A stretch of DNA of 58,376 nucleotides from Treponema sp. (GTDB lineage: Bacteria > Spirochaetota > Spirochaetia > Treponematales > Treponemataceae). Below the pieces are notes generated by a model. It was not told the DNA's origin. It saw only the letters and a list, made by a program, of their open reading frames with translations, and ran no database searches. The first letter of the stretch is position 1; the number at the start of each line of letters is the position of its first letter. The stretch lies in the NCBI RefSeq assembly GCF_024696245.1, contig NZ_JAILGZ010000024.1, forward strand, positions 1 through 58,376, given 5' to 3'. A program made the translations under genes and the position numbers. This document shows positions 1 to 58,376 of the stretch, piece after piece.

Positions 1-1107
1 GGTAAGCTTACATCCAATGAAACTTTCCTTGTAAGAAAAGATTTGTACGAAACTCTTGGCAGACCTGACATGACAACTCCTGAAGGATTCCTTAAGGCCC
101 TCCGCAATGCAAAGAAAATGTTCCCTAATGTAAACGGTCAGGCCCTTATTCCTTTTGGTACTACAGAATTTACTGACACAGGATGTTCCCAGCTTCAGGC
201 AGCTCTTTCTCACTTCCTTGCAATTGATCCTGAAGTAGATGGAGAATTTGTAGATGTAAATCTTGGTCTTACAGAAAATGAAGAATACCTGAGATGGCTT
301 AAAGTATTGCGCATTGCATATCAGGAAAAACTTCTTACTAAAGAAATGTTTATTGACAAGAGATCACAGATAGAAGAAAAGGCTTCAAACGGCCGTTACT
401 TCTGTATGCTCTATCAGAACTGGGATATGCAGACAGCACAGAATACCCTTTATGCAAGGGACCCTGATTCAATTTATATTGCTGTTCCTGGTCCTAAAAA
501 CAGTAAGGGTGATGATCCTGTTCTTGCAGGTGGTGGAATCTCTGGATGGACAATCACATTGATTTCTAAAAAGTGTAAGGATAAGGGTAAGGCAATTCAG
601 TTCCTTACTTACCTTATAAGTGAAGAAGGACAGATGGATACTAACTTTGGTATTAAGGGCGAGACCTGGGATTACAACGAGGCAGGTATTCCTGAACTTT
701 ACCCAGAAATCAGGGCTCTTGATTCAAACAATAAAAATCAGCAGGAAACAGAAATCGGTGTTCAGTACACTTACTGGATGCTTATGGATACAGCATGGCA
801 GACACAGTGGCCTGTTGAATATGCTCCTTCTTTAGGACAGCCACAGCTCTGGACAATTCCTTATGTTCACTCTTATGCAGTATATGATGGTCTTACAATT
901 CCAAGTGGTTCTGATGAAGACTTGATTTATGCAGACATTCAGCGTAGGTGGGGTAAGGTACTTCCTGAACTTATTCAGGCAGAAACTGATGAAGAGTTTG
1001 ATTCTATTGTTGCAGAGTTTAATGTTTATAAACGCAGCAAGGGAATTGATAAAGTTAAGGCTCTTCAGACAAAGCTTATGAAGGAAAATAAACTCAAGCT
1101 TCGTTAA
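1..1107 (+). CDS. extracellular sugar-type solute-binding protein of an ABC importer (5' partial)
   Basis: The reading frame is open from base 1, so the N-terminus, signal peptide and first lobe lie outside the window; the TTG at 43 is an internal Leu codon, not a start. The visible part has the character of family-1 extracellular solute-binding proteins: a segment around 'RPDMTTPEGFLKAL', a GGGISGW stretch typical of the ligand cleft, and a later 'AIQFLTYLISEEGQ' helix in the second lobe. Such proteins capture oligosaccharides outside the inner membrane and deliver them to two permeases and an MsmX/UgpC-type ATPase. The permeases are not in this window. An ATPase of the right type sits alone at 52085-53302. 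The gene ends at a strong terminator and is followed by glycan-degrading genes, so a glucan-derived sugar is a plausible ligand, but the substrate is not readable from sequence. Confidence 0.85.
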   Translation, partial: GKLTSNETFLVRKDLYETLGRPDMTTPEGFLKALRNAKKMFPNVNGQALIPFGTTEFTDTGCSQLQAALSHFLAIDPEVDGEFVDVNLGLTENEEYLRWLKVLRIAYQEKLLTKEMFIDKRSQIEEKASNGRYFCMLYQNWDMQTAQNTLYARDPDSIYIAVPGPKNSKGDDPVLAGGGISGWTITLISKKCKDKGKAIQFLTYLISEEGQMDTNFGIKGETWDYNEAGIPELYPEIRALDSNNKNQQETEIGVQYTYWMLMDTAWQTQWPVEYAPSLGQPQLWTIPYVHSYAVYDGLTIPSGSDEDLIYADIQRRWGKVLPELIQAETDEEFDSIVAEFNVYKRSKGIDKVKALQTKLMKENKLKLR

Positions 1108-1125
1108 TAAAAAATAATTAATGAG

Positions 1126-1175
1126 AAGCGGCACCTGTGACTTTAGCATCTTAAAGTTTGTGCCGCTTTTTTTTG
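1126..1175 (+). terminator. intrinsic terminator of the solute-binding protein gene
   Basis: A 9-bp perfect stem (AAGCGGCAC at 1126-1134 with GTGCCGCTT at 1160-1168) is followed by an uninterrupted T run. It separates the solute-binding protein from the CBM9/GH gene run. Confidence 0.9.
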
Positions 1176-1297
1176 TCTTTTAATTTTTAAATTTTTTATT
1201 GGACTAAAAAAAATACTCTAATCCCGAAAACCAGCCCACTTGCTGACAGAGGGGAGGGAGTAGAGAATTACAGTAAGAAAAATTATCCGGGGGAAAA

Positions 1298-2074
1298 ATG
1301 AAAAAACTTTTAACAGCAGCAGTTTCATGTTTTGCTTTGTTTTCTCTTACATCATGTCTGACAATACATGCAAAGAAAACTGTGGAACTTCCAGAAAAAA
1401 TCAAGGCTGAACTCAATGGCCAGAGTGTAAAAGTAGAGAAAGAAGCACTTTCATATTTTTACTATTCAGAGGAGCTTGTTCCTGTTATTGATGGTAACTT
1501 TTCTGAGTGGAAAGGTTTGGAAGGAGTTCACTCAAGACAGCAGGTATATGGTGGAAGATTTAATCCTGATAATGCAGACGGTTTCTTTGTAGCCAGAACT
1601 GATGGAAGCAATCTTTATATTTACGCAGATGTTACTGACAATGATGCCCGTGTAAATGAATATGAAGTTCCACAGGCATGGCGTGGAGACGGTATTGAAT
1701 TCTTCTTTGGAACTGATACAAGCAAACACACTGCATTTAAGGAAAATGATTCAAGAGTAAGAATTGTTCCAAGAAGCAAGAGTGATATTTTTGATGTAGC
1801 AATTGGTCTTAACGATGCTCCAATTGAATCAAGTGATATAGAAGCAGCAGTTGTTTTTAATTCAAAGGGATACAAGGTAGAAGTAAAGGTTCCTCTCAGT
1901 CTTCTTGGATCAAAGGAACTTAAGCTTAAGCAGAAAGTTCGTGCAGACTTCCAGGTAAATGATGCTGATGACGGAAAAGAAAGAACAGGCCTTCTTCACT
2001 GGAACAGCCCTAATGACAACACCTATTCAGATCCTTCTTCATGGGGTGACGGTAAAGTTATAGCCCTTCCATAA
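1298..2074 (+). CDS. lipoprotein with a CBM9-like carbohydrate-binding domain
   Basis: 258 residues. The N-terminus is a lipoprotein signal with lipobox ending LTSC (Cys20), so the mature protein should be lipid-anchored. Residues about 60-255 resemble the family 9 carbohydrate-binding / DOMON-like fold: 'VIDGNFSEWKG', 'LYIYADVTDNDA', 'WRGDGIEFFFGTD' and 'KVEVKVPLSLLG' are in the expected order (first strand with DG-x-W, paired Tyr/Asp strand, DG-hE-hhhD motif). No catalytic domain is visible. A GGGGGA ribosome site lies 5 bases before ATG 1298. It is the first gene of a same-strand run with a glycosidase-barrel fusion (27 bases downstream), a GH16 enzyme and another lipoprotein. A role in holding polysaccharide at the cell surface is inferred. 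The exact ligand is unknown; Thermotoga CBM9 binds reducing ends of glucans and xylans. Confidence 0.8.
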   Translation: MKKLLTAAVSCFALFSLTSCLTIHAKKTVELPEKIKAELNGQSVKVEKEALSYFYYSEELVPVIDGNFSEWKGLEGVHSRQQVYGGRFNPDNADGFFVARTDGSNLYIYADVTDNDARVNEYEVPQAWRGDGIEFFFGTDTSKHTAFKENDSRVRIVPRSKSDIFDVAIGLNDAPIESSDIEAAVVFNSKGYKVEVKVPLSLLGSKELKLKQKVRADFQVNDADDGKERTGLLHWNSPNDNTYSDPSSWGDGKVIALP

Positions 2075-2101
2075 GCTGAAAATTATTAAGGAGAATAAGA
2101 G

Positions 2102-5100
2102 ATGTTAAAAAAGAAACTTGCTATATTTGCAGCTGCTTTACTTTCCTTTGCAACAGCTGTTTCTGCGGAAAAAATTACAGTAAGGCAGGATGCCGGGGGA
2201 TGGAAAATCTATGACGGTAAAACTGCTGTAGAAATTAAAGGTATAGTATGGTCCTTTACTCCAATCGGAGAAAGCTTCAGCTATAATCTTTTTGCTCAGG
2301 ATGATGCATTCATTCAGAAAATGATTGATACTGATATGCCTATGCTTAAGGCAATGGGTGTAAATACTATCCGCTGTTTTACTACAATTCCTCCAAAGTG
2401 GGTAGAATACATTTATACTAAATACGGTATTTACACTATGATTAACGACCTTCTTGGCCGTTACGGTGTCAGTGTAAACGGTACCTGGTATGCTCAGACA
2501 GATTACTCTGATTTTTATACACGTCAGACTCTTATTGAGCAGGCCCGTCAGACAGCTCTTGCATACAAAGACTGCAAGGGTGTAATCATGTACATGTTTG
2601 GTAATGAATCAAACTACGGTCTTGTATGGTCTTCTACAGAAATTGAAGATCTTCCTGTTGGTGATCAGAATGTTGTAAAGGCTGCATATCTTTATGACCT
2701 TCTTGAACAGGCAATGGCTGTATGTAAGGATGTAGATCCTAATCGTCCTATTGGCATTGTAAACGGTGACGTAGGAAACCTTGAACTCATTGCAAAACTT
2801 TGTCCTTCCCTTGATATTCTTGGTGTAAACGTATACCGCGGATACAAGGCATACGACAGTCTTTATGAAAACGTAGCAGATGTTCTTAACAAGCCTATTG
2901 TATTTACAGAATTTGGTGCTGATGCTTATAACGATATCCTTCATCAGGAAGATCAGACTGCCCAGCTTACATATATGAAGAGCCAGTGGCAGGAAATCTA
3001 TGAACAGTCATACGGAAAGGGTAAGTGCCAGAATATTCTTGGTGGTTACGTATTTGAATGGATGGATGAATGGTGGAAGCGCTATCAGACAAAAAATCTT
3101 GATCTTCATGACGACGCATCATGGGCTAATGCAGGTTATGACATTGACTATCGCGAAGGTGTAAACAATATGTCGGAAGAGTGGTTTGGTATTTGCGGTC
3201 AGAGCCCTCTTAAAGAAAACGGCATTAACGTTCGTATTCCACGTGCAGCTTATTACATGCTTAAGGATGTATGGTCTATGTCACTTTACAACTCTTCAAG
3301 CCAGGAAGTTGCCCGTAAGTTTGCTTCCCTTAATGATGCAGAATACATTGCAAGGGGAAATGAAAAATCAATCAAGCAGACTCTTAACGAAAACAAAAAA
3401 GTAGAAATAAGTCAGCTTACAGCTACTGTAAATGCTACAACTCCAGTTTATCTTAACGCCCTTATTGATGACATTAAGGACGGAACCCGTAACTGGGCAA
3501 GTGACTTCCGCTATAAGAATGCTGAAGGTGAAATCAATGAACCAACAGTTACAGCAGAAGCAACTCTTGGTGTAACAGTAAGACCTTTTGAAAATCTTGA
3601 AGGAGAAGCTGTTATTAAGGCAGTAACTGGTGAACCTTATACAAGAATCGCTGATCACTGGGCTTCTTATTATGAAGACACAGGAAATCTTTACGGAAAC
3701 AATTCCAGTGACGAAGATCAGATTCAGTATGTAGATGTTTACTCTGCAAGCTTTAACTATACAAATGATATGTTTGACCTTAATGGTTATTACCATGTTG
3801 GTCATGCAGGTTTTGAAGGTAAGGGAGATCCTTTCTGTATTTCTGCAGAAGGCTTTGATATTATCGGTTACGATACTTACGGTTCAAAGGCTCCAATCGC
3901 TCTTGAATTTATTGGTCATGGACTTCTTGAAGGTCTTGAAGTTATTGGTGGTCCGGAAATTGTCGGTGGTGCATGTCCACAGGTTCAGGCAAATTACTTT
4001 AAGTGGATTCCTTCTGTAGGACCTCTTGATGGTATCGTATTTAATGCAACTGCAGCTGCAGAATTTGCTTCAAGTGAAAATGTTCTTATCGATCCTTATA
4101 ACGGATATGGCGGAGGCTACAAGGCATCTGTTTATGGAGAAACTTACATCATGCCTTGGTTCCAGCTTAAGGCAGGAGTGCTTACTGCAGGTTCAGAAAA
4201 AATCGGTGCTTACTATATTAATGGTGACAAAGAAATCGATCAGGTTGACTTCCTTGATACTCTTGGTGCTCAGATTGAACTTGGTACAAATATGTTCCAG
4301 CACAGCTACATCTTTACAAAGGCAATCTATCGTGGTGTTGTAGCTGATACAAATGCTGCTATTGCAAGAGGAAGTTTCTTTACAGCTGATTCAGGAAGCG
4401 GTAACCGTTTTGAAGTTCAGCTTGGTGCAGAACTTACTTATGGAGACATGGTATTTAAACCTGTTGTACGTGCCCGCACTCCACTTGAAAAGCCAATGGG
4501 ACGTTCCCTTGTAAGTGGTTCTCCATTTGTTGTAGGTCTTGGAAACCGTCAGGCCGTAGAAGTAGAAGCAGTATTTACTTATGATCCTGAAGGTGGTACA
4601 TGGTTCCACGAATGGAACAGCGAAGATATTGAAGGTGCTCCATGGGCATTCAGTGTAACAGGTCTTTATCAGCTTTATGCAGGTAAGACAGATAACCTCT
4701 GTTATAAGAGTGATTCAAAGACAACTGTTAACCGCAACGACGGAACTACAGTTACAGACTATGAATGGTATGACGGCGGTGCTCTTGATCTTCAGAATAA
4801 CCTCTTCCAGGTTGGAACAAGATGGGTACTTAATCCACCACAGGTTCCAGGCTTAAGGGCAATTATCAATGCAAACGTTGGACGCCTTTCTGCTTCTACT
4901 GGTGCATGGGAAGATGCAGGTAGTGATGAGTTCTGTACATTCGTAAGCGGTGGAATTGCTGCACGTTACAAGCACTTTATTGGAAGCCTTGACTGTACTG
5001 TAAACGGATGGGGTACCGAAAGCTGGTGGCGTGACTTTAACATGACATTCCCACTTCAGTACACACTTGACCTGGCTTATGCATTCGGAACAAATCCATC

Positions 5101-5254
5101 ATTCCTTGACAGTGCAAACCGTATTGGTCTTAAGATTGTTGGAAAGAACTTTGGTGAAGATTCTTCTGATGCATACGGTGCCCTTCCTTACGGTGCTTCT
5201 GTTGACGGAGCAATGTATATGGAAGTAACAACTTATTTCAGCATCGGTCTGTAA
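2102..5254 (+). CDS. secreted GH-A clan glycosidase fused to a C-terminal outer-membrane beta-barrel-like domain
   Basis: 1050 residues with a Sec signal peptide (cleavage near Ala22). Residues about 25-395 form a TIM-barrel glycosidase of clan GH-A, closest in feel to GH2/GH5-like and beta-glucanosyltransferase catalytic domains: 'GVNTIRCF' on an early strand, FGNES with candidate acid/base Glu169, FTEFGADA with candidate nucleophile Glu270, and GYVFEWMDEWW (about 315-325) as the aromatic substrate platform. Residues about 400-480 look like a linker or small domain. Residues about 480-1050 are a long series of alternating hydrophobic/polar strands rich in Gly, Tyr and Asn with short turns, ending in '...TTYFSIGL', as in treponemal outer-membrane beta-barrels. 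Ribosome site AAGGAG precedes ATG 2102. It sits between a CBM9 lipoprotein and a GH16 laminarinase-type gene, so beta-1,3/1,4-glucan is the likely substrate. The exact GH family and barrel identity are not certain. Confidence 0.75.
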   Translation: MLKKKLAIFAAALLSFATAVSAEKITVRQDAGGWKIYDGKTAVEIKGIVWSFTPIGESFSYNLFAQDDAFIQKMIDTDMPMLKAMGVNTIRCFTTIPPKWVEYIYTKYGIYTMINDLLGRYGVSVNGTWYAQTDYSDFYTRQTLIEQARQTALAYKDCKGVIMYMFGNESNYGLVWSSTEIEDLPVGDQNVVKAAYLYDLLEQAMAVCKDVDPNRPIGIVNGDVGNLELIAKLCPSLDILGVNVYRGYKAYDSLYENVADVLNKPIVFTEFGADAYNDILHQEDQTAQLTYMKSQWQEIYEQSYGKGKCQNILGGYVFEWMDEWWKRYQTKNLDLHDDASWANAGYDIDYREGVNNMSEEWFGICGQSPLKENGINVRIPRAAYYMLKDVWSMSLYNSSSQEVARKFASLNDAEYIARGNEKSIKQTLNENKKVEISQLTATVNATTPVYLNALIDDIKDGTRNWASDFRYKNAEGEINEPTVTAEATLGVTVRPFENLEGEAVIKAVTGEPYTRIADHWASYYEDTGNLYGNNSSDEDQIQYVDVYSASFNYTNDMFDLNGYYHVGHAGFEGKGDPFCISAEGFDIIGYDTYGSKAPIALEFIGHGLLEGLEVIGGPEIVGGACPQVQANYFKWIPSVGPLDGIVFNATAAAEFASSENVLIDPYNGYGGGYKASVYGETYIMPWFQLKAGVLTAGSEKIGAYYINGDKEIDQVDFLDTLGAQIELGTNMFQHSYIFTKAIYRGVVADTNAAIARGSFFTADSGSGNRFEVQLGAELTYGDMVFKPVVRARTPLEKPMGRSLVSGSPFVVGLGNRQAVEVEAVFTYDPEGGTWFHEWNSEDIEGAPWAFSVTGLYQLYAGKTDNLCYKSDSKTTVNRNDGTTVTDYEWYDGGALDLQNNLFQVGTRWVLNPPQVPGLRAIINANVGRLSASTGAWEDAGSDEFCTFVSGGIAARYKHFIGSLDCTVNGWGTESWWRDFNMTFPLQYTLDLAYAFGTNPSFLDSANRIGLKIVGKNFGEDSSDAYGALPYGASVDGAMYMEVTTYFSIGL

Positions 5255-5264
5255 TTAAAATATG

Positions 5265-5297
5265 AAGGCAGGCCGGATTATATTGCCGGCTTGTCTT
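5265..5297 (+). promoter_or_regulatory. intercistronic hairpin without T run
   Basis: AAGGCAGGCCGG (5265-5276) pairs with CCGGCTTGTCTT (5286-5297) over 12 bp, allowing two G-U pairs, with a 9-base loop. No T run follows, so it is not a typical terminator. In the middle of an operon such a hairpin could stabilise the 3' end of the upstream message or lower read-through into GH16. Confidence 0.5.
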
Positions 5298-5318
5298 AGG
5301 GGTTAAATGGAGGAAGAA

Positions 5319-6233
5319 ATGATTAAATTAAAATATAAAGTTCTGGCAGCAACAGCCGCAGCAATTCTTGCATCCAGTGCAGTAATTACTTCATGCTGTT
5401 TTTTGCCTGATGACGATGAAAAATTAGATCTTAGTGAATATGAACTTTACTGGTGTGATGAGTTTGATGGAAGTTCACTTGATACTGACACCTGGAATGA
5501 ACAGGTATGGGCTTCTGGAAAAGTAAACAATGAAGTTCAGTCTTATGCAGCAGGACATGCAACTATTGTAGAAGATGATGAAGCAACAGACGGAAGTGTT
5601 CTCCGCCTTACAGCAACTTCTTCCAATGGTTCAACCTGGGTCAGCTCAAGAATTGATACAGCTACTAACTTTAACTTTAAGTATGGTTATGTAGAAGCCC
5701 GCATTAAAATGCCTGTAGCTTATGATTCTTCATCTGGAAGTAACGTAATTGAAAATAAGGGTGTATGGCCTGCTTTCTGGATGATGCCTGAAAATGTTTA
5801 TGACGATGAAGGTGAATCAACAGATGGTGGTGTATACGGTGTATGGCCACGCTCAGGTGAATTAGACATTATGGAATATTCTCCATCTACAAGTGGAGAA
5901 AAAACTTATTCTACAATTCATCATGCAACATCAAAAACAGATGCGACAGACAGTTACTCATCTCTTGGTGATAAAACTTTTGACAATCCTTATGAATGGC
6001 ATACCTACGGACTTTTGTGGACCAGCGGAACTGTAGAAGCTTACTATGACGGACAGTCCCTTGGTACAATTTATGCCAATACAGGTAACAACTGGGCTAA
6101 GTGGCCTTATGACCAGAACTTCTATATCATTCTTAACCTTGCCATGGGCGGAACTTTAGGCGGCAGCATTAACTCTGACATGAGAAGAGCTGAATATGAT
6201 ATCGACTATGTTCGCGTATACAAGGCTAAATAA
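5319..6233 (+). CDS. GH16 endo-beta-glucanase (laminarinase type), lipoprotein
   Basis: 304 residues from ATG 5319. This start is preferred over ATG 5307 because the GGAGG ribosome site (5309-5313) overlaps the earlier ATG and is correctly spaced for 5319. Signal with lipobox VITSC (Cys26) marks a lipoprotein. The body is a GH16 jelly-roll: 'YELYWCDEFDGSSLDTDTW' opening, KYGYVEARIKMP strand, KGVWPAFWMMP, and the catalytic motif GELDIMEYS (Glu181 nucleophile, Asp183, Glu186 acid/base). The ExDxxE form with the extra Met is the beta-bulge type found in laminarinases and lichenases. 'EWHTYGLLWTSG' and 'NFYIILNLAMGG' are the usual later strands, and 'YDIDYVRVYK' is the standard C-terminus. It should cleave beta-1,3 or mixed-linked glucans at the cell surface. 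It lies in the same run as the CBM9 lipoprotein and the glycosidase-barrel. Confidence 0.93.
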   Translation: MIKLKYKVLAATAAAILASSAVITSCCFLPDDDEKLDLSEYELYWCDEFDGSSLDTDTWNEQVWASGKVNNEVQSYAAGHATIVEDDEATDGSVLRLTATSSNGSTWVSSRIDTATNFNFKYGYVEARIKMPVAYDSSSGSNVIENKGVWPAFWMMPENVYDDEGESTDGGVYGVWPRSGELDIMEYSPSTSGEKTYSTIHHATSKTDATDSYSSLGDKTFDNPYEWHTYGLLWTSGTVEAYYDGQSLGTIYANTGNNWAKWPYDQNFYIILNLAMGGTLGGSINSDMRRAEYDIDYVRVYKAK

Positions 6234-6253
6234 TTTAAGACAGGGGGAAGATT

Positions 6254-6868
6254 ATGAAAAAGATTTGTAAAGCTTTTGCTGCGGCAGTATTTGTTCTTTC
6301 TGCCTTTGGATTTACGGCCTGCAATGATGCAATCGTAGATGATGGAAGTAATGTTAAGAGTTATATCGATAATGCAGGCTCCGGAGGTGGTGCCGTTCCT
6401 TTTAAAAGTTTTGAAGGCTGTGACCTTCAGATTTGGGTAGATACTTTTACCGCTACTCAGACTTCAGAAGCTGAACTTTTTACAGTTGGTTCTGTAGGCT
6501 GGTGGGGAGGGGCCTTTGTTAATAAGGGTTCTGTTGGACCGACAGATGCTGGTGTTGTAACTTATGATATGTCTAATGTGGCAACAATTACTTTTGAAGC
6601 CATGATTTCAGAAGCTGGAAGTATCTGGGTTTCTACAAGTGCTTCTGATTCAACTGCAGGTGCTAAAGTCGGTAAAACTTTCAGCATTACTACAGAATGG
6701 GATGAATATACATTTAATATTTCTGACGGAACAAATGCAGTATCAGACCATGATTATGGTGTATTTGCAATCGGCGGTTCAAATTCTTCTGGTACAGTTG
6801 TTTACATAAAGAACATCGCCTTCTACGACGCCTCAGGCAACGAAATCGTTCCTGGTGTCAATGACTGA
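6254..6868 (+). CDS. small lipoprotein with a beta-sandwich (carbohydrate-binding-like) domain
   Basis: 204 residues. Signal with lipobox FTAC (Cys23), then a Gly/Ser-rich spacer to about residue 50 and a compact domain of predicted beta strands: 'DLQIWVDTF', 'GWWGGAFVN', 'VATITFEAMISEAGSIWVSTS', 'DEYTFNISDGT', 'GVFAIGGSNSSGTVVYIKNIAFYD'. The ending, a strand plus 'IKNIAFYDASGNEI', is typical of CBM-like jelly-rolls that close with a description of bound ligand geometry. Exposed Trp residues (WWGG) would suit sugar stacking. I cannot name a CBM family. GGGGGA ribosome site before ATG 6254. Last gene of the glycan run; a terminator follows within 90 bases. Confidence 0.65.
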   Translation: MKKICKAFAAAVFVLSAFGFTACNDAIVDDGSNVKSYIDNAGSGGGAVPFKSFEGCDLQIWVDTFTATQTSEAELFTVGSVGWWGGAFVNKGSVGPTDAGVVTYDMSNVATITFEAMISEAGSIWVSTSASDSTAGAKVGKTFSITTEWDEYTFNISDGTNAVSDHDYGVFAIGGSNSSGTVVYIKNIAFYDASGNEIVPGVND

Positions 6869-6871
6869 GAT

Positions 6872-6954
6872 ATGATTAGTAAATAGTCATAAATTAAATC
6901 CTGTAGACAGGTTTTCATGGAAGAAAATTTTATGAAAACTTGTCTTTTTTTTTT
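6872..6954 (+). repeat. two-hairpin RNA element, copy A (contains the operon terminator)
   Basis: Hairpin ATGATT/AGTCAT (6872-6890), then the linker AAATTAAATCCT (6891-6902), then a 13-bp perfect stem (6906-6918 with 6932-6944) and ten T (6945-6954). It follows the stop codon of the small lipoprotein by three bases. The same hairpin-linker-terminator order, with near-identical linker, recurs at 7035-7112. Confidence 0.7.
6906..6954 (+). terminator. intrinsic terminator of the GH operon
   Basis: GACAGGTTTTCAT pairs perfectly with ATGAAAACTTGTC apart from one G-U pair, and ten T residues follow. Confidence 0.93.
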
Positions 6955-6986
6955 GCATTTTTAAAAAAGTGTGTTAGAATTATAAT
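6953..6986 (+). promoter_or_regulatory. candidate promoter of the structured RNA
   Basis: TTGCAT (6953-6958), 16-base spacer, TAGAAT (6975-6980); an overlapping TATAAT at 6981-6986 is an alternative -10. Transcription would begin near 6987-6993. Confidence 0.5.
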
Positions 6987-7034
6987 GAAAAGGTTTTCAC
7001 TTAGGCTCCTTAAGGAAAACCTTGTAACACTGCT

Positions 7035-7112
7035 ATGATTTGTATAAATCATAAACTAAATCCTTTGGCTGCCTTTTAATGAACGGTCACATTAGAGGGT
7101 AGTCTTTTTTTT
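7035..7112 (+). repeat. two-hairpin RNA element, copy B
   Basis: Hairpin ATGATTT/AAATCAT, then the linker AAACTAAATCCT, then a terminator hairpin and T8. The linker differs from copy A at one base, the first hairpin shares the ATGATT/TCAT arms, and both terminator stems carry a TTTT-x-ATG segment at the loop side. Confidence 0.7.
7067..7112 (+). terminator. intrinsic terminator of the small RNA
   Basis: GGCTGCCTTTTAATG (7067-7081) pairs with CATTAGAGGGTAGTC (7090-7104) along all 15 positions if G-U pairs are allowed; eight T follow. Confidence 0.85.
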
Positions 7113-7252
7113 GCCCTGATAACAAAAAGTTTATTCTTATTACAATTATTTATCATATTTTTTAAGCCTACATTTAAATTTGCCTCCTAAGATGGATTTA
7201 TCAGGCGGGGACAATCCTATAAGTCTGAAAAAAAGCATTACAGGAGTTATAA
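7113..7252 (+). other. leader region of the beta-helix gene
   Basis: 140 bases with no convincing -35/-10 pair. A weak hairpin GGATT (7194-7198) with AATCC (near 7212-7216) and a G-rich run precede the CAGGAG ribosome site. GGATTTA (7194-7200) is complementary to the TAAATCC in the linker of copies A and B, which may be chance. Confidence 0.3.
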
Positions 7253-8743
7253 ATGAAAAGAATATTAACATTTATCTTAACATCAACCCTTGCTCTTTCC
7301 CTTGCAAGCGGTCAGGATTTTTCTGAAGATGATTTTCCTCCTCCACCTCCAGGAGCTTTTGATATGGATGGTGATTTTGAACCAGGTAATGGTAAGGGGG
7401 GAGACGGTTTTGGAACAGTGGCTGACGAAAAGGAACCTGACCTTAAGGCAGTAAAAGTTCTGGAAGATGGAGATTCTTTTACCGGAGTTAAGTTCACATC
7501 AAAAAGTCAGGATCAGAGTGTTCTTCTTGCAGAAGATGGGATTAAGGCATCTCTGTCGGATTCAACTTTAAATAAAAAAAAGGGAGATACTTCCAAGGTT
7601 GGACAGAGTAACTTCTATGGACTTAATGCAGCAGTTGTAGCAAAAAGCGGAGCAAATCTTCAATTAAACAATGTTACAATCCGTACAATTGCAGAAGGTT
7701 CAAATGCGGTTTTTGCAACAGGAGAAGGTTCCCGTATAACAATAGACGGAATTAAAATTCAGACAGATGAAGATTCTTCCAGAGGTCTTGATGCAACTTA
7801 CGGTGGAACAGTAGAAGCAAAAAATGTAGACATTACTACTAAGGGTGCTCACTGTGCAGCTTTTGCAACAGACAGGGGAGAAGGCAACATTATTGTAGAT
7901 TCAGGTAAGGCTTCAACAGCAGGCCAGGGTTCTCCTGTAATTTATTCAACAGGTAATATTCGTGTTGCAAATATTACAGGCAGTGCTACAGGTTCAGAAA
8001 TTGCAGTTATCGAAGGAAAAAATTCCATATCCATTACTGATTCAGAGATTTCAGGGGGTACTGATTCAAGAAGGGATACTGGCTGCGGCATAATGCTTTA
8101 CCAGAGTATGAGTGGTGATGCAAACAGGGGTACTTCAGTATTCAGTGCCAGCAATTCAAGACTTATCAGCAATTCTGACGGAGCTTTCTTTTACGTAACA
8201 AATACTGATGCAAAAATAAATCTTTCCAATACTGAGCTTGTAAATTCTTCCGGTATTCTTCTTCAGGTTACTCAGAATTATTCATCAAGAGGCTGGGGAA
8301 AACAGGGAGCTAACGGCGGAACTCTTGAGTTTAATGCTCAAAATCAGCAGCTTGCCGGAAAGGTAATTACAGATTCAATCAGTAAGATAACAATGAATCT
8401 TAAAAATGGCACAAGCTTTAAGGGTTCAATTAACGAAGAAAAATCCGGTCCTGTTAACTTGAATATTTCTAAGGATGCCACTGTTGAATTAACAGCAAAT
8501 TCCTATGTAAATATTCTCTCAGACGGAGATTCATCTTTTGCAAACATTAAGTCCAATGGTTATACCCTCTTTTACAATAAGAATGCAGAAGAGAACAAGG
8601 CTTTAGGCAACAAGGTTATTAATCTTGCCGATGGTGGAAAAATTATCGGAATAGAAATGACCTGGGAAGAAGTGACTCCTGTAAAAACTCAAAAGCAGGG
8701 AAGGCCTGGTAAACCGCCTGCAGGTGCAAAACCAAAATTTTAA
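7253..8743 (+). CDS. secreted right-handed beta-helix surface protein
   Basis: 496 residues with a Sec signal peptide (cleavage near ASG-QD at 20). Residues 21-70 are acidic and Pro/Gly-rich, including a five-proline run, as expected of an extended spacer. From about 75 to 470 the protein is built of imperfect repeats of the kind 'GANLQLNNVTIRT', 'GSRITIDGIKIQT', 'GGTVEAKNVDITT', 'SISITDSEISGG', 'AKINLSNTELVNS', spaced roughly 20-25 residues. This is the signature of a parallel beta-helix as in adhesins and pectin-type proteins. No lyase catalytic triad is visible. The C-terminus (about 475-496) is basic and Pro/Gly-rich. CAGGAG ribosome site at good spacing. It stands alone between the structured RNA and thyX. 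An adhesive or shape-forming surface role is inferred only. Confidence 0.75.
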   Translation: MKRILTFILTSTLALSLASGQDFSEDDFPPPPPGAFDMDGDFEPGNGKGGDGFGTVADEKEPDLKAVKVLEDGDSFTGVKFTSKSQDQSVLLAEDGIKASLSDSTLNKKKGDTSKVGQSNFYGLNAAVVAKSGANLQLNNVTIRTIAEGSNAVFATGEGSRITIDGIKIQTDEDSSRGLDATYGGTVEAKNVDITTKGAHCAAFATDRGEGNIIVDSGKASTAGQGSPVIYSTGNIRVANITGSATGSEIAVIEGKNSISITDSEISGGTDSRRDTGCGIMLYQSMSGDANRGTSVFSASNSRLISNSDGAFFYVTNTDAKINLSNTELVNSSGILLQVTQNYSSRGWGKQGANGGTLEFNAQNQQLAGKVITDSISKITMNLKNGTSFKGSINEEKSGPVNLNISKDATVELTANSYVNILSDGDSSFANIKSNGYTLFYNKNAEENKALGNKVINLADGGKIIGIEMTWEEVTPVKTQKQGRPGKPPAGAKPKF

Positions 8744-8769
8744 TTAGTTAAAATATGCCGCAGGGACAA

Positions 8770-8798
8770 ATGACACAAATGAGTCTTTGCGGTATACT
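8770..8798 (+). promoter_or_regulatory. thyX promoter, leaderless geometry, within a dyad
   Basis: ATGACA (8770-8775), 17-base spacer, TATACT (8793-8798), six bases, then ATG 8805. A 13-bp dyad (8755-8767 with 8783-8795, three G-T pairs) brackets the -35 and overlaps the -10, so it could be an operator. Confidence 0.65.
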
Positions 8799-8804
8799 GT
8801 CCTA

Positions 8805-9512
8805 ATGGTAGAGATTCTAAGCATTACAGAAAAAAATCCTTTAGAGCATATTGGAATGGTAGCAGGCATCTGCTGGAACAGTCCCGTAGATAATCCGGAA
8901 AAAAACCGTAAACGTGCAATCAGCTGTATTTCTTCCGGTCACGGCCGCGTAATGGAATATGCAGATGCAGAACTTGTAATTTCAGGTTATTCAGCAAGAT
9001 GTATTCGTGAACTTTATACCCATATAATCGGAACAACCCGTCTTCAGGAAAGCACCCGCTACGTAAACATGGAAGACTTTAAGTATTACACTCCTTCTAC
9101 AGTTGCCAGTGATGAACAGAAAAAAGAATATGATGGCTGTATGGATGCTATTGCAAAAAGCTACAGCGCTTTATTAGACAGCGGTGTTTCTAAAGAAGAT
9201 GCAGCAAATCTTCTTCCCCTTGGAATGGATACAAAAATCGTTCTTAAAATAAATCTCCGTGCCCTCATTCACTTTATGGAAATGAGACTCTGCACCAGAG
9301 CCTACAAAGAAATCCGTGCCCTTTCTTCAGAAATTAAAAAGGTACTTTCTGATTATTCTGAAGAATGGAAGTACATTGCAGAAAACTATTTCTTACCAAA
9401 GTGTGAAGCTGCAGGTTTCTGTATTGAAGAAAAATGCTGCGGCCGTAAACCAAAAAGATCTGAGGTAGTAATTATTTCTAAAGAAGAATATCAGGCCCTT
9501 AAATCAAAATAA
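8805..9512 (+). CDS. thyX: flavin-dependent thymidylate synthase ThyX
   Basis: 235 residues from ATG 8805. An upstream in-frame TTG (8787) falls inside the promoter and is rejected. ThyX makes dTMP from dUMP using FAD, NADPH and methylene-tetrahydrofolate. Recognisable parts are 'AISCISSGHGRVMEYADAEL', the core 'GTTRLQESTRYVN' (the ThyX R-x-QxxSxRY region), 'LPLGMDTKIVLKINLRALIHFMEMR' (the conserved Asn-Leu-Arg helix that contacts dUMP) and 'CTRAYKEIR'. It is the compact clostridial/spirochaete-like form; the classical RHR motif is not present as such. No Shine-Dalgarno precedes the start, and the -10 box ends six bases before ATG, so the message is likely leaderless. A bidirectional terminator is shared with leuS. 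dut at 30095 supplies the dUMP substrate. Confidence 0.92.
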   Translation: MVEILSITEKNPLEHIGMVAGICWNSPVDNPEKNRKRAISCISSGHGRVMEYADAELVISGYSARCIRELYTHIIGTTRLQESTRYVNMEDFKYYTPSTVASDEQKKEYDGCMDAIAKSYSALLDSGVSKEDAANLLPLGMDTKIVLKINLRALIHFMEMRLCTRAYKEIRALSSEIKKVLSDYSEEWKYIAENYFLPKCEAAGFCIEEKCCGRKPKRSEVVIISKEEYQALKSK

Positions 9513-9527
9513 TTTTTTTTCGGTTAT

Positions 9528-9592
9528 AAAAAAATAAGGCAGAGTGGAGTAAACTTCAAATTAAAGAAGCTTTCCATTCTGCCTTTTTTTTG
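9528..9592. terminator. bidirectional terminator between thyX and leuS
   Basis: A 13-bp stem AAGGCAGAGTGGA (9536-9548) with TCCATTCTGCCTT (9573-9585). T run on the right and A run on the left, so it can serve both converging genes. Confidence 0.92.
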
Positions 9593-9617
9593 TGTGAATT
9601 GTTTTAATTTAATTCAC

Positions 9618-12164
9618 TTATTTTGCTACGATGTTAACAAGCTTGTCTTTTACAACAATTACCTTGGCAACTGTTTTTCCTTCTGTAAACTTTTTAAAGC
9701 CTTCTGTTTCAAAAGCCATCTTCTTAAGGGTTTCTTCATCAGTGCCGGGAGCTGCTTCAAACTTATCACGAAGCTTTCCGTTAATCATTACAGGGAATTC
9801 CTTTGTGTCTTCCTTGCAGAATTCTTCGCTGAACTCAGGCCACTTTTCGTAAGCATTTGATTCCTTATGACCAAGTTTTTCCCAGAGTTCTTCACCAAGG
9901 TGAGGAGCATAAGGGCTGAGCATAAGAACAAAGCCTTCCCACATAGCCTTAGGTACAGAGTCAAGTTTTGAACATTCATTAATAAAGATCATCATCTGAC
10001 TGATGGCAGTATTAAAGTCAAGGTTTTCTGTATCCTTAGTAACTTTTGCTACTGTTTTTGCATAAGTCTTGCGGAGGGAAACAAGAGCCTTGTCTTCGAG
10101 TTTTCCTGTAATATCAATATCTGACATTTCTTTTTCAGAAATTGACCATACCTTATCAAGGAAGCGGTTAATACCAATAAGACCCTGAGTGTTCCATGGC
10201 TTTGAAACTGTGAGAGGTCCCATGAACATTTCGTACATGCGCACACTGTCTGCACCATAGCTGTCAATCATTTCGTCAGGGTTAACAACGTTCTTAAGGG
10301 ACTTGGACATTTTTGCAATTACACGTTCAAGTTCTTCTCCGTCGTCCTTTGCATAGTATTTACCGTCTTTTTCTTCTACAGCATCTACTGCAACCAGTGA
10401 CTTTGACTTTCTCTGGAATGCAAAAGAAGTAATCATACCCTGGTTAATAAGGCGCTGGAATGGTTCTTTTGTAGAAACTACACCAAGATCATAAAGAACC
10501 TTGTGCCAGAATCTTGCATAAAGAAGGTGGAGTACTGCATGTTCTGCACCACCAACGTAAAGGTCTACAGGCATCCAGTAAGATTCCTTTGCCTTGTCAC
10601 AGAAAGATTTTTCGTTTGTAGGATCAATATAGCGCAGGTAGTACCAGCAGCTTCCTGCCCACTGAGGCATTGTGTTTGTTTCCCGCTTTGCAGGCTTTCC
10701 GCATTTAGGACATTTGCAGTTTACCCATGAGTCAATTCCAGCAAGAGGTGATTCACCTGTTCCTGTAGGCTGGTAGGTTTTTACTGCAGGGAGTTCAAGA
10801 GGAAGTTCTTCTTCCGGTACGGCAACTGTTCCGCAGTCAGGGCAGTGTACCAGAGGAATTGGTTCACCCCAGTAACGCTGGCGGCTGAATACCCAGTCAC
10901 GGAGTTTATAGTTTACAGCCTTTTTACCGATTCCCTTTTCTGCAAGGAATTCGAGCATCTTTGCAATGGCGTCCTTTTTGTTAAGGCCGTCAAGGAATTC
11001 TGAATTAACATGGATTCCGTCTTCTGTCCAGGCCTGAGTCTGAACATCAACTTCTGATTTTAATACTTCAATAATTGGAAGATTGAATTTCTTTGCAAAT
11101 TCCCAGTCACGGGTATCGTGGGCAGGAACGGCCATAATGGCACCTGTACCGTAAGAAATAAGAACGTAGTCTGCAACCCAGATAGGAATAAGTTTTCCGT
11201 TTACAGGATTAATTGCATAGCTTCCTGAGAAAACACCAGTCTTGTCTTTTGCCAGGTCTGTACGTTCAAGGTCAGATTTTTTAGCTGCCTGTTCGCGGTA
11301 AGCTTTAACTGCATCTGCCTGTTCAGCAGTTGTAAGTTTGTCAATCATAGGATGTTCAGGAGAAACAACCATGTATGTTGCACCAAAGAGGGTATCACAT
11401 CTTGTTGTGTATACTGTAAGGGTTGTGTCTGTAGCCTTTCCGTCTTTATCAGCAACAGTAAAGTTTACTTCTGCACCTTCTGATTTACCAATCCAGTTTT
11501 TCTGCATAAGCTTTACGCTTTCCGGCCAGTCAAGATCATCAAGGTCTTCAATAAGGCGTTCTGCATAAGCTGTAATTTTTAAAATCCACTGGCGGATTGT
11601 TTTGTGGGTAACCTGAGCACCACAACGGTCACAGTGACCTTCCTTAACTTCTTCGTTAGCAAGACCTGTCATACAGCTTGGACACCAGTTAATAGGTGTT
11701 TCTGCTTCGTAGGCAAGTCCCTTTTTATAAAGCTGAAGGAAAATCCACTGAGTCCATTTGTAGTAGTCCGGAGTACAGGTACGGATTTCCCTGTCCCAGT
11801 CATAGCTGAATCCCAGGGCTTTAATCTGCTGGGTAAAATGTTCAATATTTGCGTTTGTTGTTGTTGAAGGATGGGTTCCTGTTTTAATGGCATAGTTTTC
11901 TGCAGGAAGACCAAAGGCGTCGTATCCCATTGGATGAAGTACATTATAACCTTTCATGCGGAGGTAGCGGCACCAGATATCAGTTGCTGTATAACCTTCA
12001 GGATGTCCTACATGAAGACCTGCTCCACTTGGGTAAGGGAACATGTCCAGAACGTAGCGTCTCTTGTCTTTTGGAACACTTTCATCTTCCTTTGTTTTAA
12101 AAGTCTTGTGTTCATCCCAGTATTTCTGCCATTTAGGCTCTATGTTTTTGAATGGATATGACAT
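9618..12164 (-). CDS. leuS: leucyl-tRNA synthetase
   Basis: 848 residues from ATG at 12164; an ATG at 12167 is only 4 bases from the AGGAG site, so the second ATG fits better. Class Ia synthetase that charges tRNA-Leu. N-terminus '[17 protein letters not shown]', HIGH-box region '[20 protein letters not shown]', a zinc-ribbon-like 'CPSCMTG...CDRCG', the CP1 editing domain with '[20 protein letters not shown]' and '[19 protein letters not shown]', a second Cys cluster 'CPDCG...CPKCG', and '[12 protein letters not shown]' as the KMSKS motif. The C-terminal anticodon-binding and Leu-specific domains are complete ('LVNIVAK' end). Length is normal. It follows the MATE gene by about 70 bases on the same strand. 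Confidence 0.98.
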
Positions 12165-12236
12165 CATTCATCTCCTGAAAAAAATATGATGAATATAGTA
12201 TCACTTTTTTAATGCCGTGTCATTCTTTGGGCTATC

Positions 12237-13592
12237 TTATCTGGTCAGATCCTTAACCCACCTGTATTTTCTGTAGTGGTGAAGTACCCATGGAATTTTT
12301 CCCACTTCATCAAGACAGGTGCAGGCATAAACCAGAAGAACAGGCCAGTTAAAAAAGAAGGTGCCGGCTGCTGCCAGGGGAACTGCAATACACCACATGC
12401 AGACTGCCAGGGAGTAAACGTCAAATATGGTATCTCCACCGCAGTCAAAGATTCCGTTTATAAGAACGGAGTTTACCGTACGGCCAATCATATAGACTGC
12501 CATAATAATCATCATTCCCTTTAAAAGTTCTCTTGCTTGTGGTGTAAGCTTTACAAAATCCAGAACAAGGGGAGTAAGGCCCAGCATTATAAAGGTAGAA
12601 ATAAAGCCCAGGACAAAGGCTATTACAAGAAGCCTGTCTCCGTAAGATTTACCTGTATCAAGTTTTCCGGCACCCAGCTGGGTTCCTACAAGAATTCCAC
12701 CTCCTGAAGCAAGACCGTTGCAGAAGCAGCATACAAGGTCACGGACAACACTTGCTACTGAGTTTGCAGCTGCAGCATCCTTTCCCAAATGTCCCATAAA
12801 TGCTGTATAGGAAGTAAAGCCTGTTCCCCAGAAAAGGGAAGCTCCTAAAAGGGGCAGGGTGTACTTTACAAAATCCTTTTCCAGCTGAGGATTGAATTTA
12901 AATATCTTTTTTAAATCAGGCCTGATAAAATTCTTTTTGAATGAAGACAGAAGACACCAGACTAGTTCAACGATTCTTGCAATAAGGGTTGCCAGGGCAG
13001 CTCCCTTAACATTCATTTTTTCAAAACCAAAAAGACCAAAGATAAAGACTGCATTTAAGCCTATATTAAGAATAACAGTGCCGGCACTGATAACTGCAGT
13101 TTCCTTTGCATTGTCAGAAATCTTCATCATGGTAAGGTAGCACTGGGATACTCCAGTAATAAGATAAGACCAGGCTGCAATTTTAAGATAGCCGGCACCT
13201 ATTTTTATAAGCTCCTCTTTGTCGGTAAAAATGAACATAAGGTTTTCCGGAAAGAATTCACAAAGCACAAAGAAAAGCAGGCAGGCAAGTACATTTATCC
13301 TTAAGCTTATAAGAAAAATATCATTAAGGGACTTAAGGTCTTTTTTTCCAAAGTACTGGGCTCCTAAAATCGACTCGGCTCCAGTTACAGAAAAAATAAT
13401 CATGTTCTGTATAAACTGAATCTGTGTTGCCAGTGAAACTGCGGACATCATGTCCTGTTCAACATTTCCAAGCATGATTGCATCACAGGCAGCAACTGCA
13501 GAAAGCATAAGGCTCTGGAATGCTATAGGAAGGGCAAGCTTAAAAAGTTTACCCAGAAATTCTCTTTCAAATATTTCTTTTCTACTAACCAT
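12237..13592 (-). CDS. MATE family efflux transporter
   Basis: 451 residues with twelve predicted membrane segments. MATE family exporters extrude cationic drugs or metabolites using Na+ or H+. Family-like features are the opening 'LGKLFKLALPIAFQSLMLSAVAACDAIMLGNV' (TM1 with conserved Pro and Asp), 'TQIQFIQNMIIFSVTGAESILGAQYFGKKD' (TM2 and the loop), 'GAALATLIARIVELVWCL' in the first half and a matching second half 'LASGGGILVGTQLGAGKLD'. The two-fold repeat of about 225 residues is visible. No Shine-Dalgarno is evident and no clean promoter was found. The substrate cannot be told from sequence. Probably co-oriented with but separately transcribed from leuS. Confidence 0.92.
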   Translation of the reverse strand: MVSRKEIFEREFLGKLFKLALPIAFQSLMLSAVAACDAIMLGNVEQDMMSAVSLATQIQFIQNMIIFSVTGAESILGAQYFGKKDLKSLNDIFLISLRINVLACLLFFVLCEFFPENLMFIFTDKEELIKIGAGYLKIAAWSYLITGVSQCYLTMMKISDNAKETAVISAGTVILNIGLNAVFIFGLFGFEKMNVKGAALATLIARIVELVWCLLSSFKKNFIRPDLKKIFKFNPQLEKDFVKYTLPLLGASLFWGTGFTSYTAFMGHLGKDAAAANSVASVVRDLVCCFCNGLASGGGILVGTQLGAGKLDTGKSYGDRLLVIAFVLGFISTFIMLGLTPLVLDFVKLTPQARELLKGMMIIMAVYMIGRTVNSVLINGIFDCGGDTIFDVYSLAVCMWCIAVPLAAAGTFFFNWPVLLVYACTCLDEVGKIPWVLHHYRKYRWVKDLTR

Positions 13593-13697
13593 AGCTAATT
13601 ACTAACATATTAATTAAAAAGTTTAAAGGAAGGCTTTAGGTTAAAGCCTGCAGTTTGACGACTTGTTTATATCATAACTGCCAGGGGGATTTTTTTA

Positions 13698-13726
13698 TTT
13701 ACATTTCCTTTTCTGCGTTTTATTAT
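13698..13726 (+). promoter_or_regulatory. promoter of the LamG protein gene
   Basis: TTTACA (13698-13703), 17 bases, TATTAT (13721-13726). Start would be near 13733; an AAAGGTGG ribosome site precedes ATG 13758. Confidence 0.6.
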
Positions 13727-13757
13727 AGAAGAAAAGAGAACAATAAAGGTGGTTTAT

Positions 13758-14468
13758 ATGAAATTAAAATCTATTGTACTTGTAAGTGCAGCTCTTCTTG
13801 CAGGAAGCCTTCCTGTTTTTGCAAAAAAATCTTCAGCAAAAAAATTTGCTGTTAATGCAGAAGAATCAGCTGTTTTGTATCTGACCTTTGATTCAGAAAA
13901 TGAAGCCGGCTTTACATATAAGGGAAGCCCTGTTAAAGGAGAAGGCTTAAATGGTCAGGCCCTTGTTTTTGACGGACAGGATGATTACCTTGAGCTTGAT
14001 AAAAAAATCCTTGAAGGTGAGGGACTTACTTTTTCCGTAAACATTAAAGCTGAAAGCTGGTCTTACTGGGAACGTATCTTTGACTTTGGTAACGGTTCAG
14101 ATTGTGACGTATGGCTGGGCTATGATCAGGCAACAAAAGCCCTTCGTCTTGCAGCAGGAAGAGCCAGTGCCCTTGCACCCCTTCCTCCTGTAAATGAATG
14201 GACAAATGTTACAGTAACCTTTGGCGAAAAGAATGCAGTTATCTATGTAAACGGAAAGCTTTCCCAGAAACTTTCAATTGGTGTAAGTCCACAGAAAGTT
14301 CTTGCCAGCGTAAAAGGTATTTATGTAGGAAAATCCAACTGGAACGATCCTATGTTTAAAGGAAGCATGGACGATATCTTTATTGCAACAAGAGTATTTT
14401 CTGCAGAAGAAGTTGCTTCTCTTGCAGCAGGTATAGTTGATACTTCTTCAATTGGATATCAGAAATAA
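13758..14468 (+). CDS. secreted LamG/concanavalin A-like lectin-domain protein
   Basis: 236 residues from ATG 13758, chosen because AAAGGTGG is well placed before it; the upstream GTG 13749 overlaps that site. Sec signal with cleavage near VFA-KK (about residue 23). Residues 40-230 are one LamG/ConA-like domain: 'ESAVLYLTFDSENEAGF', 'GLNGQALVFDGQDDYLELDK', 'GLTFSVNIKAESWSYWERIFDFGN', 'NEWTNVTVTFGEKNAVIYVNGKL', 'GIYVGKSNWNDPMFKGSMDDIFI', 'VFSAEEVASLAAG'. This is the full strand order of the family, including the closing 'F-x-G-x-[ML]-DDIxI' motif. There is no catalytic module, so it is a free carbohydrate-binding or envelope protein. Likely periplasmic or surface-exposed. Monocistronic with its own promoter and terminator. 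Confidence 0.88.
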   Translation: MKLKSIVLVSAALLAGSLPVFAKKSSAKKFAVNAEESAVLYLTFDSENEAGFTYKGSPVKGEGLNGQALVFDGQDDYLELDKKILEGEGLTFSVNIKAESWSYWERIFDFGNGSDCDVWLGYDQATKALRLAAGRASALAPLPPVNEWTNVTVTFGEKNAVIYVNGKLSQKLSIGVSPQKVLASVKGIYVGKSNWNDPMFKGSMDDIFIATRVFSAEEVASLAAGIVDTSSIGYQK

Positions 14469-14493
14469 AAAATAGTAAAATTTTTATAAAAGG

Positions 14494-14542
14494 TGCCCTG
14501 ATTTTAGCTTTTAATATAGTTTTTAATCAGGGTATTTTTTTT
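14494..14542 (+). terminator. terminator of the LamG gene
   Basis: TGCCCTGATT (14494-14503) pairs with AATCAGGGTA (14525-14534, one G-U pair), followed by T8. Confidence 0.88.
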
Positions 14543-14593
14543 GCCTGAATTAATTTTTTTAGTGGACTTAAATTTTTTAAAGAAAGGATTTTT

Positions 14594-14637
14594 TATGACA
14601 GAATTTTCCTTTTTGTCATAAGTGCTTGACATGTCAA
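14594..14637. promoter_or_regulatory. four-half-site operator candidate over the PilZ promoter
   Basis: A perfect inverted repeat TATGACA (14594-14600) / TGTCATA (14614-14620) is followed by a perfect 12-base palindrome TTGACATGTCAA (14626-14637). All four half-sites are TGACA or TGTCA, and the palindrome contains the -35 box of the PilZ promoter. Confidence 0.5.
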
Positions 14638-14655
14638 TCTATAAAAGTTCATAAT
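14626..14655 (+). promoter_or_regulatory. PilZ promoter
   Basis: Consensus TTGACA (14626-14631), 18-base spacer, CATAAT (14650-14655); ATG follows at 14665, giving a leader of only 2-4 bases. Confidence 0.65.
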
Positions 14656-14664
14656 TTTATTACT

Positions 14665-15048
14665 ATGAAAAAGGAACATAGAACGGACGAGCGTTTTGAT
14701 GAGGTCGGCCGTGTAACAGCAGATGGTATATGTGCCTATCCGGGAATGCTTGATGACATAAGTGCTTCCGGCTGTAAAATGCATTTTCCAGTAAATACTC
14801 TTGTTGATATGGAAAAGGATTACAACGTTAAGATTAATCTTTCTCATACAGGTATTGTGGAACAGCTCGAATTAGTAGTACATCCTCAGTGGAAAAAAGA
14901 CGAATCCAACGAGACTTATATTGGTTTCAGAATTCTTCGTTCTCCAGATACTCCTCTTTTAAATGAATATATTCATCACATGAAGAATTCCAGCAGCCAG
15001 GCTCAGATGAGGAATCTTCTTATTACTACAAACGTAGATTTTATTTAA
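14665..15048 (+). CDS. PilZ-domain c-di-GMP-binding protein
   Basis: 127 residues from ATG 14665. The in-frame codon at 14626 is the promoter -35 box, so the longer frame is rejected. The two c-di-GMP binding motifs of PilZ are present: R-T-D-E-R (RxxxR) near residues 5-9 and D-I-S-A-S-G (DxSxxG) near 32-37, followed by strands 'CKMHFPVNTLVDMEKDYNVKINL' and 'LELVVHPQWKKDESNETYIGFRIL'. It is a single-domain PilZ adaptor, probably signalling to motility or another partner. The start lacks a Shine-Dalgarno and is near-leaderless. The stop TAA directly abuts the ATG of the following methyltransferase. A matching c-di-GMP phosphodiesterase lies at 42250-44151. Confidence 0.85.
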   Translation: MKKEHRTDERFDEVGRVTADGICAYPGMLDDISASGCKMHFPVNTLVDMEKDYNVKINLSHTGIVEQLELVVHPQWKKDESNETYIGFRILRSPDTPLLNEYIHHMKNSSSQAQMRNLLITTNVDFI

Positions 15049-16005
15049 ATGTCATATCAGATTACAAAACTAACAGGCAGGGCCCTTCTTGCTTTTCCGG
15101 AAAAAAAATCCATGCTTCTCTCTGAATTGTCCAGGCGTTTTTCTGCTTCCCTTAACAAGGCTGTACATTACGGAGACCTTATTTATATAGAAGATTTTAA
15201 TGAAGTTCCATATTTTGCAAGAAGCGTAATGACGGAACCTTTTCTCTTAAAGTTTGATTCCATTGGAGATGCAGCTTCTGCCCTAAAGGAAATTCAAAGG
15301 TCCTGGGCTCCTTACCAGTACACCTGTTTTAGAAGGGCTCAGCTTATTCAGGAAAAACTTCCCTATGTAAATTTAAAGAACAGAAATTTTCCGGTAAAGA
15401 TTCCTTCTTCTCCAATTGGTCTTTACACCCTTATTGATGAACACACACTTATTGCTTCTGCTTCTACCACAAGTCCCCTTCCTGCAGGCAGTCTTATTTT
15501 TAATGAAGATCATGAAAATCCACCAAGCAGGGCCTACCTTAAAATTCAGGAAAGCCTTAGTCTTGCTTCTTACTTTTTTGATGTTGAACTTCCTTCTGAA
15601 AAATCCCGCTGTTTTGAAGCAGGAGCCTGTCCTGGTGGCTGGACCTATGTTCTTGTAAATCTGGGCTCCCAGGTTTATGCCGTAGACAGGGCTCCTTTAG
15701 CAGACAGCCTTATGAATAATCCTAAGGTTACTTTTGCAGCCCATGATGCCTTTACCCTTACTCCGGAAGAAATAGGGGACTGTGACTGGGTTTTTAGTGA
15801 TGTTATCTGTTACCCTGAACGTCTTTTATCCTGGATTAAAACCTGGCTTGAAAGCGGCCGTACAAAAAAGATGATTTGTACCATAAAAATGCAGGGCGAA
15901 ATTGACTGGGATTTAGTTGCTCAGTTTGCTGCCATTCCTGACAGTAAGGTAGTTCACTTAGGTTACAATAAACATGAGCTTACCTTTATTCACGTAGAAA
16001 AATAG
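15049..16005 (+). CDS. RlmM-like FtsJ-fold rRNA 2'-O-methyltransferase
   Basis: 318 residues. The C-terminal half is a Rossmann-fold SAM methyltransferase of the FtsJ/RrmJ group: 'CFEAGACPGGWTYVLVNLG' (motif I, SAM binding), 'VYAVDRAPL', 'DCDWVFSDVICYPE', 'KMICTIKMQG' and 'HELTFIHVEK'. A Lys before motif I ('SRAYLKIQE'), the Asp of FSDV, the Lys of TIKM and the Glu of HELTF match the K-D-K-E catalytic tetrad. The N-terminal part (1-170) is consistent with the RNA-binding THUMP-like domain of RlmM, which methylates C2498 of 23S rRNA in E. coli. The ATG follows the PilZ stop with no gap and no ribosome site, so translation is likely coupled. Target rRNA position is inferred by family only. Confidence 0.8.
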   Translation: MSYQITKLTGRALLAFPEKKSMLLSELSRRFSASLNKAVHYGDLIYIEDFNEVPYFARSVMTEPFLLKFDSIGDAASALKEIQRSWAPYQYTCFRRAQLIQEKLPYVNLKNRNFPVKIPSSPIGLYTLIDEHTLIASASTTSPLPAGSLIFNEDHENPPSRAYLKIQESLSLASYFFDVELPSEKSRCFEAGACPGGWTYVLVNLGSQVYAVDRAPLADSLMNNPKVTFAAHDAFTLTPEEIGDCDWVFSDVICYPERLLSWIKTWLESGRTKKMICTIKMQGEIDWDLVAQFAAIPDSKVVHLGYNKHELTFIHVEK

Positions 16006-16023
16006 CATAATAATTGATTCAAT

Positions 16024-16084
16024 AAAAAAAGCTGTCCTCTTTTTTGTGAAGCGTCTTCACTTAAAAGCAGGGCAGCTTTTTTTT
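16024..16084. terminator. bidirectional terminator between the RlmM-like gene and metA
   Basis: AAAAGCTGTCCT (16027-16038) pairs with AGGGCAGCTTTT (16069-16080), enclosing a perfect inner hairpin GTGAAG-CGT-CTTCAC (16046-16060). A and T runs on both sides. Confidence 0.88.
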
Positions 16085-16098
16085 GCAGGTGAATTTTT

Positions 16099-17019
16099 TT
16101 ATTCAGAGATTTCCTTAAGGCGGTAAGGAGTTTCCTGGTAAACGTAGTAGTTAAGCCAGTTTGAATAAAAAAGATGGGCTGTACTTCTCCAGGTTGAATA
16201 AACAGGTTTTGAAGGATCGTCATCTGTAAAGTAATTTTGAGGAAGATGAGGATTTATTCCCTTCTTTAAATCCCTTTTGTATTCTCCTGCAAGGGTGTCA
16301 GTGTCATATTCAAGATGGCCTGTCATAAAAATTGAACGGCCGTCCTTAGACTTGCTTATTGTAACTCCTGTTTTTTCTGAATCAGCTAAAAGGACCAGGT
16401 CCCTGCATTTTTTTACTTCTTCACTGCTGATATAGGTGTAGCGGGAAGTTGGAACAGGAAAGTAATCATCAAAGCCCCTCATTAAAGGATCTTTTGGAGT
16501 CAGAAGCCTGGATTTGTAAATGCCGGAAAATTTTTCCTTTACTTCATGCTTGTTGATTCCGTAAAGGTGGTAAAGTCCGGCCATAGCACCCCAGCAGATG
16601 TAAAGGGTACAGAAAACATTTTTTCTTGCCCAGTCCATGATTTTGCAAAGCTCATTCCAGTAGTCAACTTCTTCAAAGGGCAGCTGCTCTACAGGGGCTC
16701 CTGTAATAATCATTCCGTCAAACTTTTTTGTACGAAGTTTGTCTGAAGAAATATAAAATCTGTCCAGGTGATTTTTTGCCGTGTTTTTTGAAGTGTGACC
16801 CTTCATCTGAACAAGAGAGATGTCTATCTGAAGAGGAGTGTTGGAAAGCATGCGTAAAAGCTGGGTTTCCGTTACTTCCTTGGTAGGCATGAGATTAACT
16901 ATAGCTATTTTTAAAGGACGGATCTGCTGCTGTTTAGCCCGGTCTTCCGTCATTACGAAAATATTTTCCTTAGTAAGGATTTCCCTTGCCGGTAAATCTG
17001 CATCTATCTTAATTGGCAT
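16099..17019 (-). CDS. metA: homoserine O-acetyltransferase, MetA type
   Basis: 306 residues, the normal MetA length. The first committed step of methionine synthesis is O-acylation of homoserine. The class-I glutamine-amidotransferase-like fold has catalytic Cys142 in 'YICWGAMAGLYHLYGI' and a conserved His/Glu region near 'TGHLEYDTDTL'. Residue 111 is Glu ('GAPVE-QLPFEEVDYW'). In this family Glu111 gives acetyl-CoA specificity and Gly111 succinyl-CoA specificity, so this is predicted to be an acetyltransferase despite the MetA name. The start lies 6 bases after a TATGCT box on the minus strand and has no Shine-Dalgarno. It is divergent from the esterase-like gene at 17067, with overlapping promoters. 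Methionine-specific control (SAM riboswitch, T-box) is absent because there is no leader. Confidence 0.95.
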   Translation of the reverse strand: MPIKIDADLPAREILTKENIFVMTEDRAKQQQIRPLKIAIVNLMPTKEVTETQLLRMLSNTPLQIDISLVQMKGHTSKNTAKNHLDRFYISSDKLRTKKFDGMIITGAPVEQLPFEEVDYWNELCKIMDWARKNVFCTLYICWGAMAGLYHLYGINKHEVKEKFSGIYKSRLLTPKDPLMRGFDDYFPVPTSRYTYISSEEVKKCRDLVLLADSEKTGVTISKSKDGRSIFMTGHLEYDTDTLAGEYKRDLKKGINPHLPQNYFTDDDPSKPVYSTWRSTAHLFYSNWLNYYVYQETPYRLKEISE

Positions 17020-17025
17020 GATTAA

Positions 17026-17058
17026 AGCATAGCAAAAATTCTCTTACTTTGCTATACT
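17026..17058. promoter_or_regulatory. overlapping face-to-face promoters of metA and the esterase-like gene
   Basis: Plus strand: TAGCAA (17030-17035), 17 bases, TATACT (17053-17058), then ATG 17067. Minus strand: TAGCAA (17054-17049), 17 bases, TATGCT (17031-17026), then ATG 17019. Each -35 lies inside the other's -10 region, and TAGCAA/TTGCTA form an inverted repeat. Confidence 0.55.
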
Positions 17059-17066
17059 GAGTAGAT

Positions 17067-18050
17067 ATGGATTCCTCTAACAACAGAAAAGCGGCTTTGA
17101 AAAAATTACGTTCTCTTATCATAAGTCCTAAGGGCGAGGTAGAGAAATTTCGTAAAAAGATTGAAGATACTTTTTCTACTGTAGTTCTGCCAAATAATGT
17201 GGAGTGTTCAAGACGGGACTATGGCGGAGTAATGTGCGATATGCTTATACCGGAAATGTATACATCCGGTAAAGTTATGATTTACATTCACGGGGGAAGT
17301 TTTACAGGAGGCTCTTCTGCTGCTTACAGAAGTTTTGCTGCCAGTCTTGCAAATGCTGCAAACTGCCGTGTTCTTGTTCCTGATTTTCGTTTACCTCCTT
17401 CATATTCATTTCCTTCAGGAATCGAAGATTTACAGAGCGTGTTCAGAAGTTTTTTCATTCAGGAAGAAATCGAATGTAGCCTTAAAAATAAAAAGAGCGA
17501 CCTTAACCTTACAGTTGCAGCTGATTCCAGTGGAGCAAGTATTGCCTGCGGTCTTTTACAGGAACTTCCGGAAAAAAGCTTTAGCAGGATTTCCATGCTT
17601 CTTTTGTTTTCTCCATGGCTGGATTTTTCTCCTGACAGTTATATTTTTGGCCGTCATGCAAAGGATGAAGTTTTAACTGGAGAAAGTGTAAAGAGGGCTG
17701 TTGAATTTTATACCTACGAATCCAACTATACAAATCCGGAAGTATCTCCTTTAAAAATTGACAGGGACAAGCTTTCTAAGTTTCCTCCTGTTTACATTCA
17801 GTGTGGCAGCAGGGAACTTTTCATTGAACAGGTAAAGACCTTTGACGATATGCTGGAGCGCTCCGGTGTTGAGTGTACACTGGATATTGTTGACGACATG
17901 ATGTTCATGTTCCAGCTTGCAGACGAATATATCAGGGAAGCTCATCTTGCAGTAAACAGGGTAGGAGCTTACCTTACTAAAAAAACAGAAAGCGAATCAG
18001 AAATCAGGGAGAGGGAACTTCTCCTTAAAAGAAATAACGTAACGGAATAA
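17067..18050 (+). CDS. alpha/beta-hydrolase of the hormone-sensitive-lipase type, possibly catalytically impaired
   Basis: 327 residues, cytoplasmic (no signal). The oxyanion HGG motif is present ('IYIHGGSF', His75-Gly77), and the nucleophile elbow is ADSSG (Ser154) in place of GDSAG. 'SPWLDFSPD' and 'NPEVSPLKID' match the expected middle of the family and could supply the acid. In the usual C-terminal 'GM-x-HxF' motif the His position is replaced: the segment reads 'DDMMFMFQLADEY' with Phe280 where His is expected. The enzyme may be inactive, may use another His (the next is in 'IREAH', near 293), or may have another function. Leaderless or near-leaderless start. It is 18 bases upstream of the U32 peptidase gene and probably co-transcribed with it. 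Similar proteins are annotated as carboxylesterases or acetyl-hydrolases. Confidence 0.8.
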   Translation: MDSSNNRKAALKKLRSLIISPKGEVEKFRKKIEDTFSTVVLPNNVECSRRDYGGVMCDMLIPEMYTSGKVMIYIHGGSFTGGSSAAYRSFAASLANAANCRVLVPDFRLPPSYSFPSGIEDLQSVFRSFFIQEEIECSLKNKKSDLNLTVAADSSGASIACGLLQELPEKSFSRISMLLLFSPWLDFSPDSYIFGRHAKDEVLTGESVKRAVEFYTYESNYTNPEVSPLKIDRDKLSKFPPVYIQCGSRELFIEQVKTFDDMLERSGVECTLDIVDDMMFMFQLADEYIREAHLAVNRVGAYLTKKTESESEIRERELLLKRNNVTE

Positions 18051-18068
18051 TCAGGATACAGGTTTTTT

Positions 18069-19547
18069 ATGGGTAAAATTGAACTTCTTTCCCCGGCGGG
18101 AAACGTTGATAAGTTAAAGTACTGCTATACCTATGGTGCCGATGCTGCATATATAGGACTTAAAAATTTTTCATTAAGGGTTAAGGCTGATAATTTTTAT
18201 CAGGATGAATATAAGAAGGTCCAGGAGCTTAAGGCAAAGTTTCCTGGCAAAAGACTTCACTGTGCCCTTAACATTTCTTTTCATAATGACGAGATAGACA
18301 GACTGCTGTCAGAAATAGATTATTTTAAACAGTATCCTATAGATGCCTTTATTGTACAGGATCTTGGTATAGTTCCAATTTTGCAGAAACATTTTCCTGG
18401 TGCTGAACTTCACCTTTCAACTCAGGCTTCCTGCATGAACCGTGAAGCCGTAAAGATGTACAAGTCCATTGGATTCAGCAGGGTTGTAATGGGTCGTGAA
18501 GCTTCTTTAAAGGAAATTGCAGAAATTAAGGATGCAGTTCCTGATATGGAAATTGAATGCTTTGTTCACGGAGCAATGTGCATTGCCTATGCCGGCCGCT
18601 GTCTTATGAGTGCCTACCTTAACGGAAGAAGTGCTCAGAGTGGTTTCTGTTCTCATACCTGCCGCTGGGACTATGATGTAATGGCTCCTGGTAAGGGAGA
18701 AGATATAGGAAAGACTATTGCCCAGTCAGGAGACCTTGTCTTAAGGGAACACAAACGCCCTGATGAATATTTTCCTGTATACGAGGGTGAAAATTTTACA
18801 GCCGTTCTTTCTTCAAAAGATTTGTGCATGATAGATCATCTTGCAGAACTAAAAAAAGCCGGAGTTGATTCCCTTAAAATAGAAGGCCGCATGAAGAGTG
18901 TTTATTATGTTGCCATGATAACCCGTGCCTACAGAAAAGCCCTGGATGCCCTTGATGGTAAACTTTCTCAGGAAGAAGCCCGTCCTTTTATTGATGAACT
19001 TTATAAAGTAAGTCACCGTGCCTTTACTACAGCCTTTTACTTTGACAAAACGGAGGCAGATAAAACCGTAAGCGGTGCCAGTGACAGTCCCTGGGAACTT
19101 GCAGCAGAAATATCTGATGCCCTTCCTGCTAAAGAAGAAGAGTGGATTCTTAATAAGGCTGCAGAAATGAAAAAGGCCAGGGATGATGAATATAATTCCA
19201 TGTGTCAGCAGGCTCAGGATGCATTTAAATTAAGGGTAGAAAAAATGCCGGACAAGTACCTTCCTTATGTAGAAAAGGTAGAAGGCTGGAAGATGTATCC
19301 CCTTAATCCCCTTAACATGATTGATAAAAATACAGAGCTGGAACTTGTAAGTCCTGATATTAATGGTAAAAAAATTACTCAGGATGACTTTAAGCTTGTT
19401 AATCCAAATACTGGAGAAGTTTACAACTGGGTTTGTGCAGATCATCCATGTGTAATTTATACCGGACAGGATATTCCTTACGGTACTTTGCTCAGGTCAA
19501 AAAATTCAGGATATGTAGAAGGTCAGATCAGGGATCCGGGCCGTTGA
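18069..19547 (+). CDS. U32 family peptidase-like protein (TrhP/YhbU type)
   Basis: 492 residues, cytoplasmic. It starts with the U32 signature 'IELLSPAGNVDKLKYCYTYGADAAYIGLKNFSLR', has the central motif 'ECFVHGAMCIAYAGRCLMSAYLNGRSAQSGFCSHTCRW' (PROSITE U32 pattern E-x-F-x2-G-[SA]-[LIVM]-C-x4-G-x-C-x-[LIVM]-S) with Cys residues suited to an iron-sulfur centre, and 'IDHLAELKKAGVDSLKIEGRMKSVYYVAMITRAYRKALD'. U32 proteins act in tRNA hydroxylation (TrhP, ho5U34), 23S rRNA hydroxylation (RlhA) or ubiquinone synthesis; despite the name most are not shown to be proteases. This length and C-terminal beta-barrel-like tail fit the TrhP branch. It follows the esterase-like gene closely on the same strand. 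Confidence 0.88.
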   Translation: MGKIELLSPAGNVDKLKYCYTYGADAAYIGLKNFSLRVKADNFYQDEYKKVQELKAKFPGKRLHCALNISFHNDEIDRLLSEIDYFKQYPIDAFIVQDLGIVPILQKHFPGAELHLSTQASCMNREAVKMYKSIGFSRVVMGREASLKEIAEIKDAVPDMEIECFVHGAMCIAYAGRCLMSAYLNGRSAQSGFCSHTCRWDYDVMAPGKGEDIGKTIAQSGDLVLREHKRPDEYFPVYEGENFTAVLSSKDLCMIDHLAELKKAGVDSLKIEGRMKSVYYVAMITRAYRKALDALDGKLSQEEARPFIDELYKVSHRAFTTAFYFDKTEADKTVSGASDSPWELAAEISDALPAKEEEWILNKAAEMKKARDDEYNSMCQQAQDAFKLRVEKMPDKYLPYVEKVEGWKMYPLNPLNMIDKNTELELVSPDINGKKITQDDFKLVNPNTGEVYNWVCADHPCVIYTGQDIPYGTLLRSKNSGYVEGQIRDPGR

Positions 19548-19701
19548 TTTTTTTGGATAAAAGTTAATAAAGAAAAATGTTTTTAAGATTATGCCCTGCC
19601 TTAATTCCGGATAAATAAGAATCAGGACTGGCTTGTGCTAAAAAATAAACAGCAGTGATTTTATAAAGATGCTGTATAATAAATCAGGAGTTTTATTTTT
19701 T

Positions 19702-20625
19702 ATGGAAAACCATCATAAGATTTTGTGCATCGGAAACGTTTCAGTAGACATAAAGGCATTCAGTATGCTTGATGATGATACAGAGGCTTATCGTGACGGA
19801 ACTATAGAACTGGTTCCGGGAGGTGTAGGCAGGGGAATGGCCATTAACCTTAAGCACCTTGGTTTTGATACTTCAATTTATTCTGTTGTAGGAAACGATA
19901 TTTTTGGTGATTATCTTAAGGCCGGTCTTGAAGCAGAAAAAATAAACACCGAACTTTTAAGGGTAAGCAGTCAGCATGAGACAGCCCTCTTTTCCGTTAT
20001 GTCCAAGCCAAACTCCCATTCATCCTGTATTTACAGCACTAAGGTTTTAAGTGAAATTGTTTTTGACGAGCAGGTAAAGGCATTCATAGAAAAAGAAAAT
20101 ATTAAAACCCTTGTACTTGATTCAAATATCAGTGAAGAAACTTTTGCAGAAATCTATGCCTATAAAAAAGACCATCCTGATCTTTTTATATTCCAGAATG
20201 CAACAGCTCCTGATATAGCCCGCCGCAGCCTGAAATATGCAGGACTTGTAAATCTTTTTGCCTGCAATGAATACGAAGCTCAGGCTATTATTGGAGAGAC
20301 AGCAACTCCGGATCTTGAAACTGCAGATAAAATGCAGGCCTTAGGTTACAGGGACTTTATCATTACTTTTGAGGACAGGGGAGTTATGGTCCGCATTAAC
20401 GGAGAAACCTATAACGCTCCTCCATACACACCTTATACAATTGTAGACACTATTGGTGCAGGGGATGCCCTTGCTTCCGGCTTCCTTACCGGTTACCTTA
20501 CTGGAGAAAGCCTTAAGCAGTGTGTTCACTACGGCCTTATCTGTGCAAAAGAAACCCTTATGACCCGTCAGACTGTAAGCAGTCTCTTGTCAAGGGACTA
20601 TCTTGCCACTTATAAAAATAATTAG
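19702..20625 (+). CDS. PfkB family carbohydrate kinase
   Basis: 307 residues from ATG 19702. ATG 19669 in frame lies upstream of a TATAAT (19675-19680) and is less likely. PfkB (ribokinase-like) kinases phosphorylate sugars or nucleosides. N-terminal 'ILCIGNVSVDIKAF' and 'VPGGVGRGMAINLKHLGFDTSIYSVVGNDIFGDYLKAGLE' form the substrate site. 'TIVDTIGAGDALASGFLTGYL' is the second PfkB signature with the catalytic Asp (GAGD). Substrate cannot be fixed: fructose, ribose and pseudouridine-type kinases share these motifs. 'PGGVGRGMAINL' is the N-terminal GG-x-GxG(A)xN motif of the family. The gene stands between the U32 gene and the RSH gene on the plus strand. Confidence 0.88.
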   Translation: MENHHKILCIGNVSVDIKAFSMLDDDTEAYRDGTIELVPGGVGRGMAINLKHLGFDTSIYSVVGNDIFGDYLKAGLEAEKINTELLRVSSQHETALFSVMSKPNSHSSCIYSTKVLSEIVFDEQVKAFIEKENIKTLVLDSNISEETFAEIYAYKKDHPDLFIFQNATAPDIARRSLKYAGLVNLFACNEYEAQAIIGETATPDLETADKMQALGYRDFIITFEDRGVMVRINGETYNAPPYTPYTIVDTIGAGDALASGFLTGYLTGESLKQCVHYGLICAKETLMTRQTVSSLLSRDYLATYKNN

Positions 20626-20636
20626 GCAGATTATTC

Positions 20637-20666
20637 TTGTAATTTACTGCTGTAACGTTGTATAGT
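20637..20666 (+). promoter_or_regulatory. promoter of the RSH gene, leaderless geometry
   Basis: TTGTAA (20637-20642), 18 bases, TATAGT (20661-20666), seven bases, then ATG 20674. No ribosome site. Confidence 0.7.
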
Positions 20667-20673
20667 TTTATAG

Positions 20674-22587
20674 ATGGCAGAAGAAAGCTTTGAAACAAAT
20701 ACTTTAGTTACAGACCCGGATATCCTCATTAATACTTTTTTTTCCCGTTATGGTGACAACTATACTGAGGATGATAAAGAAAAAATCCGCAGTGCCTGGG
20801 AATATCTTATTTCCAAGACTTTTGAATTAAAAAGAAAATGCGGTAAGCCTTATTATCTTCATCCTATGAGGGTTGCAGCCTGTCTGGCAGACAGTCACTT
20901 AGGCTGCGAAGCAATCTGTGCAGGCTTTTTTCATAATCTTGTGGAAGCTGTTCCGGAATGCAGCGAAGAAATCGAAGAAAAGTTTGGTGCTGACATTGCC
21001 CGTATTTGTTACGGTACTTCAAAAATTACCAATCTTAAAATTAAAAGTCAGACTCTTCAGCAGGCAGATGCTATCCGCAAGATGCTTTTTGCCATGGTAG
21101 ATGATATCCGTGTTATTCTTGTAAAACTTGCAGACAGACTGGACCGTATGCGTAACTTAAAGTCTGTGAGCGAAGAAGCCCAGAGGGCTGTTGCCAAAGA
21201 AGTAATCGATATCTGGTGTCCTCTTGCCAGCAGGCTTGGTATGAGTGACGTAAAAAGTGAGATGGAAGATTTAAGCCTTAAGTATTCCAACCCTGATGCC
21301 TTTCAGCAGATAAAGACAATTGTTGCTGCAAAAAAGGCAGAGCGTTCGGAGTACCTTGAAAGGGCTGTAAAAAAGATTTACACCGCCACAGAAAAGCTGG
21401 GTATAAACGTACAGATTAAAAGCCGTGCCAAGCATTTTTATTCAATCTATCAGAAAATGCGCAAGCGTAATAAATCTGTAGATGAACTTTACGATCTCTT
21501 TGCCTTAAGGATTCTCTGTGAAACAAATGCTGAGTGCTACACCCTTATTGGTATAGTTCACGGTATATGGAAACCTATGGACGGAAGGTTTAAGGATTAC
21601 ATTGCCATGCCTAAGGCCAACGGTTACCAGTCCCTTCATACAACTGTAATTTGTGAAGGCCGTCCTCTTGAGATTCAGATAAGAACCTATGCAATGCACA
21701 ACGTGGCTGAACACGGAGTTGCTTCCCACTGGCTTTACAAGAAGGGTACTAACCATGACATGGTTAAGGCAGAAGACCTTAGTATTATTAACCAGCTCAG
21801 GGCTTTACGTGATGAACACCTTACTGATGAAAATTTCTTTGCTGAATTAAAGAATGAACTTTTAGGTGATTCCATTTACGTATTTACTCCTATGGGTGAC
21901 GTTAAGGAACTTCCTTGTGGTGCCAATGCCATAGACTTTGCCTATGCAGTACATTCCGGTGTAGGAGAAAAAATTGTAGGTGCCAAGGCTGACGGAAAAA
22001 TCATTCAGCTTACGGCTCCCCTTAAAAATACACAGATTGTAGAGATACTTACAAATCCTCAGGCTCATCCAACTCAGGCTCAGTTAAAGGCTGTTCATAC
22101 ATCAAAGGCCCGTCAGAAGATTCACAGCTGGCTTGTAGAAAATGATCCTACTTTTATTGATAAAGAAGCAGAGGCAAAAAGACAGGCAGAAATTATTGCC
22201 AACACCCTTCACTCAAAGCAGGTGGCTGAACGTCTGGCAGAAGAAAAAAAACATAAGTCTTCCAAAAAGAATCAGACTGCCTATACAGGAAAAATCCGTG
22301 TAGAAGGATCTGATAACTTCCTTGTAAATATTGCCCAGTGCTGTAAGCCTGAACCAGGGGATCCTATTGTAGGTTATGTTTCTCATAAAAAGGGGCTGGT
22401 AATTCATTCGGCAAACTGTCTTACCTTCCTTCGTATTCCTAACATCCAGAACCGTATCATTGACGTAAGCTGGGCTACAAAGGGAGAGAATCATGAGCAG
22501 TCTAAGGCTGAATTAAAAGAGGCTGCAGAAAAGCAGAAGGCAAAAAACCTTCAGATAGAAAAGAATAAGTTTAAAAAGATTCGCTAA
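20674..22587 (+). CDS. rel: RelA/SpoT homologue: (p)ppGpp synthetase with degenerate hydrolase domain
   Basis: 637 residues, shorter than the usual 700-750. Order: HD domain (about 40-195), synthetase (about 230-360), TGS ('SIYVFTPMGDVKELPCGANAIDFAYAVHSG', about 395-455), helical region, then the CC/zinc-finger domain with 'NIAQCCKPEPGDPIVGYVS'; the C-terminal ACT/RRM domain is missing. In the HD domain the His63 (HP) and His87 positions are kept, but HD is HN (Asn88), the ED motif is EA (Ala92), and KLADRLHN reads KLADRLDR, so hydrolysis is probably lost. The synthetase keeps 'GRFKDYIAMPKANGYQSLHT' (RXKD form) and 'EIQIRTYAMHNVAEHGVASHW'. The RXKD motif is usually found in bifunctional Rel/SpoT, so this is an atypical combination. 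It mediates the stringent response on ribosomes. Leaderless start. Its 3' end overlaps the convergent prmC by 17 bases. Confidence 0.9.
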   Translation: MAEESFETNTLVTDPDILINTFFSRYGDNYTEDDKEKIRSAWEYLISKTFELKRKCGKPYYLHPMRVAACLADSHLGCEAICAGFFHNLVEAVPECSEEIEEKFGADIARICYGTSKITNLKIKSQTLQQADAIRKMLFAMVDDIRVILVKLADRLDRMRNLKSVSEEAQRAVAKEVIDIWCPLASRLGMSDVKSEMEDLSLKYSNPDAFQQIKTIVAAKKAERSEYLERAVKKIYTATEKLGINVQIKSRAKHFYSIYQKMRKRNKSVDELYDLFALRILCETNAECYTLIGIVHGIWKPMDGRFKDYIAMPKANGYQSLHTTVICEGRPLEIQIRTYAMHNVAEHGVASHWLYKKGTNHDMVKAEDLSIINQLRALRDEHLTDENFFAELKNELLGDSIYVFTPMGDVKELPCGANAIDFAYAVHSGVGEKIVGAKADGKIIQLTAPLKNTQIVEILTNPQAHPTQAQLKAVHTSKARQKIHSWLVENDPTFIDKEAEAKRQAEIIANTLHSKQVAERLAEEKKHKSSKKNQTAYTGKIRVEGSDNFLVNIAQCCKPEPGDPIVGYVSHKKGLVIHSANCLTFLRIPNIQNRIIDVSWATKGENHEQSKAELKEAAEKQKAKNLQIEKNKFKKIR

Positions 22588-23506
22588 AGCTTTTAAAGCC
22601 TTCCGTTACCCTGAGCTGGCCTTCAAGGTCTTTGTGAATTTTACATTCCTTTAAGCCTGTCTCTTTAAAAATGCGGCAGGTTTCTTCTGCATTGTATTCT
22701 CCGCTTTCACAAAGGAGGGCTCCTCCTGCTTCAAGATGACTGTAGGCCTGGGGCAGCAGGTTTCTGATTATTCCCAGCCCGTCATTTTCTTTTGTAGGAT
22801 TTCCTTCAATATCAATATCTCCGTCTAAAGCAAGAAGGGGTTCACTTCTGCCGTCTTTAAGAAGGTCTTTTGCCAGTGGAGAAGGTATGTATGGGGGATT
22901 GGTAAGTATCAGGTCAAAATTTCTGTTTACCTGGTCAAAAAGATTAGTCTGTATAAACCTGATGTTTTGAGCCTGCTTTTCTGTAAGAAGTCGGCGGCTG
23001 TTTTCTTTTGCAACATCCAGGGCTTTACTGCTTATATCTGCCAGTATAAAAAGGGGCATGTTTTCTTCTGTGATTATTTTATTCTCAAGGGCACTTTTAA
23101 ATACACTTAAGGCAATACAGCCGCTGCCACAGCACATGTCGCAAATAGAAAGAATCTTTTGATTGATTTTGGAATTAATTTTTTCTTCCAGTATTTCCAG
23201 GGCCTTTTCTACAAGAATCTCTGTGTCTGCTTTTGGAATAAGAACGTCAGGTGTAACGTAAAAATCGTAGCCGTAGAATTCTTTTTTTTGAGTGATATAG
23301 GCTACAGGCAGCCCTGTCTGTCTTTTTGATAACCAGTCTTTATAAAGCTCTTCTTCTTCTTTACTGAGAAGCCTTTCTCTTGAAAAAAGAAGTTTTGTTT
23401 TATCAAGACCGGTTATCTCCTGAAGAAGGACAGTAACATCCAGCTGGGGAGAAGGTGACTGGCTTAAAACTTTACTTCCGTAAACTTTTGCTTCTGCTAC
23501 TGTCAT
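22571..23506 (-). CDS. prmC: release factor glutamine methyltransferase PrmC
   Basis: 311 residues. It methylates the Gln of the GGQ motif of release factors 1 and 2. SAM-binding motif 'ICDMCCGSGCIALSVF' and the catalytic 'LTNPPYIPSPL' (NPPY) are present, with the N-terminal recognition domain 'LDVTVLLQEITGLDKTKLLFSR' of the family. The gene begins 4 bases after the prfA stop, with no ribosome site, so it is translationally coupled to its substrate's gene prfA, a widely conserved arrangement. Normal length. Confidence 0.96.
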   Translation of the reverse strand: MTVAEAKVYGSKVLSQSPSPQLDVTVLLQEITGLDKTKLLFSRERLLSKEEEELYKDWLSKRQTGLPVAYITQKKEFYGYDFYVTPDVLIPKADTEILVEKALEILEEKINSKINQKILSICDMCCGSGCIALSVFKSALENKIITEENMPLFILADISSKALDVAKENSRRLLTEKQAQNIRFIQTNLFDQVNRNFDLILTNPPYIPSPLAKDLLKDGRSEPLLALDGDIDIEGNPTKENDGLGIIRNLLPQAYSHLEAGGALLCESGEYNAEETCRIFKETGLKECKIHKDLEGQLRVTEGFKSFSESF

Positions 23507-23510
23507 TTGA

Positions 23511-24587
23511 TCAGGCGTCTATTTCGTTGAACTTTTCTTCCTTTGCGTAAACGTTAAGGGCATCAAGCATTTCGTCCATGTTGCCCATCATAAAGCCAGG
23601 AAGGTTGTGTACGCTTAAGTTAATGCGGTGATCAGTTACACGGTCCTGAGGATAGTTGTAGGTGCGGATTTTTTCTGATCTGTCACCATTACCAATCATG
23701 CTCTTTCTTGAAGCTGAACGTTCTGCATCAAGCTTGCTCTGTTCAAGATCAAAGAGGCGGGCCCTGAGAACCTGCCATGCCTTTTCTTTATTTTTAATCT
23801 GGCTTTTCTGATCCTGCTGGATTACAACAATACCTGAAGGAATATGAGTAAGGCGTACTGCAGAGTCTGTAGTATTTACACACTGGCCACCTGGTCCGCC
23901 GGCACGCATTACGTCTACACGAACATCACCTGGATTTATTTTAATATCAGCTTCTTCTGCTTCCGGAAGAACTGCAACTGTTACAGTAGATGTCTGAAGA
24001 CGGCCCTGGCTTTCTGTTGCAGGAACACGCTGTACACGGTGAACTCCTGATTCAAAACGGAGGGTTCCGTAAACAAATTTTCCTGTAATTGAAGTAACGA
24101 TTTTATTAAAGCCGCCAACTTCTGTTTCCTGAGCTTCCATTGTTTCGTACTTCCAGCCTTTCTTTTCGCAAAGGTGGCAGTACATTTCCCACATATCCCT
24201 TACAAAGAGGGAAGCTTCGTCTCCACCAGCTGCTGAACGGATTTCCAGAATGATGTTTTTTTCATCCAGTGGATCAGGAGGAATAAGCTTAAGCTTAATT
24301 GTTTCTTCTATCTGAGGCTGCTTTTCTTCCAGTTCCTTAAGTTCTTCACGGGCCATTTCCTTCATTTCTGCATCATCTTCTGCAGTAATCATCATCTTGG
24401 CATCTTCAATTCCGCTGAGAACTTTTTTATAGTCAGCATACAATTCCATAAGGTCAGACAGATACTGATTTTCTCTCATGATGTCCTTGTATTTTTTCTG
24501 GTCCTTAACAAGGTCAGGGTCGCTGATTTCTTCTGTTACAACTTTATAACGCTGAGAAAGTTCTTCTAATTTCTTTAATAAATCCAT
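23511..24587 (-). CDS. prfA: peptide chain release factor 1
   Basis: 358 residues, full length. It terminates translation at UAA and UAG. GGQ motif in 'GGPGGQCVNTTDSAVRLTHIPSG'; N-terminal coiled-coil helices ('LEELSQRYKVVTEEISDPD'); 'EIRSAAGGDEASLFVRDMW' and 'ESGVHRVQRVPATESQGRLQTSTVTVAVLPE', the domain-2 segment that contains the PxT anticodon-like tripeptide; and 'NYPQDRVTDHRI', the C-terminal RF signature. Expressed after M20 and pepF on the minus strand and immediately before prmC. Confidence 0.98.
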   Translation of the reverse strand: MDLLKKLEELSQRYKVVTEEISDPDLVKDQKKYKDIMRENQYLSDLMELYADYKKVLSGIEDAKMMITAEDDAEMKEMAREELKELEEKQPQIEETIKLKLIPPDPLDEKNIILEIRSAAGGDEASLFVRDMWEMYCHLCEKKGWKYETMEAQETEVGGFNKIVTSITGKFVYGTLRFESGVHRVQRVPATESQGRLQTSTVTVAVLPEAEEADIKINPGDVRVDVMRAGGPGGQCVNTTDSAVRLTHIPSGIVVIQQDQKSQIKNKEKAWQVLRARLFDLEQSKLDAERSASRKSMIGNGDRSEKIRTYNYPQDRVTDHRINLSVHNLPGFMMGNMDEMLDALNVYAKEEKFNEIDA

Positions 24588-24640
24588 AGTTCACCAATAA
24601 TAAAGGAATATTTGTCTTCTTTCAATCTACAGCAGTCAAT

Positions 24641-26437
24641 CTACAGAAGCTTTTCAAGTTTATCTACAAGGCCTGCAAAAGTATCCAGGGCATCCTGAAC
24701 AGGTTTTGTACTGCTCATGTCTACGCCGCCAACTTTAAGGGCTTCAATAGGATATCTTGAACCTCCGGATTTAAGGAAGTTAAAGTAATCGTTAAGTTCC
24801 TTTTCTCCACCTTCAGTAACTCTTTTTGCAAGAGCCAGGGCTGCAGAAATACCTGTAGCATATTTATAAACATAGAAGGCATTATAAAAGTGAGGAATGC
24901 GCAGGCCTTCAAGGTCAGAAGATTTTTCAAATACCATGTCAGGACCAAAATACTCTTCCAGAAGTTTTCTGTAAACTGCCCTGATGGAATCTGTACTTAA
25001 AGGTTCTCCCTTTTCTACCATCTCATGACACTTAAGTTCAAATTCTGCAAACATTGTCTGACGGTGAAGGGTAGCAAGAATGTCAGATGCCCTCATGCTG
25101 AGAAGATATTTTTTCATGTCATCACTGTCTGCATTATTAAGCAGGTATTCAAATACAAGTTCTTCGTTAAAGGTAGATGCTACTTCTGCTTCAAAGATTG
25201 TGTAGTCGTAATGCCTGAAAGGATTATTGTGTACGCTGAACCAGGAGTGCATTGAGTGACCGCCTTCATGGGCCATGGTAAATACATCCCTAATGGAATC
25301 TTCTTTATAATTAAGAAGAATGTATGGATAGCCGTCATAGGCTCCGGAAGAGAAGGCACCGCTGCGCTTTCCCTTGTTTTCGTAACGGTCTGTCCAGCCG
25401 CTTAAAAGTCCTGAGCAAAGTGTATCAGTATAGTCTTTGCCTAAAATTGCCAGTGAATTGCGGACAATTTCTACTGCTTCTTCGTAGCTGTGATTTGCCT
25501 TTACGCTTTTTACAAGAGGAACATAAACGTCATAGTGTCTGAGCTCTTTAAGTCCAAGGACTCTTTTTCTTAAAGCATAGTAGCGGTGAAGAACAGGAAG
25601 ATTTTTATGTACTGTTTCAATAAGGTTTTTATAAACGCTTACAGGAACCTTGTCTCCGTAAAGGGATGCTTCAAGGGCGCTGTCATAACCTCTGGCACGG
25701 GCAATAAAAATGTCCTGCTTTACTGAACCTGCATAAAGGGCTGCAAGAGTGTTGGCATGGCCTTCATGTACTCCGTAGAATTTTTCGTAGGTTTCCTTAC
25801 GTACAGCCCGGTCCTGATTTTCTTCCAGGGAAGACCAGGTGCTGTGGGTAATAGGAACATCCTTTCCGTCAACTTTTACGCTTCCAAAGTTTAAGTCAAC
25901 GTCAGAGAGAAGGGAGAATACATTGCTTGCTGTATCTGAAGTTTCAGACTGAAGGGCAAGGAGACGTTCTTCTTTTTCTGAAAGGGTATGTGGCTTTGCA
26001 TGAAGGATTTTCTGAATGTAAATGCGGTAGTTTTCAAAGCCCGGCATTTTAATCCATTCATTAATTTTTTCTTCAGGCAGGGAAAGAAGTTCCGGAACAA
26101 AATATGAAGTAAGGCTTGAACATTCTGTGTAAGCCATCATTACTCTGTTTAAATCTTCCTGGGCTTTTGAATCTCCCTGATCAGCAGAATTCTTTAAGCC
26201 GGCATAGTGAGATACCTTTTCTACAAGACGGTCTAAATCTTCGTCTGCATGAAGGGCTTCAAGAAGTTTTTCTGCACTGTCACCAAGGTGTCCTTTGTAA
26301 GTAAGAAACTTTTTTGCAAGCACAGGAATCTCTTTAAGTTCTTTTTCCCACTGAGCTTCATCTGAATAAAGCTTTGTAAGGTCCCATTTGTATTCTGAGG
26401 GAATCTGATCTCTTGTTTTAATTTCGTTGTCTGCCAT
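24641..26437 (-). CDS. pepF: oligoendopeptidase F (M3 family)
   Basis: 598 residues, normal length. A cytoplasmic zinc peptidase that trims oligopeptides. HExxH site in 'MAHEGGHSMHSWF' with the downstream Glu-bearing helix 'FEAEVASTFNEELVFEYLL', and the typical 'GLRIPHFYNAFYVYKYATG' segment near the C-terminus. The N-terminus 'PSEYKWDLTKLYSDEAQWEKEL' is the standard PepF opening. The gene starts 3 bases after the M20 stop, so the two peptidases are probably co-translated. Confidence 0.97.
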   Translation of the reverse strand: MADNEIKTRDQIPSEYKWDLTKLYSDEAQWEKELKEIPVLAKKFLTYKGHLGDSAEKLLEALHADEDLDRLVEKVSHYAGLKNSADQGDSKAQEDLNRVMMAYTECSSLTSYFVPELLSLPEEKINEWIKMPGFENYRIYIQKILHAKPHTLSEKEERLLALQSETSDTASNVFSLLSDVDLNFGSVKVDGKDVPITHSTWSSLEENQDRAVRKETYEKFYGVHEGHANTLAALYAGSVKQDIFIARARGYDSALEASLYGDKVPVSVYKNLIETVHKNLPVLHRYYALRKRVLGLKELRHYDVYVPLVKSVKANHSYEEAVEIVRNSLAILGKDYTDTLCSGLLSGWTDRYENKGKRSGAFSSGAYDGYPYILLNYKEDSIRDVFTMAHEGGHSMHSWFSVHNNPFRHYDYTIFEAEVASTFNEELVFEYLLNNADSDDMKKYLLSMRASDILATLHRQTMFAEFELKCHEMVEKGEPLSTDSIRAVYRKLLEEYFGPDMVFEKSSDLEGLRIPHFYNAFYVYKYATGISAALALAKRVTEGGEKELNDYFNFLKSGGSRYPIEALKVGGVDMSSTKPVQDALDTFAGLVDKLEKLL

Positions 26438-26440
26438 TTA

Positions 26441-27673
26441 TTATATCTCACTTGCCATCCAGGCGATTGTCATTGCATCAGCTGCTATATTTTTAATAAT
26501 GCAGTATTCGTTTGGCTGGTGGGCCAGTTCATCCATGGTGCTCCATACAACTGCATCAATACCTTTACTTCTTAATCCGGCTGCAACTGTACCGCCGCCA
26601 ATACCAATAAACTTAGGTTCAATTCCGTGAACATTTTTTATTGCCAGGGCAAGTTCCTTTGCAACAGCGGCATCTTTAGAAGTTGCAGGACTTTCTTCTG
26701 CCTGAAGTTCCTTCATTTCTATTTTAACGCCGTACTTTTCTTCTACCTGGGCCATCTGCTTTTTCATTTCTGCCCTTACTTCATCAAGGCTGTAAGATGG
26801 ATTAATGCGGCAGTCACAGCAGAATACATCGTCTCCAGGAATAAAGTTTACACCGTCAACATTTGCCAGCTGTTTTGTAGGCTGGAAGGTTGAATATGGA
26901 GGATCAAAAAGTGAATCTTCTTTATTGAAGGTTTTTTCAAGGCTGTTGATTCTAAGGGCAAGGTCACATCCTGCAATCATGGCATTCTTTCCAAGATCAG
27001 GACGGCTGCCGTGACACTGTTTTCCTATGGTGTGGAATTCAACCCAGAAAATATTTTTTTCTGCAATTTCTATAGTTTCGCCTTTTTCGTCTCCTCCATC
27101 AGGAATAAGGATGCGGTCGTTTTTTCCAAAAATATCAAAGTGCTCTTTTATAAGGTAATTCATTCCGTAAGCGGAACCTACTTCTTCGTCTGCCATAAAG
27201 AGGAGTTTGATTGTGTGTTCAGGAATGATGTGCTGCTTTACAAAACTTAAGGCTGCAAGAACGCCTGAACAAAGTCCCTGCTGATTGTCTTCTACACCAC
27301 GGCCGTAAATCTTTCCGTCTTTTTCTACAACAGTCCATGGGTCTGTATTCCATGCCTTTATGTCTCCTACAGGTACAACATCCATGTGGGCGCATACCCA
27401 AATTGCATAGTCATCTTTATTTCCTGGAATTGTTGCAACAAGATTAGGGCGGCTGCCTTCAGCTACTCTTGAATCCGGTGCATCGTAGTGTTCAAAATAT
27501 TTAATTCCGGCAGCTTTAAGATATTCTTCAATAACCCTGCATTTTTCCCACTCACCAGTTCCGCCGTTTTCTGGTGCAAGAGACTTGCATTTTGTGAGCA
27601 TTGTTTCCAGTTCTACCATATCTTTAGTGTGTTCTGAAATCCAGTTTTTAAGCTGATCGAATTCAAGTGACAT
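26441..27673 (-). CDS. M20 family metallopeptidase (dipeptidase/ArgE-DapE-like)
   Basis: 410 residues, no signal peptide. The two-zinc site is recognisable: 'AHMDVVPVGD' (His, Asp), 'GRGVEDNQQG' (Asp), 'FMADEEVGSAYG' (Glu-Glu), and the C-terminal 'GIGGGTVAAGLRSKGIDAVVWSTMDELAHQPNEY' with the last His ligand. The dimerisation lid lies between about residues 200 and 320. Family members remove acyl groups or cleave dipeptides (ArgE, DapE, PepV, CPG2); this length and the motif set fit a dipeptidase. GGAGG ribosome site. First gene of the run M20-pepF-prfA-prmC. Confidence 0.9.
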   Translation of the reverse strand: MSLEFDQLKNWISEHTKDMVELETMLTKCKSLAPENGGTGEWEKCRVIEEYLKAAGIKYFEHYDAPDSRVAEGSRPNLVATIPGNKDDYAIWVCAHMDVVPVGDIKAWNTDPWTVVEKDGKIYGRGVEDNQQGLCSGVLAALSFVKQHIIPEHTIKLLFMADEEVGSAYGMNYLIKEHFDIFGKNDRILIPDGGDEKGETIEIAEKNIFWVEFHTIGKQCHGSRPDLGKNAMIAGCDLALRINSLEKTFNKEDSLFDPPYSTFQPTKQLANVDGVNFIPGDDVFCCDCRINPSYSLDEVRAEMKKQMAQVEEKYGVKIEMKELQAEESPATSKDAAVAKELALAIKNVHGIEPKFIGIGGGTVAAGLRSKGIDAVVWSTMDELAHQPNEYCIIKNIAADAMTIAWMASEI

Positions 27674-27698
27674 AATTATTCCTCCGGTTGATTGAAGC

Positions 27699-27734
27699 TA
27701 AAAAAAGCCGTCCCCTTCAACAGTGAACGGCTTT
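27699..27734 (-). terminator. terminator of galE
   Basis: On the minus strand, AAAGCCGT (27734-27727) and ACGGCTTT (27711-27704) pair, followed by T7. Confidence 0.85.
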
Positions 27735-27750
27735 GTAAATTATTTAATGA

Positions 27751-28713
27751 TTATTTTGTGTAAACATCCCATGTTGTTTTTACAAGGGTTTCTACATCAG
27801 AATATTTTGGTTCCCAGCCAAGAAGTTCCTTTGCTTTTTTAGATGTTGTGTAAAGGCTTGCAGGATCACCAGGACGGCGTTCTACTTCTTCTGCCTTGAT
27901 TTCTTTTCCTGTAATCTTGCGGGCTGCATCAATGATTTCCTTAACAGTTGTTCCCTTTTCTGTACCAAGGTTAAGCATAAGGCTTTCATTCTTTTTAGAG
28001 ATGTATTCCAGAGCCATTACGTGAGCACGGGCAAGGTCTGTAACGTGAACATAGTCACGGATACATGTACCGTCGCGGGTATCATAGTCTGTTCCAAAAA
28101 TCTTAAGTTCCCTCTGACCAAGAGCTGCTTCCATTACACGTGGAAGAAGGTTTTCCGGTTTCTGTTCAAGTCCGCGGATAATTCCTTCTGGATCATAGCC
28201 TGCTGCATTAAAGTAGCGGAGGGCTGCAAATTTAAGACCCTTAAGCTGATCGTACCAGCTCATGAATTCTTCAATCTTGAGTTTTGTAAATCCATAGTAG
28301 TTGATTGGTTTCTGTGGATGGTTTTCATCAAGTGGAAGATACTGTGGTTCACCAAAAGTTGCTGCTGATGAAGAGAATACCATGTATTTGCAGTTATATT
28401 TTACAGCTGCATTCATGATGTTGATAGTTCCTGTAATGTTGTTTACGGAATATTTTTCCGGCTTAACCATTGATTCACCGGCTGCTTTGTATGCTGCAAG
28501 GTGAACAAATCCGTCAAATCCCTGTGCAAAGGCAGCTTCAATTTCTGAAGGAATAAGGATGTCTCCATGGATGAATCCGTTTTCTGGGAAAAGGTTGCAC
28601 CTGAGTCCGCTGGAAAGGTTGTCAAATACAGTTACTTCGTGTCCAGCTTTCATCATTTCTTTTACAACGTGGCTGCCGATGTATCCGGCTCCGCCAATTA
28701 CTAAAACCTTCAT
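27751..28713 (-). CDS. galE: UDP-glucose 4-epimerase
   Basis: 320 residues, slightly shorter than the 330-340 of E. coli type. It interconverts UDP-glucose and UDP-galactose for the Leloir pathway and glycan synthesis. NAD-binding 'VIGGAGYIGSHVVKEMMKAG', active-site Tyr-x3-Lys in 'YYGFTKLKIE', 'SSAATFG' with the catalytic Ser/Thr, 'AALRYFNAAGYDPEG', and 'RDGTCIRDYVHVTDLARAH' as the family signature. GGAGG ribosome site before the start. Monocistronic with its own terminator. Confidence 0.96.
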   Translation of the reverse strand: MKVLVIGGAGYIGSHVVKEMMKAGHEVTVFDNLSSGLRCNLFPENGFIHGDILIPSEIEAAFAQGFDGFVHLAAYKAAGESMVKPEKYSVNNITGTINIMNAAVKYNCKYMVFSSSAATFGEPQYLPLDENHPQKPINYYGFTKLKIEEFMSWYDQLKGLKFAALRYFNAAGYDPEGIIRGLEQKPENLLPRVMEAALGQRELKIFGTDYDTRDGTCIRDYVHVTDLARAHVMALEYISKKNESLMLNLGTEKGTTVKEIIDAARKITGKEIKAEEVERRPGDPASLYTTSKKAKELLGWEPKYSDVETLVKTTWDVYTK

Positions 28714-28790
28714 ATTTATGCCTCCAATATTTCTTGTACTATTCTAATGAATTATGAAGTTGTGTGCAATTTGTAAACTGATAAATAATA

Positions 28791-28819
28791 TTGTTAACAG
28801 AGTAAAAATCAGCTATAGT
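28791..28819 (+). promoter_or_regulatory. promoter of the M16-dut-lptFG-tgt-HEAT operon
   Basis: TTGTTA (28791-28796), 17 bases, TATAGT (28814-28819), then 10 bases to ATG 28830. Leader of about four bases with no ribosome site. Confidence 0.7.
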
Positions 28820-28829
28820 TAACTTTCCT

Positions 28830-30110
28830 ATGATAAAGAGTGAAGTTTTGCAGAATAATATTGTGCTGGTTTCTGAACATATAAAGGGAGCCGCTTCTGC
28901 AGCAATTGCCTTCTATTTTAATGTGGGCAGCAGGTATGAAAATGAATCTGAAAGGGGTATTTCTCATTTAACTGAGCACCTTTTATTTAAAGGAACAGAT
29001 TCAAGAAGCAATACTCAGATAACCCGGACTTTTGACAGAATGGGTGCAGTGGTCAATGCCTTTACAGAAAGGGAAAATGTCTGCCTTTACGCCCTTGTTC
29101 CTGATTTAAAGGACAATATAAAAAATGCAGTAGAAGTTCTTTGTGACATGTCTTCCAGGAGTAATTTTCCAGAAGAAGAGTTTATAAAGGAAAAGAGGGT
29201 AGTACAAAGTGAAATTGCTTCCCTTGAAGACGATTCGGAAGAATGTGCACTGGACGAAGCAGCAGATTTTGTATGGAAGGATAAAAGCCTGAGTAAGTCT
29301 ATAGGGGGCAGTGTAAAACAGGTTGAATCCATCAGCAGGTCGCAGATTGCCTTATGGTATAAAAAATATTTTGCTCAGGGTGAACTTAGTGTTTTTGTAA
29401 CAGGAAGCTTTAATATAGAAGATATTAAGTCTCAGTTAGAAAAACTTGACCTTCATAAAAAATTCCTTATGTATCCTGAGGAAAAACATTTTTCCGGTCA
29501 GGTTGAATGGAATGCAGGTTATGATTTTGCAAAGTCTTCATTCAGTCAGTGTCAGATTTATCTTATGTATCCCCAGCTTATGCCTTTAACAGAAAAGGAA
29601 AGCTTTACCATGCTGGTTTTTAATGCCATTGCAGGGGATACAATGAGCAGCCGTCTTTTTGAATCTTTAAGGGAAAAGAACGGACTCTGTTATTCAGTAT
29701 TCAGCTTTTTTACTTTTTACGAAAATGCTGCAGCCTGGTGTGCCAGTGTTTCTACTGAAGAATATAATGCTGTAAAAACTGCCTGTCTCCTTCAGTCAGA
29801 AGTAGAAAAAATTGTAAGGGATGGTGTGAGCCAGGAAGAAGTTGATGCTGCCATAGAACACGTGTGCGGAGAAGAAATACTTGCTTCCGGGGATATGGAA
29901 TACATCCTTAAACGTAACCAGAAGAACTTTTCTCTTGGTTTTAAGATGAGGGATACTGCCCAAACCCTGGAATGTATACGTGGGGTTACAAAAAATGATA
30001 TAATGGAACTGGCAAAGGCCCTTATTCTGCCTCAAAACAAGGCGGTTATTGTATACGGACCTAAGCTTTCCAAAAAAAGTAAAAAGGAAATTACATGCAG
30101 CAGAAAGTAA
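28830..30110 (+). CDS. M16 family zinc peptidase (processing-peptidase-like)
   Basis: 426 residues, one-lobe-pair size. The inverted zinc motif HxxEH is present as '[11 protein letters not shown]', with the later Glu in '[15 protein letters not shown]' (E-x6-E). '[21 protein letters not shown]' and '[16 protein letters not shown]' are typical of the active half. The C-terminal half carries '[21 protein letters not shown]', the R-x-Y-like site. M16 proteins degrade or process peptides. No signal peptide, so presumably cytoplasmic. Near-leaderless start. It overlaps dut by 16 bases and heads a six-gene operon. Confidence 0.93.
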
Positions 30111-30547
30111 AAATTAACTGTAAGGTAAATGAAGGGGCAGTAATGCCTTCTTACAAAACAGCAGGGGCTGCCGGAGCAGATGTTTGCGCCCTCATTGATT
30201 CACCTCTGGTACTTAAAAAAGGAGAAAGGGCTCTTGTAGGAACAGGTCTCTTTTTTGAAATCCCGGAAGGATACGAAATCCAGGTTCGTCCAAGAAGCGG
30301 ACTGGCTTTTAAAAACGGTGTAACTGTCCTTAATACACCTGGAACAATTGACAGTGATTATCGCGGAGAACTTAAGGTTCTTCTTGCTAACTTTGGAAGT
30401 GAAGATTTTACAATTAATTCCGGAGACCGCATTGCCCAGATAGTTGTAGCTCCTGTTACTCTGGGAGATTTTATTCAGGCAGACCAGCTTTCTGATACAC
30501 AGAGAGGCAGCGGCGGTTTTGGAAGTACGGGAGTTTCTTCTAAATAA
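30095..30547 (+). CDS. dut: dUTP diphosphatase
   Basis: 150 residues, the normal trimeric dUTPase length. Five conserved motifs in order: '[10 protein letters not shown]', '[27 protein letters not shown]' (motif 2 with RPRSGL), '[19 protein letters not shown]' (motif 3 with the catalytic Asp and Tyr), 'GDRIAQIVV', and '[10 protein letters not shown]' as the C-terminal arm. It lowers dUTP and yields dUMP for ThyX. The start overlaps the end of the M16 gene, so translation is coupled. lptF begins immediately after its stop. Confidence 0.97.
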
Positions 30548-31864
30548 ATGCTTTCCAGGGGACTGACTGCAGCAATAAAAAAACTGTTCTCTTCTATTAA
30601 CAATGCAGGCTTTAAGGGAATACTTGATTCAAGAGTATCTAATTTCCGCCTGCTTAAGTGGATTTATATTTTTGCCTTTAATCTGGCCCGTAAGAAGGGT
30701 GACCATAAAAAAATGTGCTTTTTTGCAGACCGTATTTACCGGATGCAGACGGTAAGGCGTTTTATAATGGTCAGGTATATTGCAAAGGAACTTTTTGTAT
30801 ATTTCTTTGTATGCTTTTTATTTTTCTTTGTTGTATTTTTTGTTAACCAGCTTCTTTTAATGGCAGAGACTGTTTTAAAAAAGAGGGTTCCTGTCAGATA
30901 CGTACTGCAGCTTATTGTTTACTGTATGCCTGGTGTTGTTTCTCAAAGTGCGCCTTTTGCAACTCTGGTAGGCTTCCTTATGTGTCTGGGTCGAATGGTA
31001 ACTGACAACGAAGTTCTTATTTTAAGGGCCAGTGGTCACCGTTATGGTATTCTTCTTATTCCGGTTCTTATTATGGGACTTTTGATTTCCCTCTTCAGCT
31101 TTGTAATGAATGATTATTTTCTTCCTCTGGGAACTTTAAAATTCAACAGGCTCTATAAATCAATTATCGTTTCCAATCCTGCTGTTGAACTTGAATCCAA
31201 TTCAATTAAGAGGCTTAATGATTCTACCCTTATAATTGGTGATGTTGACGGTCAGCATGTAAGTGACCTTGTTTTTTTTGACGTTAAGGATAAGAAAGAC
31301 CAGCGCTTTATTGTTTCTAAAGATGCTAACGTAAAAAAGTCTTCCCATGACGGTGTTCTTATGGAACTGGACATGACTTCTCCTGTTGTTTTAATGATGA
31401 ATAAAAACCAGAAGAGGGACTTTGACGTAATTGTATCTGATGAACTCCGCCTTAATGTTTTTGAAGATTCCATTATGGAAACAAGTCAGCAGATTTCTCC
31501 AAGAGAAATGACCAGCAGTGATTTAAAAAATCGTATTAAAAGAATGGAAAAACTGACTAATGCAAATAAAAAACAGCTTAATACCTATAAGCTGGAATAT
31601 AATAAAAAATTTTCCGTTCCTTTTGGTTCAATCTTTTTTGCCATACTTGCTTTTCCTTTAGCCCTGGTTTTTGGAAAAAAAGACGGACAGACTCTGGGAC
31701 TTATCTTTGGAATTATAATTTCAGTAATGTACTGGGCTGCAAATATTTTAGGACAGATGTTTGGTTTAAGAAGCGGCTACAACGGATTCTGGATGATGTG
31801 GGGACCGAATTTCTTTATAGGAATAGCGGGCTTTATCCTTTACTTAAGGCTTAGAAGAAAATGA
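30548..31864 (+). CDS. lptF: LptF/LptG family permease (first of pair)
   Basis: 438 residues as called from ATG 30548. YjgP/YjgQ-type permease, an inner-membrane component of the LptB2FG lipopolysaccharide exporter. It has six expected membrane segments: an N-terminal pair ('FFVCFLFFFVVFFVNQLLLMAE'), a periplasmic beta-jellyroll about 190-330 that links to LptC, and C-terminal segments ('FFAILAFPLALVFGKKDGQTLGLIFGIIISVMYW', 'FFIGIAGFILYLRLRRK'). About 73 residues precede 'MVRYIAKELF', where the family normally starts. A second start at ATG 30767, with AAGG upstream, is possible. The ATG 30548 directly follows the dut stop and lacks a good ribosome site. The last bases overlap lptG as ATGA. 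Confidence 0.88.
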   Translation: MLSRGLTAAIKKLFSSINNAGFKGILDSRVSNFRLLKWIYIFAFNLARKKGDHKKMCFFADRIYRMQTVRRFIMVRYIAKELFVYFFVCFLFFFVVFFVNQLLLMAETVLKKRVPVRYVLQLIVYCMPGVVSQSAPFATLVGFLMCLGRMVTDNEVLILRASGHRYGILLIPVLIMGLLISLFSFVMNDYFLPLGTLKFNRLYKSIIVSNPAVELESNSIKRLNDSTLIIGDVDGQHVSDLVFFDVKDKKDQRFIVSKDANVKKSSHDGVLMELDMTSPVVLMMNKNQKRDFDVIVSDELRLNVFEDSIMETSQQISPREMTSSDLKNRIKRMEKLTNANKKQLNTYKLEYNKKFSVPFGSIFFAILAFPLALVFGKKDGQTLGLIFGIIISVMYWAANILGQMFGLRSGYNGFWMMWGPNFFIGIAGFILYLRLRRK

Positions 31865-32931
31865 AACTTGTTTTTTACATGCTTAAAAAATTCTTTGGAA
31901 TATTTTTAGGTTCACTTTTGTTTTTTATTCTTGTCCTCTCCCTTACAGATCTTCTTATGAATCTCTGGAGTTATATTTCTAAATCTGTTCCTTCTAAAAC
32001 TGTAGGACTGATAATGCTTCTTTATCTTCCTAAGACAATCTGGTATGCCCTTCCTATAGCCATGCTTTTTGCCACGGCTTATATGCTCAGCGATTTTTAT
32101 GCCCGTAATGAGCTCCTTGCAATTTTTGCTTCCGGAGTTTCACTTTTTAAATTTGCAGCACCTCTTCTTTTAGTTGCCCTGGGCATGAGCTTTGGAATGT
32201 TTTTTCTGGAAGATAATCTTGTTGTTAAAACCTTTGCCAGAAAAGAAGCCCTGCAAAAGGAAGCTTTAAAAACAGAAAAGAACAAAAACAATGACAATAT
32301 TGTTATTATGGCAGAAGAGGGAAGGATAGTTTATCAGGCTGAATATTATGATGATTCCCTTGAAAGGCTTTTTACCCTTTACATTCTTTTTAGGGATGAA
32401 AATAAAAACCTTCAGGCAATTATTGTTGCAGATAATGCCAGCTATCAGATTGATCACTGGGTACTTTCCGGGGCCACTCAGTACAGCTACGAAAATGGAG
32501 AAGTAAAAATAAAGGGACTTGATCAGACTTTAGTTAAGCGTCTTACAGAAAGCCCGGAGACTTTCCGCAACAATACTATTTCTGTAGAAACTGTAAATAC
32601 AAAGGAAGCAAAGGCTTATATAAAACATCTGGAAAAGGCAGGTCTTCCAAGTGCAGAAGCAAAGTCTGTTTACTATAAGAAGTACTCTTTTCCTTTTGTA
32701 CTTGTTATAGTAGTTTTCCTTGCTGTTGGTTTAAGCGGTAAAACAAGAAAAAACGTTCTTATAATAAGTTTGTTTCTTAGTATACTTTCCGTTGTTTTAT
32801 TTTATGTAACACAGATGATTACAATGCTTATGGCAAAATTCGGAACTATTCCTCCTCTCTTTGGTGCCTGGTTCCCGGTATTTTTGTTTATAATAATAAG
32901 CCTTGTTTTATTAAAATATGCCAGAACTTAA
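31861..32931 (+). CDS. lptG: LptF/LptG family permease (second of pair)
   Basis: 356 residues, normal length. Same YjgP/YjgQ fold as its neighbour: opening 'YMLKKFFGIFLGSLLFFILVLSLTDLLMNLW', 'TIWYALPIAMLFATAYMLSDFYARNELLAIFASGVSLFKFAAPLLLVAL' (the family hallmark NELLA-x3-SGxS), the periplasmic domain about residues 150-250, and C-terminal TM segments. It starts in the ATGA overlap with lptF, which implies tight coupling and a 1:1 complex. The ATPase LptB is not in this window. Confidence 0.93.
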   Translation: MKLVFYMLKKFFGIFLGSLLFFILVLSLTDLLMNLWSYISKSVPSKTVGLIMLLYLPKTIWYALPIAMLFATAYMLSDFYARNELLAIFASGVSLFKFAAPLLLVALGMSFGMFFLEDNLVVKTFARKEALQKEALKTEKNKNNDNIVIMAEEGRIVYQAEYYDDSLERLFTLYILFRDENKNLQAIIVADNASYQIDHWVLSGATQYSYENGEVKIKGLDQTLVKRLTESPETFRNNTISVETVNTKEAKAYIKHLEKAGLPSAEAKSVYYKKYSFPFVLVIVVFLAVGLSGKTRKNVLIISLFLSILSVVLFYVTQMITMLMAKFGTIPPLFGAWFPVFLFIIISLVLLKYART

Positions 32932-32950
32932 TTTTTAACAGGATATAGAT

Positions 32951-34087
32951 ATGATAAAGAATTTTTTTGAAGTACATCATGAATGTAAAGATTCCCTTGC
33001 CCGCACTGGTGTCATTCACCTTCCTCATGGAGATGTTCAGACTCCTGTATTTATGCCGGTAGGAACTAAGGGAACAGTTAAAGCTGTAGACAAGGATTCC
33101 CTTGAAGAAATGGGTTTTGAAATCATACTTGCAAATACCTATCATATGTTCCTTCGCCCTGGTGCTGATATTGTTCAGGAAGGAGGGGGACTTCACGGCT
33201 TTACAAAATGGAACCGTAACTTTCTTACAGATTCCGGAGGTTTTCAGGTATGGTCCCTTTCTAAATTAAGAAAGATTGATCCAAACGGAATTACCTTTAG
33301 AAGTGACATTGACGGAAGCAAGCATTATTTTACTCCGGAAAATATTGTTCAGACTCAGGTAAAGCTTAATTCTGATATTCAGATGCAGCTGGATGTTTGT
33401 ACCGGTTATGACGTAAAGCGTAAGGAAGCAGAACAGGCCCTTAAGATTACCAGTGACTGGACTAAACGTGCCATTGCTGAATGGAAGAGACATCAGGAAG
33501 AAGGTTATCAGGGTACACTCTTTCCTATCGTACAGGGAAACTTTTTTGATGACTTAAGAAAGGAAAGTGCCCAGTTTGTAAGTGAACTTGATACACCTGG
33601 ACTTGCTATCGGTGGTTTAAGCGTAGGTGAGCCGGCTGATGTTTTTGCAGAAAAGCTTCAGTACACAGTACAGTTTATTACAAGAAGTAAACCCCGTTAT
33701 GTAATGGGTATTGGTACACCTGAATATATTTTTGAAGCAGTTGCGGACGGAATTGATATGTTTGACTGTGTTCAGCCAACCCGTATTGCCCGTCACGGTA
33801 TGTACTTTACAAGAAAGGGTATGGTTTCTATTAAACAGAAGCGTTATGAACATGACTTTACCCCTGTAGATCCTGAGTGTAACTGCAAGGTTTGCAGAAC
33901 TTACAGCCGTGCATATCTCCGTCATATTTTCAGGGAGCAGGAAATCCTTTCTTCCATGCTGGCAAGTTACCATAACCTTTATTTCTTAAATGATATGATT
34001 AAGCAGATTCGTAAGGCAATAAATGAAGACCGCTTTGAAGAATTCCGTAAGGAGTTTCTGGACAGGTTCCATTCCGGGGAGGTTTAA
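32951..34087 (+). CDS. tgt: tRNA-guanine transglycosylase
   Basis: 378 residues. It exchanges G34 of GUN anticodon tRNAs for preQ1, leading to queuosine. 'TPVFMPVGTKGTVKAVDKDSL', nucleophile region 'ILANTYHMFLRPGADIV', 'LTDSGGFQVWSLSKLRKI', 'TPENIVQTQVKLNSDIQMQLD', 'VMGIGTPEYIFEAVADGIDMFDCVQPTRIARHG', and the zinc site 'CNCKVCRTYSRAYLRHIF...H' (Cys-x-Cys-x2-Cys and a later His). Weak AGGA ribosome site. The preQ1 supply genes are not in this window. Confidence 0.97.
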   Translation: MIKNFFEVHHECKDSLARTGVIHLPHGDVQTPVFMPVGTKGTVKAVDKDSLEEMGFEIILANTYHMFLRPGADIVQEGGGLHGFTKWNRNFLTDSGGFQVWSLSKLRKIDPNGITFRSDIDGSKHYFTPENIVQTQVKLNSDIQMQLDVCTGYDVKRKEAEQALKITSDWTKRAIAEWKRHQEEGYQGTLFPIVQGNFFDDLRKESAQFVSELDTPGLAIGGLSVGEPADVFAEKLQYTVQFITRSKPRYVMGIGTPEYIFEAVADGIDMFDCVQPTRIARHGMYFTRKGMVSIKQKRYEHDFTPVDPECNCKVCRTYSRAYLRHIFREQEILSSMLASYHNLYFLNDMIKQIRKAINEDRFEEFRKEFLDRFHSGEV

Positions 34088-34090
34088 TTA

Positions 34091-35872
34091 ATGAAAAAGA
34101 TTTTTTTGCTGACTTCAATTTTTCTTTTTACAGGTATGAGTCTTTTTGCTCAGGATGCAACTGCACCTCAGGCAATTGATAATCTTCTTACAGATCAAAA
34201 AGAAGAATCCGGCTCTGAGACAGAAGCTCCTGCTGAAAGTAATAGTGATGGGGCAGGGGCTGTGGATGCTGCAGTAGAAACTGTGGACGCTGCAGAAAGT
34301 CTGGGTTCAGAAGTAAGTGCTGATGAAAAGCAGGCTGGAGAAAATAAAACTTCAGAAAAAAAATCAGACCCTATTGTAGAAGCCTATCTTGAAAGTGAAA
34401 AGAAAAAAAAGGATGACTCAAAAAAATCCGGACCATATAAATACGACAGGGAAAAGGAATATGCCGATGCCCGCCGTCCAAGAAAACCAGATTCTGCAGA
34501 AATCGAAAAGGCTGCTTCCCGGGATGAAAAAAAATCCGGTGAAGACTACCTTGATAAATGCCGGGAAACTTTTGAGTTTGGTCTTGAAGCAGAAATCAGT
34601 GATCTTCTTGATGAACTTACAAAAAATGAAGATCTGCGTTTTGTTGACGAAATCTACGATCTTTTTTACGTAACAAAAAATCCGGTTATAAGAAACAAAA
34701 TCCTTACTTATTTTACAAAGCTTAAGGATCCATGTCTTTGTGACTATGCTACAGAAGTTATAAACGATCCTTATGACGTGCAGAAAGATACTGTTGAACT
34801 GGTATTTAAATATGCTGCAGAAGTTGAATGTAAGGAAGCTGTTCCAGGTCTTATTTATTTAATCGATAAAGAAGAAGAGGATTACTTTAACATGGCCTTA
34901 ACTGCTGTAGGCAGCCTGGGTGGAAGTGAAGAAGCACTTTTTCTTTCTGATTATCTTGACCGTGATGACCTGGCTGTTGCTCAGAAACAGTCCCTTATGC
35001 GTGTTCTTGGAAAAATCAAGGCTATTGATACCTGGGACAAGCTTTCAGAAATTGCACAGGACGAAGACGAAAACTCCTATGTGCGTATGTATGCTGCAGA
35101 AGCTATTGGTGCCATGGAAAAAGAAGAAAGTGAAGAAATCCTTGTTAAACTTTTTGAAGAAAAGGATCCTGTATTCAGGCAGCATGTTGTAAGGGGAATT
35201 TCTCATTTTAAGGATAAGACTGCTGATGAAATTATTCTTCAGGCTTTAAGGGACGGCCAGTACAAGGTAAGGCTTGAAGCCATAGACTGTGTAAAGGAAA
35301 GGGATATGAAGGAAGCTGCTCCCTATCTTATTTACCGCTGCAAGGATAAGTCAGAAGAAAAAGTTGTAAAGGAAAAGTGTTATGATGTTCTTGCAAAACT
35401 TAACACTGACAAAGGAAATGAATTCCTTATTTCTCAGATAAAGGATAAGAAACTTAATGATACAGCCAGGGCAAAAGTTGCAGCTGCCCTTCTGGAATAT
35501 GATCATGCAGGAACAGATGAAATAATAGAAGTTGCCAGAAGTACATTAAAAGATGATCTTCGTAAAAACCTCAGGTATGCCCTTGGTAAAGAATTTGCAA
35601 AGTACGGCAGAAAAGAGTTTGAAGATATCTGTAAGGCTTACATTGAACATTCAGATGTTTCTACTCAGGGAACAGGTCTTGATATATGGGCTAAGGGCCG
35701 CTATTCCTCTTTAAGGCAGATGGTTGCAGATATTGCAAAGGATGCCGAAGAAAGTGAAGAAGAAGAAAGCAAAGATAAAAAGAAGGCTAAACCTAAAAAG
35801 AAGAATGCCAATGCTGCAAAGGCAAAGCGAATCCTTGGAATTGTAGATTCAATGACCGGCAGCGAAAAATAA
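34091..35872 (+). CDS. exported HEAT-repeat protein with charged tails
   Basis: 593 residues. The Sec signal ends 'FTGMSLFAQ-DATAPQ' (about 21). Residues 22-150 are low-complexity and highly charged (Glu/Ser/Ala, then Lys/Asp-rich). From about 165 to 545 there are tandem HEAT-like helical pairs: 'VIRNKILTYFTKLKDPCLCDYATEVINDPYDVQKDTVELVFKYA', 'MALTAVGSLGGSEEALFLSDYLD', 'YVRMYAAEAIGAMEKEESEEILVKLFEEKD', 'VVRGISHFKDKTADEIILQALRDGQYKVRLEAIDCV'. The C-terminus is Lys-rich (about 555-593). It is a periplasmic or surface scaffold. Its place in the lptFG operon suggests envelope work, but no function is established. GGGGAGG ribosome site. Confidence 0.75.
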   Translation: MKKIFLLTSIFLFTGMSLFAQDATAPQAIDNLLTDQKEESGSETEAPAESNSDGAGAVDAAVETVDAAESLGSEVSADEKQAGENKTSEKKSDPIVEAYLESEKKKKDDSKKSGPYKYDREKEYADARRPRKPDSAEIEKAASRDEKKSGEDYLDKCRETFEFGLEAEISDLLDELTKNEDLRFVDEIYDLFYVTKNPVIRNKILTYFTKLKDPCLCDYATEVINDPYDVQKDTVELVFKYAAEVECKEAVPGLIYLIDKEEEDYFNMALTAVGSLGGSEEALFLSDYLDRDDLAVAQKQSLMRVLGKIKAIDTWDKLSEIAQDEDENSYVRMYAAEAIGAMEKEESEEILVKLFEEKDPVFRQHVVRGISHFKDKTADEIILQALRDGQYKVRLEAIDCVKERDMKEAAPYLIYRCKDKSEEKVVKEKCYDVLAKLNTDKGNEFLISQIKDKKLNDTARAKVAAALLEYDHAGTDEIIEVARSTLKDDLRKNLRYALGKEFAKYGRKEFEDICKAYIEHSDVSTQGTGLDIWAKGRYSSLRQMVADIAKDAEESEEEESKDKKKAKPKKKNANAAKAKRILGIVDSMTGSEK

Positions 35873-35874
35873 AA

Positions 35875-35945
35875 AAAAGTCCCTGCTCCCAAAAAGATTT
35901 TGAAGTCAGCTTCATTTAATTCTTAAGGCAGCAGGGATTTTTTAT
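35875..35945. terminator. bidirectional terminator between the HEAT gene and the helicase
   Basis: TCCCTGCT (35880-35887) pairs with AGCAGGGA (35930-35937), enclosing a small hairpin TGAAG-TCAG-CTTCA (35901-35914). A run on the left, T run on the right. Confidence 0.8.
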
Positions 35946-35964
35946 TTATAAGTTTGAATGCATT

Positions 35965-38568
35965 TTAGTCATACAAAGAATTAAGAAGTCTGTATATTAC
36001 ATTTACCTTTTCTTTTTGAGCATTACTTAAATCAAGGGCATTACATTCATCAATAAGACGTTCAAGGGAAGAAATGCTTTCATTAATTGCTGTAGGGAAT
36101 CCTCTGGAAACCTTGTACCAGAAAGTTCCCCTGTTGTCGGTAAAGAGGGTAATAAATCCAAGTTCCTTAGAAGAACTTTTTGCAATGGCAACCCTCATAA
36201 TGCAGTTAAGGCTTTCAATAAGTTCTTCAAGATTTTCTTTTGTACTAACGTTAATGTTCATCTTTCTCTTCCACTGATTTTCATCAATAGGAGTAAGATT
36301 AAGCACTCTTGCTGCCTTAATGATTATTTCCATCTTTTCGTTATTAAAGAGGGTAAACTTTTTATTCATAAGGACACTGCCTTTCATGCCGCCAATCTGG
36401 GCAAGAAGGTTTTCGTTTTTTTCTGCCTTTGCAGCTTCAATAAGATCATTTACAGGAAGTATAAGGCATTTTTTTCCTTTTGATTTTACAATCTTAAATA
36501 ACTTTCCACCAAAGCTTACTGTGTCATCATTTTTTTCACCGGAATTTTTCTCCAGTCTTTTTGCAAAACGGGAATCGCTTCTGCCAACCTTATGGTTTGT
36601 GTCCTTAAAGCTTGTTCCTGAATATTCAAAGGAGCCTGTAAGCTGACGGGAATTTTTACCCCTCATATGCTGCAGGTTAAATTCCAGTTCCGGATTAATT
36701 TTTGCAATAAGGGCTTTAGTAAGTGGAGAAACACTCATGGCAAACATACGGCTGGTTTTAACGATTTCTCCAGCTACTATGTAAAGGGGGTTTGTCTTAA
36801 ACATAGAAGAACCGGGGTGAATGGAAATGTGGTCTGCTGTAAGGGTTCTGTAAGTTTCCCTTCCTTCACGGATACATACAAACTGAATCATTCCACTGGC
36901 AATGCAGCAGAGGTAATTATCCATCTGACCGCCGCCTGTTACAGGAATCTTCATTCTGTCACCAACAATTTCTTCAAGCTGACTCTTTACGTTAAAGATT
37001 TCTGCCATTACCTTTTCATCAAGGTAATTGTTTTTGCACCAGCGTTCCTTGTTGTTTACAGAGAGATAGGTTTTGTAAATCTTTACATAGCTTACAAAGT
37101 CTCCCTGAATATCACGGAAGGCATGGTGGGCTTTGCGGGCATCCATTTCTTCACCTGCAGGGAGAACAAAAGGATTCTGTGTACTTAAGAAAGAAGCTGC
37201 TATAAGAACTTCATCAAGAACGTCAGGGTAGAGCATAAGGCTTTCTACGATAATGCGGCTTACCCTTGGTTCAAGAGGGAACTCAACCATAAGTTTACCA
37301 ATCTTACTTAAAGTTCCGTCACTCTCCAAAGCTCCCAGCATATTAAGGGTGTTAACGGCACCCATAAGGTCTTCATGCTGAGGTGGAGAAATAAAATCAA
37401 ACTTATCAAATTCAGTAATGCCAAGTTCTGACATTCTTAATACAACTTCACTAAGGTCGGTTCTGTAAATTTCTTCTGTTGTATATTCAGGTCTTTCTTC
37501 AAACTCTGCCTTTTTGTAAAGACGGTAACAGGTCCCTTCCTGAGTACGGCCGGCTCTTCCCCGTCTCTGGTTACAGCTGGCTTTACTTACAGGACATTCA
37601 ATAAGGCTGGAGGTAAAGGTTCTTGGTGAATAAAAGTTAAGCTTGGCAAGTCCTGAATCAATTACAGTTGTAATGCCGTTAATTGTAACGGAAGTTTCTG
37701 CAATGTTTGTACTGATAACAACTTTCTTTTTTCCAAAAGGAGCTGAATCAAAAACCTTTTCCTGTTCTTCTTTAGGAAGTCTTCCGTAAAGTGGAACAAG
37801 ATGAATCTTTGAATGGAAGCTGGCATTTGAAAGACGCTGCATACAGTCTTTAATAACTTTTTCTCCAGGAAGGAATACAAGGATATCTCCGTCTTCCCTG
37901 TTATCAAGTACACGGTCAATGGTGCTTTCTATTTTCTGCAAAAGTGCTTCTTCTGCTTCTTCATTAATTGTACTTGCCTTAATAAGAGGTGGATCGTAAA
38001 CCATGGCAACAGGGAATACCTGTGTGTCAATTGTTACAATTGGACAGTCATTAAAATATTTACTGAAGGCTTCTGCATTCATTGTTGCAGAACTTACTAT
38101 TACTTTAAAATCTTTTCTTACGGCAAGAACACGTTTAAGAAGACCAAGTACAAAATCAATGTTAAGGCTGCGTTCATGAGCTTCGTCTACCATGATTACG
38201 GAATACTTACTCATCCATGGATCAAGCTTCATTTCCTGAAGAAGAATACCGTCAGTCATGATTTTTATTTTTGTAGTAGCATCAGTCTTATCTTCAAAGC
38301 GCATTTTGTAGCCTACAAGTCCAGGGTAAGAAGTCTTAAGCTGCTTTGAAATAAATTCACTTACACTTAAAGCTGCAATACGTCTTGGCTGTGTTACAGC
38401 TATGATTCCGTTCTGGGAGTAGCCTGCTTCGTGAAGAATTACCGGAAGCTGGGTCGTCTTACCGGAACCGGTAGGACTTTGTACAACAATTACCTGATTA
38501 GTTTTTAATGTTTCCAGTATCCTGTCTTTCTGTTCATATACTGGAAGTTTTTTGTAGTTTATTCCCAT
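35965..38568 (-). CDS. DEAH-box RNA helicase (HrpA/HrpB-like)
   Basis: 867 residues. Helicase superfamily 2 motifs in order: I 'SPTGSGKTTQLPVIL', Ia 'VTQPRRIAALSVSEF', II 'DEAHERSLNIDF', III 'SSATMNAEAF', IV near 'DILVFLPGEKV', V 'STNIAETSVTI', VI 'QRRGRAGRTQEG'. The HA2/winged-helix and OB-fold regions follow ('HEDLMGAVNTLNMLGAL', about 400-640). A C-terminal extension of about 200 residues with no recognised motif ends '...VIYRLLNSLYD'. It unwinds RNA in processing or ribosome assembly; the specific substrate is unknown. Length lies between HrpB (about 820) and HrpA (about 1300). Third gene of an operon; its ATG overlaps the CapA stop by 10 bases. Confidence 0.9.
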   Translation of the reverse strand: MGINYKKLPVYEQKDRILETLKTNQVIVVQSPTGSGKTTQLPVILHEAGYSQNGIIAVTQPRRIAALSVSEFISKQLKTSYPGLVGYKMRFEDKTDATTKIKIMTDGILLQEMKLDPWMSKYSVIMVDEAHERSLNIDFVLGLLKRVLAVRKDFKVIVSSATMNAEAFSKYFNDCPIVTIDTQVFPVAMVYDPPLIKASTINEEAEEALLQKIESTIDRVLDNREDGDILVFLPGEKVIKDCMQRLSNASFHSKIHLVPLYGRLPKEEQEKVFDSAPFGKKKVVISTNIAETSVTINGITTVIDSGLAKLNFYSPRTFTSSLIECPVSKASCNQRRGRAGRTQEGTCYRLYKKAEFEERPEYTTEEIYRTDLSEVVLRMSELGITEFDKFDFISPPQHEDLMGAVNTLNMLGALESDGTLSKIGKLMVEFPLEPRVSRIIVESLMLYPDVLDEVLIAASFLSTQNPFVLPAGEEMDARKAHHAFRDIQGDFVSYVKIYKTYLSVNNKERWCKNNYLDEKVMAEIFNVKSQLEEIVGDRMKIPVTGGGQMDNYLCCIASGMIQFVCIREGRETYRTLTADHISIHPGSSMFKTNPLYIVAGEIVKTSRMFAMSVSPLTKALIAKINPELEFNLQHMRGKNSRQLTGSFEYSGTSFKDTNHKVGRSDSRFAKRLEKNSGEKNDDTVSFGGKLFKIVKSKGKKCLILPVNDLIEAAKAEKNENLLAQIGGMKGSVLMNKKFTLFNNEKMEIIIKAARVLNLTPIDENQWKRKMNINVSTKENLEELIESLNCIMRVAIAKSSSKELGFITLFTDNRGTFWYKVSRGFPTAINESISSLERLIDECNALDLSNAQKEKVNVIYRLLNSLYD

Positions 38569-39755
38569 ATTAGTTTTCCTTTTATTTTTTCCATAAGTTG
38601 CATTCTTTTTTCAAGATAGGCGGCCCAGCTTTTCTTTCCGGAGTCCCTGAGACTTTTGATAAAATCTTCATCAAGTTTTTTTATTACAAAGTGCCACTGG
38701 TTTGTGATGTAGCTTGTAATAAGAACAGGATCTATTTTAATAATATTTACTTTACCGGAAGAGTCTTTTGTAAAAAGCACCTGGGTGATAAAACCTTCTC
38801 CTGTGTAATCCCTGATAGTGTCAGGCTTGTCATAAGTAGGAGATGTTCTCTGGGCACTGATGGTATTTCCCTGAGAGTAAAAAATTATTTTATCTCCCTG
38901 ACCGTCTTTATATTTATAAAGTTCCCATTCTTTTGGTACATGAGGATGGTTTGCATTAATTACATCAACTCCTGCATCAAGAAGTGAGTGATAGAATTTT
39001 TTTTGAGAGTCTTTTGTAGTAAGAATATATTCTTCTTCTGCTGTATGAAAACTTAAAACAAAAAGATCACAGGGATTATCTTCCCTTAGTTTTTTTACCT
39101 GTTCAATAAATGTCTGGCGGCTTTTTGAATTTGGTTTTATATAATTTATATAGGAAGAATAGTCATTGCGATTTAAAAGTTCTGTTACTGCAAGATAAAG
39201 AACAGTCCAGTTTTTGATTTTAATTACTTCATAGGTAAAGGGAGAAGTAGAAGAATCCTTTACTCCTGATGAATAAACAGGACGGAGGTCCTTTTCTGTT
39301 TCTTTTCTTTTATTATCAAAGTATTTTTTTGTTTCTTTTATTCCTTCCAGTCCCTGATCATTAGTGTGATTATTGCATAAAGAAAAAATATTAAAGCCTG
39401 CTTTTATTGCCGCTTCTGCATATTGATGATGAACATTAAAATTAGGATAAGAAGAGTAGGGAGCCGAATCCATAACAGGAGTTTCTATATTTACAAAAGC
39501 ACCATCACTTTTATGAAGTAAATCTGTCACGTCCTCATAAACTTCGTCAAAATTTTTTATATTCCAGTTTGGTTTATGAGCCATTATGTCACCGGCAAAG
39601 GACAGAAGAATTGAATTGTCCTTGTCATAAAAAGTGTCTGAAGTCTTTATGGCATCTTCTTGAATTTTACCTGAGGATTTACAGGTAATCAGACAAGTGC
39701 AGGAGACAATAATATAAAGTGTTTTTTTGAGCAGTGACTTAGAAGCAGAGTTCAT
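38559..39755 (-). CDS. CapA-family lipoprotein (metallophosphatase-like)
   Basis: 398 residues with lipobox LITC (Cys24). CapA/PgsA-family domain about 45-330: 'LSFAGDIMAHKPNWN' (GD metal ligand), 'GAFVNIETPV' (N-E-T-P), 'IFSLCNNHTNDQGLEG' (NNH), 'DLFVLSFHTAEEE' (H), 'VINANHPHVPKEWE' (NxHPH), 'IIFYSQGN'. These correspond to the metal-ligand positions of calcineurin-like phosphoesterases. In Bacillus the family makes poly-gamma-glutamate; in most other bacteria the role is undefined. The gene begins inside the last codons of the upstream coiled-coil/barrel gene (17-base overlap) and ends inside the helicase start (10-base overlap). So it is the middle of a coupled three-gene operon. Confidence 0.88.
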   Translation of the reverse strand: MNSASKSLLKKTLYIIVSCTCLITCKSSGKIQEDAIKTSDTFYDKDNSILLSFAGDIMAHKPNWNIKNFDEVYEDVTDLLHKSDGAFVNIETPVMDSAPYSSYPNFNVHHQYAEAAIKAGFNIFSLCNNHTNDQGLEGIKETKKYFDNKRKETEKDLRPVYSSGVKDSSTSPFTYEVIKIKNWTVLYLAVTELLNRNDYSSYINYIKPNSKSRQTFIEQVKKLREDNPCDLFVLSFHTAEEEYILTTKDSQKKFYHSLLDAGVDVINANHPHVPKEWELYKYKDGQGDKIIFYSQGNTISAQRTSPTYDKPDTIRDYTGEGFITQVLFTKDSSGKVNIIKIDPVLITSYITNQWHFVIKKLDEDFIKSLRDSGKKSWAAYLEKRMQLMEKIKGKLIWE

Positions 39756-42111
39756 AACCGATGGAGAATTTTCCCAAGTATTTTTCTTCTGTAACTAAAG
39801 CTGTTGCACTGATATAGGCACCACCAGAGTTTGGTGTATAAAGTTCAAGGCTTGCACCGCTTCCTAAACCAATGTCACCGCATATGGTTCCACATTCACC
39901 CCAGAGACTGAACCTGAGACAGCTTGCCAGGTTAAAGCTTGCTCCTGCAATACCTGTAAAGTCATAGAAGGTTTCAAGATCTTCAGTTGAAGAAGAGGAT
40001 GAGGAAGAACTATAGTATGAAGAACCTGAATAGTATTCACCAGTATCCTTCATTGCTTTTTTGTCGCCGCCAAAACCAAAGTCAAGGTTAGCACCTAAAA
40101 AGAAGTTTTCAGTTAAACCGATTGTAAATGAATAACCGATTGTAAAGTAAATCTCTTCCTGGTTCATGTAAAGGCTTAAGTTTCCTGGAATTGCAAAACC
40201 GCTGCTGTAAAAAGTACTTACAGTATCCCTTGCATCCTGACTTGAAGGAGTGGAGTTAGATGCAGATTTATTTTTGCTGGATGCAGATTCCTTCTTTTTG
40301 CGTTCAGCATTTTTAGAAGCTTTTTTCTCTTTTTCAAATTTTGCCTTAGCCTCTTTTTTTATGTCTGCTTCCTGTTCTGACTTTGTACGCCAGTCAACCT
40401 TGCAGGCCGGAGTATAGTTGTAATTAACTACTTCGAGGAAATTTACTGTCTTTATTTTTTTTGAATTACTTACATTTTTTAACACCAGATTTGTAATCTT
40501 AATCCGGTAGGCAGAAGGTCTTGTGTAGTTTTCTGCAGAAATTTTATAGGTAATGATAGCTTCGATATAAGGAACATTTAATCTGAAGAAAGAGTCATAG
40601 CTGTCTACGATATCAAAGTATTCCTGAATAAGTTTATTTTTCTTTTCTATATTTTTATCACCGGCTTTAGGAGCTTCAGGAATCTCTTTTCCTGTAACTT
40701 CCTTGTAAGTAAGAAGGGCTTTGTCTGTGTAAACGGTTTTTCCGCTAAAGGCAAAGGCCATTGTATAGTACCATCCTCCTGCATTTCCGTCATAATTATC
40801 TACACGGAAGTAAAGACTGCTGTCTGTAAGGGAGCTGGATGTAAATTCCTTAGATTCCATCTTTTCAATATCAGCAGAGATTTTTTTACGAAGCTGATTC
40901 TGAACATCCATAATGCTTTTGTTAAGCTCTGTAGCATTTTCTACAGCCTTTTCTTCATATTCACCCTGAAGTTTAGCTATGTCTGAATTAAGGGCTGCCT
41001 GAGAAAGTTCAGATCTGTTTCCATTGGAATCTTTTTCTGCTGCCTGAAGGGGTCTGTTTTTTCTTTCTTCTATTTTTTTATCGTATTCTTCCTTAAGGGA
41101 ATTATTATAGGAGGCAATAGCTTCGTTTACGGATTTTTCATTGGCGTAAAGGGTCTGTTTTTCTGCTTCTATAAGTTCAATGTATTCACCTGCAGTAAGG
41201 CCCTCAATTTTTTTGTTACGGATTTCCATAGCTTTTTCTTCTATTTCGTTGGAAAGCTTAAGGATTTCCTGCTGCTGTTTTGTGTCACGGTCCATGCGGG
41301 CAAGCTCTTCTTCCTGTTCACGCTTTGCATCTTCCTGAAGACGCTGGAGCTTTTCTTTTTCTGCAGCCTGCTGACGTTCAAGAACTGCTTTCTGAGTTTC
41401 TATCCTTGTTTTTTCTGCTTCAAGTTCAAGGTCAGTAAGTTTTCCGGCAGAAAGTTTGCTTTCTTCTTTTGTAATGCGTTCAAGTTCTGCTGTAATTGCA
41501 GAAAGGTTTTCTTCCATTTCTTTTTCTGATGCAGAATTTGTTTCTGTAAGGGAGCCAATCTGAATAAGTCGTTTACCTGCAGTGGTAAGGTTTACTCCCA
41601 GGTCAGAAAGAAGTTTAACACAGGCTTCCCCATGAACTTTTGTAAGGTAGTCTGTCTGAGAATAGAAGGAAGATGTAAAGCCTCCTTCTGATTTTCTTGT
41701 TTCTATATTGAAGATTGTTGCAGAGAGACTGTAGGTTTCTTTATTGCGGGTAGTGCTGAGGGTAATGTAGTATTTTGCCTGCAGGGATTTTCCCAGTTCA
41801 ACAGGGTTTTCTGAAGAATATTCAGAACTTTCGTACTGTCTCTGGATTTTTCTGATGGTTTCTGTCTGTTCAGCATCAATAACCTGAATGTTAGAGTAGC
41901 TGTTTAAGTCATTTATAATATCGGACTTTATTTTAATAGGAATCCACTGGTCACTTTTATCAGATTTACCATTTAAAAGTGTTGAATCGTATATAAGGAC
42001 TTTTTTATCTGAACCTCCGTTGCCTGTAAAATAACCATTCTGGGCAAATACAGCTGTGGTGGCAGCTGAGAGGAAGATGAATGTTGCCGAAATAATCTTT
42101 TTTAAGTTCAT
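39739..42111 (-). CDS. exported CsgG-like/coiled-coil protein with C-terminal beta-barrel-like domain
   Basis: 790 residues with a Sec signal ending 'VFAQ-NGYF' (about 24). Residues about 30-190 look like a CsgG/LpoB-type alpha-beta domain ('KVLIYDSTLLNGKSDKSDQ', 'ETIRKIQRQYESSEYSSEN', 'AKYYITLSTTRNKETYSL'). Residues about 200-425 are a long coiled coil rich in Glu, Lys and Gln. About 430-590 is a mixed region. About 590-640 is Lys/Ser-rich, with a run of eight Ser later. The last 150 residues show strands ('IYFTIGYSFTIGLTENFFLGANLDFGFGG'), and the protein ends '...GKFSIGYELCF' with a terminal aromatic, as in outer-membrane barrels. The start is leaderless: TTGTAA, 17 bases, TAAAAT, six bases, ATG. 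Function unknown; a periplasm-spanning envelope protein is inferred. Confidence 0.7.
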   Translation of the reverse strand: MNLKKIISATFIFLSAATTAVFAQNGYFTGNGGSDKKVLIYDSTLLNGKSDKSDQWIPIKIKSDIINDLNSYSNIQVIDAEQTETIRKIQRQYESSEYSSENPVELGKSLQAKYYITLSTTRNKETYSLSATIFNIETRKSEGGFTSSFYSQTDYLTKVHGEACVKLLSDLGVNLTTAGKRLIQIGSLTETNSASEKEMEENLSAITAELERITKEESKLSAGKLTDLELEAEKTRIETQKAVLERQQAAEKEKLQRLQEDAKREQEEELARMDRDTKQQQEILKLSNEIEEKAMEIRNKKIEGLTAGEYIELIEAEKQTLYANEKSVNEAIASYNNSLKEEYDKKIEERKNRPLQAAEKDSNGNRSELSQAALNSDIAKLQGEYEEKAVENATELNKSIMDVQNQLRKKISADIEKMESKEFTSSSLTDSSLYFRVDNYDGNAGGWYYTMAFAFSGKTVYTDKALLTYKEVTGKEIPEAPKAGDKNIEKKNKLIQEYFDIVDSYDSFFRLNVPYIEAIITYKISAENYTRPSAYRIKITNLVLKNVSNSKKIKTVNFLEVVNYNYTPACKVDWRTKSEQEADIKKEAKAKFEKEKKASKNAERKKKESASSKNKSASNSTPSSQDARDTVSTFYSSGFAIPGNLSLYMNQEEIYFTIGYSFTIGLTENFFLGANLDFGFGGDKKAMKDTGEYYSGSSYYSSSSSSSSTEDLETFYDFTGIAGASFNLASCLRFSLWGECGTICGDIGLGSGASLELYTPNSGGAYISATALVTEEKYLGKFSIGYELCF

Positions 42112-42117
42112 AAATAT

Positions 42118-42146
42118 ATTTTATCATTTTAAGCTTGTGTTTACAA
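42118..42146 (-). promoter_or_regulatory. promoter of the coiled-coil/CapA/helicase operon, leaderless geometry
   Basis: Minus strand: TTGTAA (42146-42141), 17 bases, TAAAAT (42123-42118), six bases, then ATG at 42111. Confidence 0.72.
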
Positions 42147-42182
42147 CGTTTAAGCAAAGCAATGTTTATTTTTGCTTATTCC

Positions 42183-42211
42183 TTGCAAATTGGACTTTTA
42201 TGCCTCATAAT
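42183..42211 (+). promoter_or_regulatory. promoter of the EAL gene
   Basis: TTGCAA (42183-42188), 17 bases, CATAAT (42206-42211). Start near 42218, giving a leader of about 32 bases with a GGGGG ribosome site (42238-42242). Confidence 0.65.
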
Positions 42212-42249
42212 TTAAGGTAAGGTAAATATTTAAAATTGGGGGCATTCTG

Positions 42250-44151
42250 TTGTATAATTATGGATTTGTAATTCCTGATTTTGTAATTCTTCTCGTGTTT
42301 CTGGTTTTCTATTTTACAAAAAGAAGAATTCCTGTCCGCCTAAATAAATCCTTCCTTAATATACTTGTTGTAGAAATAATTGTCCTTGTTCTTGACGTTC
42401 TTGCATCCCGTAAAATTGAATGTCCCCGGGATACAGAAGATTTAATTATTACAACTATTAATGTTTTCTTCTTTGCTGCTTTTGTATTGCGTACAGCCTT
42501 TTTTTATTTTTTTACCTACAACGCAGTAGACAAACATATAAAAAAGAATAACTGGCTTTATTATTCAACCCTTGTAATTTTTATTCTTTCTGAAACAGCA
42601 GTTCTTATTAATTATTTTTATCCACTTATATTTTCTTTTGAAGACGGCATTTACCAAAAGGGAAAGTTTTATAATCTTCTATATATAAGCTGTTTTTATT
42701 TTATAATTGTTTCCCTTTGTCAGGTTTTTATAAACAGAAAAAAGAATACTTTAAGGACATCAATTTCCCTTACAGCCTATAATCTTGTTCTTTTTAGCGG
42801 TTATATCTGCAGAATAGCCTTTAAGAATTTTCTTGTAATGGATTTCTTCTGTCTTATAGCCATAGTTATTATTTACCTGTCATTCCAGAATCCGGATTTA
42901 TTTATGGAAGAAAAAACAGGGACTTTTAATACCAGTGCCTTTATCAGGCTTATGGATGAAATTAAGAAAACGCACAATTCTTACATAAAGGCTCTTGTTA
43001 TCAGACATTATCATGAACTCAGGGAAGTTTACGGAAATATCCAGATGGACAGGGGTATTGCAATGATTGGTGAATATCTTTTAAAGAACTTTCCAAAGTT
43101 TCTGATTTTTTATTTAAGGAACGGAGTTTTTACCATTGTAAATGCTAATTCAGAATGTCTTGACGGCAATGTTTGTGAACAGATAAGTGAACGTTTCCTT
43201 CATACCTGGTGTGCCGGTAAGGATTCAGATCTCCTTCTTGAGCCCGGCTTTATTCATGTAAGCAGAAATCTTAAAAATGTCAGCGCTGATGAAATCCTGA
43301 ATGCCATAATGTCTTCCATAAATGTTCTGGAAAAAAATGATCTTACTGATACGATTATTACAAATGAAATTATTGAAGATATGGAACAGGTCAGGGAGGT
43401 AAAACTTTCTGTAGAAAGGGCTGTTGAACAGAATACAGTTGAACTTTTCCTTCAGCCTCTTGTTGATGTTAACAAACACAATATTATTGGTGCAGAAGCT
43501 CTTGCCCGTATCCGTGATTCAGAGGGAAATATTATTCCTCCTGTAAAATTTATTCCTGTTGCAGAAAAAAACGGCCGTATAAATATTCTTGGTGAACAGA
43601 TTTTTGAAAAGGCCTGCCGCTTTATTAAAGAAAATGATGTGGCTGCTATGGGAATCTCCTGGATTAACGTAAACCTTTCTCCAATTCAGTTTTTACGCAG
43701 GGATTTAAACGAAAGATTTTCTGCCATACTTCAAAAATATCAGGTTCCAGCAAACATGATTCATCTTGAAATTACGGAAGAGTCCATGATTGATTATGTT
43801 CTCTTGCGTCGTCAGATTCTTACCATGCAGCAGTCAGGTTTTCAGTTTGTTCTTGATGACTATGGCTCTGGTTATTCAAATGTCACCAGACTTAAGCACT
43901 GTCCTTTTATAAACGTAAAGCTGGATATGGAAGTTGTATGGGACTATTTTAAAGAGCAGGATAAAATTCTTCCTACTCTGGTAGAGACTTTTAAACAGAT
44001 GAATTTTACAGTAACAGCAGAAGGTATAGAAAGCAACGAAATTGCATTTGCCATGAAAAATATCGGCTGTGATTATCTTCAGGGATATTATTTTGACAAA
44101 CCTTTACCAGTAGATGTTTTTTTAAGGAAGTATTCAAATAAAGATAAATAA
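42250..44151 (+). CDS. membrane-bound c-di-GMP phosphodiesterase (7TM-like, degenerate GGDEF, EAL)
   Basis: 633 residues from a TTG start with GGGGG seven bases before it; no in-frame ATG is nearby. Six or seven N-terminal membrane segments (about 8-212) form a sensor region. A GGDEF domain follows (about 222-385) whose active motif is degenerate, 'RNGVF' at 290-294 in place of RGGDEF. An EAL domain follows (about 390-630) with a full set of key residues: EAL in 'GAEALARI' (416-418), 'NVNLSP', 'LEITEES', 'DDYGSGYS', 'VKLD', 'TAEGIE', 'LQGYYFDKP'. So it should hydrolyse c-di-GMP to pGpG, with the GGDEF part as a regulatory or GTP-binding relic. It divergently faces the coiled-coil operon. Confidence 0.93.
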   Translation: MYNYGFVIPDFVILLVFLVFYFTKRRIPVRLNKSFLNILVVEIIVLVLDVLASRKIECPRDTEDLIITTINVFFFAAFVLRTAFFYFFTYNAVDKHIKKNNWLYYSTLVIFILSETAVLINYFYPLIFSFEDGIYQKGKFYNLLYISCFYFIIVSLCQVFINRKKNTLRTSISLTAYNLVLFSGYICRIAFKNFLVMDFFCLIAIVIIYLSFQNPDLFMEEKTGTFNTSAFIRLMDEIKKTHNSYIKALVIRHYHELREVYGNIQMDRGIAMIGEYLLKNFPKFLIFYLRNGVFTIVNANSECLDGNVCEQISERFLHTWCAGKDSDLLLEPGFIHVSRNLKNVSADEILNAIMSSINVLEKNDLTDTIITNEIIEDMEQVREVKLSVERAVEQNTVELFLQPLVDVNKHNIIGAEALARIRDSEGNIIPPVKFIPVAEKNGRINILGEQIFEKACRFIKENDVAAMGISWINVNLSPIQFLRRDLNERFSAILQKYQVPANMIHLEITEESMIDYVLLRRQILTMQQSGFQFVLDDYGSGYSNVTRLKHCPFINVKLDMEVVWDYFKEQDKILPTLVETFKQMNFTVTAEGIESNEIAFAMKNIGCDYLQGYYFDKPLPVDVFLRKYSNKDK

Positions 44152-44214
44152 ATGAAATAATGATTATCTAAAAACATTTAACATGTGTGTTTTTTATTTA
44201 AAGGAGACAATCTT

Positions 44215-44889
44215 ATGAAAAAAATAATTATATCTTTTGCCCTTGCCCTTTTTTTTATACCTGCTGCTTTTGCCGGCAAGTGGACTAATAATATAGGGGC
44301 TGCTTTTGATTTTCAGTTATCACTTTCCAATTACAGTGATGATGATGTTTCTGATATAACCCAGACAGGTTATGGTTTTCATACTACATACATTGGCCTT
44401 GCAGAAAATGGCTTTACGGCAAAGTTTGACTTAAATGCCGGTCTGGTTCTTTCTGATGATGTAGATATTCAGGACAGTGATATTAATGCAGGCGTTTACA
44501 CATCCTACAGTTTTGGTGCCGGTTACTCTTTTATAAATAAAGAAAATTTTATTCTTGGAATTGCCGCTGTTCTTTGTGCAGATTTTTATGACTATAGTTA
44601 TTCAGAAACAGAAACTATAAGCGGTATTGAACATCAGTATGAAAATACTTTATCTACAAGTATCTTTAGTGCAGGCCTTGATATTTACAGCAGACTTTCT
44701 TTTACAGAACACTTTGGAATGTATGCAAACTTAAGCGGCAGATATTTTGTTGCAGGATATACAAGCCTTACTCAGTCTGATGAATATGAAAGCGGCAGCA
44801 GTACCAGTATTCAGTCTTATAAAAGTGACGAAACTCTTTTTGGAAACTTTTTAATAGAACCATCTTTAGGTTTTATGTGGACTTTCTGA
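44215..44889 (+). CDS. small outer-membrane beta-barrel protein
   Basis: 224 residues from ATG 44215, preceded by AAAGGAG; the longer ATG 44185 start is less likely. Sec signal ends 'IPAAFA-GKW' (about 20). The rest is alternating strands with Gly, Tyr and Ser turns ('AFDFQLSLSNYSDDDVSDITQTGYGFHTTYIGLAENGFTAKFDLNAGL', 'YTSYSFGAGYSFINKENFILGIAAVLCADFY'), ending '...FLIEPSLGFMWTF', with a terminal Phe that matches the outer-membrane assembly signal. Likely an 8- to 10-stranded barrel. Function unknown. It follows the EAL gene on the same strand after 63 bases. Confidence 0.8.
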   Translation: MKKIIISFALALFFIPAAFAGKWTNNIGAAFDFQLSLSNYSDDDVSDITQTGYGFHTTYIGLAENGFTAKFDLNAGLVLSDDVDIQDSDINAGVYTSYSFGAGYSFINKENFILGIAAVLCADFYDYSYSETETISGIEHQYENTLSTSIFSAGLDIYSRLSFTEHFGMYANLSGRYFVAGYTSLTQSDEYESGSSTSIQSYKSDETLFGNFLIEPSLGFMWTF

Positions 44890-44896
44890 TTTTAAA

Positions 44897-45334
44897 TCAG
44901 CATTCTTCTATTTCGTAATCTTCCCAGAAAGCTTCATCTATGTCTTCTTCATGAACCAGATTTTTAACCTGAAGGGTTTTGACTGAATCTTTTTTTCCGC
45001 TTACAAGGGGATGTTCAGGAGGAAGGTCTTTTCCTTCATAAATCAAACGGTAGGCGCAGGTAGAAGGAAGCCATTTAAATTCAGGAAGATTATCTTTTGT
45101 CAGTCTGATACATTCTTCATTAAGTTCAAATCTGTGACAGTAGTTGCTGCACTGTCCGTTTTTAAGGTTAAGAAGATTACAGGCAATTCTTGTGAAGTGG
45201 AGTTTTTCTTTTTTGCCGTAACCTGTTATGTATTTTCTAAGACAGCATTTTCCGCAGCCGTCACATAAAGCTTCCCATTCTTCTTCATTCATCTGAGTCA
45301 GGGATTTTACTTTGTAAAAATCACTTTCAATCAT
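44897..45334 (-). CDS. ycgN: YcgN/UPF0260 family cysteine-cluster protein
   Basis: 145 residues. A Cys cluster 'CDGCGKCCLRKY' near residue 24, then 'FTRIACNLLNLKNGQCSNYCHRFELNEECIRLT' and 'FKWLPSTCAYRLIYEGKDLPPEHPLVSG'. These match the UPF0260/YcgN family closely in order, spacing and length (about 150). The Cys residues probably bind zinc or an iron-sulfur cluster. The role is unknown. Promoter on the minus strand TGGACA, 18 bases, TATAAT, nine bases to ATG, so the message is leaderless or nearly so. Confidence 0.85.
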   Translation of the reverse strand: MIESDFYKVKSLTQMNEEEWEALCDGCGKCCLRKYITGYGKKEKLHFTRIACNLLNLKNGQCSNYCHRFELNEECIRLTKDNLPEFKWLPSTCAYRLIYEGKDLPPEHPLVSGKKDSVKTLQVKNLVHEEDIDEAFWEDYEIEEC

Positions 45335-45343
45335 TATTTAAAA

Positions 45344-45373
45344 ATTATAGCCTGATAAAGAAGTAAGTGTCCA
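45344..45373 (-). promoter_or_regulatory. ycgN promoter
   Basis: Minus strand: TGGACA (45373-45368), 18 bases, TATAAT (45349-45344), nine bases, ATG at 45334. Confidence 0.65.
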
Positions 45374-45476
45374 TAAAGTTTTTTTAAGCATAATTTAAGA
45401 ATGGAAAATCTGCCTTTTTATTTTAAGATATTAGTAATTAAATAAAAAATGAATACCTTTTTATGCCACTATTAGC

Positions 45477-45506
45477 TTGAATTAACAATGCTCTTTTAAG
45501 TAGAAT
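45477..45506 (+). promoter_or_regulatory. arginase promoter, leaderless geometry
   Basis: TTGAAT (45477-45482), 18 bases, TAGAAT (45501-45506), six bases, ATG 45513. No ribosome site. Confidence 0.7.
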
Positions 45507-45512
45507 GCCATC

Positions 45513-46424
45513 ATGAATGTTCATATTATAGAAATGCCGCTGGATTATGGCGGCCGTCGTCATGGAAGTGACATGGGACCTTCCGCAATTCGCCTTGCAG
45601 GCATAAGAAAAAAGCTTGAAGGTATCGGACACACTGTTATTACTGATTCAAAGAATATCGAAATAATTCCTCAGGAAAACGTAGACATAGGGGCAAATCC
45701 TAAGGCTAAGTATCTTGAACCAATCGTAAAAGCCTGTACTGAACTTGCAGATGTTGTTAAAAGCTCTGCAGAAAAAGAAGAGTTTCCCCTTGTACTTGGT
45801 GGAGACCATTCCATTGTACTTGGTACAGTAGCCGGGCTTCATTCAGCTTATGCAAAAAAAGGTAAGCGACTTGGTGTTCTTTATGTAGATGCCCATGGTG
45901 ATTTTAATACAGATCAGACTTCACCTACTGGAAACATTCATGGTGAATGTATGTCTGCCTGTGCAGGTTATGGTCTTGATGCCCTTGTTAATCTTTACGA
46001 GGAGGGACGTAAAGTTGATCCTGCAAACATCTGTTATGTTGGTGTAAGGGATCTTGATGAAGGTGAAAAAAAACTGATGAAGGAAGCCGGAGTTACGGTT
46101 TTTACTATCAGTGACATTGACCGTTATGGGTTTGATGAAGTTGTAAAGAAGGTTAAGCTCTTCTTTAAAACAAGATGTGATGTAGTTCACATAAGCTTTG
46201 ACATGGACTCTCTTGATCCTTCAATTGCACCGGGTACAGGTGTTCCGGTTCCAGGAGGAATGAATTACCGTGAAGCCCTTCTTCTTATGGAAGAAATGCA
46301 TATGACCGGTCTTGTAAAATCCATGGAAGTTGTAGAAGTTAATCCTATTCTTGACGTGCGTAACGAAACTGCTGTTATGGCAGTAAATATCGCAGCCCGC
46401 CTCCTTGGTGAAAAACTTTTCTAA
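45513..46424 (+). CDS. rocF: arginase (ureohydrolase family)
   Basis: 303 residues, the normal length. Cleaves arginine to ornithine and urea using a two-manganese site. All ligand motifs are visible: 'PLVLGGDHSIVLGT' (His), 'LYVDAHGDFNT' (DxHxD), 'HISFDMDSLDPSIAPGTG' (DxD), and 'MEVVEVNPILD' (Glu). The DMDSLDP form and the N-terminal 'DYGGRRHGSDMGPSAIRLAG' are closer to arginases than agmatinases, but agmatinase is not excluded. The start codon is at the expected transcription start, so the message is leaderless. Monocistronic with its own terminator. Confidence 0.9.
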   Translation: MNVHIIEMPLDYGGRRHGSDMGPSAIRLAGIRKKLEGIGHTVITDSKNIEIIPQENVDIGANPKAKYLEPIVKACTELADVVKSSAEKEEFPLVLGGDHSIVLGTVAGLHSAYAKKGKRLGVLYVDAHGDFNTDQTSPTGNIHGECMSACAGYGLDALVNLYEEGRKVDPANICYVGVRDLDEGEKKLMKEAGVTVFTISDIDRYGFDEVVKKVKLFFKTRCDVVHISFDMDSLDPSIAPGTGVPVPGGMNYREALLLMEEMHMTGLVKSMEVVEVNPILDVRNETAVMAVNIAARLLGEKLF

Positions 46425-46436
46425 AACTTTTAAATA

Positions 46437-46478
46437 AGGGACTTTTTTTTGAAGCCCCTTGTCCCTAAGATTTTTTTT
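46437..46478 (+). terminator. terminator of rocF
   Basis: AGGGAC (46437-46442) pairs with GTCCCT (46461-46466); a T8 run follows at 46471-46478. The loop is T-rich. Confidence 0.7.
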
Positions 46479-46523
46479 CTGCTTATTTCAAATTTTCTCA
46501 TTTAATTCATAGGGAGTTTTATT

Positions 46524-48596
46524 ATGACAATCCGAAAAAAACTTGTATTATCCAACGCAGCTATTGTCCTATTTTCAGTTCTGGTAATCGTTCTTCCAAT
46601 GGTTATGTCCCAGATTAAGCTTCTTGATTCCAATATTCATACTCTTGCAAAAGCAGAGATGACAGGAGCAAGTGAATCAGTCTCTGCATTTTTATCCAGG
46701 CCGGAAATGATAGTTAAAAGTGTGGAGCCTTATATCATTAATTCAGAATTAAGTTATACATCTACACCTTCTGTTCTTGCCCGCCTTATAAAAGATGAAC
46801 CTTCAATTTTCTGTATGTATTTTGCAGATACAACTCCTATGTGGGAGGGAGGAAAATTTTATTCCAGTGATGAATGGGTGCCGGATAATTCCTATGACAA
46901 AAATGAAAAGGACTGGTATACAAAAGCCCTGGCCTCTTATAACTGTGTTTTGACACCTCCATATACAGACGCTTCTACAGGAAAACTTGTAGCTTCCATA
47001 ACCTATGCCATAAGGAATGAAAATAAAATTCTTGGTGTTGCAGGTATAGACATTATGCTTGATGACCTGGAGTATATCGTAAAGGACATTCAGCTGACAA
47101 AAAAAGGAAAGTCCTATCTTCTTAATTCAGAAGGGTATTATCTTACAGGAAAAAATTCTTCCGATATTCTTAAAGCAAATTTCTTTAGTGAATATCCTGA
47201 ATTAAAAAATTATAAAAACAAAATTACAGAAAATACCTTAACAATAACAGATGATGGTAGTGGTGAATATTTTTCTGCCAGGGTTATTGATTCCAAAACA
47301 GGATGGATCCTTGTAACAAAGGGACCTTCATCAGAAATTACAGAGTCCATTTATACCAGCGTAACAAAGGCTGTTTTACTGGGTATTTTTGCCCTTGCTG
47401 CTGCCTGTCTTTCTGCCTTCCTTTTTTCTACCACAATAGTAAAACCTGTAAAGAAAGTAGATGCTTCCGTTAACGAAATTGCAAATGGAAACGCTGATCT
47501 TACTTACAGACTTAAGGTTGCTTCTAAAGATGAAGTAGGAAGTCTTGTTGGAGGCTTTAATAAATTTATTTCCAAACTTCATGAAATTGTAGGACAGATT
47601 AAAAATTCCAATTCAGTTCTTAACGGAGTAGAAGGTCAGCTTCAGGCTAATGTTCAGGAAGCAGGTGGAGCCGTAACTCAGATTATTTCAAATATAGAAA
47701 GCATAGGCCGTCAGGTAAACAGTCAGGCTGATGCAGTAACTCAGACTTCATCTGCAGTTGCAGAGATTGCAGAGAATATTAATTCCCTGGAACTTATGGT
47801 AGAAAAACAGGCTGCAGGAGTAACCCAGGCATCTGCTGCAGTTGAAGAAATGATAGGAAATATTTCATCCGTAAATTCTTCCGTAGAAAAAATGGCAGAT
47901 TCTTTTGCAGGACTTCAGACAGCTTCTGATATTGGTATACAGAGTCAGATGGCAGTTGTAAGGGATATAGAAGAAGTTGCAAATCAGTCAAAGACTCTTC
48001 TTGAAGCAAACCTTGCTATTGCCAGTGTTGCAAGTCAGACAAACCTTCTTGCCATGAATGCAGCAATCGAAGCTGCCCATGCCGGAGAAGCAGGAAGGGG
48101 ATTCTCTGTAGTTGCAGACGAAATCCGCAAGCTGTCAGAAACATCAACAGCCCAGTCTAAAAAAATCGGTCAGGAGCTTAACAGAATTCAGGAAACAATT
48201 GCCAATGTAGTTGCATCTTCTTCTGAAAGCAGAAAGAATTTTAATGACGTAAGCGAAATGATAAAAATAACTGACGGCCTTGTACGCCAGATCAGGGAAG
48301 CTATGGATGAACAGCAGACAGGTTCAGTTCAGATTGTTGATTCCCTAAAAGTAATGAACGACAATACCCTGGAAGTAAAAACTGCTTCTAAAGAAATGGC
48401 AGAGGGTAACCGTCTTATCCTTGATGAAATTCATAATCTTCAGGAAACAACTTTTGTAATTAAAGACAGCATGAACGAAATTACAGAAGGCGCCAGGGAT
48501 ATGAGCACAACCAGTGCAGCCCTTTCTGATATTTCTGCAAAGGTCAGGGATTCAATTAAACAGATTGGTCTGGAAATCAATCAGTTTACTACATGA
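46524..48596 (+). CDS. methyl-accepting chemotaxis protein
   Basis: 690 residues. TM1 about 10-32, periplasmic dCache-type sensor (about 35-280: '[63 protein letters not shown]'), TM2 about 283-305, HAMP ('[47 protein letters not shown]'), then the cytoplasmic signalling helices. The hairpin tip is canonical: '[38 protein letters not shown]'. dCache sensors often bind amino acids or other small ligands. No C-terminal NWETF-like pentapeptide is seen ('EINQFTT'). GGGAG ribosome site. Controls flagellar switching through CheA/CheW elsewhere. Confidence 0.96.
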
Positions 48597-48626
48597 TAAG
48601 ACCGATAGTTATTAAGTAAAAAATAA

Positions 48627-48673
48627 AAAGCCCTTCCTTAGAAAAAAAATTTTAAGGAAGGGCTTTCTTTTAT
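48627..48673. terminator. bidirectional terminator between the MCP gene and lysC
   Basis: AAAGCCCTTCCTTA (48627-48640) pairs with TAAGGAAGGGCTTT (48653-48666), 14 bp perfect, flanked by A- and T-rich runs. Confidence 0.88.
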
Positions 48674-48694
48674 TTTCTGAACAAAATCTTTTTA

Positions 48695-50017
48695 TTAAAA
48701 GAGGGCAGAGTGAAGAACCTGTACTGTCTTTTCTACCTGGGCTGTATCTACAATAACACTGATGTTAACCTTAGATGCACCCTGAGAAATCATCTGTACG
48801 TTAATTCCTTCCTTTTCAAGATCAGAGAAGGCTTTTGCAAGAATTGAACTTGAGCGGGAAGCGTCACAGATAATTGTAACGATTGCTTTTTCTTTTTTAA
48901 CAGTAATGTCAGCAACATTCTTTACGTCTTCAATAAGACCTGTAAGGTCAGCTTTGCCGTTTACTGTAAGTGAAATGGATACTTCAGAAGTTGCAATTAC
49001 ATCAACAGAAATATTCCATTTAAGGAACTGATTAAATACATGGGCAAGGAATCCTGCAGCTCCCAGCATACGTGAAGACTGAATATCTATAAGTGAAACA
49101 TTTTTAACACTGGTAATTGCAGTAACAAGAGGTCGTTCTCCCGAATGTTTTTCTACGATAATCGAACCAGGGGATTCAATGTTATAGGAGTTTTTTACGC
49201 GGACAGGAGTACCTGTCTTGCGGCATGGAATCATTGAACGTGGATGAAGTACCTGAGCTCCAAACATTGCAAGTTCCTGGGCTTCTTCATAAGTTACTTC
49301 CGGAACAGGATGAGCTTCCTTTACAACACGAGGGTCTGTAGTAAGGATACCATCTACGTCTTTCCATGTCTGGATTTCTTCGGCATGCATTGCAGCACCA
49401 ATCATTGTTGCAGAAAGATCTGAGCCGCCTCTTCCAAGAGTTGTAATAATTCCGTTTTTATCTTTAGCAATGAAACCTGTTACAATAGGAATCTTTTTGT
49501 CAGTGCCATTTTTGTAGCCGTCAAGATGCTGAGGAATATTTGTCCATACATCATCAAGAAGTTCAGCAGACATATAGTTGGAATCAGAAACCATACCAAT
49601 GTCCCAGGCGTCATAGAAGACAGCGTCTGTTCCCTGCTTGCTGAGGTAGGCTGCCATCATGCGTACTGACATTCTTTCTCCAAAAGAAACAAGGTAGTCT
49701 CTGGTACGCTTTGTAAGCTCATGAAGCATGCTTATTCCTGTAAGAAGGAATTTAAGTTCTTCAAGGAGTTCTTTAATTGCCGGAACTTCTACACCAAGAT
49801 CTTTTGCAGTAGCCAGGTGAAGGTCTTCTACTTTTTTAATGTCAACAGTACCCTTTACAGCCATATCTGCTGCTTCAAGGAGGTGATCTGTTGTATCTCC
49901 CATTGCTGACAAAACAACTACAGGACGCTTTTCTTTATAAGCCTGAATTATACTTGCTACGTGGCGGATGCGTTCAGCGCTGGCAACACTTGAACCGCCG
50001 AATTTCATTACTATCAT
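48695..50017 (-). CDS. lysC: aspartate kinase
   Basis: 440 residues, normal for a monofunctional enzyme. First step of the aspartate pathway (Lys, Thr, Met, diaminopimelate). 'VMKFGGSSVASAERIRHV' (kinase signature), 'VVLSAMGDTTDHLL', 'TLGRGGSDLSATMIGAAM', 'DVDGILTTDPRVV', 'VLHPRSMIPC' follow, then two C-terminal ACT domains (about 300-440) for feedback control. The enzyme supplies dapB (56115) and metA (17019). Promoter on the minus strand TTGAAT, 17 bases, TATACT, nine bases to ATG 50017, with the -35 box lying in the end of the upstream RNB gene, so it is near-leaderless. 'MIVMKFGG' has a second possible start three codons later. Confidence 0.96.
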   Translation of the reverse strand: MIVMKFGGSSVASAERIRHVASIIQAYKEKRPVVVLSAMGDTTDHLLEAADMAVKGTVDIKKVEDLHLATAKDLGVEVPAIKELLEELKFLLTGISMLHELTKRTRDYLVSFGERMSVRMMAAYLSKQGTDAVFYDAWDIGMVSDSNYMSAELLDDVWTNIPQHLDGYKNGTDKKIPIVTGFIAKDKNGIITTLGRGGSDLSATMIGAAMHAEEIQTWKDVDGILTTDPRVVKEAHPVPEVTYEEAQELAMFGAQVLHPRSMIPCRKTGTPVRVKNSYNIESPGSIIVEKHSGERPLVTAITSVKNVSLIDIQSSRMLGAAGFLAHVFNQFLKWNISVDVIATSEVSISLTVNGKADLTGLIEDVKNVADITVKKEKAIVTIICDASRSSSILAKAFSDLEKEGINVQMISQGASKVNISVIVDTAQVEKTVQVLHSALF

Positions 50018-50026
50018 ACTTCAGCA

Positions 50027-50055
50027 AGTATATTCAAATTCAGTTTCTCATTCAA
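50027..50055 (-). promoter_or_regulatory. lysC promoter, partly inside the RNB gene
   Basis: Minus strand: TTGAAT (50055-50050), 17 bases, TATACT (50032-50027), nine bases, ATG 50017. Leader of about two bases. Confidence 0.7.
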
Positions 50056-51997
50056 CAGGAAGGTAGTCTACGGTCAGTTCCGGAATGTTTATATTTGCTG
50101 CCTTTATCCTGATACTTTCGTTAAGCTCAACTTCTTTAGAAGGCATAATGTAGCTTTCACTTCCCAGTTCCGGAATACTAAAGAGAGGAACCTTCTGGCT
50201 TTTGTCTACACAGATGGCTTCTCCAGTCCATTCAGGATTCTGAAGAAGGTAAACCAGAGTCCAGTGGGTATTGCTTTTACGCTCTGCCTTTTTTGCAGCC
50301 TGCATTGCAGCATCTCCTTCACTTACCCTCATAAGCATTGTGTCTTTATCTATAAGGGGGCGGCCGTCAAGAAAAGCCCTCAGCTGTTCATGGGCAATAA
50401 GGTCTGAATAGCGGCGCAGGGGACTTGTAACCTGAGTGTACATGTTAAGGCCAAGGCTGCAGTGCATTGCCGGAGTTACTCCAACACTTCTTCTTTTCAT
50501 GCAGCGGCGGAGGCGGTATTGTCCAGCCAGTCCTTCCGGTATTTCTGCAGGAATATCAGGAGCTTCCTGACTTACATAAGGGAAGGGAATGTTGTTTTTA
50601 AAGGCAAATTTTGCAGCACCTTCTCCTGCTAAAAGCATCATTTCCCTGATCATTTCTCCGCTTTCAAAATGATTTACATTTCTTATGGAAACAATTTTGC
50701 TTTCAGGATCTACGCTAAGGTGAACTTCAGGCATGTTTATCTGTACGGAACCAGCTTTCTTACGGCGTTCCACATTTTTTCTTGCAATGTCAAAAAGAGG
50801 CTTAAGTTCTGCAGAGTCTTTTTCATCATCAGCCTGCTTATAGGTAAGACGCTTTACGTCAACTATGGTTTTCATAACGGTACATTCTTCTATTGAACCG
50901 TCGTCTGCAAGCTTTATCCTGAATGAAAGGGCACGGCTTATTTCGTTTAGACCTAATGCGTAATCTTCAAGGCTTCCTTCTGCCAGCATACGGGCGGCTC
51001 CTTCCGGAATGTAAAGGGTAGAACCTCTGGCACGGGCACTTTTATCTATACTGCTTTCAGGCATTACGGAAGATGCAGGGTCTGCTATGTGAACCCATAA
51101 ATACTGACCGTCAAAAGCTACAGCATCATCAGGGTCAGCTGACCATTCATCATCAATAGCGTAGGAAATGCCTTCCACTTTTACTCTTTCTTCTTCCGGA
51201 GGCCTGCTTAAACATTCAGAAGCAGAATGCATGGACAGACCCCAGCGTAAAGGGTGAGGGTTGCGGGTGATTTTCCACAGTCCTGTATCCAGAAGAAGCT
51301 TGTGGGCCTTTTCCGGACTTTCCTTTAAGTGGGCATCATGCATTGTTCTTGATTTATCAGTTTTACCCAGGGCAAGGGCTTCTACGTCTCCCATAAATTT
51401 TGAATCTTCAGGAAGAAGTTCATGTTTTTTAAGGCGGTCAATAAAGGCTGCCCTTAATTCAGCTTCCTTACCTTTTTCGTCAGCCTTTTTTACAAGGGAA
51501 TCTATTTCTTCTTTAGAGCGGGGAGTAAAGGTAATTTTGCCATCCATCTGGTCCTTTAAGTTCTGCATAAAGAAAACAGTATTTTTAAGGGCAGCAAAGA
51601 GTCCCCAGGCCTGGTCTGCCTTAAGGTCTCCGTAAAAAAGAGAAACCAGGTCTTCAAAAGAGTGGCTCTGATTTTTTGTAGAATCATCTGAGGATAAAAG
51701 TTCCCAGCACTCTTTTATAAGGCCGGTAATTTTATTGTCACTGTTAAGATCGTAGATTTTATCTTCTGAAGGGGCATTTTGTTCTGCAAAATCCAGGGCT
51801 GCTTCCAGGGAAGAGGCAGGTCCTTCGTGTAAAAGAAGAATGTCTTTAGGTCTTACGCTTTGTTCACCGTAAACAGCTTTTTTTGTCTGAGTGGCCGGAA
51901 CAGAAAGGAATTTTACCGTAAATTTTCCGTTTGCAGCTTCCTCGGTAACAAGAGCTGCAGAATTTTTATATAAAACAAGTGAATTCTTTTTAATCAT
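50048..51997 (-). CDS. RNB-domain exoribonuclease (RNase II/R-like)
   Basis: 649 residues. A 3'-5' exoribonuclease. The RNB catalytic block is 'YAIDDEWSADPDDAVAFDGQYLWVHIADPAS' (the four Asp ligands of the magnesium site are present), then 'ARGSTLYIPEGAARMLAEGSLEDYALGLNEISRALSFRIKL', 'SGEMIREMMLLAGEGAAKFAF', and 'YTQVTSPLRRYSDLIAHEQLRAFL', the usual RNB C-terminal motif with catalytic Arg. The N-terminal cold-shock domains are shorter than in RNase R (first 240 residues weakly conserved, 'SLVLYKNSAALVTEEAANGKFTVKFLS'), and the C-terminal S1 domain is short or absent. The product matches other spirochaete RNase II-like proteins in type. Confidence 0.88.
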   Translation of the reverse strand: MIKKNSLVLYKNSAALVTEEAANGKFTVKFLSVPATQTKKAVYGEQSVRPKDILLLHEGPASSLEAALDFAEQNAPSEDKIYDLNSDNKITGLIKECWELLSSDDSTKNQSHSFEDLVSLFYGDLKADQAWGLFAALKNTVFFMQNLKDQMDGKITFTPRSKEEIDSLVKKADEKGKEAELRAAFIDRLKKHELLPEDSKFMGDVEALALGKTDKSRTMHDAHLKESPEKAHKLLLDTGLWKITRNPHPLRWGLSMHSASECLSRPPEEERVKVEGISYAIDDEWSADPDDAVAFDGQYLWVHIADPASSVMPESSIDKSARARGSTLYIPEGAARMLAEGSLEDYALGLNEISRALSFRIKLADDGSIEECTVMKTIVDVKRLTYKQADDEKDSAELKPLFDIARKNVERRKKAGSVQINMPEVHLSVDPESKIVSIRNVNHFESGEMIREMMLLAGEGAAKFAFKNNIPFPYVSQEAPDIPAEIPEGLAGQYRLRRCMKRRSVGVTPAMHCSLGLNMYTQVTSPLRRYSDLIAHEQLRAFLDGRPLIDKDTMLMRVSEGDAAMQAAKKAERKSNTHWTLVYLLQNPEWTGEAICVDKSQKVPLFSIPELGSESYIMPSKEVELNESIRIKAANINIPELTVDYLPVE

Positions 51998-52024
51998 TCC
52001 ATAAGTTTAACTTACTTTTTAAAT

Positions 52025-52062
52025 AAAAAAAAGCACCGCCTTAAAAATAAGACGGCGCCTTA
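52025..52062 (-). terminator. terminator of the ABC ATPase gene
   Basis: Minus strand: a stem of about 13 bp (arms 52061-52048 and 52042-52030, some G-U) followed by T8. Confidence 0.78.
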
Positions 52063-52084
52063 TACTGAAAAAATCAGTTATTCA

Positions 52085-53302
52085 TTACATGTTGTCGTTA
52101 GCAGAAGCGTCAGCGATAAAGCCGTCGTCCTTCTTGTAACCAACTTCACCTGTAAGTGCGTTTACGAGCCAAGGTGCATCGATTCTTTCGCAGATGTTAA
52201 GTTCAGCATCAAGATCTTCTGGGTTCTTGATAAAGAATTTACATCTGTTCATAGCTGGCTGGAAGTTTACAGTTTCGCCAAGCTTGAAAGATTCTTTTGC
52301 AGAAGCCTGAACGCGTGCAATGATGTTCTGTCCCTTTGTAGCAAGGAAGAGGTGTGTTTCTGCACCAAGTGGTTCCTTGTTAGAAACTTTCATCTGCATG
52401 TTGTTTTCTGCAAATGGTGAATCACCGTAAGCAAGATCTTCAGGACGTACGCCGAAGTAAACTTCTTTACCAACGTATTCCTTAAGTGCAACCTGCTGTT
52501 CTGCAGTTGGAACAAGTTCGAATGTACCTTCGTCAGCGATGATACCGTCTCCCTTCTTCTTGATTGTTACAGTAAGGAAGTTCATTGGAGGCGAACCGAT
52601 GAATCCTGCAACGAATTTGTTGATTGGGTGGTTGTAAAGGAAGAGTGGTTCACCAATCTGCTGAACGTGTCCGTCCTTCATAACAACGATTTTTGTACCC
52701 ATTGTCATAGCTTCAATCTGGTCGTGTGTAACGTAGATCATTGTAGCCTGGAGCCTCTGGTGAAGAGCTGCAATTTCACCACGCATTGTAACGCGGAGTT
52801 TTGCATCAAGGTTAGAAAGAGGTTCATCAAAAAGGAATACTTTTGGATTACGAACGATAGCGCGTCCTACTGCAACACGCTGGCGCTGTCCACCAGAAAG
52901 TGCCTTTGGCTTACGATCAAGGTACTGTGTAAGACCAAGTGAAGTAGCTGCTTCGTCAACGCGGCGGCGGATTTCTGCCTTATCCATCTTGCGGATTTTA
53001 AGACCGAATGCCATGTTGTCATAAACAGTCATATGTGGGTAAAGAGCATAGTTCTGGAATACCATGGCGATGTTTCTGTCCTTTGGTGGAACATCATTCA
53101 TGAGTTCTCCGTCGATGAGAAGTTCACCTTCAGAGATTTCTTCCAGACCTGCAATCATGCGGAGAGTAGTTGACTTACCGCATCCTGAAGGACCTACGAA
53201 TACGCAGAAGTCCTTGTCTTCAATTGTGATATTGGCATTCTGTACGGCATGAACTCCGCCGTCATAGATTTTACCAATACCCTTCAGTTCTACTTTTGCC
53301 AA
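52085..53302 (-). CDS. sugar ABC importer ATP-binding protein (MsmX/UgpC/MalK type)
   Basis: 405 residues with a TTG start, GGGAGG ribosome site 6 bases before it. Walker A 'VGPSGCGKSTTLRMIAGLEE', Q-loop 'FQNYALYPHMTVYDNMAFGL', signature 'LSGGQRQRVAVGRAI', Walker B 'VFLFDEPLSNLDAKLRV', H-loop 'VTHDQIEAMTMG'. The C-terminal 165 residues form the TOBE/OB regulatory domain ('HPINKFVAGFIGSPPMNFLTV', 'VYFGVRPEDLAYGD'). These ATPases often serve several carbohydrate importers, so an orphan copy is normal. It could power the importer of the solute-binding protein at 1-1107. Own promoter TTGACT, 17 bases, TATAAT, and own terminator. Confidence 0.95.
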   Translation of the reverse strand: MAKVELKGIGKIYDGGVHAVQNANITIEDKDFCVFVGPSGCGKSTTLRMIAGLEEISEGELLIDGELMNDVPPKDRNIAMVFQNYALYPHMTVYDNMAFGLKIRKMDKAEIRRRVDEAATSLGLTQYLDRKPKALSGGQRQRVAVGRAIVRNPKVFLFDEPLSNLDAKLRVTMRGEIAALHQRLQATMIYVTHDQIEAMTMGTKIVVMKDGHVQQIGEPLFLYNHPINKFVAGFIGSPPMNFLTVTIKKKGDGIIADEGTFELVPTAEQQVALKEYVGKEVYFGVRPEDLAYGDSPFAENNMQMKVSNKEPLGAETHLFLATKGQNIIARVQASAKESFKLGETVNFQPAMNRCKFFIKNPEDLDAELNICERIDAPWLVNALTGEVGYKKDDGFIADASANDNM

Positions 53303-53335
53303 TTTTGGCCTCCCGAGGGGTTATATTATTCCTTT

Positions 53336-53364
53336 ATTATATGTTGCCTTTTTTTATAAGTCAA
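53336..53364 (-). promoter_or_regulatory. promoter of the ABC ATPase gene
   Basis: Minus strand: TTGACT (53364-53359), 17 bases, TATAAT (53341-53336). Leader of about 28 bases with a GGGAGG site. Confidence 0.8.
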
Positions 53365-53426
53365 ATGGTATTTAAGGCTAAAAAGGGGATATTTTCTGCA
53401 TTTATATAGAAATAACTAAAAATTAC

Positions 53427-53455
53427 TTGATAAAAAAATAACGGAAAATTATAAT
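53427..53455 (+). promoter_or_regulatory. promoter of the small lipoprotein gene
   Basis: TTGATA (53427-53432), 17 bases, TATAAT (53450-53455). AAGGAG ribosome site follows near 53471. Confidence 0.78.
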
Positions 53456-53487
53456 TTGTCATCACAATTTAAGGAGATTTAAATTAT

Positions 53488-53619
53488 ATGAAAGTTAAAT
53501 CATTAATGAAAGCCGGTACTTTATTTTTACTGGCTCTTTTTATGGCAGTTTTTACTGCCTGTACAGGTGAAGATAAGTCTGAACCTGAGGGTTCTGATGA
53601 GAAGCAGTCCATGTATTAG
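53488..53619 (+). CDS. 43-residue lipoprotein
   Basis: A very short gene with every expected signal: near-consensus promoter, AAGGAG ribosome site 11 bases before ATG, positively charged N-terminus (MKVKSLMK), hydrophobic core, lipobox FTAC (Cys25). The mature 19-residue part is acidic and hydrophilic, CTGEDKSEPEGSDEKQSMY. After signal removal only a short charged peptide on lipid remains. It is 90 bases upstream of the C11 peptidase, which has its own promoter. No known family recognised; a membrane-anchored accessory peptide is possible. Confidence 0.75.
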   Translation: MKVKSLMKAGTLFLLALFMAVFTACTGEDKSEPEGSDEKQSMY

Positions 53620-53634
53620 AATCTTAAATTTATA

Positions 53635-53664
53635 TTGAATAACAATAAAATTTTTTTATATAAT
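53635..53664 (+). promoter_or_regulatory. promoter of the C11 peptidase gene
   Basis: TTGAAT (53635-53640), 18 bases, TATAAT (53659-53664). Leader of about 39 bases with a GGAGGT ribosome site before ATG 53710. Confidence 0.75.
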
Positions 53665-53709
53665 GAAATTCTTGCGGTAAGAATAATTACTGCATTCTGG
53701 AGGTTTCAA

Positions 53710-55629
53710 ATGAAAAAATTCAGGACAGATATGTTTATATTTCTTGTCTGTGCTGTGCTTTCGGTATTGTTTACGTCCTGCTGGCATAATTCAGAGGGAT
53801 CTAACGAACCGGAATGGGTTAAAGAAAGCGACTGGCTTTTTGTTTATTATTATGATGCAGATAATAACTTGAATGATGAACTTTACACAAACATGAAGCA
53901 GGCAGAATATGCTTTGACACGTTTCAGAAATGAAGACGGAAGTGTAAGAACTGGAATGCCTTCTGTAAACATGGTTGTATTATGGGATGGACAAAGCGAA
54001 GACGGCCTTGTTGAAAACGGTAACGTATACGCTCATCCTTCATCAGCTCTCTTTGATCTTGGAGCTGATTTTGATCTTGAATATAAAACCTGTACTTCAA
54101 ATAAGTACGGAGTGGGATATGTCTGCTATAAAAATTCAGGTGATTCAGAACGACCTTTAGGTGATTCTTTTAAAATGAGCAGCAGTACAGTTGATTATAA
54201 AAAAGAAGTTTCATGGTTAAAGAATGAACCTGACATGGGAAGTGGAAAAACTCTTACTGAATATATGAAATGGATTTCCCGTCATTATGCCGCAAATCAT
54301 ATAGTACTCTGTTTAAGTGATCATGGTGCGGGAACGGGTAAAGAAATGTATGCAGACGTAACTTCTTCTTCAAGAACTCTCTGTTATGATGATACAAATG
54401 GAGGCGAACGCTGCATTACAACTCGTAACATTAAAGAAGCTCTTTCAGCTGCAGGATACACTGGTGAAAATAAAATCTCACTTCTCTGGATGGATGTATG
54501 CCTTCAGTCTACTGCAGAAATTGCCTATGACTTGAGAGGTCAGGCTGATTACATGGTTGCTTCTCCAAATGTAAGCATGAGTCATGAGTATGCTCATTTA
54601 TTCAGCAGCTTTACCAGTGATACTACAGTTCTTGATTTTGGAAAAACACTTGTAAGTGCCTATCATCATGATTATTATTCCATCTCTATGCCTGCAGAGG
54701 AGGATGCCTATTCAAGCGGCTGTTCCCTGTTTACAATGTCTCTTCTTGATCTTGATGAATCAAAGCATGAAGCTTTAAAGTCTTCTATAGATTTGTTTGC
54801 TGATGCTCTTCTGGAGATTGAAGATGACGGTGTATCATCTCAGAAGTTTTACAGTTTCTATTCTGACTATGTAGGTCAGGATAAGGACGATTATGAAGCT
54901 ACTAAAGACAGAGGCATCGTTTACGGCGGAACTTACGTTTATCTTTCTGATATAGGGGAGCTGGCAAAAAGAGCTGCTTCTTACTTTTCTGATAATGCCG
55001 CACTCTGCTCAGCTGCACAGAAAGTCCTGAATGAACTTGATGCCTCTAATAACGGCGTAATAGTTTATTCTTATGCCGGAAAAAAGGGTCTTGAAGTTTG
55101 TGATATGAACATGGAGGCTGTAGATAATGCTCTGGTTTTAAGTGATTTGCAGCCTTCTGATTTAGGCTGGTCTGAAGTTACTGATGGTCAGCTTTACATG
55201 ACAGATGGAAAAGATTATCTCACTGGAGATACTGTTTCAACTGAGCTTTCAGAAAATTATTACGGACTAACCATAGAGACTCAGAATGTCACAACTAAAG
55301 ATGATATCAGATACTATATAATTTTATATATTGTTACCTTTAAGTATCCTGAGTTAGAATTGGGAGATGAGCTTTCTGAAACTCAGATGAAGGAAATTGA
55401 AGATCTTTCAGCAGAACTTGCAGCTTTAAGTGATGATGATCTTTTAAATAGATTCTCAGCTGAAGCAATAGCTGCCGGCGCAAAACCGCTGGAAGTATAT
55501 TACTATGTTGAAAATTTTAAGAAACTGCTTAAAGAAGCTGATTATGTTTCCAGCTATTCAGATTACACAGGTTATTCTGAAAAATGGGGTAAGGTAATCA
55601 GTCTCTGGCAGGCTGGAACTCAGGATTAA
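53710..55629 (+). CDS. clostripain-family (C11) cysteine peptidase, lipoprotein
   Basis: 639 residues from ATG 53710 (GGAGGT 6 bases before); the in-frame ATG at 53635 is in the promoter. Lipobox FTSC (Cys24). C11 domain about 35-330: 'WLFVYYYDADNNLNDELYTNM' opening, 'NMVVLWDGQ', catalytic His in 'IVLCLSDHGAGTG', catalytic Cys in 'LLWMDVCLQSTAEIAYDLRGQADYMVASPN'. Clostripains cleave after Arg or Lys and usually autoprocess. Beyond about residue 400 a C-terminal region of about 240 residues has no motif I recognise; it is acidic and probably strand-rich. A surface-tethered protease that could digest host or dietary protein or act on other bacteria is inferred. Followed within 22 bases by an OB-like lipoprotein gene. 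Confidence 0.9.
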   Translation: MKKFRTDMFIFLVCAVLSVLFTSCWHNSEGSNEPEWVKESDWLFVYYYDADNNLNDELYTNMKQAEYALTRFRNEDGSVRTGMPSVNMVVLWDGQSEDGLVENGNVYAHPSSALFDLGADFDLEYKTCTSNKYGVGYVCYKNSGDSERPLGDSFKMSSSTVDYKKEVSWLKNEPDMGSGKTLTEYMKWISRHYAANHIVLCLSDHGAGTGKEMYADVTSSSRTLCYDDTNGGERCITTRNIKEALSAAGYTGENKISLLWMDVCLQSTAEIAYDLRGQADYMVASPNVSMSHEYAHLFSSFTSDTTVLDFGKTLVSAYHHDYYSISMPAEEDAYSSGCSLFTMSLLDLDESKHEALKSSIDLFADALLEIEDDGVSSQKFYSFYSDYVGQDKDDYEATKDRGIVYGGTYVYLSDIGELAKRAASYFSDNAALCSAAQKVLNELDASNNGVIVYSYAGKKGLEVCDMNMEAVDNALVLSDLQPSDLGWSEVTDGQLYMTDGKDYLTGDTVSTELSENYYGLTIETQNVTTKDDIRYYIILYIVTFKYPELELGDELSETQMKEIEDLSAELAALSDDDLLNRFSAEAIAAGAKPLEVYYYVENFKKLLKEADYVSSYSDYTGYSEKWGKVISLWQAGTQD

Positions 55630-55650
55630 TTTTTTTTGGAGGCAGACTTT

Positions 55651-56004
55651 ATGTTCAGAAAATTTCTTTTTCTTTCAGCAGCTGTTCTGGTTTTAGCATC
55701 CGCTGTCTCCTGTTCATCTTCAAGGCAGGACAACGCAAGTTCAGAAACTGTTTCTGAGTTACCGGGACTTCCTGTTTCTGCACGGGGTATCCTTCAGTTA
55801 AATGAAGAAGGTGAAGCTGTCGTAGTTTCAGGAGGAAAAACTAAAAACCGGGGAACTGTGGTGCTTGTTCCATGTGAAGGATATGAAGAGGTTTATGCAG
55901 GTCTTTCTTCTTTCAGCGGAAAGTCTGTAGAAGTTACAGGCAGGCTTCTTGAAATGAACAGTCCCTGGTCATCAAAGATGGAACTTATTTCCATAAAGGA
56001 ATAG
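55651..56004 (+). CDS. small lipoprotein, OB-fold-like
   Basis: 117 residues from ATG 55651; the longer ATG 55636 is unlikely because GGAGG lies at 55639-55643. Lipobox AVSC near residue 21, then a Ser/Asp spacer. Residues about 45-117 show five strands compatible with an OB fold: 'ARGILQLNEEGEAVVVSG', 'RGTVVLVPC', 'LSSFSGKSVEVTGRLLEMN', 'KMELISIKE'. The closing 'G-K-x-VEVTGxLLE' is typical of OB/BOF-like exported proteins. 21 bases after the C11 peptidase, so likely co-transcribed with it and possibly its partner or inhibitor. A terminator-like hairpin follows before dapB. Confidence 0.7.
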   Translation: MFRKFLFLSAAVLVLASAVSCSSSRQDNASSETVSELPGLPVSARGILQLNEEGEAVVVSGGKTKNRGTVVLVPCEGYEEVYAGLSSFSGKSVEVTGRLLEMNSPWSSKMELISIKE

Positions 56005-56058
56005 TTTTTGAGGTTTCCCTTAGTATTCCAAGAATAGAAAAAATAATATATATTCTAG

Positions 56059-56103
56059 CTGTTGCTTTTTGAATTGAACTTCAGGGGGCAGCAGTTTTTT
56101 TTT
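56059..56103 (+). terminator. terminator/attenuator directly ahead of dapB
   Basis: CTGTTGCTTTTTGAA (56059-56073) pairs with TTCAGGGGGCAGCAG (56080-56094) along all 15 positions when G-U pairs are allowed; loop of six, then T9. The dapB ribosome site GAGAGG begins at the next base (56104), so no promoter fits between this hairpin and ATG 56115. A candidate TATATT (56049-56054) with TTCCAA (56026-56031) would start transcription at the left arm. Confidence 0.7.
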
Positions 56104-56114
56104 GAGAGGTATAT

Positions 56115-56903
56115 ATGAAGATTGCACTTGTAGGATACGGAAAAATGGGTCACATGCTTGAATCAACAGCCCTTTCTTTTGGTAATGAAGTTGTTACTAC
56201 AATAGATGTTGTTGCTCCTGATGCAAAGGTAAAGGCTGCTGCCGGAGATTATGAAGCTGTAGCAAAGGCCGTTAAGGAAAGCGGTGCAGAAGGTATTATT
56301 GAGTTTACCCATCCTTCTGCCGTTATGGGAAACATAAAGGCCCTTCTTCCCCTTAAGCTTCCTCTTGTTGTAGGAACTACAGGCTGGAATGACAAACATG
56401 AAGAAGTTGCTGCCCTTGCTGCTGAATGCGGGGGAACAATTATGACAAGTGCAAACTTTTCTATTGGTGTAAATCTTTTCTATAAAATAGTAGAAGAAGC
56501 TTCAAAACTCATTAATGCTTTTGATGAATATGATGCTGCAGTATGGGAAATGCATCACAACCAGAAGGCTGACTCTCCAAGCGGAACAGCCCTTGATGTT
56601 GCCAAGCATGTTCTTGCAGGATTTACAAAGAAAAACGAAATCGTAACAGATGCCTTCCATTCAAAGCCACAGGCAAACCAGCTTCATGTATCTTCTACAA
56701 GATGCGGTTCTGTTCCTGGAACCCACACTGTTTATTTTGATTCTCCTGCAGACACAATTGAACTTACCCATACAGCAAGAAGCCGCCAGGGATTTGCCAG
56801 CGGTGCAGTTCATGCCCTTGAAAACCTCAAAAAGTTCCTTGATGCAGGAAAACTTGATGCAGGAAAACTTTACGGCATGAAGGATGTTTTTCCTGAGTTC
56901 TAG
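56115..56903 (+). CDS. dapB: 4-hydroxy-tetrahydrodipicolinate reductase
   Basis: 262 residues, normal length. Reduces the dihydrodipicolinate precursor with NAD(P)H on the way to diaminopimelate and lysine. Rossmann 'MKIALVGYGKMGHMLES', 'VVGTTGW', 'TSANFSIGVNLFYKIVEE', 'WEMHHNQKADSPSGTALDVAKHV' (catalytic His and Lys region, DSPSGTA), and 'RQGFASGAVHALENL' at the C-terminus. GAGAGG ribosome site, 5 bases from ATG. Alone in its direction; lysC, the first enzyme of the pathway, is 6 kb away. Ends 12 bases before the stop of the converging GH51 gene, with no terminator between. Confidence 0.97.
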   Translation: MKIALVGYGKMGHMLESTALSFGNEVVTTIDVVAPDAKVKAAAGDYEAVAKAVKESGAEGIIEFTHPSAVMGNIKALLPLKLPLVVGTTGWNDKHEEVAALAAECGGTIMTSANFSIGVNLFYKIVEEASKLINAFDEYDAAVWEMHHNQKADSPSGTALDVAKHVLAGFTKKNEIVTDAFHSKPQANQLHVSSTRCGSVPGTHTVYFDSPADTIELTHTARSRQGFASGAVHALENLKKFLDAGKLDAGKLYGMKDVFPEF

Positions 56904-56915
56904 TTCCTGCTGATT

Positions 56916-58376
56916 TTACAGCTCCTTCTTTATTATGAAGGCGGCTGCACTTAAAGGAGGCATCGTAAACTTAAAGCTTTTGTCTTTAATGCTTACGGTG
57001 CTTTTTTTTGCCTTAAAGTCATAAGGGTGCTCAAAAGTATTTTCTGCATCAAGAGGAAATCCTGAGTACATTATTACCTGAGCCTCTGCTGCCTTACATA
57101 AAAGTGAAGAAAAATCAAAGTTAAAGTCTTCTTCCTTTTCAAGAACATTTACAACCTTAAGATAGTAATTGTCCTGGTCTTCTGTCATGCTCTGGTAAAG
57201 AAGTTCCGGGGCAAATACTTTTGATTCAGTATCGTGAAAGAGGGCTCCGTCAATATAAGCCTTTATTTTTCTTCCCCTGCATTCCAGGGTAAGTTCATAG
57301 CAGGCATTACGCTGAACAATCATTCTGTGCTGGTCAAGACAGGAACTTTTTGAATTAATCTCTTCGCATATTGCCGAATCCTGATTCTGCCAGCCTCCTA
57401 CTTCCCAGAGATAGCGCTTGTTTTTTTCTTCACCAAAGTAAATCCTGAACCCCTGTTTGCAGGAAAGTTCTTTTGCCTTAAGGGTAAGCCTCCAGTTTTT
57501 AGCCTTTGTTTTTGTAAGGTTTACCCGGCGGTTCTTTGCAGAAAGGCAGGCGTCCTTAAAGTGCCTTGTCTTTTTTACACTGCCATCCTGGTCCAGTTCC
57601 TGGAATATAATATCAGAATAGAGAACGGATGCTGTATTAAATGAAAGGAATATTCTTCCCGGAATTGAATCAGGATTTTTATCCATAAGCAGGGTTTTTC
57701 CCTGGTCAGAGAATTCTGTCTCTACGAGATTCTGACCCCTTGTATGCATAAAAAGTTTTTGTATTTCATAGTTGGCTGATGTAAGGGAGTCAGTGGAATT
57801 AAACCAGATAAGGTCAGGCTTCCAGTTTACATAGTCTGTATGACAGAAAAGTGGAGCATAGCAGGCAAGTCTTACTCCGGGAGATTTTTCCAGGTATGTC
57901 ATAAAGGCTGCTTCGTAAAGGGCATTTTTCCAGGTGTTTCCCCAGCTGGCATATTCACCAAGAAAGACTTGTGGCAAAGATGACTTATGGTTCATGTAAC
58001 GGCGGCTGTTTTCTATAAACCATTCCGGGGCCATGTAGTAGTGTTCGTCTACAAGTTCTGCCTTGTATTCACTGGCTTTTGTCCAGCCCAGGTCATATTC
58101 ACTTCCGCTGGCAAAAGGTCCGCTTGAACCAATTATTTTAATTTCAGGATATTTTTCCTTTACAGCTTTTTGAATAAGCCTGAATCTTGGAGGAAAGTCT
58201 TCTCCTACTTCTTCGTTTCCGATTCCCAGGTATTCAATATTAAAAGGTTTTTCATGTCCCAGCTGACTTCTTATTTTTCCCCATTTTGTATCAGGAGAAC
58301 CCTTTGCAAATTCAATAAGGTCCAGGGCGTCCTGAATAAATTCATCCATCTTATCCATAGGACAGGACCTGAAGTG
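56916..58376 (-). CDS. GH51 alpha-L-arabinofuranosidase (5' partial)
   Basis: The minus-strand frame stays open through base 58376, so the N-terminal part of the TIM barrel is outside the window. The visible 486 residues begin near the end of the barrel: 'YLGIGNEEVGEDFPPRF' contains the acid/base Glu of the GNE motif (Glu49 counted from the Met at 58358), and 'VFLGEYASWGNTW' contains the nucleophile Glu135. Then comes the C-terminal beta-sandwich and an inserted ConA-like region ('IYFGEEKNKRYLWEVGGWQNQDSAI', 'YIDGALFHDTES'), as in long GH51 arabinofuranosidases of plant type. It releases terminal arabinose from arabinan or arabinoxylan side chains. No signal peptide can be judged. Converges with dapB over a 12-base gap. 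Confidence 0.92.
   Translation of the reverse strand, partial: HFRSCPMDKMDEFIQDALDLIEFAKGSPDTKWGKIRSQLGHEKPFNIEYLGIGNEEVGEDFPPRFRLIQKAVKEKYPEIKIIGSSGPFASGSEYDLGWTKASEYKAELVDEHYYMAPEWFIENSRRYMNHKSSLPQVFLGEYASWGNTWKNALYEAAFMTYLEKSPGVRLACYAPLFCHTDYVNWKPDLIWFNSTDSLTSANYEIQKLFMHTRGQNLVETEFSDQGKTLLMDKNPDSIPGRIFLSFNTASVLYSDIIFQELDQDGSVKKTRHFKDACLSAKNRRVNLTKTKAKNWRLTLKAKELSCKQGFRIYFGEEKNKRYLWEVGGWQNQDSAICEEINSKSSCLDQHRMIVQRNACYELTLECRGRKIKAYIDGALFHDTESKVFAPELLYQSMTEDQDNYYLKVVNVLEKEEDFNFDFSSLLCKAAEAQVIMYSGFPLDAENTFEHPYDFKAKKSTVSIKDKSFKFTMPPLSAAAFIIKKEL

Follow-up and report, generated by a model that had tools for sequence, protein, structure and literature searches.

How do large glycans cross the outer membrane of spirochaetes that have no SusC/SusD? 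We know of no description of the route. The question is raised by a gene in the stretch of Treponema sp. DNA analysed here (58,376 nucleotides, referred to as the window), whose product joins a glycoside hydrolase (GH) and a predicted outer-membrane barrel in one chain. Such an enzyme–pore fusion, found in gut and free-living spirochaetes, suggests that sugar chains may be cut and imported without the SusC/SusD pumps of Bacteroides. The fusion protein is made up as follows.

2102..5254, + strand: the fusion protein, 1050 aa, with a signal peptide, a GH158-like domain, a helical linker and a predicted 24-strand outer-membrane barrel
2102..2167, + strand: type I signal peptide, residues 1-22, cleavage AVSA^EK, without a lipobox (read from the sequence)
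2168..3298, + strand: GH158/GH157-like clan GH-A catalytic domain, residues 23-399 (by comparison of the predicted fold)
2606..2608, + strand: codon of Glu169, the predicted acid/base in FGNES, which is invariant and falls on the NE motif of GH158 in the alignment
2909..2911, + strand: codon of Glu270, the predicted nucleophile in FTEFG, likewise invariant and aligned with TEFG/TEWG of GH158
3299..3400, + strand: linker of two helices, residues 400-433 (AF2)
3401..5251, + strand: predicted 24-strand outer-membrane barrel, residues 434-1050, with a last strand of the BAM-signal kind (AF2, alternation and fold searches)

The earlier note on this DNA had placed the N-terminal domain in clan GH-A, with Glu169 and Glu270 as candidate catalytic residues, and both points were borne out. 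The sole Pfam match of the N-terminal part is the GH2 TIM barrel (PF02836, E 7e-8). A PDB sequence search with the catalytic domain returned GH158(Pro) (9oro, E 1e-8) and BuGH158 (6pal, E 2e-4), and the same GH158 pair took the top two places when the family profile was compared with the PDB (9oro 2e-10, 6pal 7e-6). Comparison of the predicted GH fold by VIA-align ranked GH158(Pro) first (9p2f, Z 25.2), above GH157 (9g4n, Z 24.4) and BuGH158 (6pal, Z 23.9); GH157 and some GH5 and GH2 enzymes lie within 1 Z unit of the top match. Neither E169, which is preceded by N168, nor E270 varies among 17 homologues. In the profile alignment they correspond to the acid/base (NE motif) and the nucleophile of GH158, the catalytic pair that is E137/E220 in BuGH158 (PMC7157763). 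The GH158 assignment is a prediction: in structural alignment the identity to known members is about 22-24%, so that the domain may represent a new sister family. By homology, the domain would be a Sec-exported, retaining, endo-acting beta-1,3-glucanase. It resembles the solved enzymes BuGH158 (6PAL), GH158(Pro) (9ORO) and LaGH157 in its clan GH-A fold and NE-motif catalytic pair, and, like GH158 enzymes, it sits with a GH16 in a beta-1,3-glucan locus. Unlike the Treponema protein, none of the solved GH158/GH157 members is joined to a membrane barrel. BuGH158 carries an Ig-like domain, and its signal peptide is of type II (PMC7157763).

For the C-terminal half, an outer-membrane-like barrel of some 570 residues had been proposed, an idea to be abandoned if the fold proved to be a soluble beta-sandwich or propeller. 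Structure prediction gave a large closed barrel of long antiparallel strands, so that the fold stood, while the length had to be corrected to about 617 residues. The AF2 model of the full-length protein, for which the input was a shallow alignment of 18 natural sequences, has 24-26 long antiparallel strands in residues 434-1049 (pLDDT 73.5), and at a pTM of 0.54 it gives no reliable placement of the enzyme relative to the pore. Because the VIA-align matches of the full-length model were all taken by the GH domain, the barrel was also folded alone, with a pLDDT of 78.4 and a pTM of 0.73. The strand count is 24 when the hairpin 867-891 is treated as a loop extension and 26 when it is counted, and thus even either way.

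Outer-membrane barrels (TonB receptors, AlgE) make up all of the best 50 Foldseek matches of the barrel model, with E values down to 6e-11. Foldseek places TonB receptors, whose barrels have 22 strands, at the top, whereas VIA-align ranks the 24-strand ushers above Cir (14.1 vs 10.9): PapC (7lhh) gave Z 14.1 with 366 aligned residues at an rmsd of 5.5, and FimD (9fw9) gave Z 13.9 with 364 aligned at 4.6. The usher alignments cover model residues 32-651, which is the entire barrel domain. Hydrophobic alternation is above chance for the barrel strands combined (P 7e-7, vs P 0.63 for the GH strands). The final strand is amphipathic and ends YMEVTTYFSIGL; homologue C-termini are of the same style, with a C-terminal signal strand in all relatives. 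A soluble sandwich or propeller was ruled out as the C-terminal fold by the fold searches. That the domain is some other large soluble beta-structure and not a membrane barrel appears very improbable: AF2 is fallible on a shallow alignment and alternation is weak in several individual strands, but the overall alternation is significant, the matches are ushers, TonB receptors and porins throughout, the signal strand is kept in every relative, and the unfused copies of the barrel (see below) bear signal peptides.

The ushers FimD and PapC, which have a 24-strand barrel and a periplasmic N-terminal domain, are the best whole-domain fold matches. The Treponema barrel differs from them in having no usher match in Pfam and no plug or C-terminal domains, its chain stopping at the last strand. 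Its locus, unlike chaperone–usher systems, has no pilus genes, and the likeness is one of fold size only. No sequence family was found for the barrel domain in Pfam (to E 10), NCBIfam (to E 1) or the PDB; three PDB sequence matches were rejected as unrelated (E 0.18 or worse). No paralogue of the barrel was found in the same genome. We predict that the barrel represents a spirochaetal outer-membrane family without a name in the domain libraries searched.

Co-occurrence in other Treponema, which the earlier note had raised, was found. The fusion is present in 31 of 200 Treponema genomes, mostly as a single open frame of 1039-1082 aa; five more weak matches in this search were other GH proteins only. 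Full-length relatives of the fusion, at 37-41% identity, occur in other families of the Spirochaetota (L043-L047; L118-L120). A chimeric ORF or an assembly artefact was ruled out by the full-length open frames in these Treponema genomes and other families, and the fusion is an old one. The distribution search covered Spirochaetota only, and in a 393-genome sample of this phylum the barrel profile was found in 20 genomes and in 8 of 167 genera. One Treponema genome (G017) carries the fusion twice, in diverged forms at C1:194168-197320 and C3:361442-364594 that match the window protein at 86% and 55%, respectively.

The barrel also occurs without the enzyme. In G224 and G235, from a distant family of the phylum, it is encoded on its own, as a protein of about 595-673 aa that has a signal peptide, and in unfused homologues the first strand starts directly after the signal peptide. 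A GH of the same profile is in the cluster at all six loci (L110-L115), of which the three from G224 and the three from G235 are mutual counterparts; at L111 the barrel and GH genes are only a few bases apart. At L155 (G201) the barrel is preceded by an N-terminal extension of coiled-coil and repeat-like character in place of the GH, and such GHs lie about 3 kb downstream. Overall, a related GH is found within 3 kb at seven of the eight unfused loci with readable flanks, the exception being L154 (L100, on too short a contig, was not counted). As there are only about 5-11 profile GHs per genome, in genomes of 2.4-3.6 Mb, this proximity is not due to chance. The barrel tree requires two changes between the fused and unfused labels, and the unfused L100 and L154 share one genome with the fused L116. 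With regard to a single origin of the fusion, the two changes may mean either two fusions or later splits.

Since lone barrels adjoin GHs that have their own lipobox or sorting tail, anchoring was probably not the ancestral job of the barrel. The same observation bears on the idea of a simple tether, in which the barrel would carry no flux and would be a structural anchor, holding a periplasmic or surface glucanase close to the membrane. Enzymes may be fused to membrane proteins for placement alone, and no plug or transport motif was recognised by Pfam. We nevertheless regard a tether as distinctly improbable: a barrel kept beside separately anchored enzymes points to a job beyond anchoring, several long loops (residues 565-598 and 745-768) are strongly conserved, and 24 strands are far more than an anchor requires.

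The genes around the fusion suggest what might pass through the barrel. They are listed below, together with the part of the locus that lies on another contig of the same genome.

1..1107, + strand: ABC sugar-binding protein, C-terminal 368 residues, cut by the contig edge (Pfam SBP_bac_8)
L158:1-675 on contig C47, - strand: N-terminal part of the binding protein (matches split over C8 and C47)
1298..2074, + strand: lipoprotein with a CBM9 domain, lipobox LTSC (CBM9_1, E 5e-25; PDB CBM9 1i82, E 5e-10)
5307..6233, + strand: GH16 lipoprotein, lipobox ITSC, with the laminarinase-kind motif ELDIME (Pfam, E 1.5e-11)
6254..6868, + strand: small lipoprotein, 204 aa, lipobox FTAC, without a Pfam match and with homologues in some relatives
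6905..6945, + strand: terminator-like hairpin ending the gene run, from a consensus scan only, which found 5 such hairpins against 4.3 expected

The CBM9, GH16 and further lipoprotein that had been noticed beside the fusion were thus all recovered. The gaps between the genes for the binding protein, CBM9 protein, fusion, GH16 and small lipoprotein are 190, 27, 52 and 20 bases. In the PDB, the GH16 lipoprotein matches laminarinases and beta-1,3(4)-glucanases, with E values down to 4e-31. The small lipoprotein is probably a glycan-binding protein. Contig C47, when reversed, overlaps window positions 1-141 (141 bp, identical), which places an assembly break inside the binding-protein gene. It completes the binding protein and adds two ABC permeases as well as, in divergent orientation, a gene for a P0002 homologue (63% identity). 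P0002, at the equivalent place in L041, matches the GH149 beta-1,3-oligosaccharide phosphorylase 6HQ6 (E 4e-269). A second GH149-like phosphorylase, 49% to P0002, is encoded elsewhere in the genome (G000:C157:3581-6865, L157). Across the loci L002-L023, CBM9 is upstream of the fusion in 22 of 22 and GH16 is downstream in 21 of 22; CBM9 is also present at L043-L046 and at the distant L119-L121, and is the most constant partner of the fusion. From this gene content, including C47, the locus appears to encode a complete beta-1,3-glucan pathway of binding, cutting, import and phosphorolysis. Agreement between several independent gene families (GH158-like, GH16 and GH149) supports glucan as the probable substrate.

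The unit had also been described as one not based on SusC/SusD, in agreement with our searches. No SusD homologue (PF07980) was found in a whole-genome profile search, and the three above-cut-off matches to the TonB plug (PF07715) in the genome are all on other contigs. Within the fusion protein, Pfam found no plug domain, and the N-terminal place is occupied by the GH domain. The SusC/SusD-type glucan locus that contains BuGH158 shares with the Treponema locus the pairing of GH158 and GH16, the surface glycan-binding lipoproteins and a barrel of at least 22 strands (PMC7157763). The Treponema locus differs in having neither SusD nor a plug, in combining enzyme and barrel in one chain, in using an ABC transporter across the inner membrane and in having an adjoining gene for a cytoplasmic GH149 phosphorylase.

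The side of the membrane on which the enzyme would work can be approached from the topology of the barrel. The C-terminus and short turns of outer-membrane barrels face the periplasm. In the predicted barrel, long strand connections (mean 23 residues) alternate with short ones (mean 6.5; P 4e-4), and the short ones are on the C-terminal side. Because the number of strands is even and the short turns lie on this side, both barrel ends should be periplasmic, and adding or removing one hairpin leaves the parity of the ends unchanged. Based on this model, we lean towards a GH domain that is periplasmic by default, as the N-terminal domain of ushers is, and located at the inner opening of the pore; threading of the domain through its own barrel would be the exception. 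The proposal of the earlier note, a barrel whose main role is to keep the enzyme at the cell surface, is made doubtful by the even strand number and the short C-terminal-side turns, which point to the periplasm. As a separate observation, the longest connection on the short side, DPEGGTWFHEWNSEDIEGAP (residues 828-847, window 4583-4642), belongs to the best conserved stretches of the barrel, and its DPTP..T..N..E.AP pattern is also kept in unfused barrels.

A surface enzyme would require that the GH domain reach the outside, either by way of its own barrel or in the course of BAM assembly, in the manner of a type V autotransporter, with the barrel as an anchor and perhaps a product pore. The order of signal peptide, enzyme, helix and C-terminal barrel is indeed that of autotransporters with enzyme passengers, which likewise combine an N-terminal enzyme and a C-terminal barrel in one chain, and homologous enzymes are predicted to be surface proteins in other bacteria (PMC7157763). 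Some spirochaete homologues have a type IX sorting tail or a lipobox: the unfused GH at L155:11863 has the sorting domain TIGR04183 (25.9 bits vs a cut-off of 23), that of L110 has a type IX sorting domain just under the cut-off, and those of L111 and L113 have lipoboxes. Because of these features the related enzymes may act outside the cell, which may leave room for a surface position of the fused domain. Translocator barrels of autotransporters have 12 strands in the classical type (Va) and 16 in type Vd, whereas the Treponema barrel has about 24. Moreover, it has no autotransporter or Omp85 family match in Pfam, and its family commonly includes unfused barrels that have no passenger. We therefore consider a surface enzyme unlikely, though less so than a tether.

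Returning to a periplasmic enzyme, we give roughly equal weight to belief and doubt in the proposal that the fusion serves beta-1,3-glucan uptake as an outer-membrane protein with two functions. According to this proposal, the CBM and GH16 lipoproteins would bind and cut laminarin-like or mixed-linkage glucan, and long glucan fragments would traverse the barrel, which would act as a porin. The GH158 domain at the periplasmic mouth would cut the fragments on entry, and it may also stop so wide a pore from leaking freely. The short products would be taken up by the ABC transporter and phosphorolysed by GH149 in the cytoplasm. Both the pore activity and the order of these steps are what we infer from the predicted folds and the gene content. 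A role of the barrel as a product pore, as had been suggested, is plausible, and nothing in the analysis contradicts it. A more far-reaching version of the proposal, which we advance only tentatively, is a TonB-independent glycan importer with the hydrolase as part of the pore. Here the GH158-like domain would cover the periplasmic mouth of a 24-strand porin that has no plug, and its cutting of incoming beta-1,3-glucan chains would clear the passage and at the same time power the net influx. Such barrels, whether fused to glucanases or paired with them, would then form a new family of large glycan porins that extends across the spirochaete phylum.

If the enzyme is periplasmic, cleavage would occur at the exit of a passive pore, which differs from the TonB-driven Sus system. 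A full-text search of a library with few subscription papers found no natural fusion of a GH to a large outer-membrane barrel, which speaks weakly for novelty. The enzyme half belongs to a known kind and the logic of the locus resembles that of known glucan loci, but the barrel family is without a name in the libraries searched. The conserved fusion, together with its unfused counterparts, provides a testable candidate for the glycan route across the outer membrane and a first handle on this barrel family. As Treponema of the rumen and hindgut are concerned, the fusion may have a bearing on beta-glucan digestion in livestock.

Three further observations were made at or near these loci. The extension of the barrel relative at L155:6684-9047 is about 200 residues long, and its cluster holds a PorV-family protein and GHs, one of which has a type IX sorting domain; this genome thus shows type IX-like features within the spirochaete phylum. 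In the window, positions 7253-8743 (+ strand) encode a 496-aa protein with a signal peptide, a Pro/Gly-rich start and beta-helix-looking repeats, for which Pfam and NCBIfam gave no match. A few kilobases from the glucan locus, positions 13749-14468 (+ strand) encode a secreted protein with a LamG/concanavalin-like domain (PF13385, E 8e-21).
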